Assembly: GCA_024653485.1 (NCBI GenBank) | Contig: JANLFY010000004.1 | Coordinates: 62,001 to 126,000, forward strand | Direction: 5' to 3' | From: Bacillota bacterium | GTDB taxonomy: Bacteria > Bacillota > SHA-98 > UBA4971 | Length of the DNA stretch: 64,000 nt | Part shown: piece by piece, positions 1-64,000 of the stretch | Numbering within the stretch: the first letter of the stretch is position 1 | Layout: each line of letters starts with the position of its first letter | Position numbers and translations under genes: made by a program | The notes under the pieces: generated by a model | What the model saw: only the letters and a program-made list of their open reading frames with translations | The model's database searches: none | What the model was told of the DNA's origin: nothing

Positions 1-2
1 TG

Positions 3-467
3 GCGCAGGATACCGAGGACAAGAACCAGGGCAAAGCGAAGGTTTCCACAAGCGTCACTCTGGCCGTTACTCCGTCCGAAGCGGAGAAGCTGGCTCTCGC
101 CGAAGAGATGGGGAGAATACGTCTTGCGCTGCGCCCCATCGTCGCCTCCGTTGCGAAGAGTTCGGGCGTTGTCGCCCGCGATCTTTTGAGAGGGGTTAAA
201 GGTTGGTCGCCTCCCAGACCGGCAGATGAGGGCACCCCGCGGTCCGGTGCACCTGTGGTCTCCCCTGGGACGCAGTCCCAGGGACCCGCCGTGACCATAA
301 CGCGCCAGGCTCCCCCAACCCCTGTGGCGCACGGGCCGTCATCGCTTCCTCCTCAATCCGCCGGCACGGTCATTCCCATTCCCGAGCCCCAGGTGGTGGA
401 GGTCATCAAGGGATCACAAAGGACCTTTGTCTCCTTGGGTGATAGCGGGGAGGCGACCAAACAATGA
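3..467 (+). CDS. cpaB: Tad pilus assembly protein CpaB/RcpC, C-terminal part
   Basis: This is the 3' end of a gene that begins before the window; the frame is open from base 3. The first visible residues (VTLAVTPSEAEKLALAEEMG, then RIRLALRP) match the conserved core of CpaB/RcpC, the periplasmic SAF-domain partner of the Tad secretin. A long Pro/Ser-rich linker follows, then a terminal VVEVIKGSQRTFV segment typical of CpaB ends. The stop overlaps the cpaC start by four bases (ATGA), so the two are translationally coupled. Family assignment is firm from motif and neighbours; the N-terminal signal and SAF domain cannot be seen. Confidence 0.85.
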   Translation, partial: AQDTEDKNQGKAKVSTSVTLAVTPSEAEKLALAEEMGRIRLALRPIVASVAKSSGVVARDLLRGVKGWSPPRPADEGTPRSGAPVVSPGTQSQGPAVTITRQAPPTPVAHGPSSLPPQSAGTVIPIPEPQVVEVIKGSQRTFVSLGDSGEATKQ

Positions 468-2872
468 TTTTACCTTGTTACCGCAGTGGAAGGAGATCGG
501 TCAGTCTGAGAAGGTCCGCCCTCGTGGCCGTGGCTATCGCCTCGCTACTCATGGCGACCCCGGCCTCGGCCGCAAATGAAACGGTCGGCGCCTGGCAGGC
601 CCAGCCGGAGCAGGCACAAGGGCAAGGACCGACACCACAGGCGTTGCAGCCAAGCGCGGCCGTGGCGAACCGCACTTTCGCAGTGGTGGTCGGGGAGTCG
701 CGGATCCTACAGGTCAACGACCTTGTGAGAGTGGCGGTGGCCGATCCCAGTGTCGCCGATGTCGTTGTCGTGTCCAAGACAGAGGTCATAGTGAACGGGA
801 AAAAGGAGGGTCGGACCACCCTCCACGTCTGGGACGCCTCGGGTCGCTCGAGCTACAACGTCCGAGTCTGCGTCGACAACGCCGATCTCACCCGCGAGAT
901 CGAAGAGACCATCGGGATGAGCGGCGTCACCGCGAGGTTCGCCAGATCGACGCTGCTCCTCGATGGCTTCGTCGAGACCGATGGAGATTCCGAGAGGGCC
1001 GAGAGGATAGCGAAGGCCTACGCGGACAAGGTGGTCAACCTCTTGACGGTTAGGCGCCCTGCCCTCCCACCTCCGCCGCCCGCCATCGATGCCGTGGAGG
1101 TCGAGTCGGCCATCGGTGTTCAGGGCGTATCCGTACGGGTAGTCAAGGACACCGTGATCCTGGAGGGACAGGTTGAGAGCGCTCTTGACGCGGAGCGAGC
1201 CGAGAAGATCTCGAGGATCTTCACGGCCAACGTGCTGAGCTTCGTCTCGGTGAGCCAGCCTCTGCCCCCTTCCGCCACAGGTGCGAGCGAGGAGGATGGT
1301 GAGCCGGTGGCTGCCGACCAGGCCGCGCCCCAGGTTCAAGGGTCGGCTTCGGCGGGTGAGGCTGGCGGAGCGAGCGGTGAGCGCGACGTCAAGGACGGAG
1401 CGGAGAAGGGGCCCGCGCAGTCATTGGAAGAATCAGCTGGCGCATCCGAGCCCGCCGCGCGCGAGCCCTCAGCAGTGCCCGAGGAGATCGACCCCGATGC
1501 GGCGCTGCGCGACATGGTGGCGGCGGCTGTGCGGGACCCCGCCGTCGAGATCACCGTGGTCAAGGGCACGGTGCTCCTCGAAGGACTGGTGCAGAGCGAA
1601 TATGCCAAGCTGCGCGCGGAGACGGTGGCGCGGCTGTACTCTCCAAAGGTAGTGAGCATCATCCGCGTCGAGGAGGTTGCACCCGCACAAGCGGCTCCGG
1701 CCCATCAAGCGCCAAAGCCGCATCAGGAACCACAGCAGCCGGAGACGCCTGCGCCCGCGCCTGGGCCCGCGCCCGCCGCGCCCGTGCCCGCGCCTGGGCC
1801 CGGGCCTGCGCCAGAGGTCGCGCCGGAGTCGCCGGCTCAGAAGGTTGCAGCAGAAGAGCCGCGACTCGAGGACAGGGTCAGCGAGTACATCGGCGTGCCC
1901 ACCGTGAGGGTGCGGTCGGTTGACGGCAAGCTGCTCCTCGAGGGCAGCGTCGCGTCGCAGAACGAACTCGAAAGGGTCAACAAGATAGCGGGCATGTTCA
2001 GCAGAGATGTCGTGAACCTCGTTGAGATGACCGACCCCGCGCAGGTCCTGTTGCAGGTGAATGTGGTGGAGGTGAACAGGGGTTCCCTGAAGAACCTCGG
2101 TGTGACGTGGGGCGGCGTGAACGGCGAACGAATCGAGCCCGGGTCGTTCCTGTTCGGTGAGGTGAGTTTTCCGCCTCTCCCGCCCCTACCCGGTGACTTG
2201 GAGACATGGGAGGCGTGGCGGAGTCTCATTCCGAAGGGCAGCCCCGTGGCGGAGATCTGGAGACTGAGCCCTATACGCGCAGTCCTCGATCTCCTGGTGA
2301 GCCAGGATGTGGCGGAGGTGCTTGCGGCGCCGTCCCTTCTCACGCTCAGCGGCAAGCAGGCGGATTTCCTCGTGGGCGGGGAAATCCCGGTGTACGTGGG
2401 GCAGAGCGACGGGAAGATCGTGTTCGAGTGGCGTCCGTACGGCATCAAACTGACCATGCTTCCCACCGTGGATGCGCGCGGCCGCATAGTCATAGACGTC
2501 CAGCCTGAGGTGTCTTCCCTGGACTGGAACAACGCTCTCGACGTAGGGGAGGCGGTCGTCCCCGCCCTGAAGGTGAGAAGGGCTTCGACGCACCTCGTAG
2601 TGGAAGACGGCGCGACCATCGCCATCGGCGGACTGCTCCAAAGCGCTGACGTGAAGGTAGCAAAGAAAGTCCCCCTGCTCGGAGACATTCCCATCATCGG
2701 TTCGCTCTTCAAGAGCGAGGAGTTCCAGAGAGGCGAGACGGAGCTAGTCATCCTCATCACCACCAAAGTGGTGAGGGCGGGTGACGTCGTCACGCGCGAC
2801 ATGATGGTGAAGCCCGAAGGATCGCGTGCGCCGGTACCCGCGCCGGCGGCCGCGAGGGGGCCGGGGGAGTGA
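464..2872 (+). CDS. cpaC: Tad pilus outer-membrane secretin CpaC/RcpA with expanded BON-like region
   Basis: This 802-residue secretin forms the outer-membrane channel of a Tad/Flp pilus. A signal peptide ends near PASAAN (about residue 37). The N-terminal pilus-secretin domain follows (RILQVNDLVRVAVADPSVADV), and the C-terminal secretin domain covers roughly residues 520-780 (VAEVLAAPSLLTLSGKQADF, VPLLGDIPIIGSLF). Between them lie four BON-like units of about 50 residues, each centred on a V(K/R)xxxLLEGxV strand, near residues 140-200, 210-265, 345-400 and 475-525. They are separated by Pro/Ala/Gly-rich linkers. Typical CpaC proteins have one or two such units and are shorter. The gene overlaps both cpaB and cpaE. 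Confidence 0.92.
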   Translation: MILPCYRSGRRSVSLRRSALVAVAIASLLMATPASAANETVGAWQAQPEQAQGQGPTPQALQPSAAVANRTFAVVVGESRILQVNDLVRVAVADPSVADVVVVSKTEVIVNGKKEGRTTLHVWDASGRSSYNVRVCVDNADLTREIEETIGMSGVTARFARSTLLLDGFVETDGDSERAERIAKAYADKVVNLLTVRRPALPPPPPAIDAVEVESAIGVQGVSVRVVKDTVILEGQVESALDAERAEKISRIFTANVLSFVSVSQPLPPSATGASEEDGEPVAADQAAPQVQGSASAGEAGGASGERDVKDGAEKGPAQSLEESAGASEPAAREPSAVPEEIDPDAALRDMVAAAVRDPAVEITVVKGTVLLEGLVQSEYAKLRAETVARLYSPKVVSIIRVEEVAPAQAAPAHQAPKPHQEPQQPETPAPAPGPAPAAPVPAPGPGPAPEVAPESPAQKVAAEEPRLEDRVSEYIGVPTVRVRSVDGKLLLEGSVASQNELERVNKIAGMFSRDVVNLVEMTDPAQVLLQVNVVEVNRGSLKNLGVTWGGVNGERIEPGSFLFGEVSFPPLPPLPGDLETWEAWRSLIPKGSPVAEIWRLSPIRAVLDLLVSQDVAEVLAAPSLLTLSGKQADFLVGGEIPVYVGQSDGKIVFEWRPYGIKLTMLPTVDARGRIVIDVQPEVSSLDWNNALDVGEAVVPALKVRRASTHLVVEDGATIAIGGLLQSADVKVAKKVPLLGDIPIIGSLFKSEEFQRGETELVILITTKVVRAGDVVTRDMMVKPEGSRAPVPAPAAARGPGE

Positions 2873-4197
2873 CGACCGTGTCGGAGCAGAGGATCAAGAT
2901 TCTCATTGTGGACGATGTGGCCGAAACGCGGGAGAATCTGAGGAAGCTCCTGTCATTCGGACCCGGGTTCGTCGTGGCCGGGGAGGCCGAGAACGGCAAG
3001 GAAGCCATCGCCCTCGCGAAGAGGATCCGGCCGGACGTGGTCCTCATGGACATAAACATGCCTGTCATGGGCGGGATAGAGGCGACGGAGGCCGTGTCGG
3101 TGGAGGTGCCCACCACCACCGTGATAATCATTTCGGTGCAGGGAGAGTCGGAGTACCTCCGAGAGGCCATGGCGGCTGGAGCGCGCGATTACCTGATAAA
3201 GCCGTTCTCCGCCGACGATCTCATCAACACCATACGCCGGGCCTACGAGATGGACGCGAAGCGGCGCGCGAGGTTCGCCCCGGTGCCGATAGCCCAGCGC
3301 AAGACGGGAAAGATCGTGGCAGTGTTCAGCACCAAGGGCGGGGTAGGAAAGACTACCATCGCCACCAATCTCGCTGTTGAGCTCGCTAGCCACGGGCGAA
3401 AGAGCGTGGTCCTCATGGACCTCGACCTTCAGTTCGGGGACGTGGCGATCATGCTCGACTCCATCCCCATCCGCACGATAGCCGACATAGCGAAGGAGGA
3501 AGAGATCGACTCTGAGCTCGTGGAGGCGTGCCTGCTCACGCACAAGTCGGGTGTCAGGATGCTCGCGTCGCCGCTACGCCCGGAGCAGGCGGAGATAGTC
3601 ACGGCCAAGCATGTGGAGGCGATCTTGTCGCTCCTTGCCGAGAGCTATGATTTCATCGTGGTCGACATGCCTCAAGGCCTCAACGACATTACCCTGGCCG
3701 CGCTAGACGCGGCTGACAGAATCCTGCTGGTGACGACCTTGGAGCTCCCAGCCATAAAGAATGCCAGGTTGTGCCTGGAGATCATGGAAGCTCTGGGATA
3801 CGGCGAGGAAAAGGTGAGATTGGTAGTGAACCGGTCCTCGAGGGACATAGGTCTCAGCATCGAGGAAACAGAGAAGACACTCCGCAGGACCGTTGACATT
3901 CACATTCCGAGCGACGGAAGGGTGGTCGTGCCGTCCGTCAACAAGGGCGTGCCGTTCGTGACGAGCTATCCGTCGGCAAGGATATCCCAGACGATACGCG
4001 ATCTGGCGCGGGAAGTGAGCGCGGCGGATGTCGATGAAAAGCCTGCAGCCCAGCAATCGGTGAGCGTGGCCGGGGCGGGCGCGGTCGGGATTGCCGGAGC
4101 GCCGCTGGCCGTGGCGGCAGCGGACGCAGGGGGCCGCGGTGTGCGGCGTCATGCGGGCATACCCGGGCGGATCTTCAGCCTCTTCACGGGCGGGTGA
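2869..4197 (+). CDS. cpaE: Tad pilus localisation ATPase CpaE (receiver domain plus MinD/ParA ATPase)
   Basis: The protein has 442 residues and a GTG start overlapping the cpaC stop (GTGA). Residues 8-125 form a response-regulator receiver domain: acidic pair at 15-16, phosphoacceptor Asp61 in LMDINMP, and the conserved Lys in YLIKPF. Residues 147-400 form a MinD/ParA ATPase with deviant Walker A KGGVGKTT at about 156-163 and a FIVVDMPQG Walker B-like strand. CpaE proteins place the Tad machine in the cell. Many CpaE receivers are degenerate, but this one keeps the phosphorylation residues, so control by a histidine kinase is plausible. The last 40 residues are Ala/Gly-rich. Confidence 0.92.
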   Translation: MTTVSEQRIKILIVDDVAETRENLRKLLSFGPGFVVAGEAENGKEAIALAKRIRPDVVLMDINMPVMGGIEATEAVSVEVPTTTVIIISVQGESEYLREAMAAGARDYLIKPFSADDLINTIRRAYEMDAKRRARFAPVPIAQRKTGKIVAVFSTKGGVGKTTIATNLAVELASHGRKSVVLMDLDLQFGDVAIMLDSIPIRTIADIAKEEEIDSELVEACLLTHKSGVRMLASPLRPEQAEIVTAKHVEAILSLLAESYDFIVVDMPQGLNDITLAALDAADRILLVTTLELPAIKNARLCLEIMEALGYGEEKVRLVVNRSSRDIGLSIEETEKTLRRTVDIHIPSDGRVVVPSVNKGVPFVTSYPSARISQTIRDLAREVSAADVDEKPAAQQSVSVAGAGAVGIAGAPLAVAAADAGGRGVRRHAGIPGRIFSLFTGG

Positions 4198-4206
4198 AGG
4201 TGAGCC

Positions 4207-5721
4207 ATGTCTCTTCAAGCACGTCTCGAGAAGGCGCGGCTGACTCAGCAAGAGCAACAAGCGAAACAGGGCCAAACGAGGCCCGGCCAGGCAGGGGCGG
4301 CGACGAACTCGCGCCTCGGGCAGGGTCAGGCTGCCTTCCACGGCGGCGTCCAACCGCAGGACAGGGTGTTGCGCGTGCTAGAGTCCGCGCGGCTGGATGG
4401 AGCTGGGGCAGCGCAGCCTGAGCAGGCTCCCGCTGTGCCGAAGGAGGACCCGTACGCTGCGCTGAAGGAGAAGATCCACGAAAGACTCGTGAAGGAGATA
4501 GACAACGAGCTGCTGCGCAAGACCGACTCGCCGACGGACAGACAGAAGCTGGCGAGCGAGGTGGAGGCGGTGGCGTCCAAGGTGCTCGATGAGGAGCCGC
4601 TGCCACTCATCCGTTCGGAACGAGCGCAGGTGATCTCAGAGGTCATCGATGACGTGCTCGGGCTTGGGCCCATCACCCCCCTCCTCGAGGACGATTCGGT
4701 TACCGAGATAATGGTGAACGGTCCGAACAACGTGTACGTCGAGCGGAGCGGCAGGCTCGAGAGAGCGAGGGTGTGTTTCCGCAGCGCGGATCACGTCATG
4801 CACATAATCGAGAGGATCGTCTCGCCTCTGGGGCGGCGGATAGATGAGGCAAGCCCCATGGTGGACGCGAGGCTGCCGGACGGGTCGCGTGTGAACGCGA
4901 TCATACCCCCTATTTCCCTGGTCGGACCGTGCATCACCATCCGAAAGTTCGCGCGCGAGCCGTTCACCATAGACGATCTCGTGAGGTTCGGAACCCTCAC
5001 GCGGGAAATGGCGCAATTCCTTGACGCGTGCGTGAAGGCCAGGTTGAACATCGTGGTCTCGGGCGGCACAGGCAGTGGCAAGACGACGACGCTCAACGTG
5101 TTGTCGTCGTTCATACCCCACGACGAACGCATAGTCACCATCGAGGATGCGGCTGAGCTGCAGCTTCGCCAGGAGCACGTGGTTACGCTCGAAGCCAGAC
5201 CTCCGAACCTCGAGGGGAAGGGCGCCATCGCCATAAGGGACCTTGTCAGAAACGCCCTGCGTATGAGGCCCGACAGGATAGTCGTCGGCGAGGTGAGGTC
5301 AGGCGAAGCGCTGGACATGCTTCAAGCCATGAACACGGGCCACGACGGCTCCCTCACCACGGGCCATGCGAACTCCCCCCGAGACATGCTCGCGAGGCTG
5401 GAAACGATGGTGCTCATGGCGGGGATGGACTTACCGCTCAGGGCGATTCGAGAACAGATCTCGTCTGCCGTCGACCTCATAGTGCACCAGGCAAGGCTGC
5501 GCGACGGCAGCCGCAAGATCACGCACCTCACCGAGGTCCAGGGCATGGAGGGCGACGTCATTACGATGCAGGACATCTACGTTTTCGAGCAAACGGGCGT
5601 GGACGAGCAAGGCAGGGTGACCGGAAGGTTCAAGGCCACCGGAATCAGGCCGAAGTTCCTGGAGCGGTTCGAGGCGATGGGAATTCCGCTGCAACCGGGC
5701 ATGTTCGTGGATTTCCTATGA
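4207..5721 (+). CDS. cpaF: Tad secretion ATPase CpaF/TadA
   Basis: This 504-residue hexameric traffic ATPase powers Tad pilus assembly. The first 80 residues are Gln/Gly-rich and variable. The conserved all-alpha N-terminal domain follows (LVKEIDNELL), then the ATPase with Walker A GGTGSGKT at about 286-293, an Asp box (IVTIEDAAELQL) and Walker B (RPDRIVVGEVR) with the His box TGHANSPRDML. The spacing after cpaE is 9 bases and a GAAGGTGAG ribosome site precedes the ATG. Order and spacing mark it as part of the cpaBCEF-tadBC operon. Confidence 0.93.
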   Translation: MSLQARLEKARLTQQEQQAKQGQTRPGQAGAATNSRLGQGQAAFHGGVQPQDRVLRVLESARLDGAGAAQPEQAPAVPKEDPYAALKEKIHERLVKEIDNELLRKTDSPTDRQKLASEVEAVASKVLDEEPLPLIRSERAQVISEVIDDVLGLGPITPLLEDDSVTEIMVNGPNNVYVERSGRLERARVCFRSADHVMHIIERIVSPLGRRIDEASPMVDARLPDGSRVNAIIPPISLVGPCITIRKFAREPFTIDDLVRFGTLTREMAQFLDACVKARLNIVVSGGTGSGKTTTLNVLSSFIPHDERIVTIEDAAELQLRQEHVVTLEARPPNLEGKGAIAIRDLVRNALRMRPDRIVVGEVRSGEALDMLQAMNTGHDGSLTTGHANSPRDMLARLETMVLMAGMDLPLRAIREQISSAVDLIVHQARLRDGSRKITHLTEVQGMEGDVITMQDIYVFEQTGVDEQGRVTGRFKATGIRPKFLERFEAMGIPLQPGMFVDFL

Positions 5722-5764
5722 GGGACGGCTGAACGGGAAAAGCGCAAGTGAAGGAGAGCAGGTT

Positions 5765-6850
5765 ATGCCGGGCCACGTACTTGCTGCCGCGGTGTCGGCG
5801 CTCGTGTTCATCTCGGTCGCCCTTGTGGCGCACGCCATACTGCAGGCCGCCGGCGAACGGCGGTCTGGCACGTGGCGTCTCGCGCGCCTTTGGGGCGCGT
5901 CCTCGAAGACGCCAGGCGGCCGTCAGGCGGGCGGGACCGGGGGCGTCGGCGGTGCGGTCGCAGGTGGGAGTGGGAGCGGGACCGGGACCGGAGCCGCGGG
6001 GACCGGGAGCAAGGGCAGAAGACAGATCGCGAGGAGCCAGGGACAGCTCGTAGCGGCACTTCGTCCTGCCCTCGCATTCCTCGGCAAGGCGTTTGAGAGA
6101 GGCGCCTACGCGGACAAGGTAGAGCGGGAACTCGCTCGAGCGGACATTCCCCTGAGAGGGTCGGAATTCGTAGTCCTCAACCTCGTTGCCGTCCTCGCCG
6201 GGCTCGTCCTCGGTGTCATATTCACGCGGACGGTGATTGTCTCCGTGGCGCTTGGGATGGCGGGCGGGTTCCTTCCAAACATGTACATCAAGTGGAAGCA
6301 AGGCCAGAGGCTGGGAAGACTCAACGGCCAGATAGCAGACGCCCTCGCCATCATGGCAAACTCGCTGCGGGCAGGTTACAGCTTCCTGCAAGCGATGGAC
6401 ATGGTATCGCGGGAGATGTCCCGGCCGATCTCCGATGAGTTCTCCGCTGCTATGAAGGAGATGAGCCTCGGGGCCCCTACGGAGGCGGCCCTTACCTCGC
6501 TTGCGGACAGGGTGGGGAGCGAGGACCTCGAGCTCGTGGTTACAGCTGTCCTCATCCAGCGACAGGTGGGCGGGAACCTCGCGGAAGTGCTCGACAACAT
6601 AGCCCACACGATCAGAGAGCGGGTGAGGATACGCGGCGAGATCAGGACGCTCACCGCGCAGGGCAGGCTGTCCGGGATAATCATCGGGATCCTGCCCGTA
6701 GCGCTCGGGCTCCTACTCTATGCTATGAATCCAAGCTACATAATGCTGCTGTTCACCCATCCGATAGGACGGGTAATGATCGTCATGGCCGCCATCGGCG
6801 AGGCCGTTGGGGCGATGGTGATCAGGAGAATAGTCACTATCGAGGTGTAG
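5765..6850 (+). CDS. tadB: Tad inner-membrane platform protein TadB
   Basis: A 361-residue T2SSF-family inner-membrane protein that forms the pilus assembly platform with TadC. It has one N-terminal membrane segment (residues 5-25), a Gly/Thr-rich low-complexity stretch around residues 55-85 that is unusual for the family, two mid-protein membrane segments (about 135-165), the cytoplasmic T2SSF helix bundle (ADALAIMANSLRAGYSFLQA) and paired hydrophobic segments near the C-terminus. AAGGAG seven bases before the ATG supports the start. It lies 43 bases after cpaF in the same direction. Confidence 0.9.
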   Translation: MPGHVLAAAVSALVFISVALVAHAILQAAGERRSGTWRLARLWGASSKTPGGRQAGGTGGVGGAVAGGSGSGTGTGAAGTGSKGRRQIARSQGQLVAALRPALAFLGKAFERGAYADKVERELARADIPLRGSEFVVLNLVAVLAGLVLGVIFTRTVIVSVALGMAGGFLPNMYIKWKQGQRLGRLNGQIADALAIMANSLRAGYSFLQAMDMVSREMSRPISDEFSAAMKEMSLGAPTEAALTSLADRVGSEDLELVVTAVLIQRQVGGNLAEVLDNIAHTIRERVRIRGEIRTLTAQGRLSGIIIGILPVALGLLLYAMNPSYIMLLFTHPIGRVMIVMAAIGEAVGAMVIRRIVTIEV

Positions 6851-6872
6851 GGCGTAGGGGGGAAGCGGAAGA

Positions 6873-7793
6873 GTGGCTCTTCTGGTGTCATCGCTCGTGT
6901 TTGTGAGCGTAACGGCGATCGCCATGTGGTCCATGGGGATGGGTCAGCGAGAACCCACTGCGGACGAACGGCTCAAGCGCCTAGCCGTGCTCACGCGCGT
7001 TCCCAGTGAGCGCGAGAAGAAGCTGGCTCGGCCGCTCAGCGAGCGGCTCTTGGGTCCGGTGGTGCGGTTCGTCAACGATCTCATCATATCTGTCACCCCC
7101 AAACACGTCGTGGACGCGGTCAAGGAGAAGCTCGACGTTACCGGGAACCCATGGAACATGACGCCCGGCGACTACATCCTGATGCGCGTTATCACGCTTG
7201 CGATCATCCCGCTGGCCGGGTTCGGGCTTGCGCTTCGCTTGGGTCCAGGCACTGCCGCGCTGCTGGCGTTCGTGCTGGCAGCCCTTGGATGGCTCGTTCC
7301 CGAGATGATGCTACAGTCGAAGAAGAGGGATCGCGAGAAGCAGATCCGCAGGTCGCTCCCGGACGTGCTCGACCTCCTCACGGTGAGCGTTGAGGCGGGG
7401 CTGGGGTTCGACGCTGCCCTCGCGAAGGTCGTTGAGAGGAAGAAAGGGCCCCTTGCCGAGGAGTTTGCCTTCTTGCTGCAAGAGATCCGCATGGGAAAGC
7501 CAAGGAGGGACGCCCTCCGGGAGCTCTCGGAGCGCGTCAAGATCGACGACATCACGTCGTTCATAGCATCAGTCGTCCAGGCGGATCAGCTCGGGGTGAG
7601 CATAGCGAACATCCTCCGCATACAGTCGGCCCAGGTGCGAACGAAGAGGCGCCAGCAGGCGGAAGAGGCGGGCATGAAGGCTCCGATCAAGATGCTCTTC
7701 CCGCTGGTCTTCTTCATATTCCCCACGCTTTTCGTGGTGCTGCTGGGGCCGGCCATAATCCAGGTGGCGACGACGTTCATGACGACTTTCTGA
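6873..7793 (+). CDS. tadC: Tad inner-membrane platform protein TadC
   Basis: A 306-residue T2SSF-family protein and partner of TadB. It has an N-terminal membrane segment, two central segments (about residues 105-145), the conserved T2SSF sequence LPDVLDLLTVSVEAGLGFDA with FLLQEIRMGKPRRDAL, and a C-terminal FPLVFFIFPTLFVVLLGPA membrane helix, which is characteristic of TadC. The start is GTG behind GGGGGGAAGCGGAAGA. It is the last recognisable Tad gene here. No Flp pilin, TadE/F pseudopilin or prepilin peptidase is present downstream, so they must be elsewhere or upstream. Confidence 0.9.
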   Translation: MALLVSSLVFVSVTAIAMWSMGMGQREPTADERLKRLAVLTRVPSEREKKLARPLSERLLGPVVRFVNDLIISVTPKHVVDAVKEKLDVTGNPWNMTPGDYILMRVITLAIIPLAGFGLALRLGPGTAALLAFVLAALGWLVPEMMLQSKKRDREKQIRRSLPDVLDLLTVSVEAGLGFDAALAKVVERKKGPLAEEFAFLLQEIRMGKPRRDALRELSERVKIDDITSFIASVVQADQLGVSIANILRIQSAQVRTKRRQQAEEAGMKAPIKMLFPLVFFIFPTLFVVLLGPAIIQVATTFMTTF

Positions 7794-7824
7794 TGGGTCC
7801 ATCATTACGCGGGCGGGGCGGAAG

Positions 7825-8313
7825 ATGGAGACTAGGCGGTGGAACTTGGCCTTGTCGATGACGGGCAGCGCGTGCTTTGGCGCCATAGGGAACGCCGTTT
7901 CTTCGGTCTTGCCATCAGGAGTGGACATCAACGAAGGACAGGAGCGGGCGACGCGCTCAAAGGTCGCCGTGGTGAATGTGACCCGCTCGGTCGCGCTGGC
8001 GACCAGGGCCGAGCTGGCGCTCTCGGGAAAGATGCGCGCGCGCGGGCTGCTCGGAAGGACCTCGCTGAGGGACGGGGAGGGGCTCGTCATAAGGCCGTGC
8101 CTGGGGGTTCACAGTTTCGGGATGAAGTTCGCTATCGACGTCGCGTACGCGAACGACGCCGGCACGGTAGTGTGTGTTCTCTCGCCGCTCGTCCCGGGAA
8201 AAGCCGGTCCCGTGGTGCGCGAGGCGAGGTGGGTGGTGGAGCTCCCCGAGGGGGTGCTCGCCCGCACCGGTACGGTGGTCGGCGACAGGCTACAGGTATT
8301 CTACTATCGGTAG
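7825..8313 (+). CDS. DUF192 family protein
   Basis: A 162-residue protein whose C-terminal 115 residues are a DUF192 domain (PF02643): VTRSVALATRAELALSGKMR followed by ARGLLGRTSLRDGEGLVIRP, then GVHSFGMKF and the ELPEGVLARTGTVVGDRL end. Its biochemical role is unknown. DUF192 genes sit beside Tad or type IV pilus genes in many genomes, which fits this position 31 bases after tadC. The first 45 residues are variable; an alternative start at one of the in-frame GTG codons near 7969 would give the bare domain. A strong terminator follows, so this is probably the last gene of the operon. Confidence 0.8.
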   Translation: METRRWNLALSMTGSACFGAIGNAVSSVLPSGVDINEGQERATRSKVAVVNVTRSVALATRAELALSGKMRARGLLGRTSLRDGEGLVIRPCLGVHSFGMKFAIDVAYANDAGTVVCVLSPLVPGKAGPVVREARWVVELPEGVLARTGTVVGDRLQVFYYR

Positions 8314-8370
8314 ACCGGACGGGTTGACGGTCACGGGCGAGAAGACGCTTTCCTCCTGCGAGCGCTTGGC

Positions 8371-8401
8371 GGCAGGGCGCGGTGCGCCCCGCCGTCTTTT
8401 C
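8371..8401 (+). terminator. Rho-independent terminator ending the Tad-DUF192 operon
   Basis: GGCAGGGCGC and GCGCCCCGCC form a 10-bp stem with one A-C mismatch around a GGT loop, followed by GTCTTTT. The position, 57 bases after the DUF192 stop, fits the end of the Tad transcript. Confidence 0.7.
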
Positions 8402-8573
8402 GTCCGGATGTCCTGACCCGGCAAGACCGGTGCACAGGCTCCTCCGGCGTTGCGGCGACGCGCGCGGCGACGCGTGAAGGAAGGCAGGTCAACGCGGGAG
8501 GAGTTTGGGGTGGAACGCGGAAAGAGAGGAAGGACCGATACATCGGAACGAAGCTGAGAGAGGAGAATCTCTA

Positions 8574-9047
8574 TTGGTCGAGTCTTGGAGTGAGTGGGTC
8601 TCCATTGTGTCCAGGGAGACTCTCGTGTTTCTTACTGCGATGATGCCCGTCATCGAGCTGCGCGGCGCCATTCCCCTGGGCATCTCGCTGGGTATGAGCC
8701 CACTCGAGACATGCGCTGTGGCCGTGCTCGGGAACCTGGTTCCCGTGGTTCCTGTGATGCTTTTCCTTCGGTACGCCGCGAGTTGGCTACGGCGATTCGC
8801 GTCTGTCCGGCACGCGACCGACTGGTTCTTCACCCGCACGAGGGCAAGGAGCCGAATTGTTCAGAAATACGGCCCGATCGGGCTGGTGCTGTTCGTGGCT
8901 GTGCCGCTTCCGTCCACCGGCGCTTGGACGGCTGCAGTCGCCGCGTTCCTGTTCGGCATAGGCATCAGGAAGGCCTTTGCCGCGATCTCCCTGGGTACGG
9001 TCCTTGCCGGGGTGATTGTCACCGGCCTGAGCCTGAGTATGGCGTGA
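8574..9047 (+). CDS. Small multidrug-export family membrane protein (PF06695)
   Basis: A COG2426/PF06695 membrane protein of about 157 residues with four to five hydrophobic segments. The hallmark MMPVIELRGAIPLGISLGM near the N-terminus is followed by the GPIGLVLFVAVPLPSTGAWT segment, the conserved core of the family. Members are annotated as putative small multidrug exporters, but transport is unproven. I chose TTG 8574 because AGGAG lies eight bases upstream and the first membrane segment follows directly. A TTG at 8505 is also in frame but sits only one base from its purine-rich site. It is transcribed alone, with its own terminator. Confidence 0.8.
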   Translation: MVESWSEWVSIVSRETLVFLTAMMPVIELRGAIPLGISLGMSPLETCAVAVLGNLVPVVPVMLFLRYAASWLRRFASVRHATDWFFTRTRARSRIVQKYGPIGLVLFVAVPLPSTGAWTAAVAAFLFGIGIRKAFAAISLGTVLAGVIVTGLSLSMA

Positions 9048-9190
9048 CTTGAGTATGCTTGCCCCATGCACCGGTGAGGGCCCGCACTTCCCGCACACGC
9101 CCACGGTTACCTCGGAATCGGCGCGAGCGAACGGTCACTGACCGGGAGTCTGACGCGGTCGCATTGCCCGGAGCCCCGCGGCGTCCCTTC

Positions 9191-9229
9191 ACCTCGTCAC
9201 GCTCGTCACGACGATGAGGTCTTTTTCTT
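9191..9229 (+). terminator. Probable rho-independent terminator after the PF06695 gene
   Basis: ACCTCGTC and GATGAGGT pair over 8 bp with one G-T wobble, and CTTTTTCTT follows directly. This is the longest T-run in this part of the window. The rest of 9048-9487 holds no recognisable gene. Confidence 0.5.
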
Positions 9230-9487
9230 GCCGTCTTTCTGTTGCCGCTGTCACCACTCTGCCGCCAGACCACGGCTGTTCGCCCACCCGGAACTCGTGA
9301 TCCCTCCGAACTCAGTTTCCCGGTTACGACACGTCGATCCTCAGGCATATAAGCCTCGTCCAAGCATACGGATTAATGAGGTTGGCGTGGCGCCGGGTAG
9401 GTCCGCGTGGCGCCATGGCAAGTGCCAGAAGGGCGGGCGTTTCGCGGAGCGGAGCAGACGTGAATCTGAGAGGGGGCAGGTTTCGCT

Positions 9488-11083
9488 GTGGCTGAGCTTG
9501 AGTCGTGGCAGGGACATCGAGACACGGCTGGGGAGAACGGCGTTTCGAGGACGGCGTGGTGGCGCCGCAACACGATGGGGGCCGGGACCCTTCGACTGAG
9601 TCGAGCGCCGCATGGTCCAGGCGGGGCGGGCCGCGACATTGCGCGCAGGCTGGTGATCGCCGCTTTGCTGGCGGTGGCGGCGGTGGGAGCGCCGTTCGGC
9701 TGCGAAGGGGCGCTGGCGGGCGCGCAGTCAGAGACGGTCGAGGCGGCACCGCTGTCCGACGTCCATGTGGAGACCTACGTGGAGACGCTCGATATCGTGC
9801 GTTCTCCGGATCTGCACGTGTTCGGCTTCATCCGCGAAGGTTGCATGATGGTGCCGGTCAGACCGACGGCGGAGGCGTACGGGGCAATAGTGCACTGGGT
9901 GCCGGGCGTCGGCACGCTGGTGGACGGGCACCTGACAAGGAGCGTGATAGTGCTTGGCCAGGCGTACTGCCCTGCGAGGGAGCTCGCAACGATCCTGGGG
10001 TGCTGGGTCGAGTGGAACGAGACGTCGAGGGCGGTCGTCCTAACGAACGGCGTTCAGAGAGTGGTCGTTTCGGTGCCGGCGGCCTCGTGCGACGAGGAAC
10101 CGGTGACGTGTCCAAGCCCGGTCTCGTTGGCCCCGGCGTTTCCGAGATTCGCGGTGTCCGAGAGTGACCCTCTTCCTACAGCGGGCGCTCCGGATGGTGT
10201 TCCCCAGGCCGGGCTGCCGGTCGCGACCTTGACCACACCTGTCGTCGTTATCACGTCTGTGGCCTCTGGACCCGTCTCGCCCACGAGAGACGGTCAGGAG
10301 AGCGATCTTGCCGATCCTCGTGGGCTTGATAAGCGGCCTTCCGCGGGCAGGATCGCCCTCACGTTTGACGACGGCCCCGACGCCGTATATACGAGAAGGA
10401 TCCTCTCGGTCCTCGAACGATACGGAGCGAAGGCCACTTTCTTCCTCATCGGCAGCCAAGTCGCGCGCTACCCCTCGATCGTCCGCGAAGTGGTCGCGGC
10501 AGGGCATGAGTTGGGGAATCACGGTTACTCACACTCGCGCCTCACGACGCTCCCGCTCGAAGCCGTGCGCCGCGAGATCTCCAGGACGCAGGAAGCTGTT
10601 AGGTCCGCCGCCAGCGTCACACCGAGATGGTTTCGCCCGCCGTACGGCAGCTACGATGAGGAGGTCCGGCGGATAGCGAAAGACGAGGGCGCCGCGACGG
10701 TCCTGTGGACTCTCAACCCCGATGACTGGAGGAACCCCGGTCAGGCGGCCATCGTCCGGCGTGTGGTGTCCGCCGCGAAGGATGGAGCGATCGTCCTGCT
10801 GCACGTGCGGGAGCAGACGGCCAATGCGCTGCCCGCCCTCATAGAGGAGCTCATGTCGCGAGGCTTCGAGTTCGTCCCTTTGAGCGGAATCCTCGGCGCG
10901 ACCGGCAAGAGGCTCGAATCTCCCGGGCGTCCCCAGGCTCCAGCGGGCCCGTCCGGCGACGGGAGAGCCGCTCCCGCGACGTCTGAGGGCACCCAAGGAG
11001 ATTCCGGGAGCGGCGCCTCGGGTGCCGACGGCGTGGCGCCCGGACCGCCGGCGGCCTACGGCGCGTCCGAGATCGCACCGTGA
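9488..11083 (+). CDS. Secreted polysaccharide deacetylase with copper-amine-oxidase-like N domain
   Basis: A 531-residue exported protein. A long basic N-region leads to a hydrophobic signal segment (about residues 54-77, ending near ALAGAQS). Residues 85-195 resemble the copper amine oxidase N-terminal-like repeat found in Bacillota wall enzymes (VPVRPTAEAYGAIVHWV, AYCPARELATILGCWVEWNE). Residues 288-460 are a NodB-type carbohydrate esterase 4 domain with TFDDGPDAVYTRRIL, the metal-binding NHGYSHSRL, FRPPYGSYDEE and NPDDW. It probably removes acetyl groups from peptidoglycan or chitin-like glycans at the cell surface. The C-terminal 70 residues are Ala/Gly/Ser-rich and non-conserved. The GTG start has GGGGGCAGG seven bases upstream. 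Confidence 0.87.
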   Translation: MAELESWQGHRDTAGENGVSRTAWWRRNTMGAGTLRLSRAPHGPGGAGRDIARRLVIAALLAVAAVGAPFGCEGALAGAQSETVEAAPLSDVHVETYVETLDIVRSPDLHVFGFIREGCMMVPVRPTAEAYGAIVHWVPGVGTLVDGHLTRSVIVLGQAYCPARELATILGCWVEWNETSRAVVLTNGVQRVVVSVPAASCDEEPVTCPSPVSLAPAFPRFAVSESDPLPTAGAPDGVPQAGLPVATLTTPVVVITSVASGPVSPTRDGQESDLADPRGLDKRPSAGRIALTFDDGPDAVYTRRILSVLERYGAKATFFLIGSQVARYPSIVREVVAAGHELGNHGYSHSRLTTLPLEAVRREISRTQEAVRSAASVTPRWFRPPYGSYDEEVRRIAKDEGAATVLWTLNPDDWRNPGQAAIVRRVVSAAKDGAIVLLHVREQTANALPALIEELMSRGFEFVPLSGILGATGKRLESPGRPQAPAGPSGDGRAAPATSEGTQGDSGSGASGADGVAPGPPAAYGASEIAP

Positions 11084-11200
11084 TGAGGGTCGCGGGACTG
11101 GAGAGCGCCGGACGGAGCAAGCCGTGTTGCGCGAACCGTGGCTGCGAACGCCGCAAGCGCGGTGAGCAGGGTGGGTGGTGGGCATCCCTGCCGGCCGGCG

Positions 11201-11229
11201 TTTACTCGGTCCACGGTGTATGTTAAAAT
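11201..11229 (+). promoter_or_regulatory. Candidate sigma-70 promoter upstream of recD2
   Basis: TTTACT and TAAAAT (5/6 to the -10 consensus) are separated by exactly 17 bases, about 75 bases before the recD2 start. This is a rare AT-rich patch in a GC-rich region. The assignment is from pattern only. Confidence 0.4.
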
Positions 11230-11306
11230 GAGGAAGCCAAGACACCAACGTCCTCCCAGGCAGTGGCTCGGCACGCCCAGGGAGCGGCTCGCCACGGAGG
11301 TTGGAC

Positions 11307-13571
11307 ATGCCTTCGATCAAGGGCACCGTGGAACGGATCACATACCGGAACGACCAGAACTTCTACACCGTGGCCAGGCTCACGTGCACTGAATGGGACA
11401 CCGGACGCGACGGAAGCCGGAACGTCCCTGAGGCGAAGGCGCCGCGCGGCGGGGCATCGGGCCGGCCGGCGCTTCCCGTGACAGTGGTGGGCACGTTCCC
11501 GTTCATCACAGTGGGAGAGAAGCTCCTTCTTCACGGGGAATGGGTGGACCATCCGAAGCACGGACGCCAGTTCAAGGTGGAGAGCTACGAATCGATCGCT
11601 CCCGCCACACTGAAGGGCATCGAAAGGTACCTGGGGTCGGGCCTCATAAAGGGCATCGGCCCCGCGACCGCGAAGAAGCTGGTATCACACTTCGGCCTCG
11701 ACGCTCTTGACGTCATCGAGCGTGAGCCCGAGAGGCTCACCGAGGTCGAGGGCGTCGGCCCGGTGAAGTCGGCCGCGATAGCCCGCGCCTTTCAGGAGCA
11801 GAAAGAGATACGCAAAGTCATGGTGTTCCTGGCGGGGCACGGTGTCAGCCCGGCGCTTGCCATCAAGATCTTCCGGCGGTACGGCGACGCCTCCATCCAA
11901 GCCGTGCGCGAGAATCCCTACAGACTCGCGGACGAGATCTACGGGGTTGGTTTCAAGACCGCGGACAAGATCGCTGCTGAGTTGGGTATTGAGCCGACCG
12001 CGTCGGAGCGGGTCGCCGCAGGCGTCATGTATGTCCTCAACGAGCTTGCCGCTGACGGGCACGTATACTATCCCGAGGAAGCGCTCCTTGGCGAGGCCGC
12101 CGAGGTGCTCGGCGTCGAACGAGACCTCGTCGCGAAGGCGCTGCCGGACCTCGAGGAACGAGGCGCGATCGTTCGAGACGAGGTCGGGGGAGAGAAAGCC
12201 GTGTACCTGGCGTATCTCTATCGGGCTGAGACCAGCGTGGCCACTAGACTTGCGGAACTCGCTCGCTACCCGTCGAACCCTCTTTCGGTGGACGTGACAA
12301 GGCTCTTGGCGGAAGTGAGGCGCCGCGACGGGGTCCAGCTCAGCGCGGAGCAGCAGGCGGCGGTGGAAAAGGCGACAAAGAGCGGGGTTCTCGTCCTGAC
12401 GGGTGGTCCGGGCACGGGAAAGACCACCACAGTCCGCACGCTGCTGAGAGTGTTCGAGGCGGCGGGTCTGCGGATAGCGCTTGCCGCGCCGACCGGGCGC
12501 GCCGCAAAGAAGCTTGCCGAGACCACGAGGCGTGAGGCAAAGACGATCCACCGGCTCCTCGGAGTGAGTTTCGGACAAGGGCAGATGTCATTCGAACACA
12601 ACGAGGGCGCTCCCGTCGACGCGGATGTGCTAATCCTGGACGAGACATCCATGATAGACATCCAGCTCATGAGCTACTTTCTGGCGGCGGTCAAGCCCGG
12701 TGCCAAGCTGATCCTGGTGGGCGACGTGGACCAGCTGCCGTCTGTGGGGCCCGGATCCGTGCTCCGTGACGCGATCTCATCAGGCACGGTCGAGGTGGTG
12801 AGGCTCACGGAGATATTCAGACAGGCGAGGACGAGCATGATCGTGACGAATGCCCACCGCGTCAATAGGGGCGAGATGCCTCTCATGAACAGGAGCTTCA
12901 CGGAGGGTGGCAAGGCCGACTTCTTCTTCATAGCGGAGGAAGACCCCGAGAAGGTCGCGGCGTTGGTCAGAGACCTCGTTACGCGGCGTCTGCCGGCGTA
13001 CGTCAAGTGCGATCCCATCGATGACATCCAAGTCATGGCGCCGATGCGGAGGACGGTCACCGGGGTCGAAAACCTCAACACAGTGCTGCGCGACGCCCTC
13101 AACCCCGCCGGCCATGGCAAACAGGAGATCCGCATGGGCGGGTTCGTGCTCCGCGAGGGCGACAAGGTCATGCAGGTCCGCAACAACTACGACAAGATGG
13201 TGTTCAACGGGGACATCGGCCGCGTGGTGAAAGTGAACCCAGAGGACCAGGAAGTCGTGGTTGCGTTCGTGGAGCCCGACGGCGTGCGCCGCGTCACTTA
13301 CGAGCAGCACGAAATGGACGAGCTCGTTCTCTCCTACGCGATCTCGGTCCACAAGAGCCAGGGCAGTGAGTACCCGGTGATCGTGATGCCGATCACCACC
13401 CAACACTTCGTGATGTTACAGCGAAACCTCCTCTATACCGCCATCACCAGGGCGAAGCGCCTCGTGGTGCTGGTGGGCACCTGCAAAGCCCTCGCCATCG
13501 CCGTCAAGAACAGCACGCAAGACCGCCGCTATTCGGGGCTGGCGGAAAGGCTCGCCAGGCTGCGCCGATAG
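11307..13571 (+). CDS. recD2: RecD2-type ATP-dependent DNA helicase
   Basis: A 754-residue SF1B 5'-3' helicase of the RecD/TraA family that works without RecBC. The N-terminal OB-like region (IKGTVERITYRNDQNFYTVA) is followed by helix-hairpin-helix repeats (GIGPATAKKLVSHFG, VEGVGPVKSAAIARAF), Walker A TGGPGTGKTTT at about residues 365-375, LILDETSMID, GDVDQLPSVGPGSVL, and the C-terminal motif VHKSQGSEYPVIVMP with AITRAKRLVVLVG. Length and order match RecD2 of Deinococcus and Bacillus. I start at ATG 11307, six bases after CGGAGG, rather than the TTG two codons earlier. Confidence 0.93.
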   Translation: MPSIKGTVERITYRNDQNFYTVARLTCTEWDTGRDGSRNVPEAKAPRGGASGRPALPVTVVGTFPFITVGEKLLLHGEWVDHPKHGRQFKVESYESIAPATLKGIERYLGSGLIKGIGPATAKKLVSHFGLDALDVIEREPERLTEVEGVGPVKSAAIARAFQEQKEIRKVMVFLAGHGVSPALAIKIFRRYGDASIQAVRENPYRLADEIYGVGFKTADKIAAELGIEPTASERVAAGVMYVLNELAADGHVYYPEEALLGEAAEVLGVERDLVAKALPDLEERGAIVRDEVGGEKAVYLAYLYRAETSVATRLAELARYPSNPLSVDVTRLLAEVRRRDGVQLSAEQQAAVEKATKSGVLVLTGGPGTGKTTTVRTLLRVFEAAGLRIALAAPTGRAAKKLAETTRREAKTIHRLLGVSFGQGQMSFEHNEGAPVDADVLILDETSMIDIQLMSYFLAAVKPGAKLILVGDVDQLPSVGPGSVLRDAISSGTVEVVRLTEIFRQARTSMIVTNAHRVNRGEMPLMNRSFTEGGKADFFFIAEEDPEKVAALVRDLVTRRLPAYVKCDPIDDIQVMAPMRRTVTGVENLNTVLRDALNPAGHGKQEIRMGGFVLREGDKVMQVRNNYDKMVFNGDIGRVVKVNPEDQEVVVAFVEPDGVRRVTYEQHEMDELVLSYAISVHKSQGSEYPVIVMPITTQHFVMLQRNLLYTAITRAKRLVVLVGTCKALAIAVKNSTQDRRYSGLAERLARLRR

Positions 13572-13764
13572 CTGCGGCATCGAGCTGTTCTCACTTTGTG
13601 GCCGAGCGGCCCGTCCACCACTGTATACGGCTGTAGGCACGTTCCCACCTCCGGACAGTTCCCTCTGACCGCCATCATTGCAGTGTAGCCGGACGATGAT
13701 GCCCCACCTCCGACTTCCACGGTGTCTACGCAAGTCATCGCACGCACGTTCCCAACGTCGGTCG

Positions 13765-13807
13765 AGCCCGCTTCGCTCGGCCCTCAAGGCCAGCGTGGGC
13801 GGGCTTT
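13765..13807 (+). terminator. Possible terminator after recD2
   Basis: AGCCCGC and GCGGGCT form a 7-bp outer stem that encloses a second GGCC/GGCC hairpin, followed by TTTCGT. The T-run is short. It lies about 190 bases after the recD2 stop; the rest of 13572-13936 shows no gene. Confidence 0.35.
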
Positions 13808-13936
13808 CGTGTTCTCGCCGCCGAGCGGATGACGCAAGGCACGGCTCTTGCGGAAGAACGCCCTAGGACGGCGGTTGCTCGTATGTACAAAGGCCGTCAT
13901 GAGCACGGACTCGTGGACACGCGAGGAGGGCTACCA

Positions 13937-15700
13937 ATGGTGCGGCGGCGGACACTCCTGGGGGCGCTTGTCGGAATACTCCTGCTTGGTTTCGTAGCCC
14001 CGCCGGTTTTCGGGGACTCCCTCACCGTCTACAGACTGGAGCCATCCAGCGGATGGGTTGAACTCCCGCCGGTCAACCCGTACGCCGCGGCGATGGGGGA
14101 GGCCCCTCTACAAGGCTGGAGCAACGCTGGGTCAGTGTCATGGCCGGTGCGGGCGACCGCGACGTTCGAGCCGGACACGCAAAGGGCTGAGCTCAGCGTG
14201 CAGTTCATCCCGGTGTCCGGTGACATCCGGACCAACGCGACTAACCTCTTCATCGCTCCTCTGGGCAGGCGCCTCGAGTGGAGGATGGTCGTAACGGTGA
14301 GAAACCCCAACGACATCCCGATGAGAGACGTCAAGGTGCGGGACGAGTTCGGGCGGGCTTTTCGTGCGTCGCTTGCGGGCAAGTCGGCGGGGGAGGCCCG
14401 CATCGAGGGCGACGACCCTGCTGCCAGGTTGCCTCTTTGCCCGACGTTCGTATGGGACGTCGGGGATCTCGGCCCCGGGGAGGCCGCGAGGGCGGAAGCC
14501 AGCGTGGTGACCACCCGCGACCGTGACGGGAACATGCAGTTCTCTCGTCCTGGGATATACTCCATTGACACGGGCGCGCGCCTCACCTACACCCTCGCTG
14601 GAAAGAAGCAAGTGCGCAACGCAGGCTGCGGCAGCGTGATTGCTCGCAAGGACATGGGCGCCCTCCGCAGCGAGGGGCCGCCGTTCGACGTTGATGCCGA
14701 CCCCATTGCAGGCGGGGGCACAGGCGCGGGATCCGTCGTGCCCGTCCTGCCCCCCATAGTCGGCGACGGGCCGGACGTGCGCGCGGTCATCACGCGGGTC
14801 GCCCAGGAGGCCCAGGACGTCGGCACGCGAGACATCTCACCGTGGACGCCGATGTTCTACCTTGTCGCCGCGGGCGAGACGCCCAACATCAGTGAAGACG
14901 GGGGCAAGTTCGTGGTCCCACCGGGGGAGTACGCAGAGTGGAAGGTGACCGTGACGATCGCAAACCCCTGGAACCTTCCCGGGTGGGATCACTGGGACAT
15001 GAACCTGTACTTTGGGGCTGAGCTCTCGGTCGAGGAGATCTCGAGAACGGATCCGGTGACCGGCGACACGTTCAGCATAACCCGCGCGTCGCCCACCGAC
15101 CCGGTCCACGTCTCATGGCAGTGGTCAGGCGACCCGTCCGAGTTCCCTCCGGGCTCGCAGGCTGTGGTGGAACTCAAAGTGTACACGGCGGGGTACGCTG
15201 CCTTAGGCGAGTACGAGTTCGTAAGATCCGCAACGTTGGGGTGGACCTGGCCCCCTCACGGGTCGGGCGGAGCCTGGCTGGGCAGCATAAGCGTGGTAGC
15301 GAGCCCGACGGCGGACGTAAGCCTCAGCTCCACCCGGCAGGACTGGCGCGTGCGGAAACCCGGGACGTACGCCGCGCTCGCTACGGAGATGAGCTTCACT
15401 GGCGTGGGCAAGCTAACAGTTGACTTCTCGGGTTTTACGAACCTTGCGCAGCAGGACGGCGGGCCGGACTTCATCCGCGCGTGGTACGGGTTCGGGAACG
15501 ACCTCGCCGCGGTGGAGACCTCGGGATGGATAAGCGCGAACGACCTGAACCTGGACGCCAACTCGCGCGGTCCGATAACGCTCGACCCGTCAACCCCCGT
15601 CACGCTGAGGATGTGGTCCAAGATAGACGTGGGCGAGGAGGACATGTCGAGCGAATACGAGGATGTGGGGGTGGTAACGTTCATCGTGAGCAACAACTAG
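13937..15700 (+). CDS. Exported protein with DUF11-like units and a shared C-terminal domain
   Basis: A 587-residue secreted protein of unknown function. The ATG at 13937 has GAGGAGGG six bases upstream and opens a clear signal peptide (MVRRRTLLGALVGILLLGFV, cleavage near VFG-DS). Residues 95-200 resemble a DUF11-like beta-sandwich (MVVTVRNPNDIPMRDVKV, VWDVGDLGPGEAARAEASVV), and a second similar unit is seen around 315-420 (WKVTVTIANPWNLPGWD). The last 135 residues (from QDWRVRKPGTYAALATE to SSEYEDVGVVTFIVSNN) are clearly homologous to the C-terminal domain of the protein encoded at 16070-16780. It is the first gene of a five-gene exported-protein cluster. I do not recognise the family. Confidence 0.75.
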   Translation: MVRRRTLLGALVGILLLGFVAPPVFGDSLTVYRLEPSSGWVELPPVNPYAAAMGEAPLQGWSNAGSVSWPVRATATFEPDTQRAELSVQFIPVSGDIRTNATNLFIAPLGRRLEWRMVVTVRNPNDIPMRDVKVRDEFGRAFRASLAGKSAGEARIEGDDPAARLPLCPTFVWDVGDLGPGEAARAEASVVTTRDRDGNMQFSRPGIYSIDTGARLTYTLAGKKQVRNAGCGSVIARKDMGALRSEGPPFDVDADPIAGGGTGAGSVVPVLPPIVGDGPDVRAVITRVAQEAQDVGTRDISPWTPMFYLVAAGETPNISEDGGKFVVPPGEYAEWKVTVTIANPWNLPGWDHWDMNLYFGAELSVEEISRTDPVTGDTFSITRASPTDPVHVSWQWSGDPSEFPPGSQAVVELKVYTAGYAALGEYEFVRSATLGWTWPPHGSGGAWLGSISVVASPTADVSLSSTRQDWRVRKPGTYAALATEMSFTGVGKLTVDFSGFTNLAQQDGGPDFIRAWYGFGNDLAAVETSGWISANDLNLDANSRGPITLDPSTPVTLRMWSKIDVGEEDMSSEYEDVGVVTFIVSNN

Positions 15701-16069
15701 CGTGAGCGATGTCCGGTCTGACGAAAGAAGCACGCCTGGCGCGGGAGGCCGCTCGAAGGCGCACGTGAAAAGCCCGGTTCCACGGAAGGCGGAAACAGAC
15801 TGTGCGGTGCGGCTGCCCTGCACATCATCCGGGCGTGTCGTGAAGGCCCGTTTGAGACGCCGACCGAAGCTTGGGCATCGGGAAGGACTCGCCAAGGCAC
15901 CGTTGGACTCGGAATGGAGCGGGTGGGGCTTGGAACAAGTCCGCGCGGGCGCGGGCTCGCAGGCTATGGGACGCGAACCGCGGAGAAGCCACTCTGGAGA
16001 TGTGTAAAGAGACGCTGCTCGAGCGTCGAAAGGGTCCCAAGAAACCTACAAGGAGGTTGAATCCCGAAT
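15701..16069. other. Intergenic leader with hairpin before the second exported protein
   Basis: These 369 bases contain no recognisable gene. GACGCT and AGCGTC (16011-16027) form a 6-bp stem with a GCTCG loop 43 bases before the next start, probably in its 5' leader. An AAGGAGG site lies at 16050-16056. Confidence 0.35.
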
Positions 16070-16780
16070 ATGAAGAGGATGGTTTTGGTACTGGCGCTCA
16101 TGGCGGTGCTTCTGGTGCCCGCCGCCGCCCTGGCGTATAACCCGGGGGTGCCGCTCCCGGATGGTGCGGCTGAAGTAGAGACATGGTATCTCAACAACGC
16201 CGGGCAGTGGGTCTCGCAGGGTACCGGGAATGCCGCGGCGCTGGCACGCTGCTGGTCGAGCGGCCCCGCTAGCGGAGCGTGCAACGCAGAGAGCTGGGTG
16301 ATCGACGTCACGCACCACGCGTCGGTCGCTCAGTGGATCGACTGGTCCATAGGCGGCACGAGATGGGACTGGCGCATCAGGAAGCCCGGGACGTACGCCG
16401 CGGACTGCATCAACTTCACCATAAAGAGCAACAATGACGTGGCTGTCCAGTACGACGGCTTCGCCGATCTCGCCTACCTCGAGCAAGGCGAGGGCGTGAA
16501 GCAGACCATAGACACGTACTACTCCTACGGCGCCACGCTTGCCGAAGCCCAGTCGAGAGGCTGGGTCAGGGCGAGCGCGCTCAACGACAGCGATGACTTG
16601 CTAGAGGACAGCGCGGGCCTCCACGCGGGCCTGAACTTCAAACTCTGGAACAAGATCGTCGTTGAGAACTGCAACTCGTCCTGCGAGTACGAGGACACCG
16701 CCACGATAACCCTCGTGCTCCAGAACGTGAAGCATTGGATCGATGCCGAGTCTGGCAACTTCGCGCAGGTCCAGCAGTAG
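16070..16780 (+). CDS. Small exported protein, candidate secreted structural subunit
   Basis: A 236-residue protein with a classical signal peptide (MKRMVLVLALMAVLLVPAAA, then LAYN). About 135 C-terminal residues (WDWRIRKPGTYAADCINFTI to NSSCEYEDTATITLVLQN) match the last domain of the 13937-15700 product. Here the domain carries extra cysteines (in RCW, GACN, ADCIN, ENCNSSCEYED) that could form disulphides and that the larger paralogue lacks. It is rich in Asn, Asp and aromatic residues, with no membrane segment after the signal. Size and position suggest a secreted subunit, but this is inference. A perfect 12-bp hairpin follows the gene. Confidence 0.75.
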   Translation: MKRMVLVLALMAVLLVPAAALAYNPGVPLPDGAAEVETWYLNNAGQWVSQGTGNAAALARCWSSGPASGACNAESWVIDVTHHASVAQWIDWSIGGTRWDWRIRKPGTYAADCINFTIKSNNDVAVQYDGFADLAYLEQGEGVKQTIDTYYSYGATLAEAQSRGWVRASALNDSDDLLEDSAGLHAGLNFKLWNKIVVENCNSSCEYEDTATITLVLQNVKHWIDAESGNFAQVQQ

Positions 16781-16898
16781 CCGTCGCCGTGACGGGCGAC
16801 TCCGAGTCCCGCCCTTTGGATGAGACGAGGCCAAGCGGAGTCCTTCCTGGACGCCCTGTGTCACCTGGAAAGGTGAGCCTTGCGCGATACACGGGAAG

Positions 16899-16927
16899 AA
16901 CAGGGGTGGCGGCCTGCCACCCCTGTT
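16899..16927. repeat. Perfect 12-bp inverted repeat between two cluster genes
   Basis: AACAGGGGTGGC, a 5-base loop (GGCCT), then GCCACCCCTGTT. No T-run follows on either strand. It may be a processing, stability or attenuation element, or a weak terminator, between the small exported subunit and the chaperone-like gene. Confidence 0.75.
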
Positions 16928-16950
16928 CGGACCAGAGAGGAGATAGACCC

Positions 16951-18756
16951 ATGATGGTTCCTCATTCATCGAGTCGTGACTGCCCTGGCGGACTCAGTCA
17001 TGAGAGAAGCAGGGCTCGCCGCATAATGCTCAATGTGGTTCTTTCGTCGATCGTCGCCTCAATGCTCGTGGGTTGCCTGGTCGGCACGGCGCGAGCCCAG
17101 GTGTCCATCAGCCTCACGCCGCTCCTGATCGAGCTTGCCGGGGCGCCGGGCGAAACCAAGTCCTTCAACATCCTGCTCGTGAACGAGAGCAAGGCCGCGA
17201 CCGCGCATTTCCGGGTGTTCGCGACAGACGTGATACAGAGATCGAACGGCGACTACCGCGTCGTCGAGCAGGGCGAGTCTGAGTACTCGTGTGCCAGGTG
17301 GATCAAGCTGTCCAGGGAGGAGGCGACGCTGGGCCCGGGCGAAGCGCTCTCCGTCGACGGCAAGCTCGCTATCCCGAGAGCTGTCTATGGCGGGCGGTAC
17401 GCGGCGGTAGTGTTCGAACTCGCCCCTGAGAAGAGGAAGGACGGGGAGGAGGTCTTTGCCTCCGCCGAGTTCGTGCAGAGGTTTGCCACCGTCATCGAGG
17501 TCTCGATCCCCGCGCCCAGGGTGCGAAAGGCCCTCAGCGTGTCGGGGTTCAGCGTGCGGGCCGCCGCGGAGAACCCGAGATATGCAGCGGCGTACGGCAA
17601 CGATGCGCTGATCCTCGTGGGTGAGGTGAGGAACGAAGGGAACACGCACGTCTTCGCGCGCGGGTCCCTGACCCTCAGGGACGGCTCGGGCAAGCGCCTG
17701 CGTCAAATACCGCTTGGGTCTGGGCGCGGCCTGGTGCTTCCTGAGGCAACCGTGAACCTGGTCTCGGTGCTTCCTTCCGGCCTTGCGCCGGGCAACTACA
17801 TCGCGGACATTTCCGTGAAGTACGGCGGCATGCGGCCGGCGCTCGCGAAGGTGCCTTTCACGGTGTCTTCGAGCGGAGCTGAGACGAGAGGCGCTGGAGG
17901 CGAGACGAAGCTGGCTCCGTTCAGCGTGGAGCCGGCGAGCCTTGACCTCACGTACCCTGCCGGCGCCGTGGCGGCCAGGTCGATCGTGGTCAAGAACGAA
18001 TCCGACGTGCCCCTCCATGTCGAGGGCAAGGCGCTGCCGCTCGCTTATGACGAGGAGGGCGAGCTCGTGCAGGACGAGTCCACGCTCGCGGCCACGCCCT
18101 CCAAGTGGAGCTGCGCGGGCTGGATCGAGCTCAAGCCCTCCAGCATGGACATCCGGCCGGGCGGCCAGCAGGTCGTGCGCGTCACCATAAGCATTCCGAG
18201 GGACCAGGCCGGCGGCAGGTACGCGAACCTCGTGTTCACCGCCACGCCTTCGGGAGAAGGAGGCGGCGCGGGGCGCGGCGAGGCGGGCAGCCGCGCGAGC
18301 GCGGAGACCCCGTCGCCTCGAGAGACTCCGGCGTGGGCCGGTGAAGCCGGCGCGGTGGTGTCCCTTACCGTTGGCAAGCAAGTGGAGAAGATCGCGGAGC
18401 TGTCAGAGCTCAGGATCGAGGACGGCGGTCCTTCCGTAGGTTTGATATTCAGCACGGTGTTCAAGAACACCGGGACCACCCACGTCAAGCCGCAGGTCAC
18501 GTTCGGGATAAAGAGGCATGTCGTCCCGGAATCCGTCCCCGGGGTGGAATACGTCGGCCCCGGATCGTGGGAAGACGTGGATTCGGTAGACCTGGGCGAG
18601 CTGGAGAACACGGTCCTCCCGGGAGGAACGAGGCTGCTTCGCGCGGGGTACGCGCGCGCTCTCGAGTCGGGGAGGTACATGGTCGAGGTAACCGTTAGGT
18701 ACGGCGGCAAGGCACCGCTATATGTGTCGAGGGAGTTCGAGGTACGGCAGCCTTGA
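16951..18756 (+). CDS. Exported protein with duplicated DUF916/fimbrial-chaperone-like beta-sandwich units
   Basis: A 601-residue exported protein starting at ATG 16951 behind GAGAGGAGA; a second in-frame ATG at 17026 begins the hydrophobic signal directly. Residues 26-50 form the signal. It contains both an LVGC lipobox-like site and an ARAQ signal-peptidase I site, so lipidation is uncertain. Two homologous halves follow. Each has a strand block like ISLTPLLIELAGAPGETKSF, then S(C)A(R/G)WI(K/E)L, a GPGE or RPGG turn, and an (Y/A)GGRYA(A/N)(V/L)VF segment, near residues 95-155 and 375-435. The pattern resembles DUF916/COG1470 and fimbrial chaperone folds that bind surface proteins. A paralogue-like Ig unit follows each half. 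Confidence 0.72.
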   Translation: MMVPHSSSRDCPGGLSHERSRARRIMLNVVLSSIVASMLVGCLVGTARAQVSISLTPLLIELAGAPGETKSFNILLVNESKAATAHFRVFATDVIQRSNGDYRVVEQGESEYSCARWIKLSREEATLGPGEALSVDGKLAIPRAVYGGRYAAVVFELAPEKRKDGEEVFASAEFVQRFATVIEVSIPAPRVRKALSVSGFSVRAAAENPRYAAAYGNDALILVGEVRNEGNTHVFARGSLTLRDGSGKRLRQIPLGSGRGLVLPEATVNLVSVLPSGLAPGNYIADISVKYGGMRPALAKVPFTVSSSGAETRGAGGETKLAPFSVEPASLDLTYPAGAVAARSIVVKNESDVPLHVEGKALPLAYDEEGELVQDESTLAATPSKWSCAGWIELKPSSMDIRPGGQQVVRVTISIPRDQAGGRYANLVFTATPSGEGGGAGRGEAGSRASAETPSPRETPAWAGEAGAVVSLTVGKQVEKIAELSELRIEDGGPSVGLIFSTVFKNTGTTHVKPQVTFGIKRHVVPESVPGVEYVGPGSWEDVDSVDLGELENTVLPGGTRLLRAGYARALESGRYMVEVTVRYGGKAPLYVSREFEVRQP

Positions 18757-18831
18757 CGGCCGCGCGCATCTTACCGGCGGGGCGCGTGAGCCCTGGCCGA
18801 GTCTAGGCTGATTTGCGAGGAGGAATCACGG

Positions 18832-20073
18832 ATGAATGGGTCAAGACGTTCCGTGCGGGGCAGGCAGACCCTACCCGGGAGACTGGCACTAGGGCTCGCG
18901 CTGGCGCTTGCACTGGCGGTCATCACGATGGCCCTGCCGCAGGCATCGATGGCTCAAGAGCCTCTGGTGAGCAACGTGTTCGACGGGGCGGACATCCTGA
19001 GCGTCCTGCGCGACGTCTCCGCGCAGACCGGGGTGAACATCATCGCCGACGCAACCGTCCAGGGGTGGGTCACGGTCGAGCTCGACGAGGTTCCCTTGGA
19101 GAAGGCGCTGGAGATGATAGTCGTGCCGCTCGGGTACACGTTCGTCAGGGTGGGGGATTACTACATCGTCGGATCGGCTGACGTCAAGAACCCGAGCTTC
19201 CCGCTGTTGACAACCACCGAAGTCATCAAGCTCAAGTACGCGAAGGCGGAGAACGCCGCCAAGCTGCTCTCGGACTTCTTCGCTCCATACGTCAAGGTAG
19301 GCGCGGCCGATAACGTCCTGGTAGTCACGGGCTCCGCGGGCCTCGTGCGACGCATCATGGCCGACATCGAGAGAATAGACAGACCGGCGCCCCAGGTCAT
19401 GCTGGAAGCGCTCGTCATGGAGATATCGTCTGACAGCGGGAAGTCCTTCGGTGCCGACTGGCGTTACGAGGGCAGCGGCGGAGAGTCGGATCCGACCGTG
19501 CCTGCCTCCGGCTTCGTGGACTTCGTGTCGGGTATATGGGGAGCGAAGTACAACGTGGCAGGAGGCCTCGAGCACATCATCGCGTCAATGAAGGTCCTTC
19601 TGGATTCGGGGAAGGCCGAGATACACGCGACTCCGAGGATCGCCACGATCGATGGCGAGCGCGCGGAGATCTTCCTCGGCAAGGACAAGTACTTCACGGT
19701 GACGACGGGTACCAACAGCGACACCACAACAAGGCTAGAGTCGATACGAACGGGCATTTCGCTCAAGTTCACGCCGCGGGTGTCGGAGACCGGCGAGATC
19801 CTGGTGAAGATCGAGCCGGAAGTGAGCGACGCGGTGGAGACCGCGGACGGCCTGCCCATCGTGAACAGGCGCACGGCCTCGACATCGATCAGGGTGAAGA
19901 ACGGCGAGACCATAGTCATCGGAGGCCTCAAGCTGAAGTCGGAGTATGAGGCGAAGACAAAGGTGCCGCTGCTCGGCGACCTACCCATCCTCGGTCTCCT
20001 CTTCAGCAGCACGAGGAGGGCGTCCACCGAGACCGAGGTCGTGATATTCATAACGCCGACGATCATGGAATAG
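18832..20073 (+). CDS. Short secretin-like protein (STN plus secretin domain)
   Basis: A 413-residue exported protein with a signal peptide (cleavage near SMAQ-EP). Residues 45-115 form an STN-type domain (ILSVLRDVSAQTGVNIIADA), residues 120-190 a NolW/N1-like domain (VIKLKYAKAENAAKLLSDFF), and residues 200-410 a secretin core (MLEALVMEISSDSGKSFGAD, IHATPRIATIDGERAEI, VPLLGDLPILGLLFSS). It belongs to the GspD/PilQ superfamily but is shorter than classical members and distinct from CpaC in this window. GAGGAGG precedes the ATG by nine bases. With its neighbours it suggests a second outer-membrane channel dedicated to this cluster. Confidence 0.87.
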   Translation: MNGSRRSVRGRQTLPGRLALGLALALALAVITMALPQASMAQEPLVSNVFDGADILSVLRDVSAQTGVNIIADATVQGWVTVELDEVPLEKALEMIVVPLGYTFVRVGDYYIVGSADVKNPSFPLLTTTEVIKLKYAKAENAAKLLSDFFAPYVKVGAADNVLVVTGSAGLVRRIMADIERIDRPAPQVMLEALVMEISSDSGKSFGADWRYEGSGGESDPTVPASGFVDFVSGIWGAKYNVAGGLEHIIASMKVLLDSGKAEIHATPRIATIDGERAEIFLGKDKYFTVTTGTNSDTTTRLESIRTGISLKFTPRVSETGEILVKIEPEVSDAVETADGLPIVNRRTASTSIRVKNGETIVIGGLKLKSEYEAKTKVPLLGDLPILGLLFSSTRRASTETEVVIFITPTIME

Positions 20074-20348
20074 GGCGCAGAGATCGTCCGATGAGCACAG
20101 ACCACGAGCCTGGGCTCGCGGCTTGGAGGTCGCGCGTCCAGGTCGGCTCGGGTCGGAAGGGCCGAGGGCGGGCAACGGCCGGGCTGCCGGGCGAGGTCTC
20201 GTCGTCCGGCCTTGCCGGTTTCTGGGGCCGAGAGTTCCGCCGAGAGTTCCAGGGGCAGGGGCCCGCCGTCCGCCGTTCCCGCGCGGTCCCGGCAACCCGG
20301 ACAAGGTCGGTCAAATGCTGTCTTGAGCGAAGGAAGGGGGAAGAGGGC

Positions 20349-21392
20349 GTGACTGGGATGAAGGTCTGTCGCGGACCCGGTCGCAAGCCTAGCGATGCGC
20401 GCGGTTTTTCGTTGGCCGGCGGAGGACGATGTCCTCTCAATCCGATCAAGATCGCGGCCCGGCGGCTCGCGTCGGCCATGCTCCTGATGATGCTCGCGGT
20501 AGTGCTATCCGGCGTAGGGCTATCCAACGTGGCCGCGGCAGGCAACGATTACAGCTTCATGGATCCATTCGGGTTCGCTGACGCGCGCCTCATGGGCATG
20601 GGTTATTCGTACGTGGCGGTGTGGGACGCGCCCAACCCTCTCTACTCGAACCCTGCCTCGTTTGGACTCGGCAAGGACTCGCTCGTGTTTTCGCTCGGAG
20701 GTGGCTGGACGGACGGCACCGACCCGGACAGCTTCAAGTTCATCGCCGTATCCGACGTGGAACGAGGTGCGGGAGCGGGCGGGTTCGCATGGGGTGGGTA
20801 CCAGCTGCACGAGGGTGACACACGACTATCAGGGAACACGTTCAATTACTCCGTGGGCAAGAGCCTCGCCGGTTGGGGGGCCCTCGGTCTCGGATTGCGC
20901 TACCTCCGTGGCGACGCAAGCGAAGCTGGCGGCGGAGGTGGCGGTGGCGAGAGCGTCGTGAGGTGGAGGGGCCTTGCCATGGACGCCGGCGTCGTGCTGA
21001 AGTACAGCGCGTTTTCGCTCGGGGTGATCGCCCGCGACGTCAACACGACACGACTTGCCTTCGACGACGGCACGACCGTGAGCGTGCGGCCGAGCTACTC
21101 CGCGGGCCTGAGCTTGCGTCCCGCGTCCGGGGCGGTGCTTGCGTTCGACGCCCACCGCGTGGGGCAAGACGACGCAAGCCAAGAGATATATACCGGTGGC
21201 TTCGAAGGGTGGCTCACGCCGCACATCGCGCTGCGGGGCGGGATCATTCTGGGGGACGGTGAGGTCCCGGAGGCCAGGGCCTTCACCGGTGGGATAGGCT
21301 TGCGATTCGGTGACTTCGAGATGTCTTACGCGCTCCTCACGAGCGACGAACAGATAAGGAGACAGTGCATCACGCTCACGAGACGGTTCTAG
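20349..21392 (+). CDS. Predicted outer-membrane beta-barrel protein (PorV/UPF0164-like)
   Basis: A protein of about 347 residues with a GTG start at 20349 (AGGGGG eight bases upstream; ATG 20358 is an alternative). A signal anchor or peptide at about 37-60 leads to the mature region, beginning GNDYSFMDPFGFADARLMGM, then AVWDAPNPLYSNPASFG. This AN(P)xx(L)xxNPA-type start is typical of the PorV/TraF/UPF0164 barrel family. Alternating strands with Gly-rich turns follow, and the protein ends CITLTRRF, with the C-terminal Phe used as an outer-membrane insertion signal. It implies a diderm envelope. It is the last gene of the exported-protein cluster. Confidence 0.72.
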   Translation: MTGMKVCRGPGRKPSDARGFSLAGGGRCPLNPIKIAARRLASAMLLMMLAVVLSGVGLSNVAAAGNDYSFMDPFGFADARLMGMGYSYVAVWDAPNPLYSNPASFGLGKDSLVFSLGGGWTDGTDPDSFKFIAVSDVERGAGAGGFAWGGYQLHEGDTRLSGNTFNYSVGKSLAGWGALGLGLRYLRGDASEAGGGGGGGESVVRWRGLAMDAGVVLKYSAFSLGVIARDVNTTRLAFDDGTTVSVRPSYSAGLSLRPASGAVLAFDAHRVGQDDASQEIYTGGFEGWLTPHIALRGGIILGDGEVPEARAFTGGIGLRFGDFEMSYALLTSDEQIRRQCITLTRRF

Positions 21393-21420
21393 TCCGCGAG
21401 CGGCTTCTTCACATCCAGCC

Positions 21421-21478
21421 GGCGGGTTGCCGGAGCGACGCGCGCCCGCCCGCCCGTTCGAGCGGGCGGCAACCCGCC
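21421..21478. terminator. Compound hairpin between convergent genes
   Basis: GGCGGGTTGCC (21421-21431) and GGCAACCCGCC (21468-21478) are perfect 11-bp complements. They enclose a second CGCCCG/CGGGCG hairpin. The element lies between the convergent barrel and sigma-54 activator genes and could stop transcription from both sides, although no T-run is present. Confidence 0.5.
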
Positions 21479-21554
21479 TTGCGCCGGCAACTCGCCTTGC
21501 GCCGGACGCCCGGCTGGCGCCAGTAGCGCACCGTGCGCCGGTAACCTGGAGTGG
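21467..21554. repeat. 18-bp tandem repeat, about five units
   Basis: Units begin at 21467, 21485, 21503, 21521 and 21539. The first two differ at one base (CGGCAACCCGCCTTGCGC and CGGCAACTCGCCTTGCGC); later units are diverged but keep CGG-start and GCGC-end positions. The array overlaps the right arm of the hairpin and fills the space before the sigma-54 activator stop. Confidence 0.7.
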
Positions 21555-21594
21555 GAGGTGGTTCGCACGCGGTTCATGCATGAGCACCTCGCCT

Positions 21595-22653
21595 TCACGT
21601 CTTGGACGAGATGCCGTGCCTCTTGAGCTTCTTGTACAACCCGGACCGCGATATGTTGAGCATCTTCGCCGCCTTCGTCTTGTTGTTCCCCGAAGCGCGG
21701 AGCGCTGCCACGATGATCGCGCCTTCCTGAGCAGCGAGAGACTCGCCGAGCCCCTGTCCTCTGAATCCTCTGGAGGCGTCAAAGTGTGCACCAACTGCTC
21801 CCCAGAAGTACACCGGGATGTGCTCCGGGCGAATCTCGTCGCCATCCGTGAGGTTTAGGGCTCGCTCGAGTACGTTCTCGAGCTCGCGGAGGTTTCCAGG
21901 CCAATGGTAGCTCAGGAAGGCGTCCATGACAGCGGGGTGGACCCCTGTCACGGACGTGTGGCACAGCCTGTTCAACTTCTTCAGGAAGCAATCAACGAGC
22001 TCCGGCAGGTCCTCCTTCCTCTCCCTGAGCGGCGGGATAGTTATTGTGACCACGTCCAGACGGTAGTACAGATCCTCCCGAAACTCCCCTGTCGACACCA
22101 TCTTGCGGAGGTCCTTGTTCGTCGCAGCGATCAGCCTGGCGTCCACTGGAACCTCTTTGGTGCCTCCCAACCGCTCTACGGCGCGCTCCTGGATCGCACG
22201 CAGGACTTTCGCCTGGAGAACGAGGGGCATGTCTCCGATCTCATCGAGGAAGATGGTGCCTCCTGAGGCCTGCTCGAACTTGCCGGGCTTGCCGCTCCGA
22301 AGAGCCCCAGTGAATGCCCCCTCCTCGTAACCGAAGAGTTCCGATTCCATCAGCGTCTCGGGAACGGCGGCGCAGTTCACCACGACGAACGGGCCGCTTG
22401 CCCGACCGCTCGCGTCGTGTATGGCGCGGGCGAATACCTCCTTGCCGACACCGGTCTCGCCGAGCAGCAAGACGTTGGAACCACCGCGCGCCGCTCGCCG
22501 GGCAAGGTCGCGGGCCGCGGCCACGCCGGGGCTGCGGCCGATGATGGCCGAGAAGGGATCGCGTTCGGCCCCATGAAGGCGGGCGCTGTTCCAGTCTTGC
22601 CTGTGAACGTGTCTGCCCCCCGGGGCAATCGTGCCGTGCATCACGGGTGTCAT
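21595..22653 (-). CDS. Sigma-54-dependent transcriptional activator without a sensory domain
   Basis: A 352-residue bacterial enhancer-binding protein. Residues 37-270 are the AAA+ domain, with Walker A GETGVGKE, the sigma-54 contact loop GAFTGA, Walker [13 protein letters not shown], and the RPLREAR-like [15 protein letters not shown] Fis-type helix-turn-helix ends the protein ([20 protein letters not shown]). Only about 35 non-conserved residues precede the AAA+ core, so there is no receiver, PAS, GAF or V4R sensor. Control would have to come from a partner protein, as with PspF. AGAGAGGTG lies upstream of the ATG. It converges on the exported-protein cluster and could regulate it. Confidence 0.88.
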
Positions 22654-23573
22654 GTGCCTTTACACCTCTCTCTGCCACCAAAGGTAGGTACTCGGGCTGT
22701 GGCGCGTTCTGGTTCTTGTGGTGACCCTTTCGGCAGCCGGCCCCCACTACTCCGGCCCACGACAAGCGTGGTCCAGCCCTGTGGCCTCCTTGGGCGTCGG
22801 TGGACTGAGGGCCGGGGCACGCCGACGCCGACGGAGCGGCTCCGAGCCCGCGTGTCCGCGCATCCGCAAATGCGTATCAGTAGTGTCCGGGCATGCTAGT
22901 ACCAGCATATGCGGAGCCCTGCGACCGACATGCGATCGAGGCCGGTGGTCCACCGCCTCGAAACGAGCCCCCAGTGGCGATGCCACGGATCGGGTTTTCT
23001 CGCGCTACCGCGAGCTCTGCCCGCTAAGAGCGACGAGGGGCGCCTCGTGTCGAACTTCCCCAAGAAGACGGAATACCCGACAGCGCGACCCACCGCTAGG
23101 TCGTGCCACCGGGTATCCAGCATTTGAGTTACGGAGTTGAGCCCGGCCCTGCCGGTCAGATCGGGAGGGGACGTGCCACCACTCCTCCAGTACTGCAGTC
23201 TTAGCCGCCCCGGTTCGTACGCTCATTGCGTACGCCCACAGCGACGAGGTGTTCACAAGGACGTGGTGACGCAAGCGTATCGACGTCAGACTCAAGCCGG
23301 TGCCGGCGGGCTGCGCTCGCTAAATCCAAGACATTGCTACTGCGAAACGAGCAGACACTTAACAACATAATGACTATTCTATATAACATCCGAAAATCCT
23401 CTTGCGGCTCGAGCGGAGGTGAAGAATAAGGCGTACCGTCCGGCCTTCCGAGGATGAAGTCACGGTCGACCGCGGCGTCAGTGAGCGACGGCGAGAGCAT
23501 GCGGGAGCCGTTGGACTGCCCCCGGCGCGGCCGCTCGCAGCCTGTCATGGGCGTGATTTGGCGTGGCTGCGGC
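22654..23573. other. Gene-free region with an AT-rich island
   Basis: I see no supportable gene in these 920 bases. Frames are short and lack ribosome sites or recognisable motifs. Base composition drops sharply at 23330-23410, where runs such as CTATATAACATCC occur. A short imperfect palindrome (GCATGCT then AGCATATGC) lies near 22893-22914. It may be an eroded mobile-element or phage remnant, but nothing identifies it. Confidence 0.4.
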
Positions 23574-25895
23574 TCACGTCGGTCGTAGGCAATCGCGCGT
23601 CACAAGGTATCCTGACTTGGCCGCGTGCTCGTTCATGTCTCGGATCGAGGCGACGGCCGCGCGCATGGCCGGGGACGTGCGCTCGGCGACGTAGTACACG
23701 CGAGCGCAGGGATACTCCTGTGACCTGCCGGCGCGTCCAGCCATCTGGACGAGCGTGCCGACGTCGAACACTCGCTCGAAGTCGGCGTAGAGGACCACGA
23801 CGTCCGCCATGTGCACGTTTATGCCGCGCTCCAGTATAGTGGTGGTCACGAGGACGTCGATCCCCCCATCCTTGAACGCCTCGCGTATCCGGTCGCGGTC
23901 AGGGTGCCTTGAGTGGACGAAGGCAACCCGCGCCCGGGCCGCGTGTGCAGGCGATGGATCGCGCCCGCCGACGGCGCGACCGACCCCGGGCCCGGAATCG
24001 GCGGGGCAAGTCAGTTGGGCGGTGGACGCGCGCCGGACGTCATGAGAATCACCAACGCCGCGTAAGGCAGTGCTCTGGAAATCGGGACCGTGGTGGACTT
24101 CGGACCCGCCAAGTGCGAGGCGGGCGGGGAGAACTGAGGCTTCCGTCGAGGTGGCGGCGGCCGCGGGAGAATCGAAATGCACGGGCAAAACGGCGGGGTC
24201 ACGGGGTGCGGGCCAGCCAGGGGAGATGAGGGATGCCCTCAGGAGCGCGCAGACTCGTCCGGCGAGATCCACGGTGGGCACGAACACGAAAACGCGATGA
24301 CCTGCGCGAAGCGAGTCCTCGACGATGGACGCCACCGTAGGCGGCGCCTGAGGCGCGCGTGGGTAATTCGGCCTCCTCCCGGGCATCGACGGCCTTGATA
24401 GCACGTCGCTTTCGCAAGCTGGGAGAAGGGGTGTGATGACGATTTCGGGCACCGGAAGAGGATAACCATGGTGGCGCGCTGAGATCCTCGTCACTGCGAT
24501 CTCGCCGCGGTTCGCCGCGACGAGCAGGGAATCATCAGGCGTCGCCGTCATGTATATCGTCTTGCCGTCAGGCGCCGTTGCCCGGCGGAGGGCGTGGCGG
24601 AGCATCCGGCTTCCGCGGAAGGGGAATGCGTCAGCCTCGTCGAGGACGACTAGATCGAAAGCCCGGTAGAACCTGAGCGCCTGGTGGGTCGTGGCGACCA
24701 CGATGTCCGCGTCCCGGAATCGTTCGCGGGAGGCGCCGCGCAGAGCGACTACGCTCGAGCCCTGCATGGCTGCGGAGATACGCGGCGCGACCTCTGCCAC
24801 CACGTCGCTCCTTGGAACCGCGAAGAGCACTCGCCCGCCCCGCTGCTGGGCCAGGGCGACGGCGCCCAGACACACCTCGGTCTTGCCCGCTCCGCACACG
24901 GCGTACACGAGGCATTCGCGGCGATCGTCCTCAGCAACGAACGATTCCAGGAACCGCGAAGCGTCCCGCTGCGCCTTGGTGAGCTCGAACGGCAGTTGTA
25001 TCTGGCGCGCTGGAACCTGGTCCGTGCGGAAGGTGGGAGCGCCTGTACTTCCGGGGCTTTCCGAGTCTGCCAGGTGCCTCGGGGCCAGTAGCAGCCCGGC
25101 ACGTCCGGCACGTCTTGGAGCGTAATAGAGGGGCCGGCACGACCTTGCCTCCCCCATGGAAGCGCACTCCACGCAGCGCAGGCAATCATCGCGACCGCAC
25201 GAGGCGCAGCTCGCCTCGACGACGTCGCGTCCGCCGCACCTCACGCATGTCGCGATTCCGAAGCGGTCCACGGAGACTGACGGGGCACGACTGACAAGGC
25301 CGCCCACGATGAGCACCTGCAGACTGTCCTCGAGCCGCCAGCTGACAGGGCAGCCCCGCTCTTCCAGAGCGCGTCTGATCTCGTGGTCGAACAGGATCCG
25401 CCCCTCGAGGACCTCGCGCACCTCCTCGACTTGCTCCAACGATGGTACCTCCACTGCCTGGCAATCTGCAACGGTTATGGTGGCCCATCTAGCACGGGGG
25501 TCAGTCGGATCGCTTCGAGGGTCGAGGCCTCGCAGCGCGCTGATAAGTCGCGACAAGAGCCGGCCGCCGGCCGTTCGACTTCGGTCGCTCTCCGCGGAAC
25601 TCTGGCCCCCGGGATGGGTGCACTCGAGATTCGCCCCACGCGTCCCATGCCGAAGCTCACGCCTTGCCCGCGTCAGCTTTCTTGCGAAGCGATCGTCAAC
25701 CCGCTCTCTTAGTCTCGCCGCGTCGCGTTCCGCAAGAGCGATCGGCATGGGACCGCTCACGACTGTCAGCTGCTCGTATCCCCTTCTTGCGAGGACCGCA
25801 AGGTCCAGAGGCGGATAGTGGGTGACGCCCACGACCTGGGGTGTTCCTTCCCACGGCGTGCGAGCAACGTACACGAAGTAGAGGTCACCTAGCAT
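23574..25895 (-). CDS. comFA: ComFA-like DNA-uptake helicase
   Basis: A 773-residue DEAD/DEAH helicase matching ComFA, the ATPase that drives single-stranded DNA through the competence channel. Residues 210-265 hold a four-Cys zinc-binding pattern (CVRCGG, CASCGRDDCLRC). Motif I is CGAGKTE (about residue 335), motif II VVLDEADAFPF, motif III MTATPDD. The C-terminal motifs include LVTTTILERGIN and QMAGRAGRSQE. It is much longer than the roughly 460 residues usual in Bacillus: there is a long N-terminal region and an Ala-rich insertion of about 100 residues between motifs IV and V. GGGGGAG lies six bases before the ATG. It is divergent from comFC. Confidence 0.85.
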   Translation of the reverse strand: MLGDLYFVYVARTPWEGTPQVVGVTHYPPLDLAVLARRGYEQLTVVSGPMPIALAERDAARLRERVDDRFARKLTRARRELRHGTRGANLECTHPGGQSSAESDRSRTAGGRLLSRLISALRGLDPRSDPTDPRARWATITVADCQAVEVPSLEQVEEVREVLEGRILFDHEIRRALEERGCPVSWRLEDSLQVLIVGGLVSRAPSVSVDRFGIATCVRCGGRDVVEASCASCGRDDCLRCVECASMGEARSCRPLYYAPRRAGRAGLLLAPRHLADSESPGSTGAPTFRTDQVPARQIQLPFELTKAQRDASRFLESFVAEDDRRECLVYAVCGAGKTEVCLGAVALAQQRGGRVLFAVPRSDVVAEVAPRISAAMQGSSVVALRGASRERFRDADIVVATTHQALRFYRAFDLVVLDEADAFPFRGSRMLRHALRRATAPDGKTIYMTATPDDSLLVAANRGEIAVTRISARHHGYPLPVPEIVITPLLPACESDVLSRPSMPGRRPNYPRAPQAPPTVASIVEDSLRAGHRVFVFVPTVDLAGRVCALLRASLISPGWPAPRDPAVLPVHFDSPAAAATSTEASVLPARLALGGSEVHHGPDFQSTALRGVGDSHDVRRASTAQLTCPADSGPGVGRAVGGRDPSPAHAARARVAFVHSRHPDRDRIREAFKDGGIDVLVTTTILERGINVHMADVVVLYADFERVFDVGTLVQMAGRAGRSQEYPCARVYYVAERTSPAMRAAVASIRDMNEHAAKSGYLVTRDCLRPT

Positions 25896-26003
25896 TTAGC
25901 ACTCCCCCGACACGTCCCATGGAGACCGGTTGCCTTCGGCTCTATCGTAGAGAGCCTTCGAGCGAGCAACGTCATGTCCTTCCACAAAGTGGTATGTCAC
26001 CCA

Positions 26004-26032
26004 ACTATAACACATTCAGGTGATCTTGTTAT
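26004..26032 (-). promoter_or_regulatory. Candidate sigma-70 promoter for comFA
   Basis: On the minus strand ATAACA (-35, 4/6) and TATAGT (-10, 5/6) are separated by 17 bases, about 110 bases before comFA. The whole 25896-26218 divergent spacer is AT-rich compared with its surroundings; otherwise it holds nothing recognisable. Confidence 0.35.
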
Positions 26033-26218
26033 CCATTGTTGAAGAATCATTCATTCTGGTGATGGTGTCTCTCTTGTGAGGATGCTAACATTGCGTTGGA
26101 TGCTGGAAACCAAGCACGCAAGGGCCGCCCGGTTCACGGAGCCGTAAGACGATGGGAAGCATTGATCTTGCTTGTGCCCGAGACGCACTCAGGGGCAAGT
26201 TCGGCTGGGGGGTGTCGT

Positions 26219-27202
26219 ATGGTTCATTGGTCAGCACGCCGACAATCATACGCAGATTGCTCAAGTGAGAGTGCCGCGGGGGCACGTGCATGGTCGTCCT
26301 CCAGCTCGCCGGGCGAGTCACGTGGCTCTGATGACGAACTGCGCGGCGCCGATGCCGCGCCGAGCGGCGCGTGGTCAGGAGCCAAGCAGGCCGTTGCGAG
26401 GTTTCTCAAAGACGTCCTCGACATCCTCTTGCCGGAAGAGACAGGTTGCGTCCTGTGTGGACAGGTTCGCAGCAAGGGCATGGAGGAGGTTTTCTTCGCC
26501 CCGATATGCTCCGGCTGTCTTGGCAGGATACCTTTCGTGCGGTCGCCGTACTGCCAGCTTTGCGGCCGACCGCTGAGAGGCGCGCGCACGGACACGGTCG
26601 GCGTCGCCGTGAGAGACACAGTCGTATGCCGCGACTGCGCGTCAGGAGGAAGGTTCTTCACGCTTGCGCGAGCGGTCGGCGTGTACGACGGTGTCCTCAA
26701 GGACTTCGTTCATGCCATCAAGTTCCACGGCCGCCGTGAGCTTGTGGAGGGTATCGGTGTCCTTATGGCCAGAGTCGCTGCGCGTGAAAAGGCTATGAGG
26801 ACGTCGCAACTCTTGGTGCCTGTGCCGCTGCATCCAAAGCGCTTGGCGGAGCGCGGCTACAACCAGGCGGAGTTGCTCGCACGGACGGTTGGATCCTGCC
26901 TCGGCCTACCTACGAGGACGGCTCTGGCGCGCAGCATCCTCACGGGCGAACAAAACAAGCTCGGAAGGCGCCAGAGGCACGACAACCTCCGCGGAGCATT
27001 CGTGGTCCCTCATCCCATTGAGGTAGCTGGCAAGAGCATCCTGCTCGTGGACGACGTCATCACAACTGGCGCCACCGCCAACGAGTGCTCTCGAGCGCTC
27101 TTGCGCGCCGGGGCCGCTACGGTGCGTGTGCTTGCCGCAGCAGTGGCACCGCTAGAGGAGGAGTGGTTGCGTTCAAGTGTAAGTGACACTTGGTCACGGT
27201 GA
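26219..27202 (+). CDS. comFC: ComFC/GntX-like phosphoribosyltransferase-fold competence protein
   Basis: A 327-residue protein. After about 75 variable Ser/Ala-rich residues comes FLKDVLDILLPEETGCVLCG with a Cys4 zinc-binding region (CVLCG, CSGC, CQLCG, CRDC), then GVYDGVLKDFVHAIKFHGRR, VPLHPKRLAERGYNQAELLA, and the PRPP-type loop SILLVDDVITTGATANECSR. These are the signatures of ComFC. ComFC works with ComFA in transformation and is also linked to general DNA processing. The start at ATG 26219 is six bases after a GGGGGG site, but the long N-terminal extension means a later start is possible. Confidence 0.85.
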   Translation: MVHWSARRQSYADCSSESAAGARAWSSSSSPGESRGSDDELRGADAAPSGAWSGAKQAVARFLKDVLDILLPEETGCVLCGQVRSKGMEEVFFAPICSGCLGRIPFVRSPYCQLCGRPLRGARTDTVGVAVRDTVVCRDCASGGRFFTLARAVGVYDGVLKDFVHAIKFHGRRELVEGIGVLMARVAAREKAMRTSQLLVPVPLHPKRLAERGYNQAELLARTVGSCLGLPTRTALARSILTGEQNKLGRRQRHDNLRGAFVVPHPIEVAGKSILLVDDVITTGATANECSRALLRAGAATVRVLAAAVAPLEEEWLRSSVSDTWSR

Positions 27203-28176
27203 ATGGGTGAGACACAGGCAGGAATCCCCTTGTGTACCCCAGGGCCTGGTGTGCAAGGGCCCGATGTCCGGGGGCATGGCGTCGTCGAGGCGCTTGCCGT
27301 CCGGCGTACGCTCTCCAGTGAAGACCCTCGATAGCTTGACCTCCCGCAGTCCGGTGCAAGTCCCGTGTCATGTCCTTCTCATAGTCGTGCGGAGTCTTTC
27401 ACCTCTCGTTTCCTTCTTGAGCACCGAGTCCACCACATTCGTACTCCGTCCGCACTAGAACTCCACGTTCTCCAAGACAGGGTGTTATGTTTTCGGACAA
27501 CTGTGCGTATTAGTGTACAAACGCGCTTTTGGTACGTGCCGATAGATCTGGTACTGAGAATGGTACTGCGTCCGTGACCTGTGGTGTGCGACAATATGCA
27601 CATGGCGAGAGCGGGACGTGTCGGGATATCGCGACATGTCTCCGATTGAGGACACTCGTCTAGGCGAGCGCCCGGCTTCTGTTCCATGAACCGGCAACGA
27701 TGCTCGCAAAGAGCATCGGATAGTCGTTTCCGGCGCCAAACTTTCGGACGACTATGGTATCGACCACGGAGGCGCTGCTTCGTGGAACTGAGACTCACTG
27801 GTATGGAGGAGGCCCGGGAGCGAAGTCGTGAGGAATCAAGAGGATTGTTAAGGTGAGCTTAAAGGGGGGGGTATGGTAGCTCAATGTGAGACAGACATAA
27901 TCAATGCGGTCCGTGAGGCCGGCGAGGAGAGAGCGGGCGGAGACCGGCGTCGCGTGGGGCGTGGTCCGTTGGTGGGGGACAACGGTCCGGGAGGCATCCT
28001 TGCGACTCGTGTGCCGCACGCCGGGACTGTCCGGTGGACCAGGCAGCGCGCTCCGAGGGAGAGGTGTGGTCTGCTGTGACGTCCCGCATGCAACCGCACT
28101 GCGCCTGCGCACATCGGCGCGCCGGCCACGATTCTTGCGACTTTCGAAGCGCTTTCACAGGCGGGGTGATGCGTCA
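27203..28176. other. Gene-poor region with reduced GC and a possible gene remnant
   Basis: No intact gene can be supported in this 974-base stretch. Composition is lower in GC at about 27400-27880. A run of nine G lies at 27864-27872, just before ATG 27873. The short frame from that ATG (27873-28079) begins [17 protein letters not shown], which recalls the N-terminus of RnfC/SLBB electron-transfer proteins (AVREAGVVGAGGAG) but loses similarity at once. It may be a decayed fragment or chance. The region could hold the control sequences of the hydrogenase-like regulator that follows. Confidence 0.35.
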
Positions 28177-30723
28177 TTGAGCGCTATTGCCATAGAAGAG
28201 AGCAGGTGTAGAAAGTGCTATGCGTGCATAAGGGCATGTCCCGTCAAGGCCACGAAGGTTGAGGACGGCCTCTTGAGAGTGATCGATGACATGTGTATCG
28301 CGTGCGGGGAATGCCTCGAGGCATGCGGCACGGGGGCGCGGCGCGGCGAGGACTTCATTGGTTCGATCGATACGTTCTTGGCGGAGGGGAGGGCCGTCGC
28401 ACTGCTGGATCCATCGTTCCCAGCGGCGTTCCCCACGGTCTCGGCGGGTCACGTGGTGGCGGGCCTGGCGGCTCTCGGGTTCTCGGAGGTGCGAGATACC
28501 TCGCTGGCCACGGTGCGCGTGGCTCAGGCGTACAGGGCTTTGCTGCGTTCTTGCGCGCGGGATGAGACGGACCGCACGGACTGGGTTGGGACCAGTCAGG
28601 GACGTCCTGTCCTTTCCTCGTTATCGGATCTGGCTCCGCGGCCAACCCAGGGGCCCGACTCTGGCTCGGGCTTGGCCTCGGGTTCGAGAGCGGGCGAGGA
28701 CTCCTTCATGCCGTTCGGGCGTCCTCTCGTCGTTCCGGCCATAAGTTCATCGTGCCCTGCTGTCGTGCGCCTGGTGGAGAGGCACTACCCTGACCTCGTG
28801 GGGAACCTCGTGCCGATGGCCTCGCCCCCGGTCGTGGCGGCGCGCGCCATACGAGCAGAAGTCAGAGCGGGTTGCGGCACCGGACCAGGCACGCGTTCCG
28901 AAGGCCACGGTCGCACAGACGCCGCGTTGCCACCAACCGACCGGGACACAAGGATCGTGTATGTAGGTCCATGCCTCGCCCGAAAGGCGGAAGTCTCCGA
29001 CCTCGGCATTGCGTCAGGGATCGATGCGGTCCTGACGTTCGACGAGCTCGCTGCGGTGTTCGAGGAGAGAGACATAGTCCTTCGGGACCTCGCCCCACGC
29101 GCGCCTGACGGCACCGTTGCCCCGAGAGGTCGGTACACGGCTTTCGCCGGCGGGCTCTCGTGGTTGATGGGAATCTCGAAAGGACTAGCTGATGAAGACC
29201 TCGTGATCGCGGCGGGCAAGTCGCGATGCATTGAGGTCATGAGCGACCTTGCGCGGGGCGTGCTGACCTCCACGTTCGTGGACGCATCGATGTGCCGCGG
29301 ATGTTTAGACGCGCCCGCGCTGCGCAGACTCTCGTCGATCTCCGTACGCAAGAGGGTGTGCCGGGTCTTCGCCTCACATGGTGGCGGTCCTGACGCGCCC
29401 GACCCTTCATCGAGCGGGGTCGACGATGCGGCCGCAGCCGGGGACGAACACGGCGCGGGTCGCCCGTTTGACGCCGCCGGCGGGACGGAGCTCGACGCCC
29501 GCGATCTCGGACGCGACTTCAAGCCGGGTGGGGTGAGGTTGCCGATACCGAGCGAGTCAGAGATAGCTGAGATTCTTGCGTTCGCCGGAAGGCTGTCGCC
29601 TCAGGACCACCTGGATTGCGGAATGTGCGGGTACCCAACCTGCAGGGCGTTCGCTATTGCCGTCTATCAGAACATGGCACGCTCTGATATGTGCCTGCAG
29701 TACCTCGTTGAGAGGCTCAAGGACAAGGTCCAGCACATGAAGGCCGAGCTGGTGTCGGTGAGGACGTCGTCCTTCGACGACATTTACGGCGCGAGCCGCC
29801 AGATGACTGTGGCAAAGGACCTCGCCGAAAGGGCGGCAAGAAGCGGGTCCACCGTGCTCCTGCTGGGGGAGAGCGGCGTCGGCAAGGAAGTATTCGCCAG
29901 GGCGATCCACGCCGCAAGCTCACGCCAGGGCGGGCCATTCGTGAGCGTGAACTGCGCTGCTATCCCCGACAGCCTCATGGAGTCGGAGCTCTTCGGCTAC
30001 ACGGATGGCGCGTTCACGGGAGCTACCAAGGGCGGCAAGCCCGGCAAGTTCGAGTTGGCGTCGGGGGGAACCATCTTCTTGGACGAGATCGGCGACATGT
30101 CCCTTCAGCTCCAGGCGAAGCTGCTGCGCGTGCTGCAGACTCATAAGGTGGAGCGCGTCGGCGGGACCCGCGAGATCGATGTGGACGTGCGTGTCATGGC
30201 TGCCACAAACAAAGACCTCGAAGCGATGGTGGGGCAAGGGACGTTCCGGTTGGACCTGTACTACCGTCTCAATGTGGTAACCATCCGCATACCGCCTCTG
30301 CGGGAGCGAATAGAGGACATACCGCTGATAATCAGCAGGTCGCTGGCAAAGCTGTCGGCACGCTGTCCCACGAGAGTCACGTCGGTGTCACCCGAGGCTC
30401 TTCGGATCTTGCTCGACTACTCCTGGCCCGGCAATGTAAGGGAGCTGGAGAACGTCCTCGAGAGGGCGCTCAACCTAGCGGATGGCGAAGTCATTGACGT
30501 GGAGCATCTGCCCGGGCACGTCGTGAGCGCTAGCAGGAGGCCTGGCCGTCTGTCCATGCGACTTGCGGGCGAAGCCCTCGACGACGTCATCTCCAGGGCG
30601 GAGCAGGAGGCGATAGTCGAGGCGCTCCGGGCAACGGACAACAACAGAAGCCTTGCGGCTAAGAAGTTGGGCATCTCGCGGTCGGCCTTCTACGAGAAGC
30701 TGCGCAAGTATAACATGGTGTAG
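28177..30723 (+). CDS. Ferredoxin / [FeFe]-hydrogenase-like / sigma-54 activator fusion regulator
   Basis: An 848-residue fusion. Residues 11-50 carry two 4Fe-4S ferredoxin motifs ([23 protein letters not shown]). Residues 65-390 match the [FeFe]-hydrogenase large-subunit C-terminal domain, with H-cluster-type cysteines in SSSCPAVV (about 190), [11 protein letters not shown] (about 265) and MCRGC (about 372). The last is CxxC, not the catalytic CxxxC. A PF04060 FeS domain follows ([14 protein letters not shown], about 480), then an AAA+ sigma-54 domain (GESGVGKE about 565, [14 protein letters not shown]) and a Fis-type helix-turn-helix. It probably senses H2 or redox state and directly activates sigma-54 promoters. 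TTG 28177 is chosen because GGGGTGA lies upstream and the ferredoxin motif starts ten residues in. Confidence 0.87.
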
Positions 30724-30801
30724 TGCCTACCGCTTCCCCGCCGAGCGTGCGCGCTGCCGGGTCCAACGGGAGGTGGCTGCTGCTGCGGAGGAGGAGTCGC
30801 G

Positions 30802-33714
30802 CTAAGGCCTAGGATCGCCCAATACCACGAAGGGCGCCCAGTAGTACGGATGAGGGGCGCGGCGTCTCATGCGCATCGCCGCGCTCCTCAGGGCCTCGGG
30901 CTTTGTCCGTCCGGCGAGCAGCGATCGGTAGAACTCCACCGCGAGGTCCACGGTGCTCTCGTCGTTAACCTTCCAAAGGCTTGCTACCAGTGACGATGCA
31001 CCTGCGAGGAACACCCCACGGGACAAGCCCAGGAGCTCATCGCCGCTTGACACGTACGCCACACCCGTCTGGCACGCCGACAGCATCACGAGGGCACACT
31101 CCATCCGCGTTTCGAAGATGTCCGAGGCCGAAAGAGAGCCGCTTGCGAGTCTGATGTGGGATCTCATGGGGTCCTCAGGATCGAAGACCGCGTGGCCCGC
31201 TATGTGGACTACGTCGAAGCCCGATGCATTTCGGGCGAGCGACTGTACCGTCGCGTCCTCGCCCAGTAAGAGCTGTGCGTTTCCGGTTCCGAAGAGCTCT
31301 GCGACCCTCTCACACTCGAGCTCCGCAAGCGGGGCGGCGTCGTCCTTCACACCGACTGCGAGGCACGTGCGGGCGGCGCGGCGGCCCTTTGCCCAGATGG
31401 CCGCGAGCGCCTTGAGACTTGGAGCGAGAGAGACCTCGTGGCTGTCTATCACGTACCTCCGTCCATCGTGCAGGACGTGGAACGGCACGTGGTGTAGGGG
31501 CCCGTGGGGTAGGATGAGAATGCGACGCTTTCCGGCTATGAGGCTTTCGACAGGGGCCATGAGAGCGTCGTAGAGGGCACGGGCATGGTCCTCGTATGAC
31601 TCGAGAAGCTTTCGCATGTGGCAAGAGACGAAGCTCCTCGGTGTGCTTTGCATGATCTCTATGTCGGTATACAGCCAGGCTATAAGGTCGTCGATGCGAG
31701 CTCTGTCGATTCCGACGGTCACGAGCTGCACTTCGGGCGGGCGGGTGCTCCCGCGGGACGCGCATCCATTGGACCTGGTGATGACGAAGACGAGGGCTTC
31801 GCTAGGTAGCAGGTAGAACTCGATGATGGCGTCGGCGACGTCTTCGTCCGAGAGAGCCCTGTCTGCGAACATCATCGGATCACTTGAGACTTCCAGTCCG
31901 AAGCGTTCGTCGTCACCGGCCCCCCGCAAGGGGCGCGGAGGATGAGGAGCGCTACCTGGCCGCCCATTCACTCTTGGCGAACCGTCGATAGCGACCCCAC
32001 TACGCGTGGCCAGCTTCAGCCAGTCCACGAAAGCTTGGCTCTTCGCCCTCTCCACTAGCGCAAGGGCATCAATCTTTCTGTCCAGCCTGCGCGCTAGGGA
32101 TACGGCCGCATCGTACACGCGAGTCTTGTCAAAGACGAAGCTGGTCTTGAGGCGGTCTTCGGAAAGAGACTGCCTCATCCGTTCGATCTCCCGAATAGAG
32201 CTCATGTAGAGATCGAGAGCGCGAGACGGGTCGCAAGCCTCGGCGGCTCGCGCAAGCCCGTAGAGCGCGGGGTAGGCAAGGTCCGGCACGTCCCGCGCCG
32301 CCGCGACGTCGAGGGCTTCCTGGCACGCTTCCCGGGCCTGGGCGAGATCACCGAGCTCGACGTGGCACAGCCCGAGGTAAAGGCTCGCCTGGGCCTTGTA
32401 GGTGTCTATGGACTCATCTTGTTGAAAGCGCGTTCGCGCCGAGGCGAAACGTTCGATCGCCTCGCGATGACGTCCGGTCTCGGCAAGGAGCCTTCCCTTG
32501 TAATACTCCACCCATCCCATCTTCTGGCGGACGTCAAGCCGTTCGAAAGCCTTCCCCGCACGGTCGAGGAGCTCGAGGGCTTCGTCCGTCCTACCGAGGC
32601 TCGCAAGGGCGATGCTCGCGTTCACATCTATAGTCGCCGCTTCCGTTTCCATCCCGGCTGAGGCTATCGCCGGCCTCGCCTTCTCGAAGAGCTTTAGGGC
32701 CTCGTCGGGCCGGTTTATCTTCCAGTAGACGAGCGCGCGATTGTTGTTCACGAAGGCCGCCTGGACGAGCATGCCGCTTTGGACGAGGTCGGCCTCCGCC
32801 CTCTCGTACCATTCCAGCGCGTTGTTGAACCTGTCCTGGTACCAGGACACCGTGCCCTTGGCCTTCGCCGCCCGGCCGCGCCATGCAAGGTCGCCACATT
32901 GCGTGAACGTCGCCAAGGCCTCGTCGGACAAGACGGCAGCTTCCGCAAACTCGCCACACGACATGAGAGACTCTGCCATCATCACCTTTACGCGCGCAAT
33001 TTCTCGATCGACGTACCGTGCATCACCGGCGTAGCCTGGCCCGCGCGGGACGCGGGCGAAGCTCGGGGAAGGATCGCTCACGAAGGCTCCTTGCGCCACG
33101 TCCGGAGGGCTTTGGGCGGCAGTGCGGTGGGTGGCGGCGTCAGACGCGGACTCTCCGATGAGGCGGTAATTCGCCAGGGCGTTCCTGAAATGGTGCAGAG
33201 CTTGGCGGAACTCCGTCTTCCTATGGTGCACCTCTCCCAGTGCCGCTTCGCACGCTGCGAGTCCGAGGAGCGCCAAGGCCCTCCCGGAGCTGTCAGTGTT
33301 GAGCGCGCCCTCATCCTGCGCGGCGGTGTCCTCGGGCGCGCCGGTGAGGTGGTACTCGGCCAGCGACTCCCATTGCTTGCGGGCGTCCTCAAGGACAGCC
33401 TCGGCTCCTTCGTGGTTGCTCAATAGGGACAGGGCCCTGCCCTCAGCCACCTTGAGCCAGAGCAGCCCGGCGGCGGCACCAGGGAGTAGTCGTGTCCAGG
33501 GTGTGCCTTTCCCGTCGGTCGTCGCCGGCATGTCCGAGAGGCCCTCGGGCAGAGCCTCGCGGGCCCCTCCCGATACCATTCCTGCGTTACCCTTCGGCGG
33601 GGGGCTCCCGATCGCTTGCCTGCAGCGTCCGACGGCGTCCAATGCGGCTTCGGCCTTGCCTTGATCCAGCAGGGTGAAGATCTGCAAGAGAGCCTCGGCG
33701 AGGCTTGCGTCCAC
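30802..33714 (-). CDS. TPR-CHAT caspase-like protease
   Basis: A 970-residue protein. About the first 180 residues are variable. Residues 190-530 contain a series of tetratricopeptide repeats (ALEWYERAEADLVQSGMLVQ, ALKLFEKARPAI, ALELLDRAGKAF, CHVELGDLAQAREACQEALD). Residues 690-970 form a CHAT domain (PF12770) with catalytic His in VVHIAGHAVF (about 838), Cys in MLSACQTGVA (about 879), and the terminal HPYYWAPFVVLGDP. CHAT domains are separase/caspase-like proteases, and TPR-CHAT proteins act in bacterial stress and conflict pathways. GTG start; GGGAGG ten bases upstream. It lies 57 bases after the zinc-finger gene and behind the ECF sigma gene, so the three probably form an operon. Confidence 0.88.
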   Translation of the reverse strand: MDASLAEALLQIFTLLDQGKAEAALDAVGRCRQAIGSPPPKGNAGMVSGGAREALPEGLSDMPATTDGKGTPWTRLLPGAAAGLLWLKVAEGRALSLLSNHEGAEAVLEDARKQWESLAEYHLTGAPEDTAAQDEGALNTDSSGRALALLGLAACEAALGEVHHRKTEFRQALHHFRNALANYRLIGESASDAATHRTAAQSPPDVAQGAFVSDPSPSFARVPRGPGYAGDARYVDREIARVKVMMAESLMSCGEFAEAAVLSDEALATFTQCGDLAWRGRAAKAKGTVSWYQDRFNNALEWYERAEADLVQSGMLVQAAFVNNNRALVYWKINRPDEALKLFEKARPAIASAGMETEAATIDVNASIALASLGRTDEALELLDRAGKAFERLDVRQKMGWVEYYKGRLLAETGRHREAIERFASARTRFQQDESIDTYKAQASLYLGLCHVELGDLAQAREACQEALDVAAARDVPDLAYPALYGLARAAEACDPSRALDLYMSSIREIERMRQSLSEDRLKTSFVFDKTRVYDAAVSLARRLDRKIDALALVERAKSQAFVDWLKLATRSGVAIDGSPRVNGRPGSAPHPPRPLRGAGDDERFGLEVSSDPMMFADRALSDEDVADAIIEFYLLPSEALVFVITRSNGCASRGSTRPPEVQLVTVGIDRARIDDLIAWLYTDIEIMQSTPRSFVSCHMRKLLESYEDHARALYDALMAPVESLIAGKRRILILPHGPLHHVPFHVLHDGRRYVIDSHEVSLAPSLKALAAIWAKGRRAARTCLAVGVKDDAAPLAELECERVAELFGTGNAQLLLGEDATVQSLARNASGFDVVHIAGHAVFDPEDPMRSHIRLASGSLSASDIFETRMECALVMLSACQTGVAYVSSGDELLGLSRGVFLAGASSLVASLWKVNDESTVDLAVEFYRSLLAGRTKPEALRSAAMRMRRRAPHPYYWAPFVVLGDPRP

Positions 33715-33771
33715 GGTGCTCGTGCCTCCCGGCTCGGCTTTGACGCGCTTCTCAGCCCGCTGCGGTTCGCA

Positions 33772-34410
33772 TCAGTGTGCCTTCACATCAACGCGGCATC
33801 TCGCGTCGCCCTTGTGGTTCTTCACGACTAGAGTATACGTGCCCGGTCGCAGCCCTCTGAACACGAATCGACCGAGGGTATCGGTGGTGGTCTGCTCGAC
33901 CAGGCTATCTTGAACGTCCAGGAGCTCCAGAGTGAGCCCTGAAAGATCCTCGCGCGATGCGTCGAAGACCTGGCCCCGCACGTCGTGTCCCCTGACGACG
34001 ACCTGTACTGTCCCGCCCGAAGGCAAGGGAGCGGATTCTGCTGAGCGAGTGGCGGTCTGAGGAACGAGGAAGCCCGGTCCGTACACGCGAAGCCGCCCAG
34101 CAGCGCGGCTTCTTGACACGCCTTGTGGGCGCCTCCCCACCCGTGAGCCTGTTTCCGCTCGTGCGTCGGCGCCGGCGGGGAATATGTCGAACGCCCTTTT
34201 CAGGACACGCTCAGGAACCTCCTCCCACACATCGTCCTCGCGGAGCGACGCGGCGAGCGCCTTCATGGCCTGGAGCTCTCTGCTGCACTTCTCGCAGCCG
34301 CCGGCCAGGTGCATGCGAGCTACAAGTCTCGACGGAGTCTCGGTCTCAGAGAGACCGAGAGCGTAATCAGCTATCTCCCTACGGGTGAGGCAACGCATTC
34401 TCAACACCAT
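33772..34410 (-). CDS. Anti-sigma-like zinc-finger protein with carboxypeptidase-regulatory-like domain
   Basis: A 212-residue soluble protein. The N-terminal 70 residues look like a zf-HC2/ZAS anti-sigma domain (REIADYALGLSETETPSRLV, HLAGGCEKCSRELQAMKALA). The His-Cys spacing is four residues instead of the usual three before CxxC. The C-terminal 80 residues form a carboxypeptidase-regulatory-like beta-sandwich (VRGHDVRGQVFDASRE, TTTDTLGRFVFRGLRPGTY). There is no transmembrane helix, so a membrane-tethered anti-sigma mechanism is unlikely. The position between an ECF sigma gene and a CHAT protease gene suggests it binds the sigma factor and relays a signal from, or is cut by, the protease; that is inference. 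Confidence 0.72.
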   Translation of the reverse strand: MVLRMRCLTRREIADYALGLSETETPSRLVARMHLAGGCEKCSRELQAMKALAASLREDDVWEEVPERVLKRAFDIFPAGADARAETGSRVGRRPQGVSRSRAAGRLRVYGPGFLVPQTATRSAESAPLPSGGTVQVVVRGHDVRGQVFDASREDLSGLTLELLDVQDSLVEQTTTDTLGRFVFRGLRPGTYTLVVKNHKGDARCRVDVKAH

Positions 34411-34529
34411 GCCCTTCCCAATGCTTACCTTACTGTCCTAGGCGAACGCCATCCGGGTCCCGATCCCTGCCTTGCGCCGGTCGCCGCTCGGCCGCTCGAA
34501 TGACGGCCTTCCGCCCCGGGAGGTGCCCA

Positions 34530-34549
34530 CCGCGGGCTGCTTCCCGCGG
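34530..34549 (-). other. GC-rich stem-loop between ECF sigma and anti-sigma genes
   Basis: CCGCGGG, a six-base CTGCTT loop, and CCCGCGG form a perfect 7-bp stem in the 163-base gap. No T-run follows in the direction of transcription. It may adjust the ratio of sigma factor to downstream proteins. Confidence 0.4.
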
Positions 34550-34573
34550 GTGAGCCGGGTCAGGCGCGTGCGT

Positions 34574-35179
34574 CTAGGTTACGGCACCCATGTTCACTAG
34601 CACCTGCCTGAGGCGCGCGAGCGATCGCGACGTCAGCGCGGCGGCCACTTTCTCGCTGCGACCCGTGAGTCTCGCAATCTCATTGTAGGGCAGGTCTTTG
34701 TAGAAGCGGAGGTAGAGCAGTTTGCGACTCTCCTCCGGAAGCCGGGCCAGGGCCTGCCTTACCGTGACCCTGTCGGCAAGTCTCGAGATCTCATCATCAA
34801 TGCGCGAGGCGGCTCGTCCGTCGACCGGCTCGTGCCCGTCCGTCCAAGCCTCGACCTGTCCAGACGGAATCTCAGGGCCGCCCGACCTGGCCTTCGCTCT
34901 CATCTGGTCGATGCAGACGCTCCTCGTGACCCTGGAGATCCACCTCTTGAAGCCGCCCGCTTCCTGTCGGTCGCAGCTTCGGTATTGCTCGAGACTCGTG
35001 TAGACTTTCGTGAACACCGCCTGAAATGCCTCTTCGGCCTCGTCAGCGGACATGTGAAAAGACCTGATGGCTATGGCGTACACGTACGAACCGTACCGGG
35101 TGACTAGAGTCTCCCACGCTTCGCGACGCCCTGCCAGACACATGGCCACGAGCTCATCGTCGGCGATGCTCCGGACCAA
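34574..35179 (-). CDS. ECF-type RNA polymerase sigma factor
   Basis: A 201-residue group 4 sigma factor. Region 2 is seen at about residues 22-100 (WETLVTRYGSYVYAIAIRSF, EAEEAFQAVFTKVYTSLEQY, FKRWISRVTRSVCIDQMR) and region 4 at 140-195 (ALARLPEESRKLLYLRFYKD, NEIARLTGRSEKVAAAL). The TTG start has GGGAGG eight bases upstream. It heads the putative operon with the zinc-finger protein and the TPR-CHAT protease. Such sigma factors usually control their own operon; I did not find a clear GGAAC/CGTC promoter for it on the minus strand. Confidence 0.9.
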   Translation of the reverse strand: MVRSIADDELVAMCLAGRREAWETLVTRYGSYVYAIAIRSFHMSADEAEEAFQAVFTKVYTSLEQYRSCDRQEAGGFKRWISRVTRSVCIDQMRAKARSGGPEIPSGQVEAWTDGHEPVDGRAASRIDDEISRLADRVTVRQALARLPEESRKLLYLRFYKDLPYNEIARLTGRSEKVAAALTSRSLARLRQVLVNMGAVT

Positions 35180-35481
35180 CTGGCTTCCCTCCCATCGGAA
35201 CGATTCGTCGACGCTTCGCGATTTCCTGCTATGTACCGTGGTCCATGGGAGGCGGCCTCACCGTCCGGACGTCCCGATCGCCGGACACGTGCGCTCTCCC
35301 ACACACCTTGGCAAACAGGTGCTAGCGCTCTGGAACGAGCCAAGTGGTTGACAAGCTGTACCGCGTGCCGGACACATGCTCCTTGCGCGAGGGCACGGCG
35401 CCCGGGCTGTGCCGGGACGTCTACGGCAGCGTACACGCAGGTAAACATGGTTTCGACCTCCGTCCACGGTCCCGCGCACTC

Positions 35482-35498
35482 TTGGCACGGCGATTGCG
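35482..35498 (+). promoter_or_regulatory. Near-consensus sigma-54 promoter upstream of the YezD-like gene
   Basis: TTGGCACG, four bases (GCGA), then TTGCG match the -24/-12 consensus YTGGCACG-N4-TTGCW at every position but the last. The expected transcript start is near 35509, about 80 bases before the YezD-like gene. Two sigma-54 activators are encoded in this window. I scanned both strands for other matches to the full pattern and saw none. Confidence 0.65.
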
Positions 35499-35515
35499 AA
35501 GGACGGGAGGAGGGG

Positions 35516-35556
35516 GTGGCTAGTCCACTGCGGTTCGCCCGACTTAACTAGCCCAC
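35516..35556 (+). other. Inverted repeat in the leader downstream of the sigma-54 promoter
   Basis: GTGGCTAGT (35516-35524) pairs with ACTAGCCCAC (35547-35556) with one bulged base, leaving a 22-base loop. It starts a few bases after the expected transcription start, so it would form at the 5' end of the mRNA or act as an operator. Confidence 0.4.
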
Positions 35557-35587
35557 ACGAGTTCCATCCTGACCGGTATGAGGCGGA

Positions 35588-35860
35588 GTGGAGCGGCAGG
35601 GGATGGTGCAGGGGATGGCAGCAGGTTGGATTGATGCCAACGAGCCGGATCGCCAGAAGAGGCTGTCTGCAGGCGGCGGCTCCGAGACAGGCGATGGTGG
35701 CACGGCGAGCGCGAAGTGGTGGGCGAGTGAGCTCGGCCGCGAGGCGCTGGACCAGATCGTCCGTGCCATAAGCAGTGTCTCGTACGGCCAGGTGGTCATC
35801 ATGGTCCAGGACGGCAAGGTGGTTCAGATAGACCGCACGGAGAAGGTCCGGCTGAGGTAG
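35588..35860 (+). CDS. yezD: YezD family protein (DUF2292)
   Basis: A protein of about 90 residues. The last 40 (ALDQIVRAISSVSYGQVVIM, then VQDGKVVQIDRTEKVRL) are a textbook YezD/DUF2292 domain. Its function is unknown; in Bacillota it often lies near sulfur-assimilation genes, but none is present here. The first 45 residues are low-complexity and the start is unsure: GTG 35588, ATG 35603 and ATG 35615 are all possible, none with an ideal ribosome site. A sigma-54 promoter lies upstream, which is unusual for this family. It is transcribed away from the ECF-CHAT operon. Confidence 0.8.
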   Translation: MERQGMVQGMAAGWIDANEPDRQKRLSAGGGSETGDGGTASAKWWASELGREALDQIVRAISSVSYGQVVIMVQDGKVVQIDRTEKVRLR

Positions 35861-36135
35861 GCACGCACGCGCGCTTTGGAGCATTGCCGCCGGTGGGGTT
35901 GGGCGTGGCGGAGGTCGAGGGCGTCAAGCGTCCGGCGCACCGCGCGCGGCTTCCCGGGCTTCCCGGCTCAGCACGTGGACAAGCCTCGTCTTCTCGAGAG
36001 CTGCGAGAGGCGCTGCATTCATCACCTTGGCGGTTTGGCGGGGCATGTGGAATTCGCTATCCGGCGGGAGGTGACCCATATCGAAGCCATCATACGGTTG
36101 AGGAGCGGGTAGCGTTGTCGAGGAGGACAAAGAGA

Positions 36136-36164
36136 GGTAATCGACCCCGACTAGGTCGATTATC
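36136..36164. promoter_or_regulatory. Inverted repeat before the giant surface-protein gene
   Basis: TAATCGACC (36138-36146), seven-base spacer, GGTCGATTA (36154-36162) form a perfect 9-bp dyad 26 bases before the start codon, extended by a G-T wobble and one G-C pair. It could be a repressor operator or a leader hairpin close to the ribosome site. The rest of 35861-36187 shows no supportable gene. Confidence 0.55.
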
Positions 36165-36187
36165 CGAAGAAGAAAGGGGAGAAGTAG

Positions 36188-39100
36188 ATGGGACGGATTA
36201 AGCCGAAGTGGTTGCTTCGCACTGTTCTAGTGGCGCTCGTCGCGGCCGTGGCCCTTCCCGCGATTCCGGTGCTCGCGGCGCCTCCCGAGTACGTGGACAT
36301 CACCGAGCCGACAGGGGCCAGTTGGTTGGCGAGGAAACCGGGCGCGTCGGTCACGGTGGCTTTCCAGTACACTTCCAATCCTAGCGTAGCGCCTACGACG
36401 ACGCGGGCGCTCGCCAGGATCTGCAAGGTGGGCGCGGACCCAAACGATCCGGGGCTCGATACCGTCTTGGTCGAGGCCTGGCAGGATCTACCCAACGGCT
36501 CGGGACTCTCCGCATCGATCAACTTGACGATTCCCGCGGGGCTGCCGGAGGGCAGTTACGATGCGAGAGTCATCTTGACCAACAGCGACGGAAATCCGGT
36601 AACTGACTGGGAGACGGGCGCGATCATCGTGGACAACAGCGTGCCGGACGCCCCGACGAACCTTGGGATCACGCAAGACGCCAATCCGGGGCCTGACGGG
36701 TACGTGAACACAGGCACGCCCACTTTCACTTGGACCGCAGCCACCGACACCGGGAACCCGCCGTCCGGCATTGCGAAGTACTGGATTGAGATCGGTAACG
36801 AGTTCTCGTGGAGAGAGGTCGAGGGAACGAGCTACACCGTGCCCGGCGCGGACGAGCTCGCTCCTGGCCAGTACACCGTTCGCGTGAAGGCGGAAGACAA
36901 GGCGGGCAATACCGGCGTACAAGCGGCTCTGCTTACCTTCATCGTTGACACCGAACCGCCAGACGCTCCAATGCTCACTGGTGAACCACCCTTCACCAAG
37001 GGCACTAGCAACACGGTGGAGTGGGATGCGGTGAGCGATGCGACTACCGGTACGTGTGAGTACTTTGTCGAGGTGAGCGATGACGACTTCGCGACTTCAC
37101 TTGCCTCCAGCGAATGGATACCTGGGACGAGCTGGACGTTCGACGATCTCGAAAGCGGCACTCAATACTACTACCGCGTCAAGGCACGTGACCTTGCGGG
37201 TAGCGAGAGCGACTGGTCCGAGGTAGAGTCTTCGACGCAGGACGACGCACCACCCGAGATCGACATGCAGACCGTCGAGCCCGAGGAAGGGTCATGGAGC
37301 AACGTCGCCAGCTTGACCGTTTCGGTCGAGGTGTCCGACGACATATCGGGTGTGGATGACGAAGCGTCCATCTTCACCGTCGACGGCAACCCGCCCGACG
37401 ACGGCACGCAGAGCTTCTCAGGAGGCGTTCTGAGCGGCCAATTCTCAGAGCTTGTCACTGGAATACACACGGTGTACGTCAAGGCGTTCGACAACGCCGC
37501 GCCTGACGGCAACTCGGCCGAGGCCACGTGGGCGTTCGGGGTGGACCTGATTGGGCCTGTGCACAGCGACTGGCAGCCTCGTGGGTGGATCTCGGACGCC
37601 TCACCTACGGTGAGCGTGAACTACACCGCTGATCCTTCCGGACTTGACATCTCGGCGGAGAACGACATCAGGCTGCGCCGGTCCGACGATGGTGTTATCA
37701 AGGACGGCACGTGGACCGCAACAGGCGGGCCCGACTATCAGAGCGGCACGATCAGCTACGTTCCCGGAAGCCTTACTGACGGCCAGTGGAACGTAGGTTT
37801 GGACATGAAGGATCGAGCGGGAAACACCCTCTCTTGTGGGTGGGTCTTCCTTGTCGACACCACTGCGCCGGCGGCGCCAGGATCGCCGAGCACGACCACG
37901 CCTACGAACGATGCCACGCCGGTCTGGACGTGGGGGGCGTCTGCTGGTGACCCGGTAGCCCCAGACGGGACGAATGGGTCGGGCGTCGACCACTACGAAG
38001 TCAGGATCGGCACGACAGTGGGCGGCGAGGACGTCCTTGCGGCCACGAACGTGGGGAACGTCACGACGTGGGCGTGCGACATCGACCCGGTCACGCCCGG
38101 CGAGCAAGGCCTTGCGGACGGCACCTACTACCTACAGGTGTGCGCCGTGGACGTGCTCGGGAACCGCAGCGCCTGGGTCGGGGACGACACGAGCGTGGTC
38201 GTCATCGATACGACCGAACCGACGCTCGGGTCCAACGGGCCAACAGGGTTCATCAATAACGACAGTCCCACGATACGAGTCTCCTTCGATGACACGGCGG
38301 GACCGGTAAAGACCGGGTACGGCTCGACGACCGCTCTTGACCTCGACAGCACAAGCCTGCTGCCTCCCATTGACGAGCCTTCTGTGGGAGACCTGTCCGG
38401 CGAAATCGAGGAGGACACGTCCGGCCTCGAAGATGGTTCCCACACGGTGAGCATCACCGTGGAAGACAGGGCCGGAAACTCTGCGGCTCTGGAGTGGACC
38501 TTCTTCGTGGATACGACTCCTCCGACGCCGCCCACGGTGAGCGCGGACACCTGGACGAATGACACGACCCCGACGTTCACGTTCAGCGGCGCGAGCGACC
38601 CATCGCCGGGCAGCGGCCTTGCAGGATATGCCGTGGAGATATACTGCGAAGGCTCTCTGGTGAGGGGGCCGTATCAGGTGGCGTACGCGGCTGGCCCGTT
38701 GAGCTGGACGCTGCCTGACGCGGATGCGCTGACTATCGACGATACCTACGAGATCCGGGTGTGGTCCGTGGACGCTGCGGGTAATCAGAGCGAAACCTTC
38801 AGCGGGGCTTATGTGGCCATTGACACGGTCGCCCCGGAGCTGTCGAATGAAAGCCCGACCGACTGGCTCTCCAGCGGCGACGACATCACTCTTCTCTGTT
38901 ACTTCTATGACGAGAGCGGGCTCGATTCGGACCTCACGGAGTTCGTGTTCCACGACGCCGACGACACCGATCCGACGAACGTCCCGATAGGCTCACTACA
39001 CCAACCGGCCTGGGGCGCGACCTCCGGGACTATCTGGTACGGCCCAGCGGACTATGCCGACGGCACGTGGACTGTGGAAGTCCAAGCCTACGACCGGGCG

Positions 39101-41854
39101 GGCAATGCTTCCAACCGGCTCGAGTGGACGTTCCAGGTCGACGCCACGGGGCCGGTTCAGCCTGGCGGACCGGTCGCGGGGAACATAGGGGACGATGGGC
39201 GCTGGTACATCAACACTCTGCGTCCCACCTTCAGTTGGCCGGCCGGGATAGACCCGCCCGCTTCGGACGGGACGGCCGGCTCTGGGGTGGACCGGTACAC
39301 GTTCCAATTTGGAACCTGGGCATCCAAGCCCGGCTCGGAAACAAACGAATGGCCTGAGGCGCTCGTGGACGAGAGCGACATCGCTGCTACGCCGGGCACG
39401 AGCGTGCAGCAGTGGACACCGGCGTCTGATCTTCCGTTGTCCGCGGGCGTGGAGTACTCAGGGCGCGTGAAGGCGTTCGACGCGCTGGGCAACGCCTCTG
39501 AGTGGGCCGACCCCGAGATCGTGTACGACCCCGATCCGCCGACGGCTCCGGGCGCCCCGTCCACGACGAGCCCGACCAGAGACGCCACGCCCGTGTGGAC
39601 GTGGGCCGGCTCGGAGGACGCGATCTCCGGCGTGGCTCTCTACCATATCCAGATCAGGAGAGCCGGTTCCGTGGATTGGGACGTCCTTGACACGGTGCTT
39701 GACATTCCCGACTCCACCAGCAGCCCCGGCGACCAGACGTGGGAGCAGGCTCTGCGGCTCGAGGACGGCACCTACGACATCCGCGTGCAGGCCGTGGACG
39801 TGGCGGGCAACTACTCCGAATGGTCCGGCATCGGCACGGTGACGGTTGACACCACGCCGCCTGGAGTGCCGGGCATGCCGCGGCCTGATGAGAGCCCGAC
39901 CGCCGACGACACACCCACCTGGACGTGGGCTGGTGTCGAGGGAGCGGCGAGCTACAACGTATACCTCGACGACGAGCTGGTCGACAACGTGGATGAGCCC
40001 AGCTACACGGTGCCTGACGAGGACGCGCTCGAGGACGGCGAGCACTACCTGCAGGTGAGCTCGCTCGACGCGCTCGGCAACGAAAGCAAGCTGTCTGAGG
40101 CCGGGTATGTGGTGATAGACACCGCCGAGCCGGAGGCGCCCGGCATGCTCTCGCTGCCGGAGTACACGAAAGACGACAGCGTGACGTTCATCTGGTCCGC
40201 AGTGACCGACGCTGTGGGCTACGACTTCAGCTACAGCGTGGACGGTGGAGAGACGTGGGATCAGGTGGCCGACCTTACGGTGCAGACGTACACGGTAGAC
40301 ATCAGCGGTGCGGAGGATGGCGACGTCATCCAGGGCAAGGTGGTTGCCTATGACGCGGCCGGCAACGTGAGCGACGAGTCGAACGTGGTGTCAACGACCG
40401 TGGACCGGACGGGTCCTGTGGTGACGGCGCAGTGGCCGACCGAACCGGTGGACACGAACGACGCGACGCCGACTTGGGAGTGGAGCGGCGACGATGGTGA
40501 CGGTTGCGGTGTCGCGGGTTACTGGGTAACCCTCGATGAGGACATCACCGTCTGGACGACCGACACCTGGTTCACGCCGGCGTCCCGTCTCGAGGACGGC
40601 GATCACCTAGTGGTGGTCGTGGGCGTTGACGAGCTCGGCAACAAGGGCGAGCCTCTGGTGTTCGCTGTCGTAACGACTGACGCCACGCCGCCTGGAGTGC
40701 CGGGCATGCCGCAGACGACGAGCCCGACCGCCGACGCGACACCCACCTGGACGTGGGCTGGTGTCGAGGGAGCGGCGAGCTACAACGTATACCTCGACGA
40801 CGAGCTGGTCGACAACATGGATGAGCCCAGCTACACGGTGCCTGACGAGGACGCGCTCGAGGACGGCGAGCACTACCTGCAGGTGAGCGCGATCGACGGC
40901 CTCGACAACGAAAGCGCCAAGTCTGAGGCCGGGTATGTGGTGATAGACATGACCGGCCCAGAGGCGCCAGTGGTCATGCGGATCACGCCGAGTCCGTCCA
41001 ACCAGACACCGCAGGTATGGGCCTGGTCGAGACCCTCTGACGCCACGAGGTACGACTTCGGCGAGTCGGTTGACGGAGTCACGCCGCCCGAGACGTACAC
41101 GAACGTGGGCAACGTGGACGTCTACGAGACGAACTTCACGACCGACGGCACCCACTACGTCATGGTCAGGGCATACGACGCTTTGGGTAACGTGGGTGGT
41201 TGGAGCGCGGCTGCCTTTGTCGAGATCGACATGACACCGCCTGGCGTTCCCACGAACCTGGCTGTGCCGAGCCCGACCAGCGACAACACACCGACGTGGA
41301 CATGGACTGCTTCCGAGGGCGACGTCGAAAGATACCAGGTGTCGCTCGACGGCGCGGCGCCCGTGGATGTCGGCGATGCGACCAGCTTCACCGCACCTGC
41401 GCTCGCCGACGGTGTGCACAACCTGAGGGTCAGGGCGCTCGACGACTTGGGTAACCTGAGCGCCTGGGCCGGGCCGGCGGAGGTCCTGGTGGATACGGTG
41501 GCGCCGATCATCACTCTCATCAACCCGGAGAACGGCGCGAGGCTCAACATCACGACGGCGTCCACGATCCTCGCCGAGCTGTTCGACAGAGGCTCGGGCA
41601 TCGACCAGTCCGAGGTATGGCTGAAGATCGATGAGGGCGAATGGGTGGCTCCCACCGCGATAGTGAGTGGCACACTCTATTACGTGGTGAACCTCCCGTT
41701 CGAGGCCTACGACGACAAGTGGCACTCCATCGAGGTCAAGGCAATGGATGTCGTCGGGAACGAGTCGACGATCCACGCCTGCTTCAAGGTGGAGCTCTAC
41801 CGCGAAGGCTTCGGCTTCGGCAGGCTGAGATTCCCCGACGAGGACGCCGACTAG
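36188..41854 (+). CDS. Giant secreted protein of about 18 Ig/FN3-like repeats
   Basis: An 1888-residue exported protein. The signal peptide is KWLLRTVLVALVAAVALPAI then PVLA-AP. The mature protein is almost entirely a string of about 18 beta-sandwich modules of 90-120 residues. Each opens with a (D)xT(P/A)PxxP linker, carries a (T/V)W(T/A)W strand, a D/E-rich G(T/E)Y/H turn and an A/VxDxAGN(x)S motif near the end, as in bacterial Ig-like/FN3-type adhesion repeats. Modules 12 and 15 are nearly identical. It is very acidic with few Lys and no LPxTG, SLH or dockerin signal; it ends GFGFGRLRFPDEDAD. GGGGAG lies seven bases before the ATG. A lipoprotein and an outer-membrane barrel follow, suggesting a surface unit. 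Confidence 0.85.
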   Translation: MGRIKPKWLLRTVLVALVAAVALPAIPVLAAPPEYVDITEPTGASWLARKPGASVTVAFQYTSNPSVAPTTTRALARICKVGADPNDPGLDTVLVEAWQDLPNGSGLSASINLTIPAGLPEGSYDARVILTNSDGNPVTDWETGAIIVDNSVPDAPTNLGITQDANPGPDGYVNTGTPTFTWTAATDTGNPPSGIAKYWIEIGNEFSWREVEGTSYTVPGADELAPGQYTVRVKAEDKAGNTGVQAALLTFIVDTEPPDAPMLTGEPPFTKGTSNTVEWDAVSDATTGTCEYFVEVSDDDFATSLASSEWIPGTSWTFDDLESGTQYYYRVKARDLAGSESDWSEVESSTQDDAPPEIDMQTVEPEEGSWSNVASLTVSVEVSDDISGVDDEASIFTVDGNPPDDGTQSFSGGVLSGQFSELVTGIHTVYVKAFDNAAPDGNSAEATWAFGVDLIGPVHSDWQPRGWISDASPTVSVNYTADPSGLDISAENDIRLRRSDDGVIKDGTWTATGGPDYQSGTISYVPGSLTDGQWNVGLDMKDRAGNTLSCGWVFLVDTTAPAAPGSPSTTTPTNDATPVWTWGASAGDPVAPDGTNGSGVDHYEVRIGTTVGGEDVLAATNVGNVTTWACDIDPVTPGEQGLADGTYYLQVCAVDVLGNRSAWVGDDTSVVVIDTTEPTLGSNGPTGFINNDSPTIRVSFDDTAGPVKTGYGSTTALDLDSTSLLPPIDEPSVGDLSGEIEEDTSGLEDGSHTVSITVEDRAGNSAALEWTFFVDTTPPTPPTVSADTWTNDTTPTFTFSGASDPSPGSGLAGYAVEIYCEGSLVRGPYQVAYAAGPLSWTLPDADALTIDDTYEIRVWSVDAAGNQSETFSGAYVAIDTVAPELSNESPTDWLSSGDDITLLCYFYDESGLDSDLTEFVFHDADDTDPTNVPIGSLHQPAWGATSGTIWYGPADYADGTWTVEVQAYDRAGNASNRLEWTFQVDATGPVQPGGPVAGNIGDDGRWYINTLRPTFSWPAGIDPPASDGTAGSGVDRYTFQFGTWASKPGSETNEWPEALVDESDIAATPGTSVQQWTPASDLPLSAGVEYSGRVKAFDALGNASEWADPEIVYDPDPPTAPGAPSTTSPTRDATPVWTWAGSEDAISGVALYHIQIRRAGSVDWDVLDTVLDIPDSTSSPGDQTWEQALRLEDGTYDIRVQAVDVAGNYSEWSGIGTVTVDTTPPGVPGMPRPDESPTADDTPTWTWAGVEGAASYNVYLDDELVDNVDEPSYTVPDEDALEDGEHYLQVSSLDALGNESKLSEAGYVVIDTAEPEAPGMLSLPEYTKDDSVTFIWSAVTDAVGYDFSYSVDGGETWDQVADLTVQTYTVDISGAEDGDVIQGKVVAYDAAGNVSDESNVVSTTVDRTGPVVTAQWPTEPVDTNDATPTWEWSGDDGDGCGVAGYWVTLDEDITVWTTDTWFTPASRLEDGDHLVVVVGVDELGNKGEPLVFAVVTTDATPPGVPGMPQTTSPTADATPTWTWAGVEGAASYNVYLDDELVDNMDEPSYTVPDEDALEDGEHYLQVSAIDGLDNESAKSEAGYVVIDMTGPEAPVVMRITPSPSNQTPQVWAWSRPSDATRYDFGESVDGVTPPETYTNVGNVDVYETNFTTDGTHYVMVRAYDALGNVGGWSAAAFVEIDMTPPGVPTNLAVPSPTSDNTPTWTWTASEGDVERYQVSLDGAAPVDVGDATSFTAPALADGVHNLRVRALDDLGNLSAWAGPAEVLVDTVAPIITLINPENGARLNITTASTILAELFDRGSGIDQSEVWLKIDEGEWVAPTAIVSGTLYYVVNLPFEAYDDKWHSIEVKAMDVVGNESTIHACFKVELYREGFGFGRLRFPDEDAD
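39852..40120 (+). repeat. Near-identical module copy A within the giant repeat gene
   Basis: This stretch encodes module 12 (PPGVPGMP to GYVVID). It matches 40683-40948 with few differences, apart from one extra codon near the start and a divergent patch around the SSLDALGNESKL segment. Other modules in the gene are far more diverged. Confidence 0.85.
40683..40948 (+). repeat. Near-identical module copy B within the giant repeat gene
   Basis: Module 15, the partner of 39852-40120. Long runs of bases are identical across the NVYLDDELVDN and DEPSYTVPDEDALEDGEHYL coding parts, including synonymous positions, indicating recent duplication or gene conversion. Confidence 0.85.
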
Positions 41855-42061
41855 GAGGGCTTCCCAGGGCTTCCAACGCCCAGAGGCCAGCGGCTGGCTA
41901 TGCGAGGCTCCTGCAGCCAGGGGTGATCCTACTGCGGGAGGACATCGACAAGGAGACGGCGGGGTTGGACGTTGTGCAGCCCGGCCCCGCCGCCCGCCCC
42001 GCGCCTGGGAGCGGGAAGGTGCAAGTGGGGAGCCACCTTGAGCTAAGGAGGGTATGAATAG

Positions 42062-42694
42062 ATGACAAGACGAGTCTTGCTGTTGGCAGTCACAGCATTG
42101 GCCCTCGTCACGGTCTCCGGCTGCATCCGCGGCGGGCAGGCGCCCCCGCCCATCGACGAGGAGGCGATTAAGGCCGGCATCGGTGCAGTCATACACGATT
42201 TCGAGGAAGCCGTGGAGGCCTATGACGTCGACGGAATGCTCGAATGCCTGTCCGGCTCGGGCTTCAAGCTGACGCTGATCGAGGACGGTTACTCGTACGA
42301 CAAGGACTTTGCCACGCTCCAGAGCGAGCTTGAGGCGGATGAGCAGAGCCAGCTCGCCTGGAGGGAGCCTGAACCGGCAGGCTTCGGCTACGCGCTGGAT
42401 CTCAGGCTTGGGACGCAGGTGTTCTCGAGGGTCACAGCCACCGGAGCTATCGTGACCCAGACCCACGAGGTCTACGAGAGCGCGACCGCTCTTGGGATAA
42501 GCCCAGATAGCGCGCTGCTCACGGACAGCGGGGAGATCACCTGGCATTTCGCAAAGATCAGCGGAGAGTGGAAGGCCACAGCCATGACCATCACTTTTGA
42601 GTCTGGTACGAAGCTGCGTGCCACCGCTCGACCGTCGGTCCCGGTGTCCAGAGGCTTTGGCTTCGGTGCCGGGGTTCCAGGCCTTGGGCACTGA
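42062..42694 (+). CDS. Lipoprotein of unknown function
   Basis: A 210-residue lipoprotein. The signal MTRRVLLLAVTALALVTVSG leads to a VSGC lipobox at Cys21. The mature part begins with a helical segment (AIKAGIGAVIHDFEEAVEAY, DVDGMLECLSGSGFKLTL) and strands that recall NTF2/SnoaL-like or nuclear-transport-fold lipoproteins; this is only suggestive. The end, VSRGFGFGAGVPGLGH, shares the GFGFG pentapeptide with the tail of the giant repeat protein just upstream. AAGGAGGG lies nine bases before the ATG. It sits between the giant repeat protein and the barrel and is probably co-transcribed with them. Confidence 0.75.
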   Translation: MTRRVLLLAVTALALVTVSGCIRGGQAPPPIDEEAIKAGIGAVIHDFEEAVEAYDVDGMLECLSGSGFKLTLIEDGYSYDKDFATLQSELEADEQSQLAWREPEPAGFGYALDLRLGTQVFSRVTATGAIVTQTHEVYESATALGISPDSALLTDSGEITWHFAKISGEWKATAMTITFESGTKLRATARPSVPVSRGFGFGAGVPGLGH

Positions 42695-42899
42695 GTTGAC
42701 CTCGTGTACACCGGTTGCGCCTAGCGCAGGCGCAGCGCAGAGGTAGAGAGACCCGGGCTCGGGAGGGCAGGCCGGCGCGCCTGCCCTCCTGTCGAGCGGG
42801 GGCATCGAGCGGGGAAGCATTGAACCGGAGTATGGACAAGCTTGCCTGCTCTGGCGGATAGCGCGCAGTCGTCGAACACTAGGATCGGAGGCATCTCAG

Positions 42900-44855
42900 A
42901 TGGCAACCGCGCGGCACAGCAGATACGCGGCAACGGTCCTCCTCCTTGTCATCGGCTGCCTCGCGTTCGTGGCACCTGTCGGCCAGGCTCAGGAGACACC
43001 ACAGACTGACGAGCCGGCCGAGCTCGTGCCGGTCGACGCGGCGGCCGACATCTTCCCACCAGTCCTCAAGGTCGTCTCACCCGTGGAAGGCGCTACCGTG
43101 ACCACTGGCAGGCCCTCCATCGAAGTGGCTTTCGAGGACGTGGGTTCGGGCATAGACGAGGCGACTTTGCGTCTTTCCGTCGATAACGTGGACGTAACCT
43201 CCATGGCTGTCGTGTGGCCGGAGCTTGCCGGGTCAATTGCGGGCTCTTTCAGGGCATCAGGTAAGGTCAGGTACAGGCCTGCCGTGCCGCTTGCTCGGGG
43301 CAATCACGAGGTGCATTTCAGCGTTCGAGACCGCGCGGGGAACCTCGCCGAGGTGGGATGGACCTTCGAGGTAGAGCCGTTCTTCGAGGGTCTTGAAGTG
43401 GGAGGCAGGAACACCCTCAAGATCGAATGGTACCCTATCTCAAAGGCAACGGACGCACTGGACCTTACAGTGCAGGCGAGACTCGCGTCTTCCGACTTGC
43501 GCCTTAGACTCCAAGGCCGTGGGACGAACTACCCTGGTGGGAACCCACTCTTCAGCCACGGTGAGTACAATGCTTACCTGGATAGATACTCTCTCGAATT
43601 CCGTAGAGGCTCGTCCACCGTCGCCGCCGGACATGCCTCGATCCCGATCTCATCCGAGATATTCCAGGTCAGCCGGGAGGTTAGGGGCGTCGTGGCGAGC
43701 ACTTCGGTTCGCCTCCCGGCGGGACAGCACGACATCTCCGCCTTCTACGGCAAGCTCGCAAGCTCGAGCGGCCTGCAGCTCTCAGTATACGATGTAGTGG
43801 GCTTCAGCGAACGATGGAAGGCGAAAAGCGGCCTGACGCTCGGTGCGACGTGCGTCTCGATGGACAAGGGAGGGTCCGATGGACGTCTGATGTTGGGAGC
43901 CACCTGTCAGACGCAAGTGGCCGGGAGGTCCAGCCTCGGACTCGAGATGGTGTACGGAATGACGAGGGACGGCACAGAGGCCGGAGCCGGCTTTGCCGCC
44001 CACTTCGACGTGCCGTTCGCGTCGTCGTCCTTGGGCATGGATGTTGCGCTGATCCAGCCGGGATATCCTCTCCCCGGCGCACCGGCTTCGCTCTCTCCTC
44101 AAAGGGGCGGGGTGGCACGGTATGGGCTCCGGACGATGGCGAAGGTCTCCGCGAAGGGCGTCCTCAATGTGAACGCGGCTCTCACCCGCGACAATCTGGA
44201 CGGCTCCGCGCCATACACCGTGAACCGTCTCAACCTGGCTGCAACATACTACTATCCTCTGGCAGTGGGCTGGAACGTGCGCTCGTCGTACCAGGGCGAG
44301 CTCAAGCAGAGCGACGATCGTCCGAACCGCACCATAGACTCGGTTTCGGCGACCGCGTCGCTGGGAGTGTCAGGACAGCTCCGCGCATGGGGAAGTAAGC
44401 TGGCCATTCAGGGAACGTACTCCGCTGGTTCGACGGAGGACCGCGTCTTGGGGAAGACGTCACGGGTCGCGTGGTTGTCTGCTTCATGCTCAGCTCCGAT
44501 CGGGTCGTGGAGCGCAGTTGGAAGGCTTGACATGTCCCGGAAGGAATCGCTGGACGACGGACAGCGCACGGACTCGGCAACCGCGAGGGTGACGGCAAGC
44601 GGGCAGATCGTGCCGAACCGCCTCCAGGGGACGCTCACTCTCTTCACGACGGCAAGCGATAGCTTCAGCGGGCCGTCCTCAGCACCTATACAGCGCAAGA
44701 CCGAGACGGGTTTCGAGGGTACGGTCAAACTCGCCGTCGGAAAACGGTCCACGGCCTCTGTGGTCTTCAGAGAGTCGTGGTGGACGCAGGAGGACGCGTC
44801 TCTCAAGAACGGTCATAACCGCACGCTCAATCTAGAGTGGGTGGTAGCGTTCTGA
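42900..44855 (+). CDS. Predicted outer-membrane beta-barrel with N-terminal Ig-like domain
   Basis: A 651-residue exported protein. The signal ends near VGQAQ-ET. Residues 50-155 form an Ig-like module (VVSPVEGATVTTGRPSIEVA, GSGIDEATLRLSVDN, FSVRDRAGNLAEVGWTF) resembling the last module of the giant repeat protein. From residue 165 to the end there are about 20 alternating amphipathic strands with short Gly/Asp/Ser turns, finishing NRTLNLEWVVAF, with terminal Phe as in outer-membrane barrels. The start ATG follows GGAGG. The most economical view is an outer-membrane anchor or transporter for the giant protein encoded upstream, an inference from context. Confidence 0.73.
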   Translation: MATARHSRYAATVLLLVIGCLAFVAPVGQAQETPQTDEPAELVPVDAAADIFPPVLKVVSPVEGATVTTGRPSIEVAFEDVGSGIDEATLRLSVDNVDVTSMAVVWPELAGSIAGSFRASGKVRYRPAVPLARGNHEVHFSVRDRAGNLAEVGWTFEVEPFFEGLEVGGRNTLKIEWYPISKATDALDLTVQARLASSDLRLRLQGRGTNYPGGNPLFSHGEYNAYLDRYSLEFRRGSSTVAAGHASIPISSEIFQVSREVRGVVASTSVRLPAGQHDISAFYGKLASSSGLQLSVYDVVGFSERWKAKSGLTLGATCVSMDKGGSDGRLMLGATCQTQVAGRSSLGLEMVYGMTRDGTEAGAGFAAHFDVPFASSSLGMDVALIQPGYPLPGAPASLSPQRGGVARYGLRTMAKVSAKGVLNVNAALTRDNLDGSAPYTVNRLNLAATYYYPLAVGWNVRSSYQGELKQSDDRPNRTIDSVSATASLGVSGQLRAWGSKLAIQGTYSAGSTEDRVLGKTSRVAWLSASCSAPIGSWSAVGRLDMSRKESLDDGQRTDSATARVTASGQIVPNRLQGTLTLFTTASDSFSGPSSAPIQRKTETGFEGTVKLAVGKRSTASVVFRESWWTQEDASLKNGHNRTLNLEWVVAF

Positions 44856-44938
44856 CGGGCCGGTCTTGGCGGCCGGTCTCGGTTTGTGAGGGTGCCCTGG
44901 AAGCGGTTTCGGCGGCGGAATTTCGCGAGCTTCGGTGC

Positions 44939-46015
44939 TCAGGTGCGTACCGGCGGCGCTGGCCTCGAATGCGGCCACATGGTGGCGGTCTCCGCTCTTC
45001 TGGCCGCGGACTCTCGCACTGTCAGGGTGAGGGGAAACAGCACGTGCCGTTCTGAAGGGCTCTGCCTTTCCACGAGCCTTATGAGCAGCTCAGCCGCGGC
45101 TTGGCCAAGGCGATAGATGGGCTGCGTGACTGTTGTGAGGGCGGGGGTCACGTACGCACCCAGGGCGATTCCGTCGAACCCCACCACCGAGAGATCTTGT
45201 GGTACCCTGAGGCCGCGTTGCCTTGCGGCGTTTATCGCACCTATTGCCATCATGTCATTGGATGCGAACACCGCAGTGACACCGGTGTTTCGATCGAGGA
45301 TGTCCATGGTCGCGCGGTAGCCTCCGGGCTCCGTGAAATCCCCTTGCGCGATTCGCGACTCATCATGGGGGATGCCGTGGCGGGCGAGGGCTGCTCGATA
45401 TCCTTCAAGTCTGCGGAACGTGGCGGTCTGGTCAGGTGGGCCCGCGATGCACGCGATGTTCCTGTGCCCAAGGCTGACGAGATAGTCCACGGCCATCTCC
45501 ACGCCGGCTTCATTGTCTCCGTCAACCCAGCATACGTCGCTGTTTCGACCGGGGTTGCCCAAGAACACGAAGGGAATGCCGCGCTCTTTGAGGAAGTCCA
45601 CCCGCTCGTCGGTGATCCTGGGCTCTGTCAAAATGAGTCCGTCCACCCGTCGGGAGCTCACGATCTCCGCGAAGGTCGTGCTGCCCGACGGCCCGCCCTG
45701 GGACGCTCTCGGGCTTGACAGCAGTATCGAGAACCCCTTGGTGACAGCGTAGTCTCCTATGCCGCCCACGAATTCCAGAAAGAACGGGTCGGACAGGGAA
45801 CGGGGCGCGAACGGGATGACGAGGCCGATGACGTTGGTGCGGCGTCGCGCAAGACCGCTCGCGGCGGAGTGCGGCCTGTAATTGAGTTCGCGAGCGAGAT
45901 GCTGGACTCGCGCGCGCGTCTCGCTGCTTACGCGCGGGTCGCCTGCGAGAGCTCTCGACACGGTTGACTTGGAGATCTTCAGCCACTCGGCAAGGTCCTG
46001 CATGGTGACGGGCAC
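44939..46015 (-). CDS. LacI-family transcriptional regulator
   Basis: A 358-residue regulator. The DNA-binding domain is VTMQDLAEWLKISKSTVSRA, with the hinge region RPHSAASGLARRRTNVIGLV. A periplasmic-binding-protein-like sugar domain covers about residues 62-340 (GLILTEPRITDERVDFLKER, HRNIACIAGPPDQTATFRRL, AVFASNDMMAIGAINAARQR, DLSVVGFDGIALGAYVTP). The GTG start has AAGGAGG eight bases upstream. A perfect LacI-type palindrome lies 237 bases upstream at 46252-46265, so autoregulation is likely. No sugar gene is adjacent on the same strand; its targets may be the transport genes further along. Confidence 0.92.
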   Translation of the reverse strand: MPVTMQDLAEWLKISKSTVSRALAGDPRVSSETRARVQHLARELNYRPHSAASGLARRRTNVIGLVIPFAPRSLSDPFFLEFVGGIGDYAVTKGFSILLSSPRASQGGPSGSTTFAEIVSSRRVDGLILTEPRITDERVDFLKERGIPFVFLGNPGRNSDVCWVDGDNEAGVEMAVDYLVSLGHRNIACIAGPPDQTATFRRLEGYRAALARHGIPHDESRIAQGDFTEPGGYRATMDILDRNTGVTAVFASNDMMAIGAINAARQRGLRVPQDLSVVGFDGIALGAYVTPALTTVTQPIYRLGQAAAELLIRLVERQSPSERHVLFPLTLTVRESAARRAETATMWPHSRPAPPVRT

Positions 46016-46132
46016 GTCGTCATCCTCCTTGGCCTGACGCCGGCATTCCGGCCAAACCCGCGTCCACTTCGACGGTCAAGACCAGCAGACACCAGCTCGC
46101 CTCCGTCGGCCCGAGGCTTAGGCGGGCTCTGA

Positions 46133-46198
46133 GACTGAGATCGGCCGTCAGGCTGAGATCGGCCATGAGACAGAGACCGGACGTGAGACTGAGACCGC
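46133..46198. repeat. 18-bp tandem repeat, about four units
   Basis: Units begin at 46133, 46151, 46169 and 46187, for example GACTGAGATCGGCCGTCA and GGCTGAGATCGGCCATGA. The array lies in the 662-base gap between the LacI gene and the L,D-transpeptidase gene. The remaining part of this gap has no supportable gene. Confidence 0.7.
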
Positions 46199-46251
46199 CG
46201 CCCTTGGGCTACCGGAACTGCGGCTCTCGTCCCGGATAGGCGTCCCGGCGC

Positions 46252-46265
46252 TGCAACCGGTTGCA
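46252..46265. promoter_or_regulatory. Candidate LacI-family operator
   Basis: TGCAACCGGTTGCA is a perfect 14-bp palindrome with the central CG and flanking AA/TT typical of LacI-family operators. It lies between the minus-strand LacI gene and the plus-strand L,D-transpeptidase gene. Confidence 0.65.
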
Positions 46266-46677
46266 TTCCAAGTTAAGTCCTTCGCTTTGTCCGACGCGAA
46301 TCCTCTTTGTACGATGATAGCCAACAATCATGGTCGCGCGCAATACGTCGCGCGCAAAAGCCACTCTCATCCCAGACTGAGGCGGCGAAGTTGAGCTTCA
46401 CGCCTCGGACTTGTGAGCCGTGTCGCCCATTTGCATCACGCCGTCTCTCTTCAGTCTCATTCCGTCATGTCGCGACATCTGGTCGCTGAGATCACGCCTG
46501 CCTCGCGTTTCCCGGACGGTCCAACAGCACCGGGCCGCAGCTCGCGGCCTGGCCCGGATCCCGATCCACCGCGCGGCCCGCCACTCCTCCCAACGCCGAC
46601 GTCGCCGCACGGCGCCTTGGTGCAGGCAGGGAGGGTGCTGAATAGGATAGGGTCGAGGCGAGCGGAGGGGGTGGCGC

Positions 46678-47772
46678 ATGGCCATGGTGGCGAAACGGCC
46701 CGTGAAATTCAAGCGCGGCGACTCGGGTCCGTTCATTGCTGAAGCCCAGGAGATGCTGGCGAGACTTGGATTCGACCCTGGCCTTCCCGAGGGTGTGTTC
46801 GTGTCGAAGACCGAGGACGCGGTGCGCGCCTTTCAGCGGGAGTACGGGCTCGAGGTCACGGGCGTTCTGGATTGTGCGACGCTCAAGCTGCTATACGAGG
46901 AGGTAGACCCGCAGGGGTATCCATCCGTCTTGATGGAAGGGCCCGTCGACGTCGAAGTCGACGGCGGTGGCGGCGGTGGCGGCGGTGGCGACGGTGGCGA
47001 CGGTGGCGTCGGTGGTGGCGGTGGTGGCGGTGGCTGTGGGGAGGGTGATGGCGGAGGCGAGGGCGGCGGCAGCGAGTTTCCTGAAGGGTCCGGCCGTGAA
47101 GGTCTCGTCCGACACGCACGCGACGGGCTTGGGGCCGAGTCGGACGCTTCTAATCGAGGTCGGGCGATCGTCATAAGCGTGGGCGAACGCGCTCTTGGTC
47201 TTTACGAAGGCGACCGGCTCGTGCGGCGGTACCCCGTGGCCATCGGCAAGCCTTCGACCCCTACGCCCGTGGGAACCCACAGAATCCTCGAGAAGATCAT
47301 GTACCCCGGTGGGGGTCTCGGCACGAGGTGGATGGGGTTCACGCACCAGATGCATGGCATCCACGGCACGAACCGCCCGGAGCTCATCGGGCAGGCGGTC
47401 TCCAACGGCTGTGTGAGGATGCACAATCGGGACGTCGAAGAGCTCTACGGCCTCGTGGACATAGGCACTCCGGTCATCGTCATCACCGGGCCGGTGAGCT
47501 CCTGGCCGTCCCTCGGGAAAGCCGGCGGCGTCGCGGGGAGCCCGTCCTCAGTTGATGGGCAGAGTGGAAAACCCTGGGGGCTCGGGACCCCTGGGTCGGA
47601 CCGTCCTCGAGACCCTGAGGAACCCGGGAGTCGCACATACGTGGTGCAGCCTGGCGACAGTCTCTGGTCCATCGCCAAGCGGTTCGGAACCACGGTGGAG
47701 GCGCTCGTGGCCGCGAACAGCATAGCCAACCCGGAGCTGATCTACCCTGGGGATGTCCTCCGGATACCGTGA
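46678..47772 (+). CDS. L,D-transpeptidase with PG-binding and LysM domains
   Basis: A 364-residue YkuD enzyme that makes 3-3 peptidoglycan cross-links. Residues 10-75 are a PG_binding_1 domain ([34 protein letters not shown]). Residues 95-135 are a long polyglycine linker. Residues 160-275 are the catalytic domain with [13 protein letters not shown] and [16 protein letters not shown] (nucleophile Cys). Residues 317-364 are a LysM domain ([20 protein letters not shown]). No signal peptide is visible at the chosen start, although the enzyme must act outside; a non-classical route or an upstream start would be needed. GGAGGGGG lies six bases before the ATG. Confidence 0.9.
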
Positions 47773-47817
47773 GAGGTTCCGCGATAGCTGTATCAGCTCC
47801 GCGTAATCATATCCTCG

Positions 47818-49563
47818 TCAAGTCTGCACCGAGTGCCGAGACTGAATGGCTCTGACCTGTATGGTCCTCAACCTGTTCAGAGCGGCTGCGATCTCGATAG
47901 GGCGAGCGAGGCAGTAGTCGCCGTGGACGTACGGCGCGACCACGTCCATCCCGCGCGCGGCAACCTCCCGTTCGAGCCGCTCTATGAGCTCCCGGATTGT
48001 CGCTTTGCCGTCCAGGAGGCGCGTCTCTATGTAGCGGAGGGCATCCGCGATGAATCTCGTCTGACCCGGGTCCACCACTTGCTCCACGTTGCGCAGGTCG
48101 ATCTCTTCGCGTCCGAGGACGATCGCGTCGGTGCCCCTGGCCTTGGTCTTTCCGGAGCGGCGGTCCCCGGTCCTTGCGAACCCAAGGGAGACCGGCACCC
48201 TGCCGGCGACGCTCAGATCTTCGTCGCGGCCCTCGAAGGCGCGCCCGGTAGGGAAGCGAGCGGCCACTTCACGCGCGCGGCCGGTCACGTCCACCGGCCT
48301 GTACTCGTCCATCATGATCACGGTGTCCGCGACGTCGAGATAGTCTCCCGAGCCCCCGAGGACCAGCACGGTTGAGATGCCGTCTTCCGCTAGGGTGCGC
48401 ACGCGATCGATGAACGGGGTGATGGGTTCCTTGTCCTTGGCCACGAGCGCCTGCATGCGGCGGTCCCGGATCATGAAGTTCGTCGCGGAAGTGTCCTCGT
48501 CCACCAAGAGCACTCTCGCCCCCGCCTCAACGGCTTCCACTATGTTTGCCGCCTGGGACGTGCTGCCGCTCGCGTTCTCAGTGGAGAAATGCCGGGTGTC
48601 GGCGCCGAAAGGGAGCTTGGCGATGAAGAAGCTGATGTCGTCCTCGGTGACGGCGCGGCCGTCCTCAGCTCGGATCTTCACGGCCAGCGGAGAGGTTACC
48701 ACGAGTTCGCGGCCGTCGCCGGGGACGTGGTTGTAAACACCTCGCTCTATCCCGCGAAGGAGCGTGGACTTGCCGTGGTACCCGCCGCCCACGATGAGGG
48801 TTACGCCTAGTGGGATGCCCATCCCTCGGACCGGGCCACGGTTCGGGAGGACGACCTCGACTTCGAGTGACGGCGGGGATTCGAACGGCACAACGTTGCC
48901 CCGGTCCAGGGGACGCTCGTCCACACCGCTGCGCCGTGGCAGGATGGCGCCATTCGCGACGAACGCTACGATCCCGAGCTCGGGGAGGACTTCGCGGAGG
49001 GCGTCGGCGTCTTCCGCCGCGGCGACGTGTCGCTCGAGAGCGGCGGCCTCAGCATCAGACAGGGACGCGAACACGAGGGACTCCCGGACGAGCCTGGGGA
49101 CGGCGCCGCAAATGAGGTCCTCGGCCACGCCGCCGAGGACCGTGCGCCCCGCTGCGGGGAGCCCCACTGTGAACCGGGCTTCGACGAAGTCCTCGTCCAC
49201 GAGGACAGAGTTACGGGCGAGGACCTCCTGTCCCGGACGCGCCATCGAGATCCGGCCGCTCCGCCCGATGCCTCCGGCAGCTGCCTCGGAAGCGGCGAGG
49301 CCGCTGAAACGGCGGGTGAGGAAATCCGAGAGGGCGATTCGCCGCGAAGGCGTAGAATAGGACCGCGCTGGGAAACGCGCCACACTCTGAGGGACGCGGA
49401 CCCTGAACCTGCTTGGCGGGGCGAACGGGTCGGGCTGCACGTGGTCTATGAAGAGCTCGAATCCTGGGAATGCGAAATGCCCGCGGATGTCCTGATACGC
49501 CTTGTAGCCTCGGTGGTCTATGCGTCGCAGAATCGACGTGAGCTCACTTTGTGACGAAACCAT
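47818..49563 (-). CDS. ABC-class ATPase of the PF09818/COG3044 family
   Basis: A 581-residue protein matching the predicted ABC-class ATPase family PF09818, whose role is unknown. The N-terminal half is the family-specific region (SILRRIDHRGYKAYQDIRGH, FELFIDHVQPDPFAPPSRFR). The P-loop is the unusual TLIVGGGYHGKSTLLRGIE (about residues 235-255), followed by SISFFIAKLPFG-like and TSQAANIVEAVEAGARVLLV with acidic Walker B residues LVDEDTSATNFM. I start at ATG 49563, where conservation begins, rather than 20 codons upstream. It converges with the transpeptidase gene and is probably monocistronic. Confidence 0.85.
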   Translation of the reverse strand: MVSSQSELTSILRRIDHRGYKAYQDIRGHFAFPGFELFIDHVQPDPFAPPSRFRVRVPQSVARFPARSYSTPSRRIALSDFLTRRFSGLAASEAAAGGIGRSGRISMARPGQEVLARNSVLVDEDFVEARFTVGLPAAGRTVLGGVAEDLICGAVPRLVRESLVFASLSDAEAAALERHVAAAEDADALREVLPELGIVAFVANGAILPRRSGVDERPLDRGNVVPFESPPSLEVEVVLPNRGPVRGMGIPLGVTLIVGGGYHGKSTLLRGIERGVYNHVPGDGRELVVTSPLAVKIRAEDGRAVTEDDISFFIAKLPFGADTRHFSTENASGSTSQAANIVEAVEAGARVLLVDEDTSATNFMIRDRRMQALVAKDKEPITPFIDRVRTLAEDGISTVLVLGGSGDYLDVADTVIMMDEYRPVDVTGRAREVAARFPTGRAFEGRDEDLSVAGRVPVSLGFARTGDRRSGKTKARGTDAIVLGREEIDLRNVEQVVDPGQTRFIADALRYIETRLLDGKATIRELIERLEREVAARGMDVVAPYVHGDYCLARPIEIAAALNRLRTIQVRAIQSRHSVQT

Positions 49564-50001
49564 TTCCCGGCGACACCCTCCTCTGTTCAAGTTCTCGGAT
49601 ACGGGCCACGCGAGGCACCCCATTGTCGATCGACTGTCGATCGACTTGGGGATTGACTCGGCGTCTGGGGGTGCCCGCGGAGGCGGCCGTTGTTCGTGCG
49701 CGTCATCGTGCGAGAGAGCCGATAAACCAGATACATGATATCATTACCAGCCTGCGCGGTCAGTACGCGACAGTACGCGACGTCCAGCCATATGAAGGGG
49801 CGGCGGGCGCGCGTGCGAGTCCACACGATTCTCGAAAGCGAAAGGAGGATTTTCGTCAGACGTACAGAAAAACATACGAGGGCGCTGAAACGTTCAAGTA
49901 GACGGGGTGAGCCATCGGATGTCGAGAGTCCGACCCAACACGCGCTGTCTTGGGATCGGCCCGGTTGCTGCCTGCGACAGTCTGGGAGGTTTCGGGCTTT
50001 C
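49564..50001. other. Spacer with perfect short tandem repeats before the second LacI gene
   Basis: TGTCGATCGAC occurs twice in a row (49624-49645) and CAGTACGCGA twice in a row (49761-49780). ATGATATCAT (49735-49744) is a 10-bp palindrome, and an AACGTT core lies at 49889-49894. No gene is supportable. The 10-11 bp spacing equals one helical turn, which would suit cooperative regulator binding. Confidence 0.5.
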
Positions 50002-51075
50002 ATGGCTGTAACGATTAAGGACATCGCAAAGATAGTGGGCGTTTCCCCGACAGCCGTTTCCAGGGCGCTCAACGATCACCGCGACATCGGCGAGGAAACG
50101 CGCGAGAAGATCAAGCGAGTGGCTCAGGAGCTGGGTTACCGGCGCAATGCCATTGCGAGAGGGCTCGTGACCAAGAAGACCGACACGATCGGTCTCTTCG
50201 TCCTTGGAAGGGGCCCTACCGGATTCGGTGATCCGTTCGCGTACGAAGTCATCCTGGGTGTCATGGACACGGTGAGCGCGGCCGGTTACGACCTCGTGCT
50301 CTACGGAGTCGGCGGTCCGTCCGAAGGCGGGCGGCCCAACGGGAGGTCGTGCGTCCGGTCGTACGTGGGGAAATGCAAGGAGCGTCAGGTGGACGCGGTC
50401 ATCATGATGGGACTTCGCACGGATGACCCGCAGTACCGTTCGCTCAGCGAGCTCGACGTGCCATGCGTGCTCATAGACGTGGCTCCGCCGGGGGATGGGA
50501 TAGGCTTCGTGGCGTCCGACAACGTCCTCGGGTCAAAGACCGCCACCGAGCATCTCATTTCACTTGGGCATAGGAAGATAGGCATGCTGAACGGACACGC
50601 GCATGCCACGGTCAGCGGGGAGCGGCTCGAAGGGTACAAGATTGCCCTCATGAACGCCGGGATACCGTATGACCCAGCCTTGACGTTCGAAGGCGATTTC
50701 TCGAGCGAGTGCGGGGCGCAGGCTGCGGAGTACTTCATGATGCTTCCGCGCGACACGCGTCCGACCGCGGTGGTGGCGGCGAGCGACCTGATGGCAATTG
50801 GCCTTGTACAGACGCTCAAGGCTATGGGGCTCTCAATTCCCCAGGACGTGTCAGTGGTGGGGTTCGACGACATACCCAGCGCGTCGCACGTGGACCCGCC
50901 GCTCACCACGGTGAGGCAGGCCCGGTACGATCTTGGAGCGACGGCTGCGAGAATGGTGTTGGGCCGTCTGCAGGACGGGCGATCGGGGAACGCGTTTCCC
51001 GCTCCTGGGTTCCGGCTCGCGACGAATCTCATCGTGAGAGGCTCTACGGCACCGCCGCGTAGCGAACGCGCCTGA
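50002..51075 (+). CDS. LacI-family regulator, probably of the disaccharide genes
   Basis: A 357-residue LacI-family protein. The helix-turn-helix is VTIKDIAKIVGVSPTAVSRA with the hinge YRRNAIARGLVTKKTDTIGL. The ligand-binding domain includes DAVIMMGLRTDDPQYRSLSE, HRKIGMLNGHAHATVSGERL, AVVAASDLMAIGLVQTLKAM and SVVGFDDIPSASHVDPPLTT. GGGAGG stands 11 bases before the ATG. It lies immediately upstream of the GH65 phosphorylase and sugar ABC genes, with an operator-like palindrome at 51230-51249 between them, so local control of those genes is the likely role. Confidence 0.92.
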   Translation: MAVTIKDIAKIVGVSPTAVSRALNDHRDIGEETREKIKRVAQELGYRRNAIARGLVTKKTDTIGLFVLGRGPTGFGDPFAYEVILGVMDTVSAAGYDLVLYGVGGPSEGGRPNGRSCVRSYVGKCKERQVDAVIMMGLRTDDPQYRSLSELDVPCVLIDVAPPGDGIGFVASDNVLGSKTATEHLISLGHRKIGMLNGHAHATVSGERLEGYKIALMNAGIPYDPALTFEGDFSSECGAQAAEYFMMLPRDTRPTAVVAASDLMAIGLVQTLKAMGLSIPQDVSVVGFDDIPSASHVDPPLTTVRQARYDLGATAARMVLGRLQDGRSGNAFPAPGFRLATNLIVRGSTAPPRSERA

Positions 51076-51229
51076 CGCGGTGCGCCAAGGAAGGCGGCGC
51101 CGAAAAGTGGCTGGTGGCGGCGGGTGGCTGCGGGGAATGCGGAGCGGGGGACGCGGACGTGGCAAGCCCGTCGCGTGCTGCGGGCGACAGGGGGACTTCG
51201 AGGGAGAAATCGTGTGAGATAACCCTTGG

Positions 51230-51249
51230 TTACTTTAACGTTGAAGTAA
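51230..51249. promoter_or_regulatory. Candidate LacI-family operator before the GH65 gene
   Basis: TTACTTTAACGTTGAAGTAA is a 20-bp palindrome with nine of ten pairs matching and a central AACGTT. It is in an AT-rich patch between the LacI-family gene and the phosphorylase gene, the expected place for its operator. Confidence 0.65.
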
Positions 51250-51276
51250 TTGCATTTCCCCCGGGGCTCTCCATTC

Positions 51277-51295
51277 CTTGGGGAATTCCCCCAAG
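51277..51295 (+). other. Stem-loop downstream of the operator
   Basis: CTTGGGG and CCCCAAG form a 7-bp stem around AATTC. It follows the operator by 27 bases and may be part of the phosphorylase leader. Confidence 0.4.
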
Positions 51296-51320
51296 CGTAG
51301 TGGGCTGTTGAGCGGTGCGG

Positions 51321-51420
51321 AGCGCGGCGCCCCGGGGTGCGACGCGGCCACGCGCGGCTTAGCATGGCCACGCACGGCTTCGCACGGCGCCGTACAGCTC
51401 CTCACGGCGCCACACGACGC
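51321..51420. repeat. 20-bp degenerate tandem repeat, five units
   Basis: Five units start at 51321, 51341, 51361, 51381 and 51401. Each has a (G/C)C(A/G)(C/T)GGC(G/C)(C/A)C core at the same position; the second and third units share CACGC(G/A)CGGCTT. The array occupies the leader just before the phosphorylase gene. Confidence 0.6.
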
Positions 51421-51491
51421 AGACGGATCGCCAGGGATGCATGAGCGAGGGACCAGAGACGGACCGGCCGGGATCGGATGGAGGGAACGAG

Positions 51492-54062
51492 TTGACCAGC
51501 GAGAGACACGGATGGTGCATAGTCGAGGACGAACTCGACCTTGCGAAAGCAGGACACAGGGAGACAGTCTGCGCTTTGGGAAATGGTTATCTGGGCGTGA
51601 GGGGAGCTCCCGAGGAAGGCCACCCAGGGTCGACCCCGGCGACTTTCATCGCAGGGGTGTTCGACACCGCTCCGGGCGGCGTGCCGGAGCTCGTCGTCGC
51701 GCCCAATTGGCTGCGCATGCGCATCACCGTCGATGGCGAAGAGTTCGGAATGGCTCGAGGAGAGCTGCTGTCTTTCAGGCGAACGCTTGACATGCGTGAA
51801 GGGATCCTGGAGCGCGCCGTGAGATGGCGAGGCTCGCGAGGCCGGACCGTGCGCTTCACGTGGCGTCGGCTGGTGTCGATGGCGGACATCCACGTGGGAG
51901 CGGTGAGCCTCTCGATCGAACCCGAGGACAGCGACGTCGAGGTCGTTGTGGACTGTGCCATCGACGGACGAGTTTCGAATGCCAGGGCTGTTCACCTTGA
52001 CGTGGTGGAGCAGGGGCGCCATGGGGAGGCTAGCTATGTCGTGGCGCGCACCAGGTCGTCGGGCGTCACGATAGCCGAGGCTCAGATAGTGGAGGCCTTT
52101 GGAGGGGACGCCGGGTCGGAGGGGTGCGAACCCTGCCCCGCCGCAACCTGGGTCTCGCATGATACGGGCTCGGCCTTGCTGAAGCTGACGTGCCGGCGTG
52201 GGGAGCGCGTTGCCGTTGAGAAGTACGTAGGCTTCGGCACGTCCCTCGATGCCGCGACGAGTGATTGTTGTGACGTCGCCGACCCGCTCGCGCTTGCGTT
52301 GAGCGCCGCGAGGCGCGGCGCCGAGCGCCGCTTTGCGGGACTCCTGGAAGAGCACCGCAGGGTGTGGCGCGACATATGGGACAGATGTGACATCGTCATA
52401 GAAGGGGATGACTTCGCCCAGAGGGCGGCGCGTTTCGCGATGTTCCACATGGTACAGGCCGCGCCGCGCCACACGGACCGCGTGAGCATAGGCGCTCGAG
52501 GATTGTCCGGAGAAGGCTACAAGGGTCACGTCTTCTGGGACACGGAGACGTTCGTGGTGCCATTCTTCACGTTCACCCTGCCCGAAGTGGCCCGCAACCT
52601 CCTCGGATACAGGTACAACACGCTCGCGGCCGCGCGCAGGAACGCGGCCTCGAAAGGCTATCGCGGCGCCATGTTTGCGTGGGAGAGCGCCGATACGGGC
52701 GAAGAGACCACGCCTTCGTGGGGGGATCCCGACCCGCTGACCGGCGCGAGACGGCGGATCCTCTGCGGTGACCTGGAGCACCACATCACGGCCGACGTGG
52801 CTTACGCCGTGTGGCAGTATTGCATGGCCACAGGGGATGAGGAGTTCCTGCTGCGTCGAGGGGCGGAGATCATCATCGAGACCGGTAGGTTCTGGGCTAG
52901 CCGTGCGTCTTACAACCCGTCGACTCAGGCGTACGAGATCCTGCACGTCATAGGCCCTGATGAGTACCACGAGGACGTGAACAACAATTACTACACCAAT
53001 GCCATGGCGCGCTGGAACATTCGGGCAGCGTTGGCGTTGAGCAACTACTTGATGGCCAGCCACCCGGCTGAGTGGTCACGTCTTGTATCCGCCATCGGTA
53101 TCAACCATGACGAACTAGCCCACATGGCTGACGTAGCCAGGCGGCTCGTGTGCGGCCGAGCGCTCTTCGCGCCAGAGCCTTTCGCGGACGCTGTGACCCA
53201 GGACGTGCCAGGCGGGAAGCCATGGGATAGAGCTGGGGCTGGGGGACAGCGAGAGCCCCTCGTCCCAGGGGCGCCCGTGATCGAACAGTTCGACGGGTTT
53301 CGAGACCTCGCTGACGTGGTGATCAAGCTGGACGGGCCGGAGTTCAGGCCGATGGAAACCGTAATAGGACCCGAAGCTGTAGCCAGATCGCAGGTGGTGA
53401 AGCAGCCAGACGTTCTCATGGCTCTCTACCTCCTGGGGGAGAGCGTTGCGGACGACATCAGTCTTGCTGGTGAAACGTGCGCAGGTGGTGCTGACGGTGA
53501 GGTCGGCGCCGGTGGCGATATCGGCACTGGCGGCGAGACCAGCACTGGTGGCGGGATCGGTGCTGGCGGCGGGATCGCCGCTGGTGGCGGTCACGCGCTG
53601 CCACTGCGGCACCCTGCGGGCGCTTCCTGGAAGGAGGTTGTGCGGGCGAACTGGGACTACTATGAGCCGAGGACGGATCACGGTTCGTCCCTGAGCTGCG
53701 CCATACACTCGACCATTGCCAGCATGTTGGGGCTCGACGAGGAAGCGTGGCGCTACTTCGAGCGCGCCGCCCGAATCGACCTTGCAGACGCCATGGGTAA
53801 CTCTGCGAACGGAATCCACATGGCCACTCAAGGTGGCCTGTGGCAAGCCATAGTGAACGGCTTCGCGGGAATTCAGGCCCCCGTGAGCGTGCCTCGCGAA
53901 AGGGATGCCAGTCTCTCTCCGTGGGCTGGCGGGACGCTGCGAGTCGACCCGCGTCTGCCAGGCCGGTGGAGGCGCCTGTCGGCGACTCTCACTTGGCGTG
54001 GCACACGAATGCGCGTGGAGTTTGACGGATCTTGCCATACATCCGTAAGAGTCTGCGGCTGA
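51492..54062 (+). CDS. GH65 disaccharide phosphorylase (kojibiose/trehalose/maltose type)
   Basis: A protein of about 856 residues. The N-terminal super-sandwich domain (CALGNGYLGVRGAPEEGHPG) is followed by an alpha/alpha-barrel with VFWDTETFVVPFFTFTLPEV, the catalytic acid in IGPDEYHEDVNNNYYTN (about residue 488), and the phosphate-binding TDHGSSLSCAIHS. It phosphorolyses an alpha-linked glucose disaccharide to beta-glucose 1-phosphate; the exact sugar cannot be told. A Gly/Ala/Thr-rich tract of about 45 residues (53460-53600) interrupts the catalytic barrel. I prefer TTG 51492 (GGAGGG six bases upstream) over ATG 51441. The neighbours are a LacI regulator and a sugar ABC importer. Confidence 0.9.
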   Translation: MTSERHGWCIVEDELDLAKAGHRETVCALGNGYLGVRGAPEEGHPGSTPATFIAGVFDTAPGGVPELVVAPNWLRMRITVDGEEFGMARGELLSFRRTLDMREGILERAVRWRGSRGRTVRFTWRRLVSMADIHVGAVSLSIEPEDSDVEVVVDCAIDGRVSNARAVHLDVVEQGRHGEASYVVARTRSSGVTIAEAQIVEAFGGDAGSEGCEPCPAATWVSHDTGSALLKLTCRRGERVAVEKYVGFGTSLDAATSDCCDVADPLALALSAARRGAERRFAGLLEEHRRVWRDIWDRCDIVIEGDDFAQRAARFAMFHMVQAAPRHTDRVSIGARGLSGEGYKGHVFWDTETFVVPFFTFTLPEVARNLLGYRYNTLAAARRNAASKGYRGAMFAWESADTGEETTPSWGDPDPLTGARRRILCGDLEHHITADVAYAVWQYCMATGDEEFLLRRGAEIIIETGRFWASRASYNPSTQAYEILHVIGPDEYHEDVNNNYYTNAMARWNIRAALALSNYLMASHPAEWSRLVSAIGINHDELAHMADVARRLVCGRALFAPEPFADAVTQDVPGGKPWDRAGAGGQREPLVPGAPVIEQFDGFRDLADVVIKLDGPEFRPMETVIGPEAVARSQVVKQPDVLMALYLLGESVADDISLAGETCAGGADGEVGAGGDIGTGGETSTGGGIGAGGGIAAGGGHALPLRHPAGASWKEVVRANWDYYEPRTDHGSSLSCAIHSTIASMLGLDEEAWRYFERAARIDLADAMGNSANGIHMATQGGLWQAIVNGFAGIQAPVSVPRERDASLSPWAGGTLRVDPRLPGRWRRLSATLTWRGTRMRVEFDGSCHTSVRVCG

Positions 54063-54287
54063 GAGGTCTCTTTGACGTCTCGCCATGATTGGCCATACGG
54101 CGAGGAGGCCGCGGTTCGTGGATGGTGGCGCCTGGGCCTGGGGAAGGGAACAGGGTGCGGCGTAAGACTAAAGCTCGGTCGAGAGAGGGAGGTGGAAGAC
54201 GCGACGAAGCGGACTTGGAGACCAACTGGAGGAGTCGCGCGTCTGGAAGGTGCCGTTTCGACTAATACAAGAGGAGGGAGTCCTGGA

Positions 54288-55535
54288 ATGAAGAGACTTG
54301 CGTGTGTGGTGTTGTGCGCTGTGCTGATCGCTGCGTTGGCCGCGGGCGCCGTTGCGGCGGACAAGGTGACCCTCGTGCTTTCCGGCTGGCAGGCTTCGCC
54401 CGAGGAGCAGCAACTCGTGGCGGATGCCCTGAAGGTGTTCGCCCAGAAGCACCCGAACATCGAGGTGAAGTACGAGCCCATCGTGGAGGATTTCGCGACG
54501 AAGATCAAGACAATGCTTGCCGCCCGTAACGCTCCCGACGTCTTCTACGTTGACATTTTCTGGGCTGAACCGCTGATGTCCCGCGGAATGCTTCTCGCTC
54601 TCGACCCATACATGGCCAAGACCGGAACAAAGCGCTCCGACTTCGCCGAGACTCTCTTGAACGGCTTTACATACAACGGCAAGACGTACGGGATTCCGAA
54701 GGACTTCAACACGCTTGGCCTATTCTATAACAAGAAGATGTTCGACGAGGCGAAGATACCCTATCCCACGCCGGATTGGACATGGGAAACGCTGCGCGAA
54801 GTTGCGAAGAAGTTGACGAAGATCGTGGGAGATCCTTCGAAGGATCGCTACGGGATATGCCTGCCTGTGGACGCCGCGCGCTTTCGTCCGTTCCTTGTTC
54901 AAAGCGGCGCCCAGTTCCTGGACAAGACGGGGAAGAAGTGCCTCTTCGCTTCGCCTGAAGGCGTGAGGGCGCTCGACTACTACACGAGCTTCAAGATGAA
55001 GGACAAGTCGGCGGTCATACCCTCCGAGGTCGGCGCAGGTTGGGGCGGCGACGCTTTCGGCAAGGAGCGCGTCGCGATGGTGCTTGAGGGCGGCTGGCTC
55101 ATTCCTTACCTTGACAACAACTTCGCCAACGTCGAATACGGCGTTTGCGAGCTGCCCAAGGGCCCCGCGGGACGCGGCAACGTGTACTTCACGGTCTCCT
55201 ACAGCGTGGCCGCAAGCTGCAAGCACCCCGAGGAAGCCTGGCTCCTCGTGGAGCACCTGACCGGGTACGAGAACCAGAAGAAGGTCCTGGAAACGGGCTT
55301 CGCCCTCCCAACCAGGGTTGCGCTGGGGGATCATCCGTTCTTCAAGAGCAACCCCAACATGGCGGCGATCTTCAAAGGCTACGCGTACGCCGTTCCGTGG
55401 CAATTCGGTGAGCACGGCGAGAAGATAATGAACGTGCTGAACCAGTCCATTGAGAAGATATACCTGAAGAACGAGCAGCCCGACAAGGCCATGAACGACG
55501 CGGTCCGGGAGATCGACGGGATCCTGTCGGAGTGA
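54288..55535 (+). CDS. Sugar ABC transporter substrate-binding protein
   Basis: A 415-residue family 1 extracellular solute-binding protein. The signal KRLACVVLCAVLIAALAAGA ends near AVAA-DK, without a lipobox Cys, as expected if it is periplasmic in a diderm cell. Typical features are VTLVLSGWQASPEEQQLVAD, VFAQKHPNIEVKYEPI, ARNAPDVFYVDIFWAEPLMS, YGIPKDFNTLGLFYNKKMFD, and GGWLIPYLDNNF. GAGGAGGGAG lies seven bases before the ATG. Two permeases follow. Context points to uptake of the disaccharide degraded by the GH65 enzyme. Confidence 0.93.
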   Translation: MKRLACVVLCAVLIAALAAGAVAADKVTLVLSGWQASPEEQQLVADALKVFAQKHPNIEVKYEPIVEDFATKIKTMLAARNAPDVFYVDIFWAEPLMSRGMLLALDPYMAKTGTKRSDFAETLLNGFTYNGKTYGIPKDFNTLGLFYNKKMFDEAKIPYPTPDWTWETLREVAKKLTKIVGDPSKDRYGICLPVDAARFRPFLVQSGAQFLDKTGKKCLFASPEGVRALDYYTSFKMKDKSAVIPSEVGAGWGGDAFGKERVAMVLEGGWLIPYLDNNFANVEYGVCELPKGPAGRGNVYFTVSYSVAASCKHPEEAWLLVEHLTGYENQKKVLETGFALPTRVALGDHPFFKSNPNMAAIFKGYAYAVPWQFGEHGEKIMNVLNQSIEKIYLKNEQPDKAMNDAVREIDGILSE

Positions 55536-55590
55536 CGAGTATGGGTTCGCTCGTTGACACGTCGCGGCATGTGCCATGACGGAAGGAAGG

Positions 55591-55631
55591 CGCCCGGCCG
55601 GCCGGCACAGCCTGAGCCGGCCGGCCGGGCG
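55591..55631. repeat. Perfect 16-bp GC hairpin between binding-protein and permease genes
   Basis: CGCCCGGCCGGCCGGC (55591-55606), nine-base loop, GCCGGCCGGCCGGGCG (55616-55631). No T-run follows. A strong hairpin here is a known way to keep binding-protein mRNA more abundant than permease mRNA. Confidence 0.85.
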
Positions 55632-55717
55632 GCGTCGGAGAGCGACTGCTGTAGAGCAACCGCTGCAGGAGGAGACGTGTCTCTTGCACGTCGCTTGCTC
55701 GATAGGTGGTGAGAGCG

Positions 55718-56662
55718 ATGAACCCTTTGCCTGGCACCCAATCCAACGCCCAACCAGGCTCGGCGTGGTCGCGTGCGGCGGCCCGCCTTCGGAAGGAGAA
55801 GGTGTCCGAAGCAATAACCGGCTATCTGTTCGTCGCACCGTTTCTCCTGACGATAGGCACCTTCGTTTTCCTGGCGGCTGTATATGCGCTATATCTCAGC
55901 TTTCACAAGTACGATCTTTTCACTCCCCCTGAATTCGTGGGGCTCGCGAACTATCGAAGGCTCCTGGCCGACCGCGACCTCCGCATAGCTCTTCGCAACG
56001 TGGTGATATATGCCGCGGGCGTGGTGCCAATCCAGACAGCTGTGGCGCTCTTCCTTGCGGTCCTGGCGAACCAGCGGCTCAAGCTACGAGGGTTCTTCCG
56101 ATCAGCGTACTACGTCCCGTGCATCACGTCCTCGGTGGCCAGCTCCATCATCTTCATGTGGCTTTACTATAAGCAGGGCATCATCAACTACATCCTGTCG
56201 CTCTTGAGGCTCCCTTCGGATACTGACTGGCTGGGAAACCCATCCACCGCACTTCCAGCCATAATGACGCTCGTGATATGGACGACATCCGCGTATTTCA
56301 TGGTGGTGTTCCTTGCTGCGCTGCAGGACATACCTGTGAGTGTTTGTGAGGCTTCGAGAATAGACGGCGCGAGCACCTGGCAGACTTTCCGGCACGTGAC
56401 GCTGCCGCTCTTGAGGCCGAGCATATTCCTGGTCGTCGTGCTCGGGACCATAGGGTGTATGCAGGTGTTTGATCAAGTTTACATCATGACGAGAGGTGGG
56501 CCGCTCAAGTCCACGATGTCCATCGTGTACCTCGTGTACACTGAGGCTTTCGGTGATCTCAAGTTCGGTTACGGAGCGGCCATGGCCTTCGCTTTGTTTG
56601 CGGTCATCTTCGTCTTGACCTTGATTCAGCGGAGGCTCCTCGATATCAGGATCGAGTATTGA
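55718..56662 (+). CDS. Sugar ABC transporter permease, MalF type
   Basis: A 314-residue inner-membrane protein with six predicted helices. The EAA loop is EASRIDGASTWQTFRHVTLP, which contacts the transport ATPase. Other typical segments are GYLFVAPFLLTIGTFVFLAA and FDQVYIMTRGGPLKSTMS. I start at ATG 55718 behind AGGTGGTGAG rather than at the GTG codons just upstream. It pairs with the MalG-type permease that follows. No MalK/MsmK-type ATPase is encoded nearby, so a shared ATPase elsewhere must energise the importer. Confidence 0.93.
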   Translation: MNPLPGTQSNAQPGSAWSRAAARLRKEKVSEAITGYLFVAPFLLTIGTFVFLAAVYALYLSFHKYDLFTPPEFVGLANYRRLLADRDLRIALRNVVIYAAGVVPIQTAVALFLAVLANQRLKLRGFFRSAYYVPCITSSVASSIIFMWLYYKQGIINYILSLLRLPSDTDWLGNPSTALPAIMTLVIWTTSAYFMVVFLAALQDIPVSVCEASRIDGASTWQTFRHVTLPLLRPSIFLVVVLGTIGCMQVFDQVYIMTRGGPLKSTMSIVYLVYTEAFGDLKFGYGAAMAFALFAVIFVLTLIQRRLLDIRIEY

Positions 56663-56758
56663 TTCTCGCGGTCGCACACGTGTTCTGCGCAAGTCTCTGC
56701 CAGGCGACCGCACACGGACACACGGACATCGGGAAGGGGAAAGGGAGAGGTGCGAGAC

Positions 56759-57670
56759 ATGTCTTCCGATCGTGGAATCCCAGGCTGTGGAGCCTCGGTC
56801 GAGCCGTCCCGTCTGCGCACTCGCCTCAAGAGCAGAAGGCACGCATTTGAGCGGCGTGCTGCAAGCGTGGCCATACACGTCTTAGCCATTGTCGTCGCCA
56901 TCGTCACGTTGGCTCCGTTCGCGTTCACCATATCAGCGTCGTTCAAGACCCTTTCCGAGGTCCTGGACTGGCCTCCAACCTTCATCCCATCCAGACTCAG
57001 CCTGGACAACTACAGGGCGGTCTGGACCGTCTCGCCGCTCTTCCCGAAATGGCTTCTGAACAGCGCTCTGGCGTCGACGATCACGGTCACGACGAACTTG
57101 TTCTTGTGCTCGCTCGCAGGCTACGCCTTTGCCCGGCTACGCTTCCCGGGCCGAGATGCGATGTTCATGGCCACCCTCGGCACCCTCATGATACCGGGGC
57201 AAATCACTCTCATACCACGCTACATCATCGTTCACCGATTGGGGCTGGTTGACTCACTGGCGGGCTTGGTCCTCCCGGATGTCGCCCGCGTCTTGGGCGT
57301 CTTCCTGATGGTTCAATTCATGAAGGCGATTCCGAAGGAACTGGAGGAGGCTGCGAAGATCGACGGCTGCTCACGATTCGGGACGTACCGCCACGTCATA
57401 CTCCCCTTGTGCAAACCTGTGATGGCCGCGCTCGCCATCTTCACGTTCCAGGGCACGTGGAACGATTTCACCTGGCCGCTCGTCGTGCTCAACTCGCCGG
57501 GGAACTTCACGCTCGCCCTCGGCCTCAATTACCTGCGGGGCCAGTACTATACCTTTTGGCACCTGGTCCTGACGGGGTCGCTGTTCAACATCCTGCCGAT
57601 GCTCGTGGTCTTCCTCTTGTTCCAGCGGTACTTCGTGCAGGGGATGTCCATGTCGGGGCTAAAGGGATGA
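56759..57670 (+). CDS. Sugar ABC transporter permease, MalG type
   Basis: A 303-residue inner-membrane protein with six predicted helices. Recognisable parts are APFAFTISASFKTLSEV near the first helix, NSALASTITVTTNLFLCSLA with GYAFARLRFPGRD, and the EAA loop EAAKIDGCSRFGTYRHVILP. It ends YFVQGMSMSGLKG, the usual C-terminus of MalG-type permeases. ATG 56759 is chosen with GGAGAGG eight bases upstream. It lies 96 bases after the MalF-type gene and completes the importer membrane part. Confidence 0.93.
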   Translation: MSSDRGIPGCGASVEPSRLRTRLKSRRHAFERRAASVAIHVLAIVVAIVTLAPFAFTISASFKTLSEVLDWPPTFIPSRLSLDNYRAVWTVSPLFPKWLLNSALASTITVTTNLFLCSLAGYAFARLRFPGRDAMFMATLGTLMIPGQITLIPRYIIVHRLGLVDSLAGLVLPDVARVLGVFLMVQFMKAIPKELEEAAKIDGCSRFGTYRHVILPLCKPVMAALAIFTFQGTWNDFTWPLVVLNSPGNFTLALGLNYLRGQYYTFWHLVLTGSLFNILPMLVVFLLFQRYFVQGMSMSGLKG

Positions 57671-58057
57671 GAGCACGTCTCGCCTGGCGCTGATTGCGCT
57701 TGGAGTGGTCGACCGGTCCTGCATCGGCGGCGTGGGTGGGTGTGGGTGGCTTCTGCGCCTGCCTCCATGGGCACGCCAAGACTCCTAACTGTCTCGTCGC
57801 GGTTCTCCGCGAAGACCCCGCCAGCTCCGACTCCGACGGTCCCATAGTCCGACGGAGTCCAGCTCAGGACGGCGCAGCAGGACGCGAATGATACGGCCCT
57901 GCCCGTCGTCCAACAGTACCGGGCAATGGTCTCGGGTGGGAAGCACGCGGCATGGTTCTTGGGCTGGTCCTGGGCCACGCGTGCGGGGAGTAGTCTGGGT
58001 TTCCACGGGTCCCAAAGTGGGGTCGCCAAGGCGACCGAGGCAAGGAGACGGGAAGCG
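57671..58057. other. Intergenic stretch between the sugar importer and the ABC exporter genes
   Basis: These 387 bases show no supportable gene, clear terminator or promoter. Composition is like the neighbours. Confidence 0.4.
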
Positions 58058-58873
58058 ATGGCGATGGAATGCGAAGGTCTTGAGGCGGTGAGCGTCCGCG
58101 AGCTCGTCGTGCAGTATGGCTCTGTAGTGGCTGTGGAGGGCCTCTCTTTCGAGGTGGGGCGGGGCGAGATATACGGGCTCCTCGGTCCCAACGGCGCGGG
58201 GAAGAGCAGCACGATCAAGACGCTCGTGGGACTTGTGGAGCCCACTTCAGGGGATGTCAGGGTGTTCGGGCACTCGCACAGGGATGAGATGGTCGTAAAG
58301 AGCCTGATCGGATTCGTTCCGGAGGATGTCCTCCTCTTCGACTCCCTGACGCCCAGAGAGTTCTTGGAGTTCATCTCCTCCGTTCGGCGTCTTGCTGCCT
58401 TTGAGGCAAACGCAAGGATAGAGCGGATGGTCAGGGCGTTCAGGATGGAACCGTACTTCGACAGTCCCATCGCAACGCTCTCGCTGGGCACCAAACAGAA
58501 AGTGGCGGTCATCGCGGCGCTCCTTCACGACCCACCGCTCCTCGTGCTCGACGAACCTCTCAACGGGTTGGACGCTCGTACTTCGCGCATACTGAAAGAG
58601 CTCGTGAGCCTACACGCGCGCAAGGGCGGCGCCGTCATCTTCTGCACCCACGTCATGGAGGTGGCTGAGCGCCTATGCACGCGGGTGGGCATAATCAACC
58701 ACGGTCGCATGGTGGGAGAGGGAACCATCCAGGAGCTGCGGGAGCTCGTGCACGCCGATGAATCACTAGAGGACATATTCCTAAAGGTGACAGCCGAGGA
58801 GGCCGGGATCGCCGAAACCATAAGGGCCTTGGAAGGCGATTGGGAGGGTGGGGGGAATGGGGCGAAAGACTGA
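58058..58873 (+). CDS. ABC transporter ATP-binding protein
   Basis: A 271-residue ABC ATPase of the exporter type (CcmA/EcsA-like). Walker A is LLGPNGAGKSST, the signature ATLSLGTKQKVAVIAALLHD, Walker B LLVLDEPLNGLD, and the switch His in IFCTHVMEVAERL. AAGGAG stands ten bases before ATG 58058. The end overlaps the permease gene by 17 bases, showing a coupled pair. The substrate is unknown; pairs of this kind export peptides or lipids or act in processing of membrane proteins. Confidence 0.92.
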   Translation: MAMECEGLEAVSVRELVVQYGSVVAVEGLSFEVGRGEIYGLLGPNGAGKSSTIKTLVGLVEPTSGDVRVFGHSHRDEMVVKSLIGFVPEDVLLFDSLTPREFLEFISSVRRLAAFEANARIERMVRAFRMEPYFDSPIATLSLGTKQKVAVIAALLHDPPLLVLDEPLNGLDARTSRILKELVSLHARKGGAVIFCTHVMEVAERLCTRVGIINHGRMVGEGTIQELRELVHADESLEDIFLKVTAEEAGIAETIRALEGDWEGGGNGAKD

Positions 58874-60730
58874 GACGTCGCGCACCGTTCGGACGCGAGC
58901 CGACCTATGGCGCATGTCCGCGATCGTCTACAGGGAAGCGATGTTTCAGAGCCTCTACGGTCTCAAGCGGGGAGGCCGGCTCCCCGAGACAAAGGCGCCC
59001 GGCGACTTCAGGAGATTCATGAGACAGAGCGCGGTAGTGATGAAGCTGCTTCTCTGCGTGTTCTTGGCGGGCGCCGCCGTGGGAGGTGCTCTCGGGGCCG
59101 CCAAGGCCTCCTTTCCGGGTGTGAGCCGTGCTGCAAGCATGGCCGTGGCCGCGGGCGTGTCTCTCCTCTTGGTAGGGTTCATCATCACGGTGATGGCGAT
59201 GGACATGGTGACAGGGTTCGTCGCGTCGAAAGCCGTGCACACACTGGTGCTACTGCCTCTCTCTCGACATGAGGTGGCGGCCGCGGCGCTGCTCGGATTC
59301 CTCAGAATCTTCGATGTCCCTTTGGTGGTAGGCTTGTTGGCGTTCGCCGCTTCCCATGCCGTCCTCGCGCGCTCGTTCGTCGGGGCGATCGCCTATCTTT
59401 CGGGAGTCGCGACCGCGGAGGCTTTCGCGGTGGTGCTCGCTTTCGCTCTGGCGGAGCTCTTCTACGCGAAGGTGTTCAATCGGACCGGAGGCGGGCTCCG
59501 GAACTTGGCGAGAACGCTATACCTCGTGATGACTATCATGCCTGGGATGGGTATGTACTTCTTGTTCTCCTATCAGGCCTCCCTTGGCAAAGCCATCCTC
59601 GCGGCCATTGCAGAGAATCCCTCGCTCGCCGGCGCGCTCCAGTTTTCGTATCCAGCGTGCTTCGGCTTTCTTACATCTGCGGCGAGCGGCGCAGATGGCG
59701 CCACGCGCGGGATGCTCGTGGCCTCGGGCGTGGCCTCTGCCGCGTATGCTGCGCTCGCAGCTCGAAGTCTCGCGTGGGTCGGTGCGCGCCTGAGGGCGCG
59801 GGCGCTGGGCGGAGTCGCCGGCGCCCGTCGCGGCGTGTCGCGGCCCACTGCTTCGCACGGGAGCTTCCGGGTGAGGCCTGTGACACCTTGGCTGGGCGTG
59901 CTCGTCAAAGACATACGCCTCGTGTTCCGGTCGCCGTCTGAGGCGGCTTTGCTGATAATGCCGGCTGCGGCCGTCATTCCCTGGGCAGTGGTGATGGGTT
60001 CGAGCGGCCGGCTTCGCGCGGGTTCACTGGGCGTTGTCAGTTTCATGGCCTTGATGGCGGTCACCGCGGTGCCTGCCCTGTTCAACGTGGAAACGGTCGG
60101 GCAATCTTACGTGAGAACCCTTCCCGTGGAGGCCCGGTGGACTCTGGCAGCCAAGGCGGCCGTGGCCACGACGACGTACATGGTGTCGGTCGTCGTTCTG
60201 CTCGCGATGGCCGCCCTCACAGGGCGGGCGGAGATGCGTGTCCTTGTTACCTCGTGCGGGTCGGGGGCGCTGCAGGCCGCTGCGGGGTCGCTCGTGACCG
60301 GGTTCGTGCTCTTGCAGCGGTCAGGATCGTCTCGGAGGTTGGGGAAGCTAGGGAAGTCAGAGCGGCTGGACCGTGGGAAGGGAAGCGTCCGAGACGGCGG
60401 CGGCACTTGTGTAGAGGGCGCCACACGGGTCAGCGGCACTTGCGCTAGGGCCGGCGAGGGAGGAGGCGGAGCCAGAGTGAGCCCGTTCATGTCTCCCGGG
60501 GTCTATCTGAAAGCCATGACGGCCGGCGGTCTCTTCGTGGCGCTGCCTCATGTCGCGGCGAACGCGGGGCAGACGGCGCTCGGTCTTGCGCCTCTGCCCA
60601 GGCACTTCGCGGTCGGCGTCGCGGAGCTCGCATTGGTTGCTGCCGTGACCTTGTCGGACTCGTCAGCAAGGTGGTAGCTGCCGCTCCAATTCTCTTGCTG
60701 TTGGGCGCCGTGGTTGCCATAGAGGACTAG
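58857..60730 (+). pseudogene. ABC transporter permease with probable 3' frameshift
   Basis: A multi-helix membrane protein of about 606 residues as read, with 10-12 hydrophobic segments and a Gly/Ser/Arg-rich loop near 60330-60480. It is the partner of the overlapping ATPase. The uninterrupted frame stops at 60677 with SDSSARW. One base back, the frame from 60650 continues LVGLVSKVVAAAPILLLLGA, then VVAIED, a good final membrane helix, and stops at 60730. Reading GACCCTTG instead of GACCTTG at 60647-60653 would join them. This is either a sequencing or assembly error or a real deletion; the protein may still work without its last helix. ATG 58857 has GGGAGGG eight bases upstream. Confidence 0.7.
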
Positions 60731-60942
60731 GCTAGGAATCTTGCTGCGCTGCTGGGTTTGCTGGTTGCACGAGCACCGCAAATCCATTACATTGAAAATG
60801 TAGACCTGGCCGCAGGTGTTTGAGACAACTAGCAAGGTGTGGGTCCGAGAAGAAGGGAAGTACCTGTTTCAGTCGGTCTGGCATGCGGGTGTTGCCATGC
60901 GCGCACCGCAGGTAGTCTGACAGGAGGGCGTGGTCTCTGGTC

Positions 60943-63126
60943 ATGCAACAAGAGCAGCTCAGCATGTTCGAGGGCTCAGCTACGGACCTCAGTGAAGGTT
61001 GTGATCGTCTATCTGGTTTCGAGGCGCCGAACTCGGTGTTAATCAGTACTGCGTTGCCGTCCCGGACCATCAGTGCTCAAGGTACTGCGGAGCGCTATTC
61101 GCACGGCAAGACACCTCACAGTGTGCATGTCTGGTGGGCGAGGCGACCTCTCAGCTCCATGCGTGCTCTCGTCTTTGCCTCGTTGGCGAGGATTAGCAGC
61201 GAGGAGGACTTCAAGCGTTCTTTTGATCTGTGTGCGGCACTCGCCCGCTTTCAGCCTGTTCCTCTTGGGGCAGTCATGAGTGCTCGACAAGTACTTGGGG
61301 ACGGTCGTGTGGTTCTCGATCTCTTTGGTGGTGGGGGGAGCATTGCGTTCGAGGCGGCCCGTCTGGGATGTAAGGCCATCTCCGTAGAACTGAACCCACT
61401 GGCAGTATTCGTCCAGCGGACCCTCATGGACTACAGCCAAAATGTCGAGGAGTTGCCCCGTAAGGTCAGACGGTACGGTCATTGCTTGTTGCGTCGCTTG
61501 CGCGCCGACACTGCACCGCTCTTTCCATATCGGTCGACGGCGGAAGGGGATACCGTGGCCTACTTCTGGGTCCGGAGCAGCCGATGTCCGAATCGGAAAT
61601 GTGCCGCGGTCTTGCCCGTGACAAGGAAGGTTCTCCTGAGGTCACGGAGAGGGTCTCGCACTTGGGCTGTGTTCGCCGCATCAAGAGATGTTGGTTGCTT
61701 CGAGATTCAGACATCGGACGCGGAACGGTCACGTCACTCCGATACGGAAGACTGGCCTACACGCTGTCCGTTTTGCGGTCAAATGCTCGGGAAAGATGAC
61801 CTTCACCTGAAGGATGGTGCCTTTTCGCTTACACCGGCAGCAAGGTGTGTCGTGGGGAAAGAAGGCAAGTCTTATGTTCCCTATCGTTGCGAGGAGTTGC
61901 CCATCGATACCCTCATCGATCGGGAGTTGTCTGCGATAGGAAGCGCGCTGCCTTCCACGGGGCTACCGCGATGGTCCGGAATAACGAATCCCACGGTATA
62001 CGGGGTTGTGAGTCATCGGGACATGTTTAGTCCGAGGCAGCTCCTAGTTCTTCTGACTCTCATACGGAACCTACGCATCCTTTATCGGGAAATCGTTGCG
62101 GAAGATGGGTTAGAGACAGCGAGAGCCGTCGTTGCTTTCCTATCTGGACTGATAGACCAACTGGTAGACTGGAATTCCTCGTTCAGTATCTGGCTGCCTA
62201 CGAACGAGCAAATGGGTCGCTCCCTTGCTGGCCCTGGGATGCCTATGCAATGGACGTTTGCCGAGATAGATCCCTGTAGTCGGGGCCCCGCGAATCTATG
62301 GGACAAACTGGAGCGTATCGTGCACGCCTGTGAACTCGTGCCTCATTTCGTTCATAAGCCGACTGTCCTGTCTGGTACCGCCACTAGACTCTGTCTGCCC
62401 GACTCGTCTGTTGATGCCATCGTCACGGATCCGCCGTATGCTGATAATGTGTATTACTCAGTTCTCTCTGACTGTATTTACACGTGGAAACGCCTCTGTC
62501 TGCATGACGTGTTTCCCGGGGAGTTCGCTCTGCTGCAAGCACCTACCGACGAGGAGATAGTCGCCTCGTCGCGTCGGCAGGGAAGTTCAGATCGGGCCAT
62601 GGAGTTCTACTCCAGGGAGTTGAAGGCTGCTCTTGCCGAGGGATATCGCGTGTTGAAACCCGGAGGGGTCTTGAGCCTGATTTTCTCGCACAGCACGCTT
62701 GACGGTTGGGCTGCGGCCTTCTCTGCGGTTGTTGGCGCCGGGTTCACTGTCTCTGCCTGCTGGCCGTTCTGCATAGAGAGGAGGGCGCGGCCGAGGGGGC
62801 TCGCGGACGGAGCTGTGCACGCTTCTGCTGTGATCGTCGCTACTAAGGCAGGTGCCAGTGGCAGACGGCGATGGCTCGATCAGAAAGAGCAGGAGAGTAG
62901 GCTTTCCGTTGTGCAGAGAGTTCTTCTAGAGGACGGTTGGTCTCCCATGGAGGTCGGCCTCGCGCTTTTTGTGCAGCGTGCAGGCTGGCAACTTTCAGAG
63001 AGCCTATCATGGAGTACCGGCGATCGGGAGGACGAGGTGAGAGTTCGCAGTATAGTTGAAACCTGCTACCACCGCACTCGAGAGCTCATCCCTGAATTTA
63101 GCCTCAAGTCGCGCCGGTCACTGTGA
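60943..63126 (+). CDS. DUF1156-type DNA methyltransferase
   Basis: A 727-residue DNA methylase. Residues 45-80 carry the DUF1156 hallmark (KTPHSVHVWWARRPLSSMRA). Motif I is VVLDLFGGGGSIAFEAARLG (about 123-142) with SVELNPLA, and motif IV is AIVTDPPYADNVYY (DPPY at about 496). Two zinc-ribbon-like Cys pairs lie between them (CPNRKC, CPFC). KPGGVLSLIFSHST is a late strand motif. DPPY suggests N6-adenine or N4-cytosine methylation. It is 16 bases upstream of a HindIII-family endonuclease gene, in a block of visibly lower GC and different codon use than the rest of the window, consistent with horizontal transfer. AGGAGG is 15 bases before the ATG, rather distant. Confidence 0.87.
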   Translation: MQQEQLSMFEGSATDLSEGCDRLSGFEAPNSVLISTALPSRTISAQGTAERYSHGKTPHSVHVWWARRPLSSMRALVFASLARISSEEDFKRSFDLCAALARFQPVPLGAVMSARQVLGDGRVVLDLFGGGGSIAFEAARLGCKAISVELNPLAVFVQRTLMDYSQNVEELPRKVRRYGHCLLRRLRADTAPLFPYRSTAEGDTVAYFWVRSSRCPNRKCAAVLPVTRKVLLRSRRGSRTWAVFAASRDVGCFEIQTSDAERSRHSDTEDWPTRCPFCGQMLGKDDLHLKDGAFSLTPAARCVVGKEGKSYVPYRCEELPIDTLIDRELSAIGSALPSTGLPRWSGITNPTVYGVVSHRDMFSPRQLLVLLTLIRNLRILYREIVAEDGLETARAVVAFLSGLIDQLVDWNSSFSIWLPTNEQMGRSLAGPGMPMQWTFAEIDPCSRGPANLWDKLERIVHACELVPHFVHKPTVLSGTATRLCLPDSSVDAIVTDPPYADNVYYSVLSDCIYTWKRLCLHDVFPGEFALLQAPTDEEIVASSRRQGSSDRAMEFYSRELKAALAEGYRVLKPGGVLSLIFSHSTLDGWAAAFSAVVGAGFTVSACWPFCIERRARPRGLADGAVHASAVIVATKAGASGRRRWLDQKEQESRLSVVQRVLLEDGWSPMEVGLALFVQRAGWQLSESLSWSTGDREDEVRVRSIVETCYHRTRELIPEFSLKSRRSL

Positions 63127-63142
63127 AAGGGGACGAGACACA

Positions 63143-64000
63143 GTGTCTGGGGATGTCACTCGCTTGATCACAGAAGTCTGCGAGGCGGGCGGGAGTTTTC
63201 CTCAGAAGGTCAACAGGTTGTACGAGAGGTTGATGCCGTGGGATGTGGATACAATTACTGCCAGACTCCGCGCCGCCGGGGTAATCCCAGAGATGTACGC
63301 CCACGACTCATCAGAAGAAAAGGTCTATGCCAAGTACTGCGACATCGTTGTCTCGGAGGCGTTCAGAGCAATGGGGTTTCAGTCAGCTGTGAGCAATGTA
63401 CGCAGTAATGCCGCAGACCTCTGTATCGACGGCCCGGGGTACTCATCGATATGTGATGTGAAGTCCTTTCGATTAAGCCGAACTGCCCTCAACCCTAAGG
63501 ACTATAAGATTGAGGCCGTGGACAGGTGGCGTAGGAACCAAGAAGCGGACTATGCGTTCCTGGTGGCGCCGCACACTCAGTTTCCGGGCGGTAACAGCCG
63601 GCTATATGATGAGGCGATCCGATACAATGTGACACTCTTGTCATTTGCTCATGTGGACTTTCTGGTGAGGACAGCGAGGTCAGCAGGTCAGCGGCCATAT
63701 CTGCGGCTCATCTGGCAAGTAGGAGAGACCATTCCGGACCCCGCTGGTGTGCGGGGTCCGTCCTATTGGAAGGCTGTGGATGCTGCCGTCGTCAGGGCTT
63801 CGGGAGGCAGCGAGAGTGCTTTGGAGGAAGCGAAGCACAGCTACGAAGAGGAGTTCCAGAATCAGGCCCGCCTACAGGTGAAGTACTGGGAGGACCGTCT
63901 CCAGGAAATCCGCAATATGCCCCGAGAGCAACTAATCGACAGTCTCGTTCGCGCTGAGGGCATAGAAAGCAAAATCCAGACGATACGGCAGTACCTGAGG
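63143..64000 (+). CDS. HindIII-family type II restriction endonuclease, truncated by window end
   Basis: The frame opens at GTG 63143 (AAAGGGGA about ten bases upstream) and is still open after 286 codons. The segment ICDVKSFRLSRTALNPKDYK strongly resembles the HindIII core (DAKSFRLSRTAKNQKDFK), and ESKIQTIRQYL near the end resembles its C-terminus, so only a few residues are probably missing. Asp92, Asp105 and Lys107 form the PD-(D/E)xK-type active site and are intact. The product should cut double-stranded DNA; AAGCTT is the natural guess for its site but is not shown. It is coupled to the DUF1156 methylase gene. Confidence 0.85.
   Translation, partial: MSGDVTRLITEVCEAGGSFPQKVNRLYERLMPWDVDTITARLRAAGVIPEMYAHDSSEEKVYAKYCDIVVSEAFRAMGFQSAVSNVRSNAADLCIDGPGYSSICDVKSFRLSRTALNPKDYKIEAVDRWRRNQEADYAFLVAPHTQFPGGNSRLYDEAIRYNVTLLSFAHVDFLVRTARSAGQRPYLRLIWQVGETIPDPAGVRGPSYWKAVDAAVVRASGGSESALEEAKHSYEEEFQNQARLQVKYWEDRLQEIRNMPREQLIDSLVRAEGIESKIQTIRQYLR

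Follow-up and report, generated by a model that had tools for sequence, protein, structure and literature searches.

Five genes for exported and outer-membrane proteins lie in tandem

The window, that is, the whole stretch of 64,000 nucleotides that was analysed, contains five genes designated here A to E, which follow one another on one strand (Table 1). A previous sequence-only reading had described them as two exported proteins with a common C-terminal domain, a protein with duplicated chaperone-like units, a short secretin, and an outer-membrane barrel. All five frames proved to be open on the plus strand at about the positions first assigned (13937-21392), and the description of each product held in the comparisons given below, although the match of the barrel stays below the curated cut-off. 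The start of C is probably at 16951, because the ATG there follows GAGAGGAG, is in frame, and gives an N-terminus common to G002 and G004; E probably starts at 20358. A scan for promoters and terminators gave no signal exceeding that of shuffled sequence.

Table 1. Genes of the cluster, with positions in the window.
Gene	Product	Position	Strand	Features and basis
A	Large exported subunit, 587 aa	13937..15700	+	N-terminal domains of unknown family and a putative pilin-like C-terminal domain common to B; ATG after GAGGAGG
B	Small exported subunit, 236 aa	16070..16780	+	AF2 model, Foldseek
C	Tandem two-unit (four Ig-like domains) WxLIP/PapD-like putative chaperone	about 16951..18756	+	Duplication, AF2, Foldseek, PF06030 in relatives
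D	Short secretin, 413 aa (N0/STN-like, N1, and secretin domains)	18832..20073	+	Pfam
E	PorV/PorQ-like outer-membrane barrel	about 20358..21392	+	PorV/PorQ profile match below curated cut-off

A Tad locus lies upstream of the cluster in the window (464-7793) and encodes an RcpA-like secretin with BON domains, a CpaE-like response-regulator/ParA fusion, TadA, and two T2SSF proteins. A gene for a sigma-54-type activator (21595-22653, minus strand) faces the cluster and is kept beside it only in genera g1 and g2. Sigma-54 promoters for this adjacent activator were considered and rejected, as the matches were no better than chance.

The cluster is inherited as a unit

Homologues were sought in relatives, in named genomes, and in 398 genomes of the phylum, and their neighbourhoods were then inspected. 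About 27 genomes, ranging from members of the same genus to many other families of the phylum, have A-B-C-D(-E) in this order on one strand, with flanking genes that differ between them. Because the same order recurs in this many genomes, it is more than chance. B was found in 25/398 genomes of the phylum sample, corresponding to 16/266 genera. The B search nearly always returned exactly two matches per genome, namely B and the adjacent A, which adjoins B upstream in nearly every genome. Several genomes have overlapping C and D genes. B, C, and D also co-diverge (Mantel r of 0.81 for B/C, 0.70 for B/D, and 0.92 for C/D, with 0/2000 permutations reaching the observed value), a correlation that shared vertical descent could also produce. 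The homologues are thus not scattered, and the conserved co-occurrence expected from the sequence-only reading was observed. We conclude that the five genes are a widely co-inherited unit; export of their products as a unit is well supported.

Exceptions to the A-B-C-D order were confined to contig ends, two genomes (G186 and G210), and a WOR-3 locus. G186 and G210 carry a second B-C-D copy without A in tandem. Such tandem extra copies (L061, 9478-14301; L062, 10001-15776) are followed by a gene for an S41 C-terminal processing peptidase, with no barrel. In the WOR-3 genome A-B-C is present with D not nearby, and this locus adjoins a gene with a T9SS sorting tail (L063, 6461-8041). The named hosts are mostly uncultured Bacillota; the single-contig carriers G315, G200, and G375 are probably Limnochordia isolates. 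Limnochordia possess an outer membrane (PMC11456536).

A and B share a domain, and the model of B resembles pilus subunits

The C-terminal domains of A and B are 34% identical over 130 aa (E 5e-22). Neither protein had a Pfam or NCBIfam match, and none that was meaningful appeared across 24 B members. WxL domains were not matched in A or in any of the 24 B members, nor did A or B match an enzyme-like domain in Pfam or the T9SS tail model. A sequence profile of B gave nothing significant against the PDB. On the other hand, when the AF2 model of B (pLDDT 89.4) was compared with the PDB using Foldseek, the top 15 matches were nearly all subunits of chaperone-usher pili (probability 0.95-1.00), the structures matched including CS17, CsuA/B, FimF, Caf1, and the PapG pilin domain, and the TLP-1 (9ikk) and TasA (8aur) fibres stood at ranks 17-18. 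Most of the proteins matched are filament subunits linked by strand exchange. The pilin-like fold of B is suggestive only, given weak E-values, 1.5e-3 being the best, and modest query-normalised TM-scores (about 0.3-0.35).

Most A proteins end directly after the last strand of the C-terminal domain, just as pilins end right after the last strand of the pilin domain. Since A ends after the pilin-like domain while B carries an N-terminal extension, A may be a tip and B a shaft subunit, by analogy with FimH/FimA and with the large and small WxL proteins. At two loci (L034, 10490-11422; L035, 13345-14226), the middle domain of A also occurs downstream of the cluster as a separate exported protein.

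C is a duplicated relative of WxLIP

Residues 31-282 of C match its second half (25%, E 1.5e-15), and each half corresponds to a two-domain Ig-like unit. The AF2 model of C scored 86.6. Its top Foldseek matches, mostly long multi-Ig proteins (ciliary, complement), had tiny TM-scores and were discounted, and matches of single units were used instead; these included WxLIP of Enterococcus faecium (TMt 0.53-0.55) and the CfaA chaperone (6k73_B; TMt 0.56). PF06030 (DUF916, the WxLIP peptidoglycan-binding domain) was found in 8/24 C members (best 8e-8), the window copy being without a match, and the sequence profile of C matched EfmWxLIP1 at 2.5e-5. No match to DUF3324 was found in C, and no PapD family of Pfam matched the window copy or the 24 members. 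C ends in a soluble Ig-like domain and has no C-terminal transmembrane helix. Judged from sequence profiles and models, C is detectably related to WxLIP.

Both units of the AF2 model contain low-confidence F-G loops (residues about 133-150 and 409-437 of the modelled chain). In PapD-like chaperones, the F-G loop region is the strand donor. For WxLIP, the equivalent hairpin has been predicted to complete the sandwich fold of the WxL domain (PMC10599100).

This relationship raises the alternative of a WxL-like surface complex in diderms that forms no fibre: C would escort A and B through D, and the two would remain together on the cell surface as a non-polymeric adhesive complex. The A-B-C genes have the exact layout of WxL clusters, that is, one large and one small protein plus one interacting protein (PMC10599100). 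Nevertheless, A and B lack the WxL domain, C lacks the transmembrane helix of WxLIP, and B resembles fibre subunits in the structure search, so we regard this alternative as rather unlikely, albeit the strongest of those considered.

D is a secretin independent of type II, type IV, and Tad motors, in genomes with an outer membrane

D matched Pfam Secretin (3.7e-44) and Secretin_N, with a weak N0/STN match. In a phylogenetic tree, the D orthologues grouped apart from the genome's own RcpA and PilQ, both of which were on long branches. The cluster encodes no motor, platform, or pseudopilin and has no energy source of its own. The possibility was considered that D assists a type II, type IV, or Tad system as an auxiliary secretin and that A, B, and C are cargo or bystanders, given the Tad locus upstream of the cluster in the window and the type IV pilus locus that adjoins it in G027. 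However, the Tad locus of the window and the type IV pilus locus of its genome each have their own secretin, and the cluster moves without such neighbours. A T2SSE ATPase over the cut-off is absent from three carriers (G315, G375, and G224), of which G315 and G375 are single-contig genomes, and G375, G224, and G055 have no secretin other than D. It follows that D serves none of the type II, type IV, and Tad machines as their secretin and is independent of their motors; the auxiliary role was rejected and is largely refuted.

Omp85 was detected in 25/25 cluster-positive genomes compared with 11/35 negatives (p 1.4e-8, an optimistic value because the genomes are related), so the cluster is restricted to genomes bearing an outer membrane. 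The outer-membrane usher (PF00577) was found in 0/23 cluster-positive genomes, with the E. coli control positive.

D is conserved beside A-C, and secretins in type II secretion export folded proteins. The cluster might secrete soluble enzymes or adhesins through the secretin, and C might be a general holdase of the periplasm. The fibre-subunit-like fold suggested for B, the lack of enzyme-like domains in A and B, and the lack of an energy source in the cluster all make this improbable.

Each of three further loci (L114, 6020-12674; L117, 4081-10348; L118, 7882-14387) pairs a secretin with a giant exported protein (1315-1704 aa). These loci belong to G315, a carrier lacking T2SSE ATPases, and to the window's own genome, in which the frame of the secretin is split.

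E is the least conserved part

E matched PorV/PorQ at 29-35 bits (5.6e-8 to 1.3e-8), which does not reach the NCBIfam cut-off of 90 bits. It ends in Phe, as do almost all of its orthologues. G315 has a separate PorV gene (92.7 bits), and a related PorV-family gene in this genome also matches FilD weakly. E follows D in most genomes. No barrel follows D in G153 and G226, an unrelated small barrel takes the place of E in G055, G027, and L068, and a PorV-like barrel was recognised by eye in G200, G315, and G375. E is thus the least conserved part of the cluster.

The likeness of E to PorV/PorQ, together with the common C-terminal domain of A and B and the T9SS tail encoded beside the WOR-3 locus, would fit T9SS-like sorting, in which the C-terminal domain of A and B would be a sorting signal and E would deliver both proteins. 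On the contrary, E is not universal and D nearly so, A and B did not match the T9SS tail model, and SprA_N of the type IX translocon was found in 0/23 genomes, a weak test because the control genome was silent too. We consider such sorting very improbable.

A second, divergent type of chaperone-secretin cluster

A second, divergent C was found beside or near a D-like secretin in three genomes: G031 (L040), G006 (L048), and G315 (L119). These divergent clusters (L040, 3721-10987; L048, 1325-8601; L119, 5211-10723) also contain a regulator and small exported subunits. L040 and L048 encode a barrel-like protein of 435-441 aa, and their small subunits end in Y-x-G-x-x-x-V-T-like strands. The divergent C and D genes of L119 overlap. 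A Halanaerobiales locus (L064) joins A-B-C of the first type to D of the second type.

C-like chaperones, mostly of a single unit, were also seen beside small exported proteins at L041, L042, L044-L047, and L051. Several of these loci encode a very large exported protein (834-1737 aa), possibly an usher-like partner; that of L042 has NEW3/SdrD-like/CarboxypepD_reg repeats.

A chaperone-secretin pathway for surface fibres is proposed

The sequence-only reading had taken the parts (subunits, a chaperone-like protein, a channel, and a barrel) for an assembly pathway, and with the conserved co-occurrence this is still the best reading. Specifically, we propose, with a probability of roughly 0.5, that diderm Firmicutes use the cluster to build surface fibres by a chaperone-secretin pathway. 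A, B, and C would be exported by Sec, the signal peptides of A and B being read from the sequence. In the periplasm, C would bind the incomplete Ig-like domains of A and B, presumably with its flexible F-G loops as donors of a beta strand, and would pass both proteins to D, an unpowered outer-membrane channel that would work with no cytoplasmic motor. Strand exchange between subunits would power growth of a fibre leaving through D, with B as the shaft and A as the tip by analogy. E may help to anchor or pass subunits and would be replaceable or lost. The WOR-3 locus with A-B-C but no D nearby, and the genomes missing E, are points against a fibre pathway.

More tentatively, at somewhat less than even odds, D stands in the usher's place, such that this unpowered secretin receives strand-complemented subunits from a duplicated WxLIP/PapD-like chaperone. 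Such a pathway would link WxL complexes with chaperone-usher pili and may be a relic of a diderm Firmicutes ancestor. Secretins are not known to catalyse strand exchange as ushers do, and the well-studied bacterial secretins operate with an energised inner-membrane machine. Here, a chaperone and its apparent clients are inherited together with secretin D, and some of the carriers have no T2SSE motor. If the proposal is true, a secretin can serve as the exit for fibres built by strand complementation, WxL clusters and chaperone-usher pili are two branches of one chaperone-subunit principle, and the system bears on the loss of the outer membrane in monoderm Firmicutes. Single-contig genomes carry the cluster, which makes the proposal testable if cultured members, probably Limnochordia, exist.

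Comparison with known systems

In the literature searched, from which subscription journals and preprints were absent, we found no published description of this cluster and no relevant publication on motorless or chaperone-linked secretins. D belongs to the same superfamily as the secretins of type II, type IV pilus, and Tad systems, but the cluster lacks their motor, platform, and pseudopilin, and three hosts lack the ATPase. E matches PorV_fam and so resembles PorV/PorQ and the FilD-type FadL barrels of putative pilus systems, but it scores below the curated cut-off, and the type IX translocon was not detected in the weak test above. In the TasA/TapA fibres of Bacillus, Firmicute subunits are linked through donor-strand complementation, and a chaperone-like helper takes part (PMC10151520). 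The structure matches of B include TasA and TLP-1, whereas the TasA system of Bacillus is monoderm without an outer-membrane channel and has no sequence match to B.

The A-B-C triad resembles two named systems. Chaperone-usher pili, including the archaic Csu and alternative CFA/I types, have the subunit fold nearest to the model of B, chaperone units of two Ig-like domains, a large subunit with a C-terminal pilin-like domain, and no ATPase; here, no usher was found, a secretin takes the outer-membrane place, and Pfam matches to PapD or pilins are missing. The WxL clusters of Lactobacillales/Bacillales (WxLIP being DUF916-DUF3324) likewise have a large and small exported pair with a common C-terminal domain and an Ig-like partner. 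In the present cluster, C is duplicated, a secretin and an outer-membrane barrel are added, and the hosts carry Omp85. Because WxL domains, DUF3324, the membrane helix, and the usher are missing, the cluster lies outside both systems. The view of the sequence-only reading that it matches no named system therefore stands with regard to membership, but not with regard to likeness, as the A-B-C triad resembles both.
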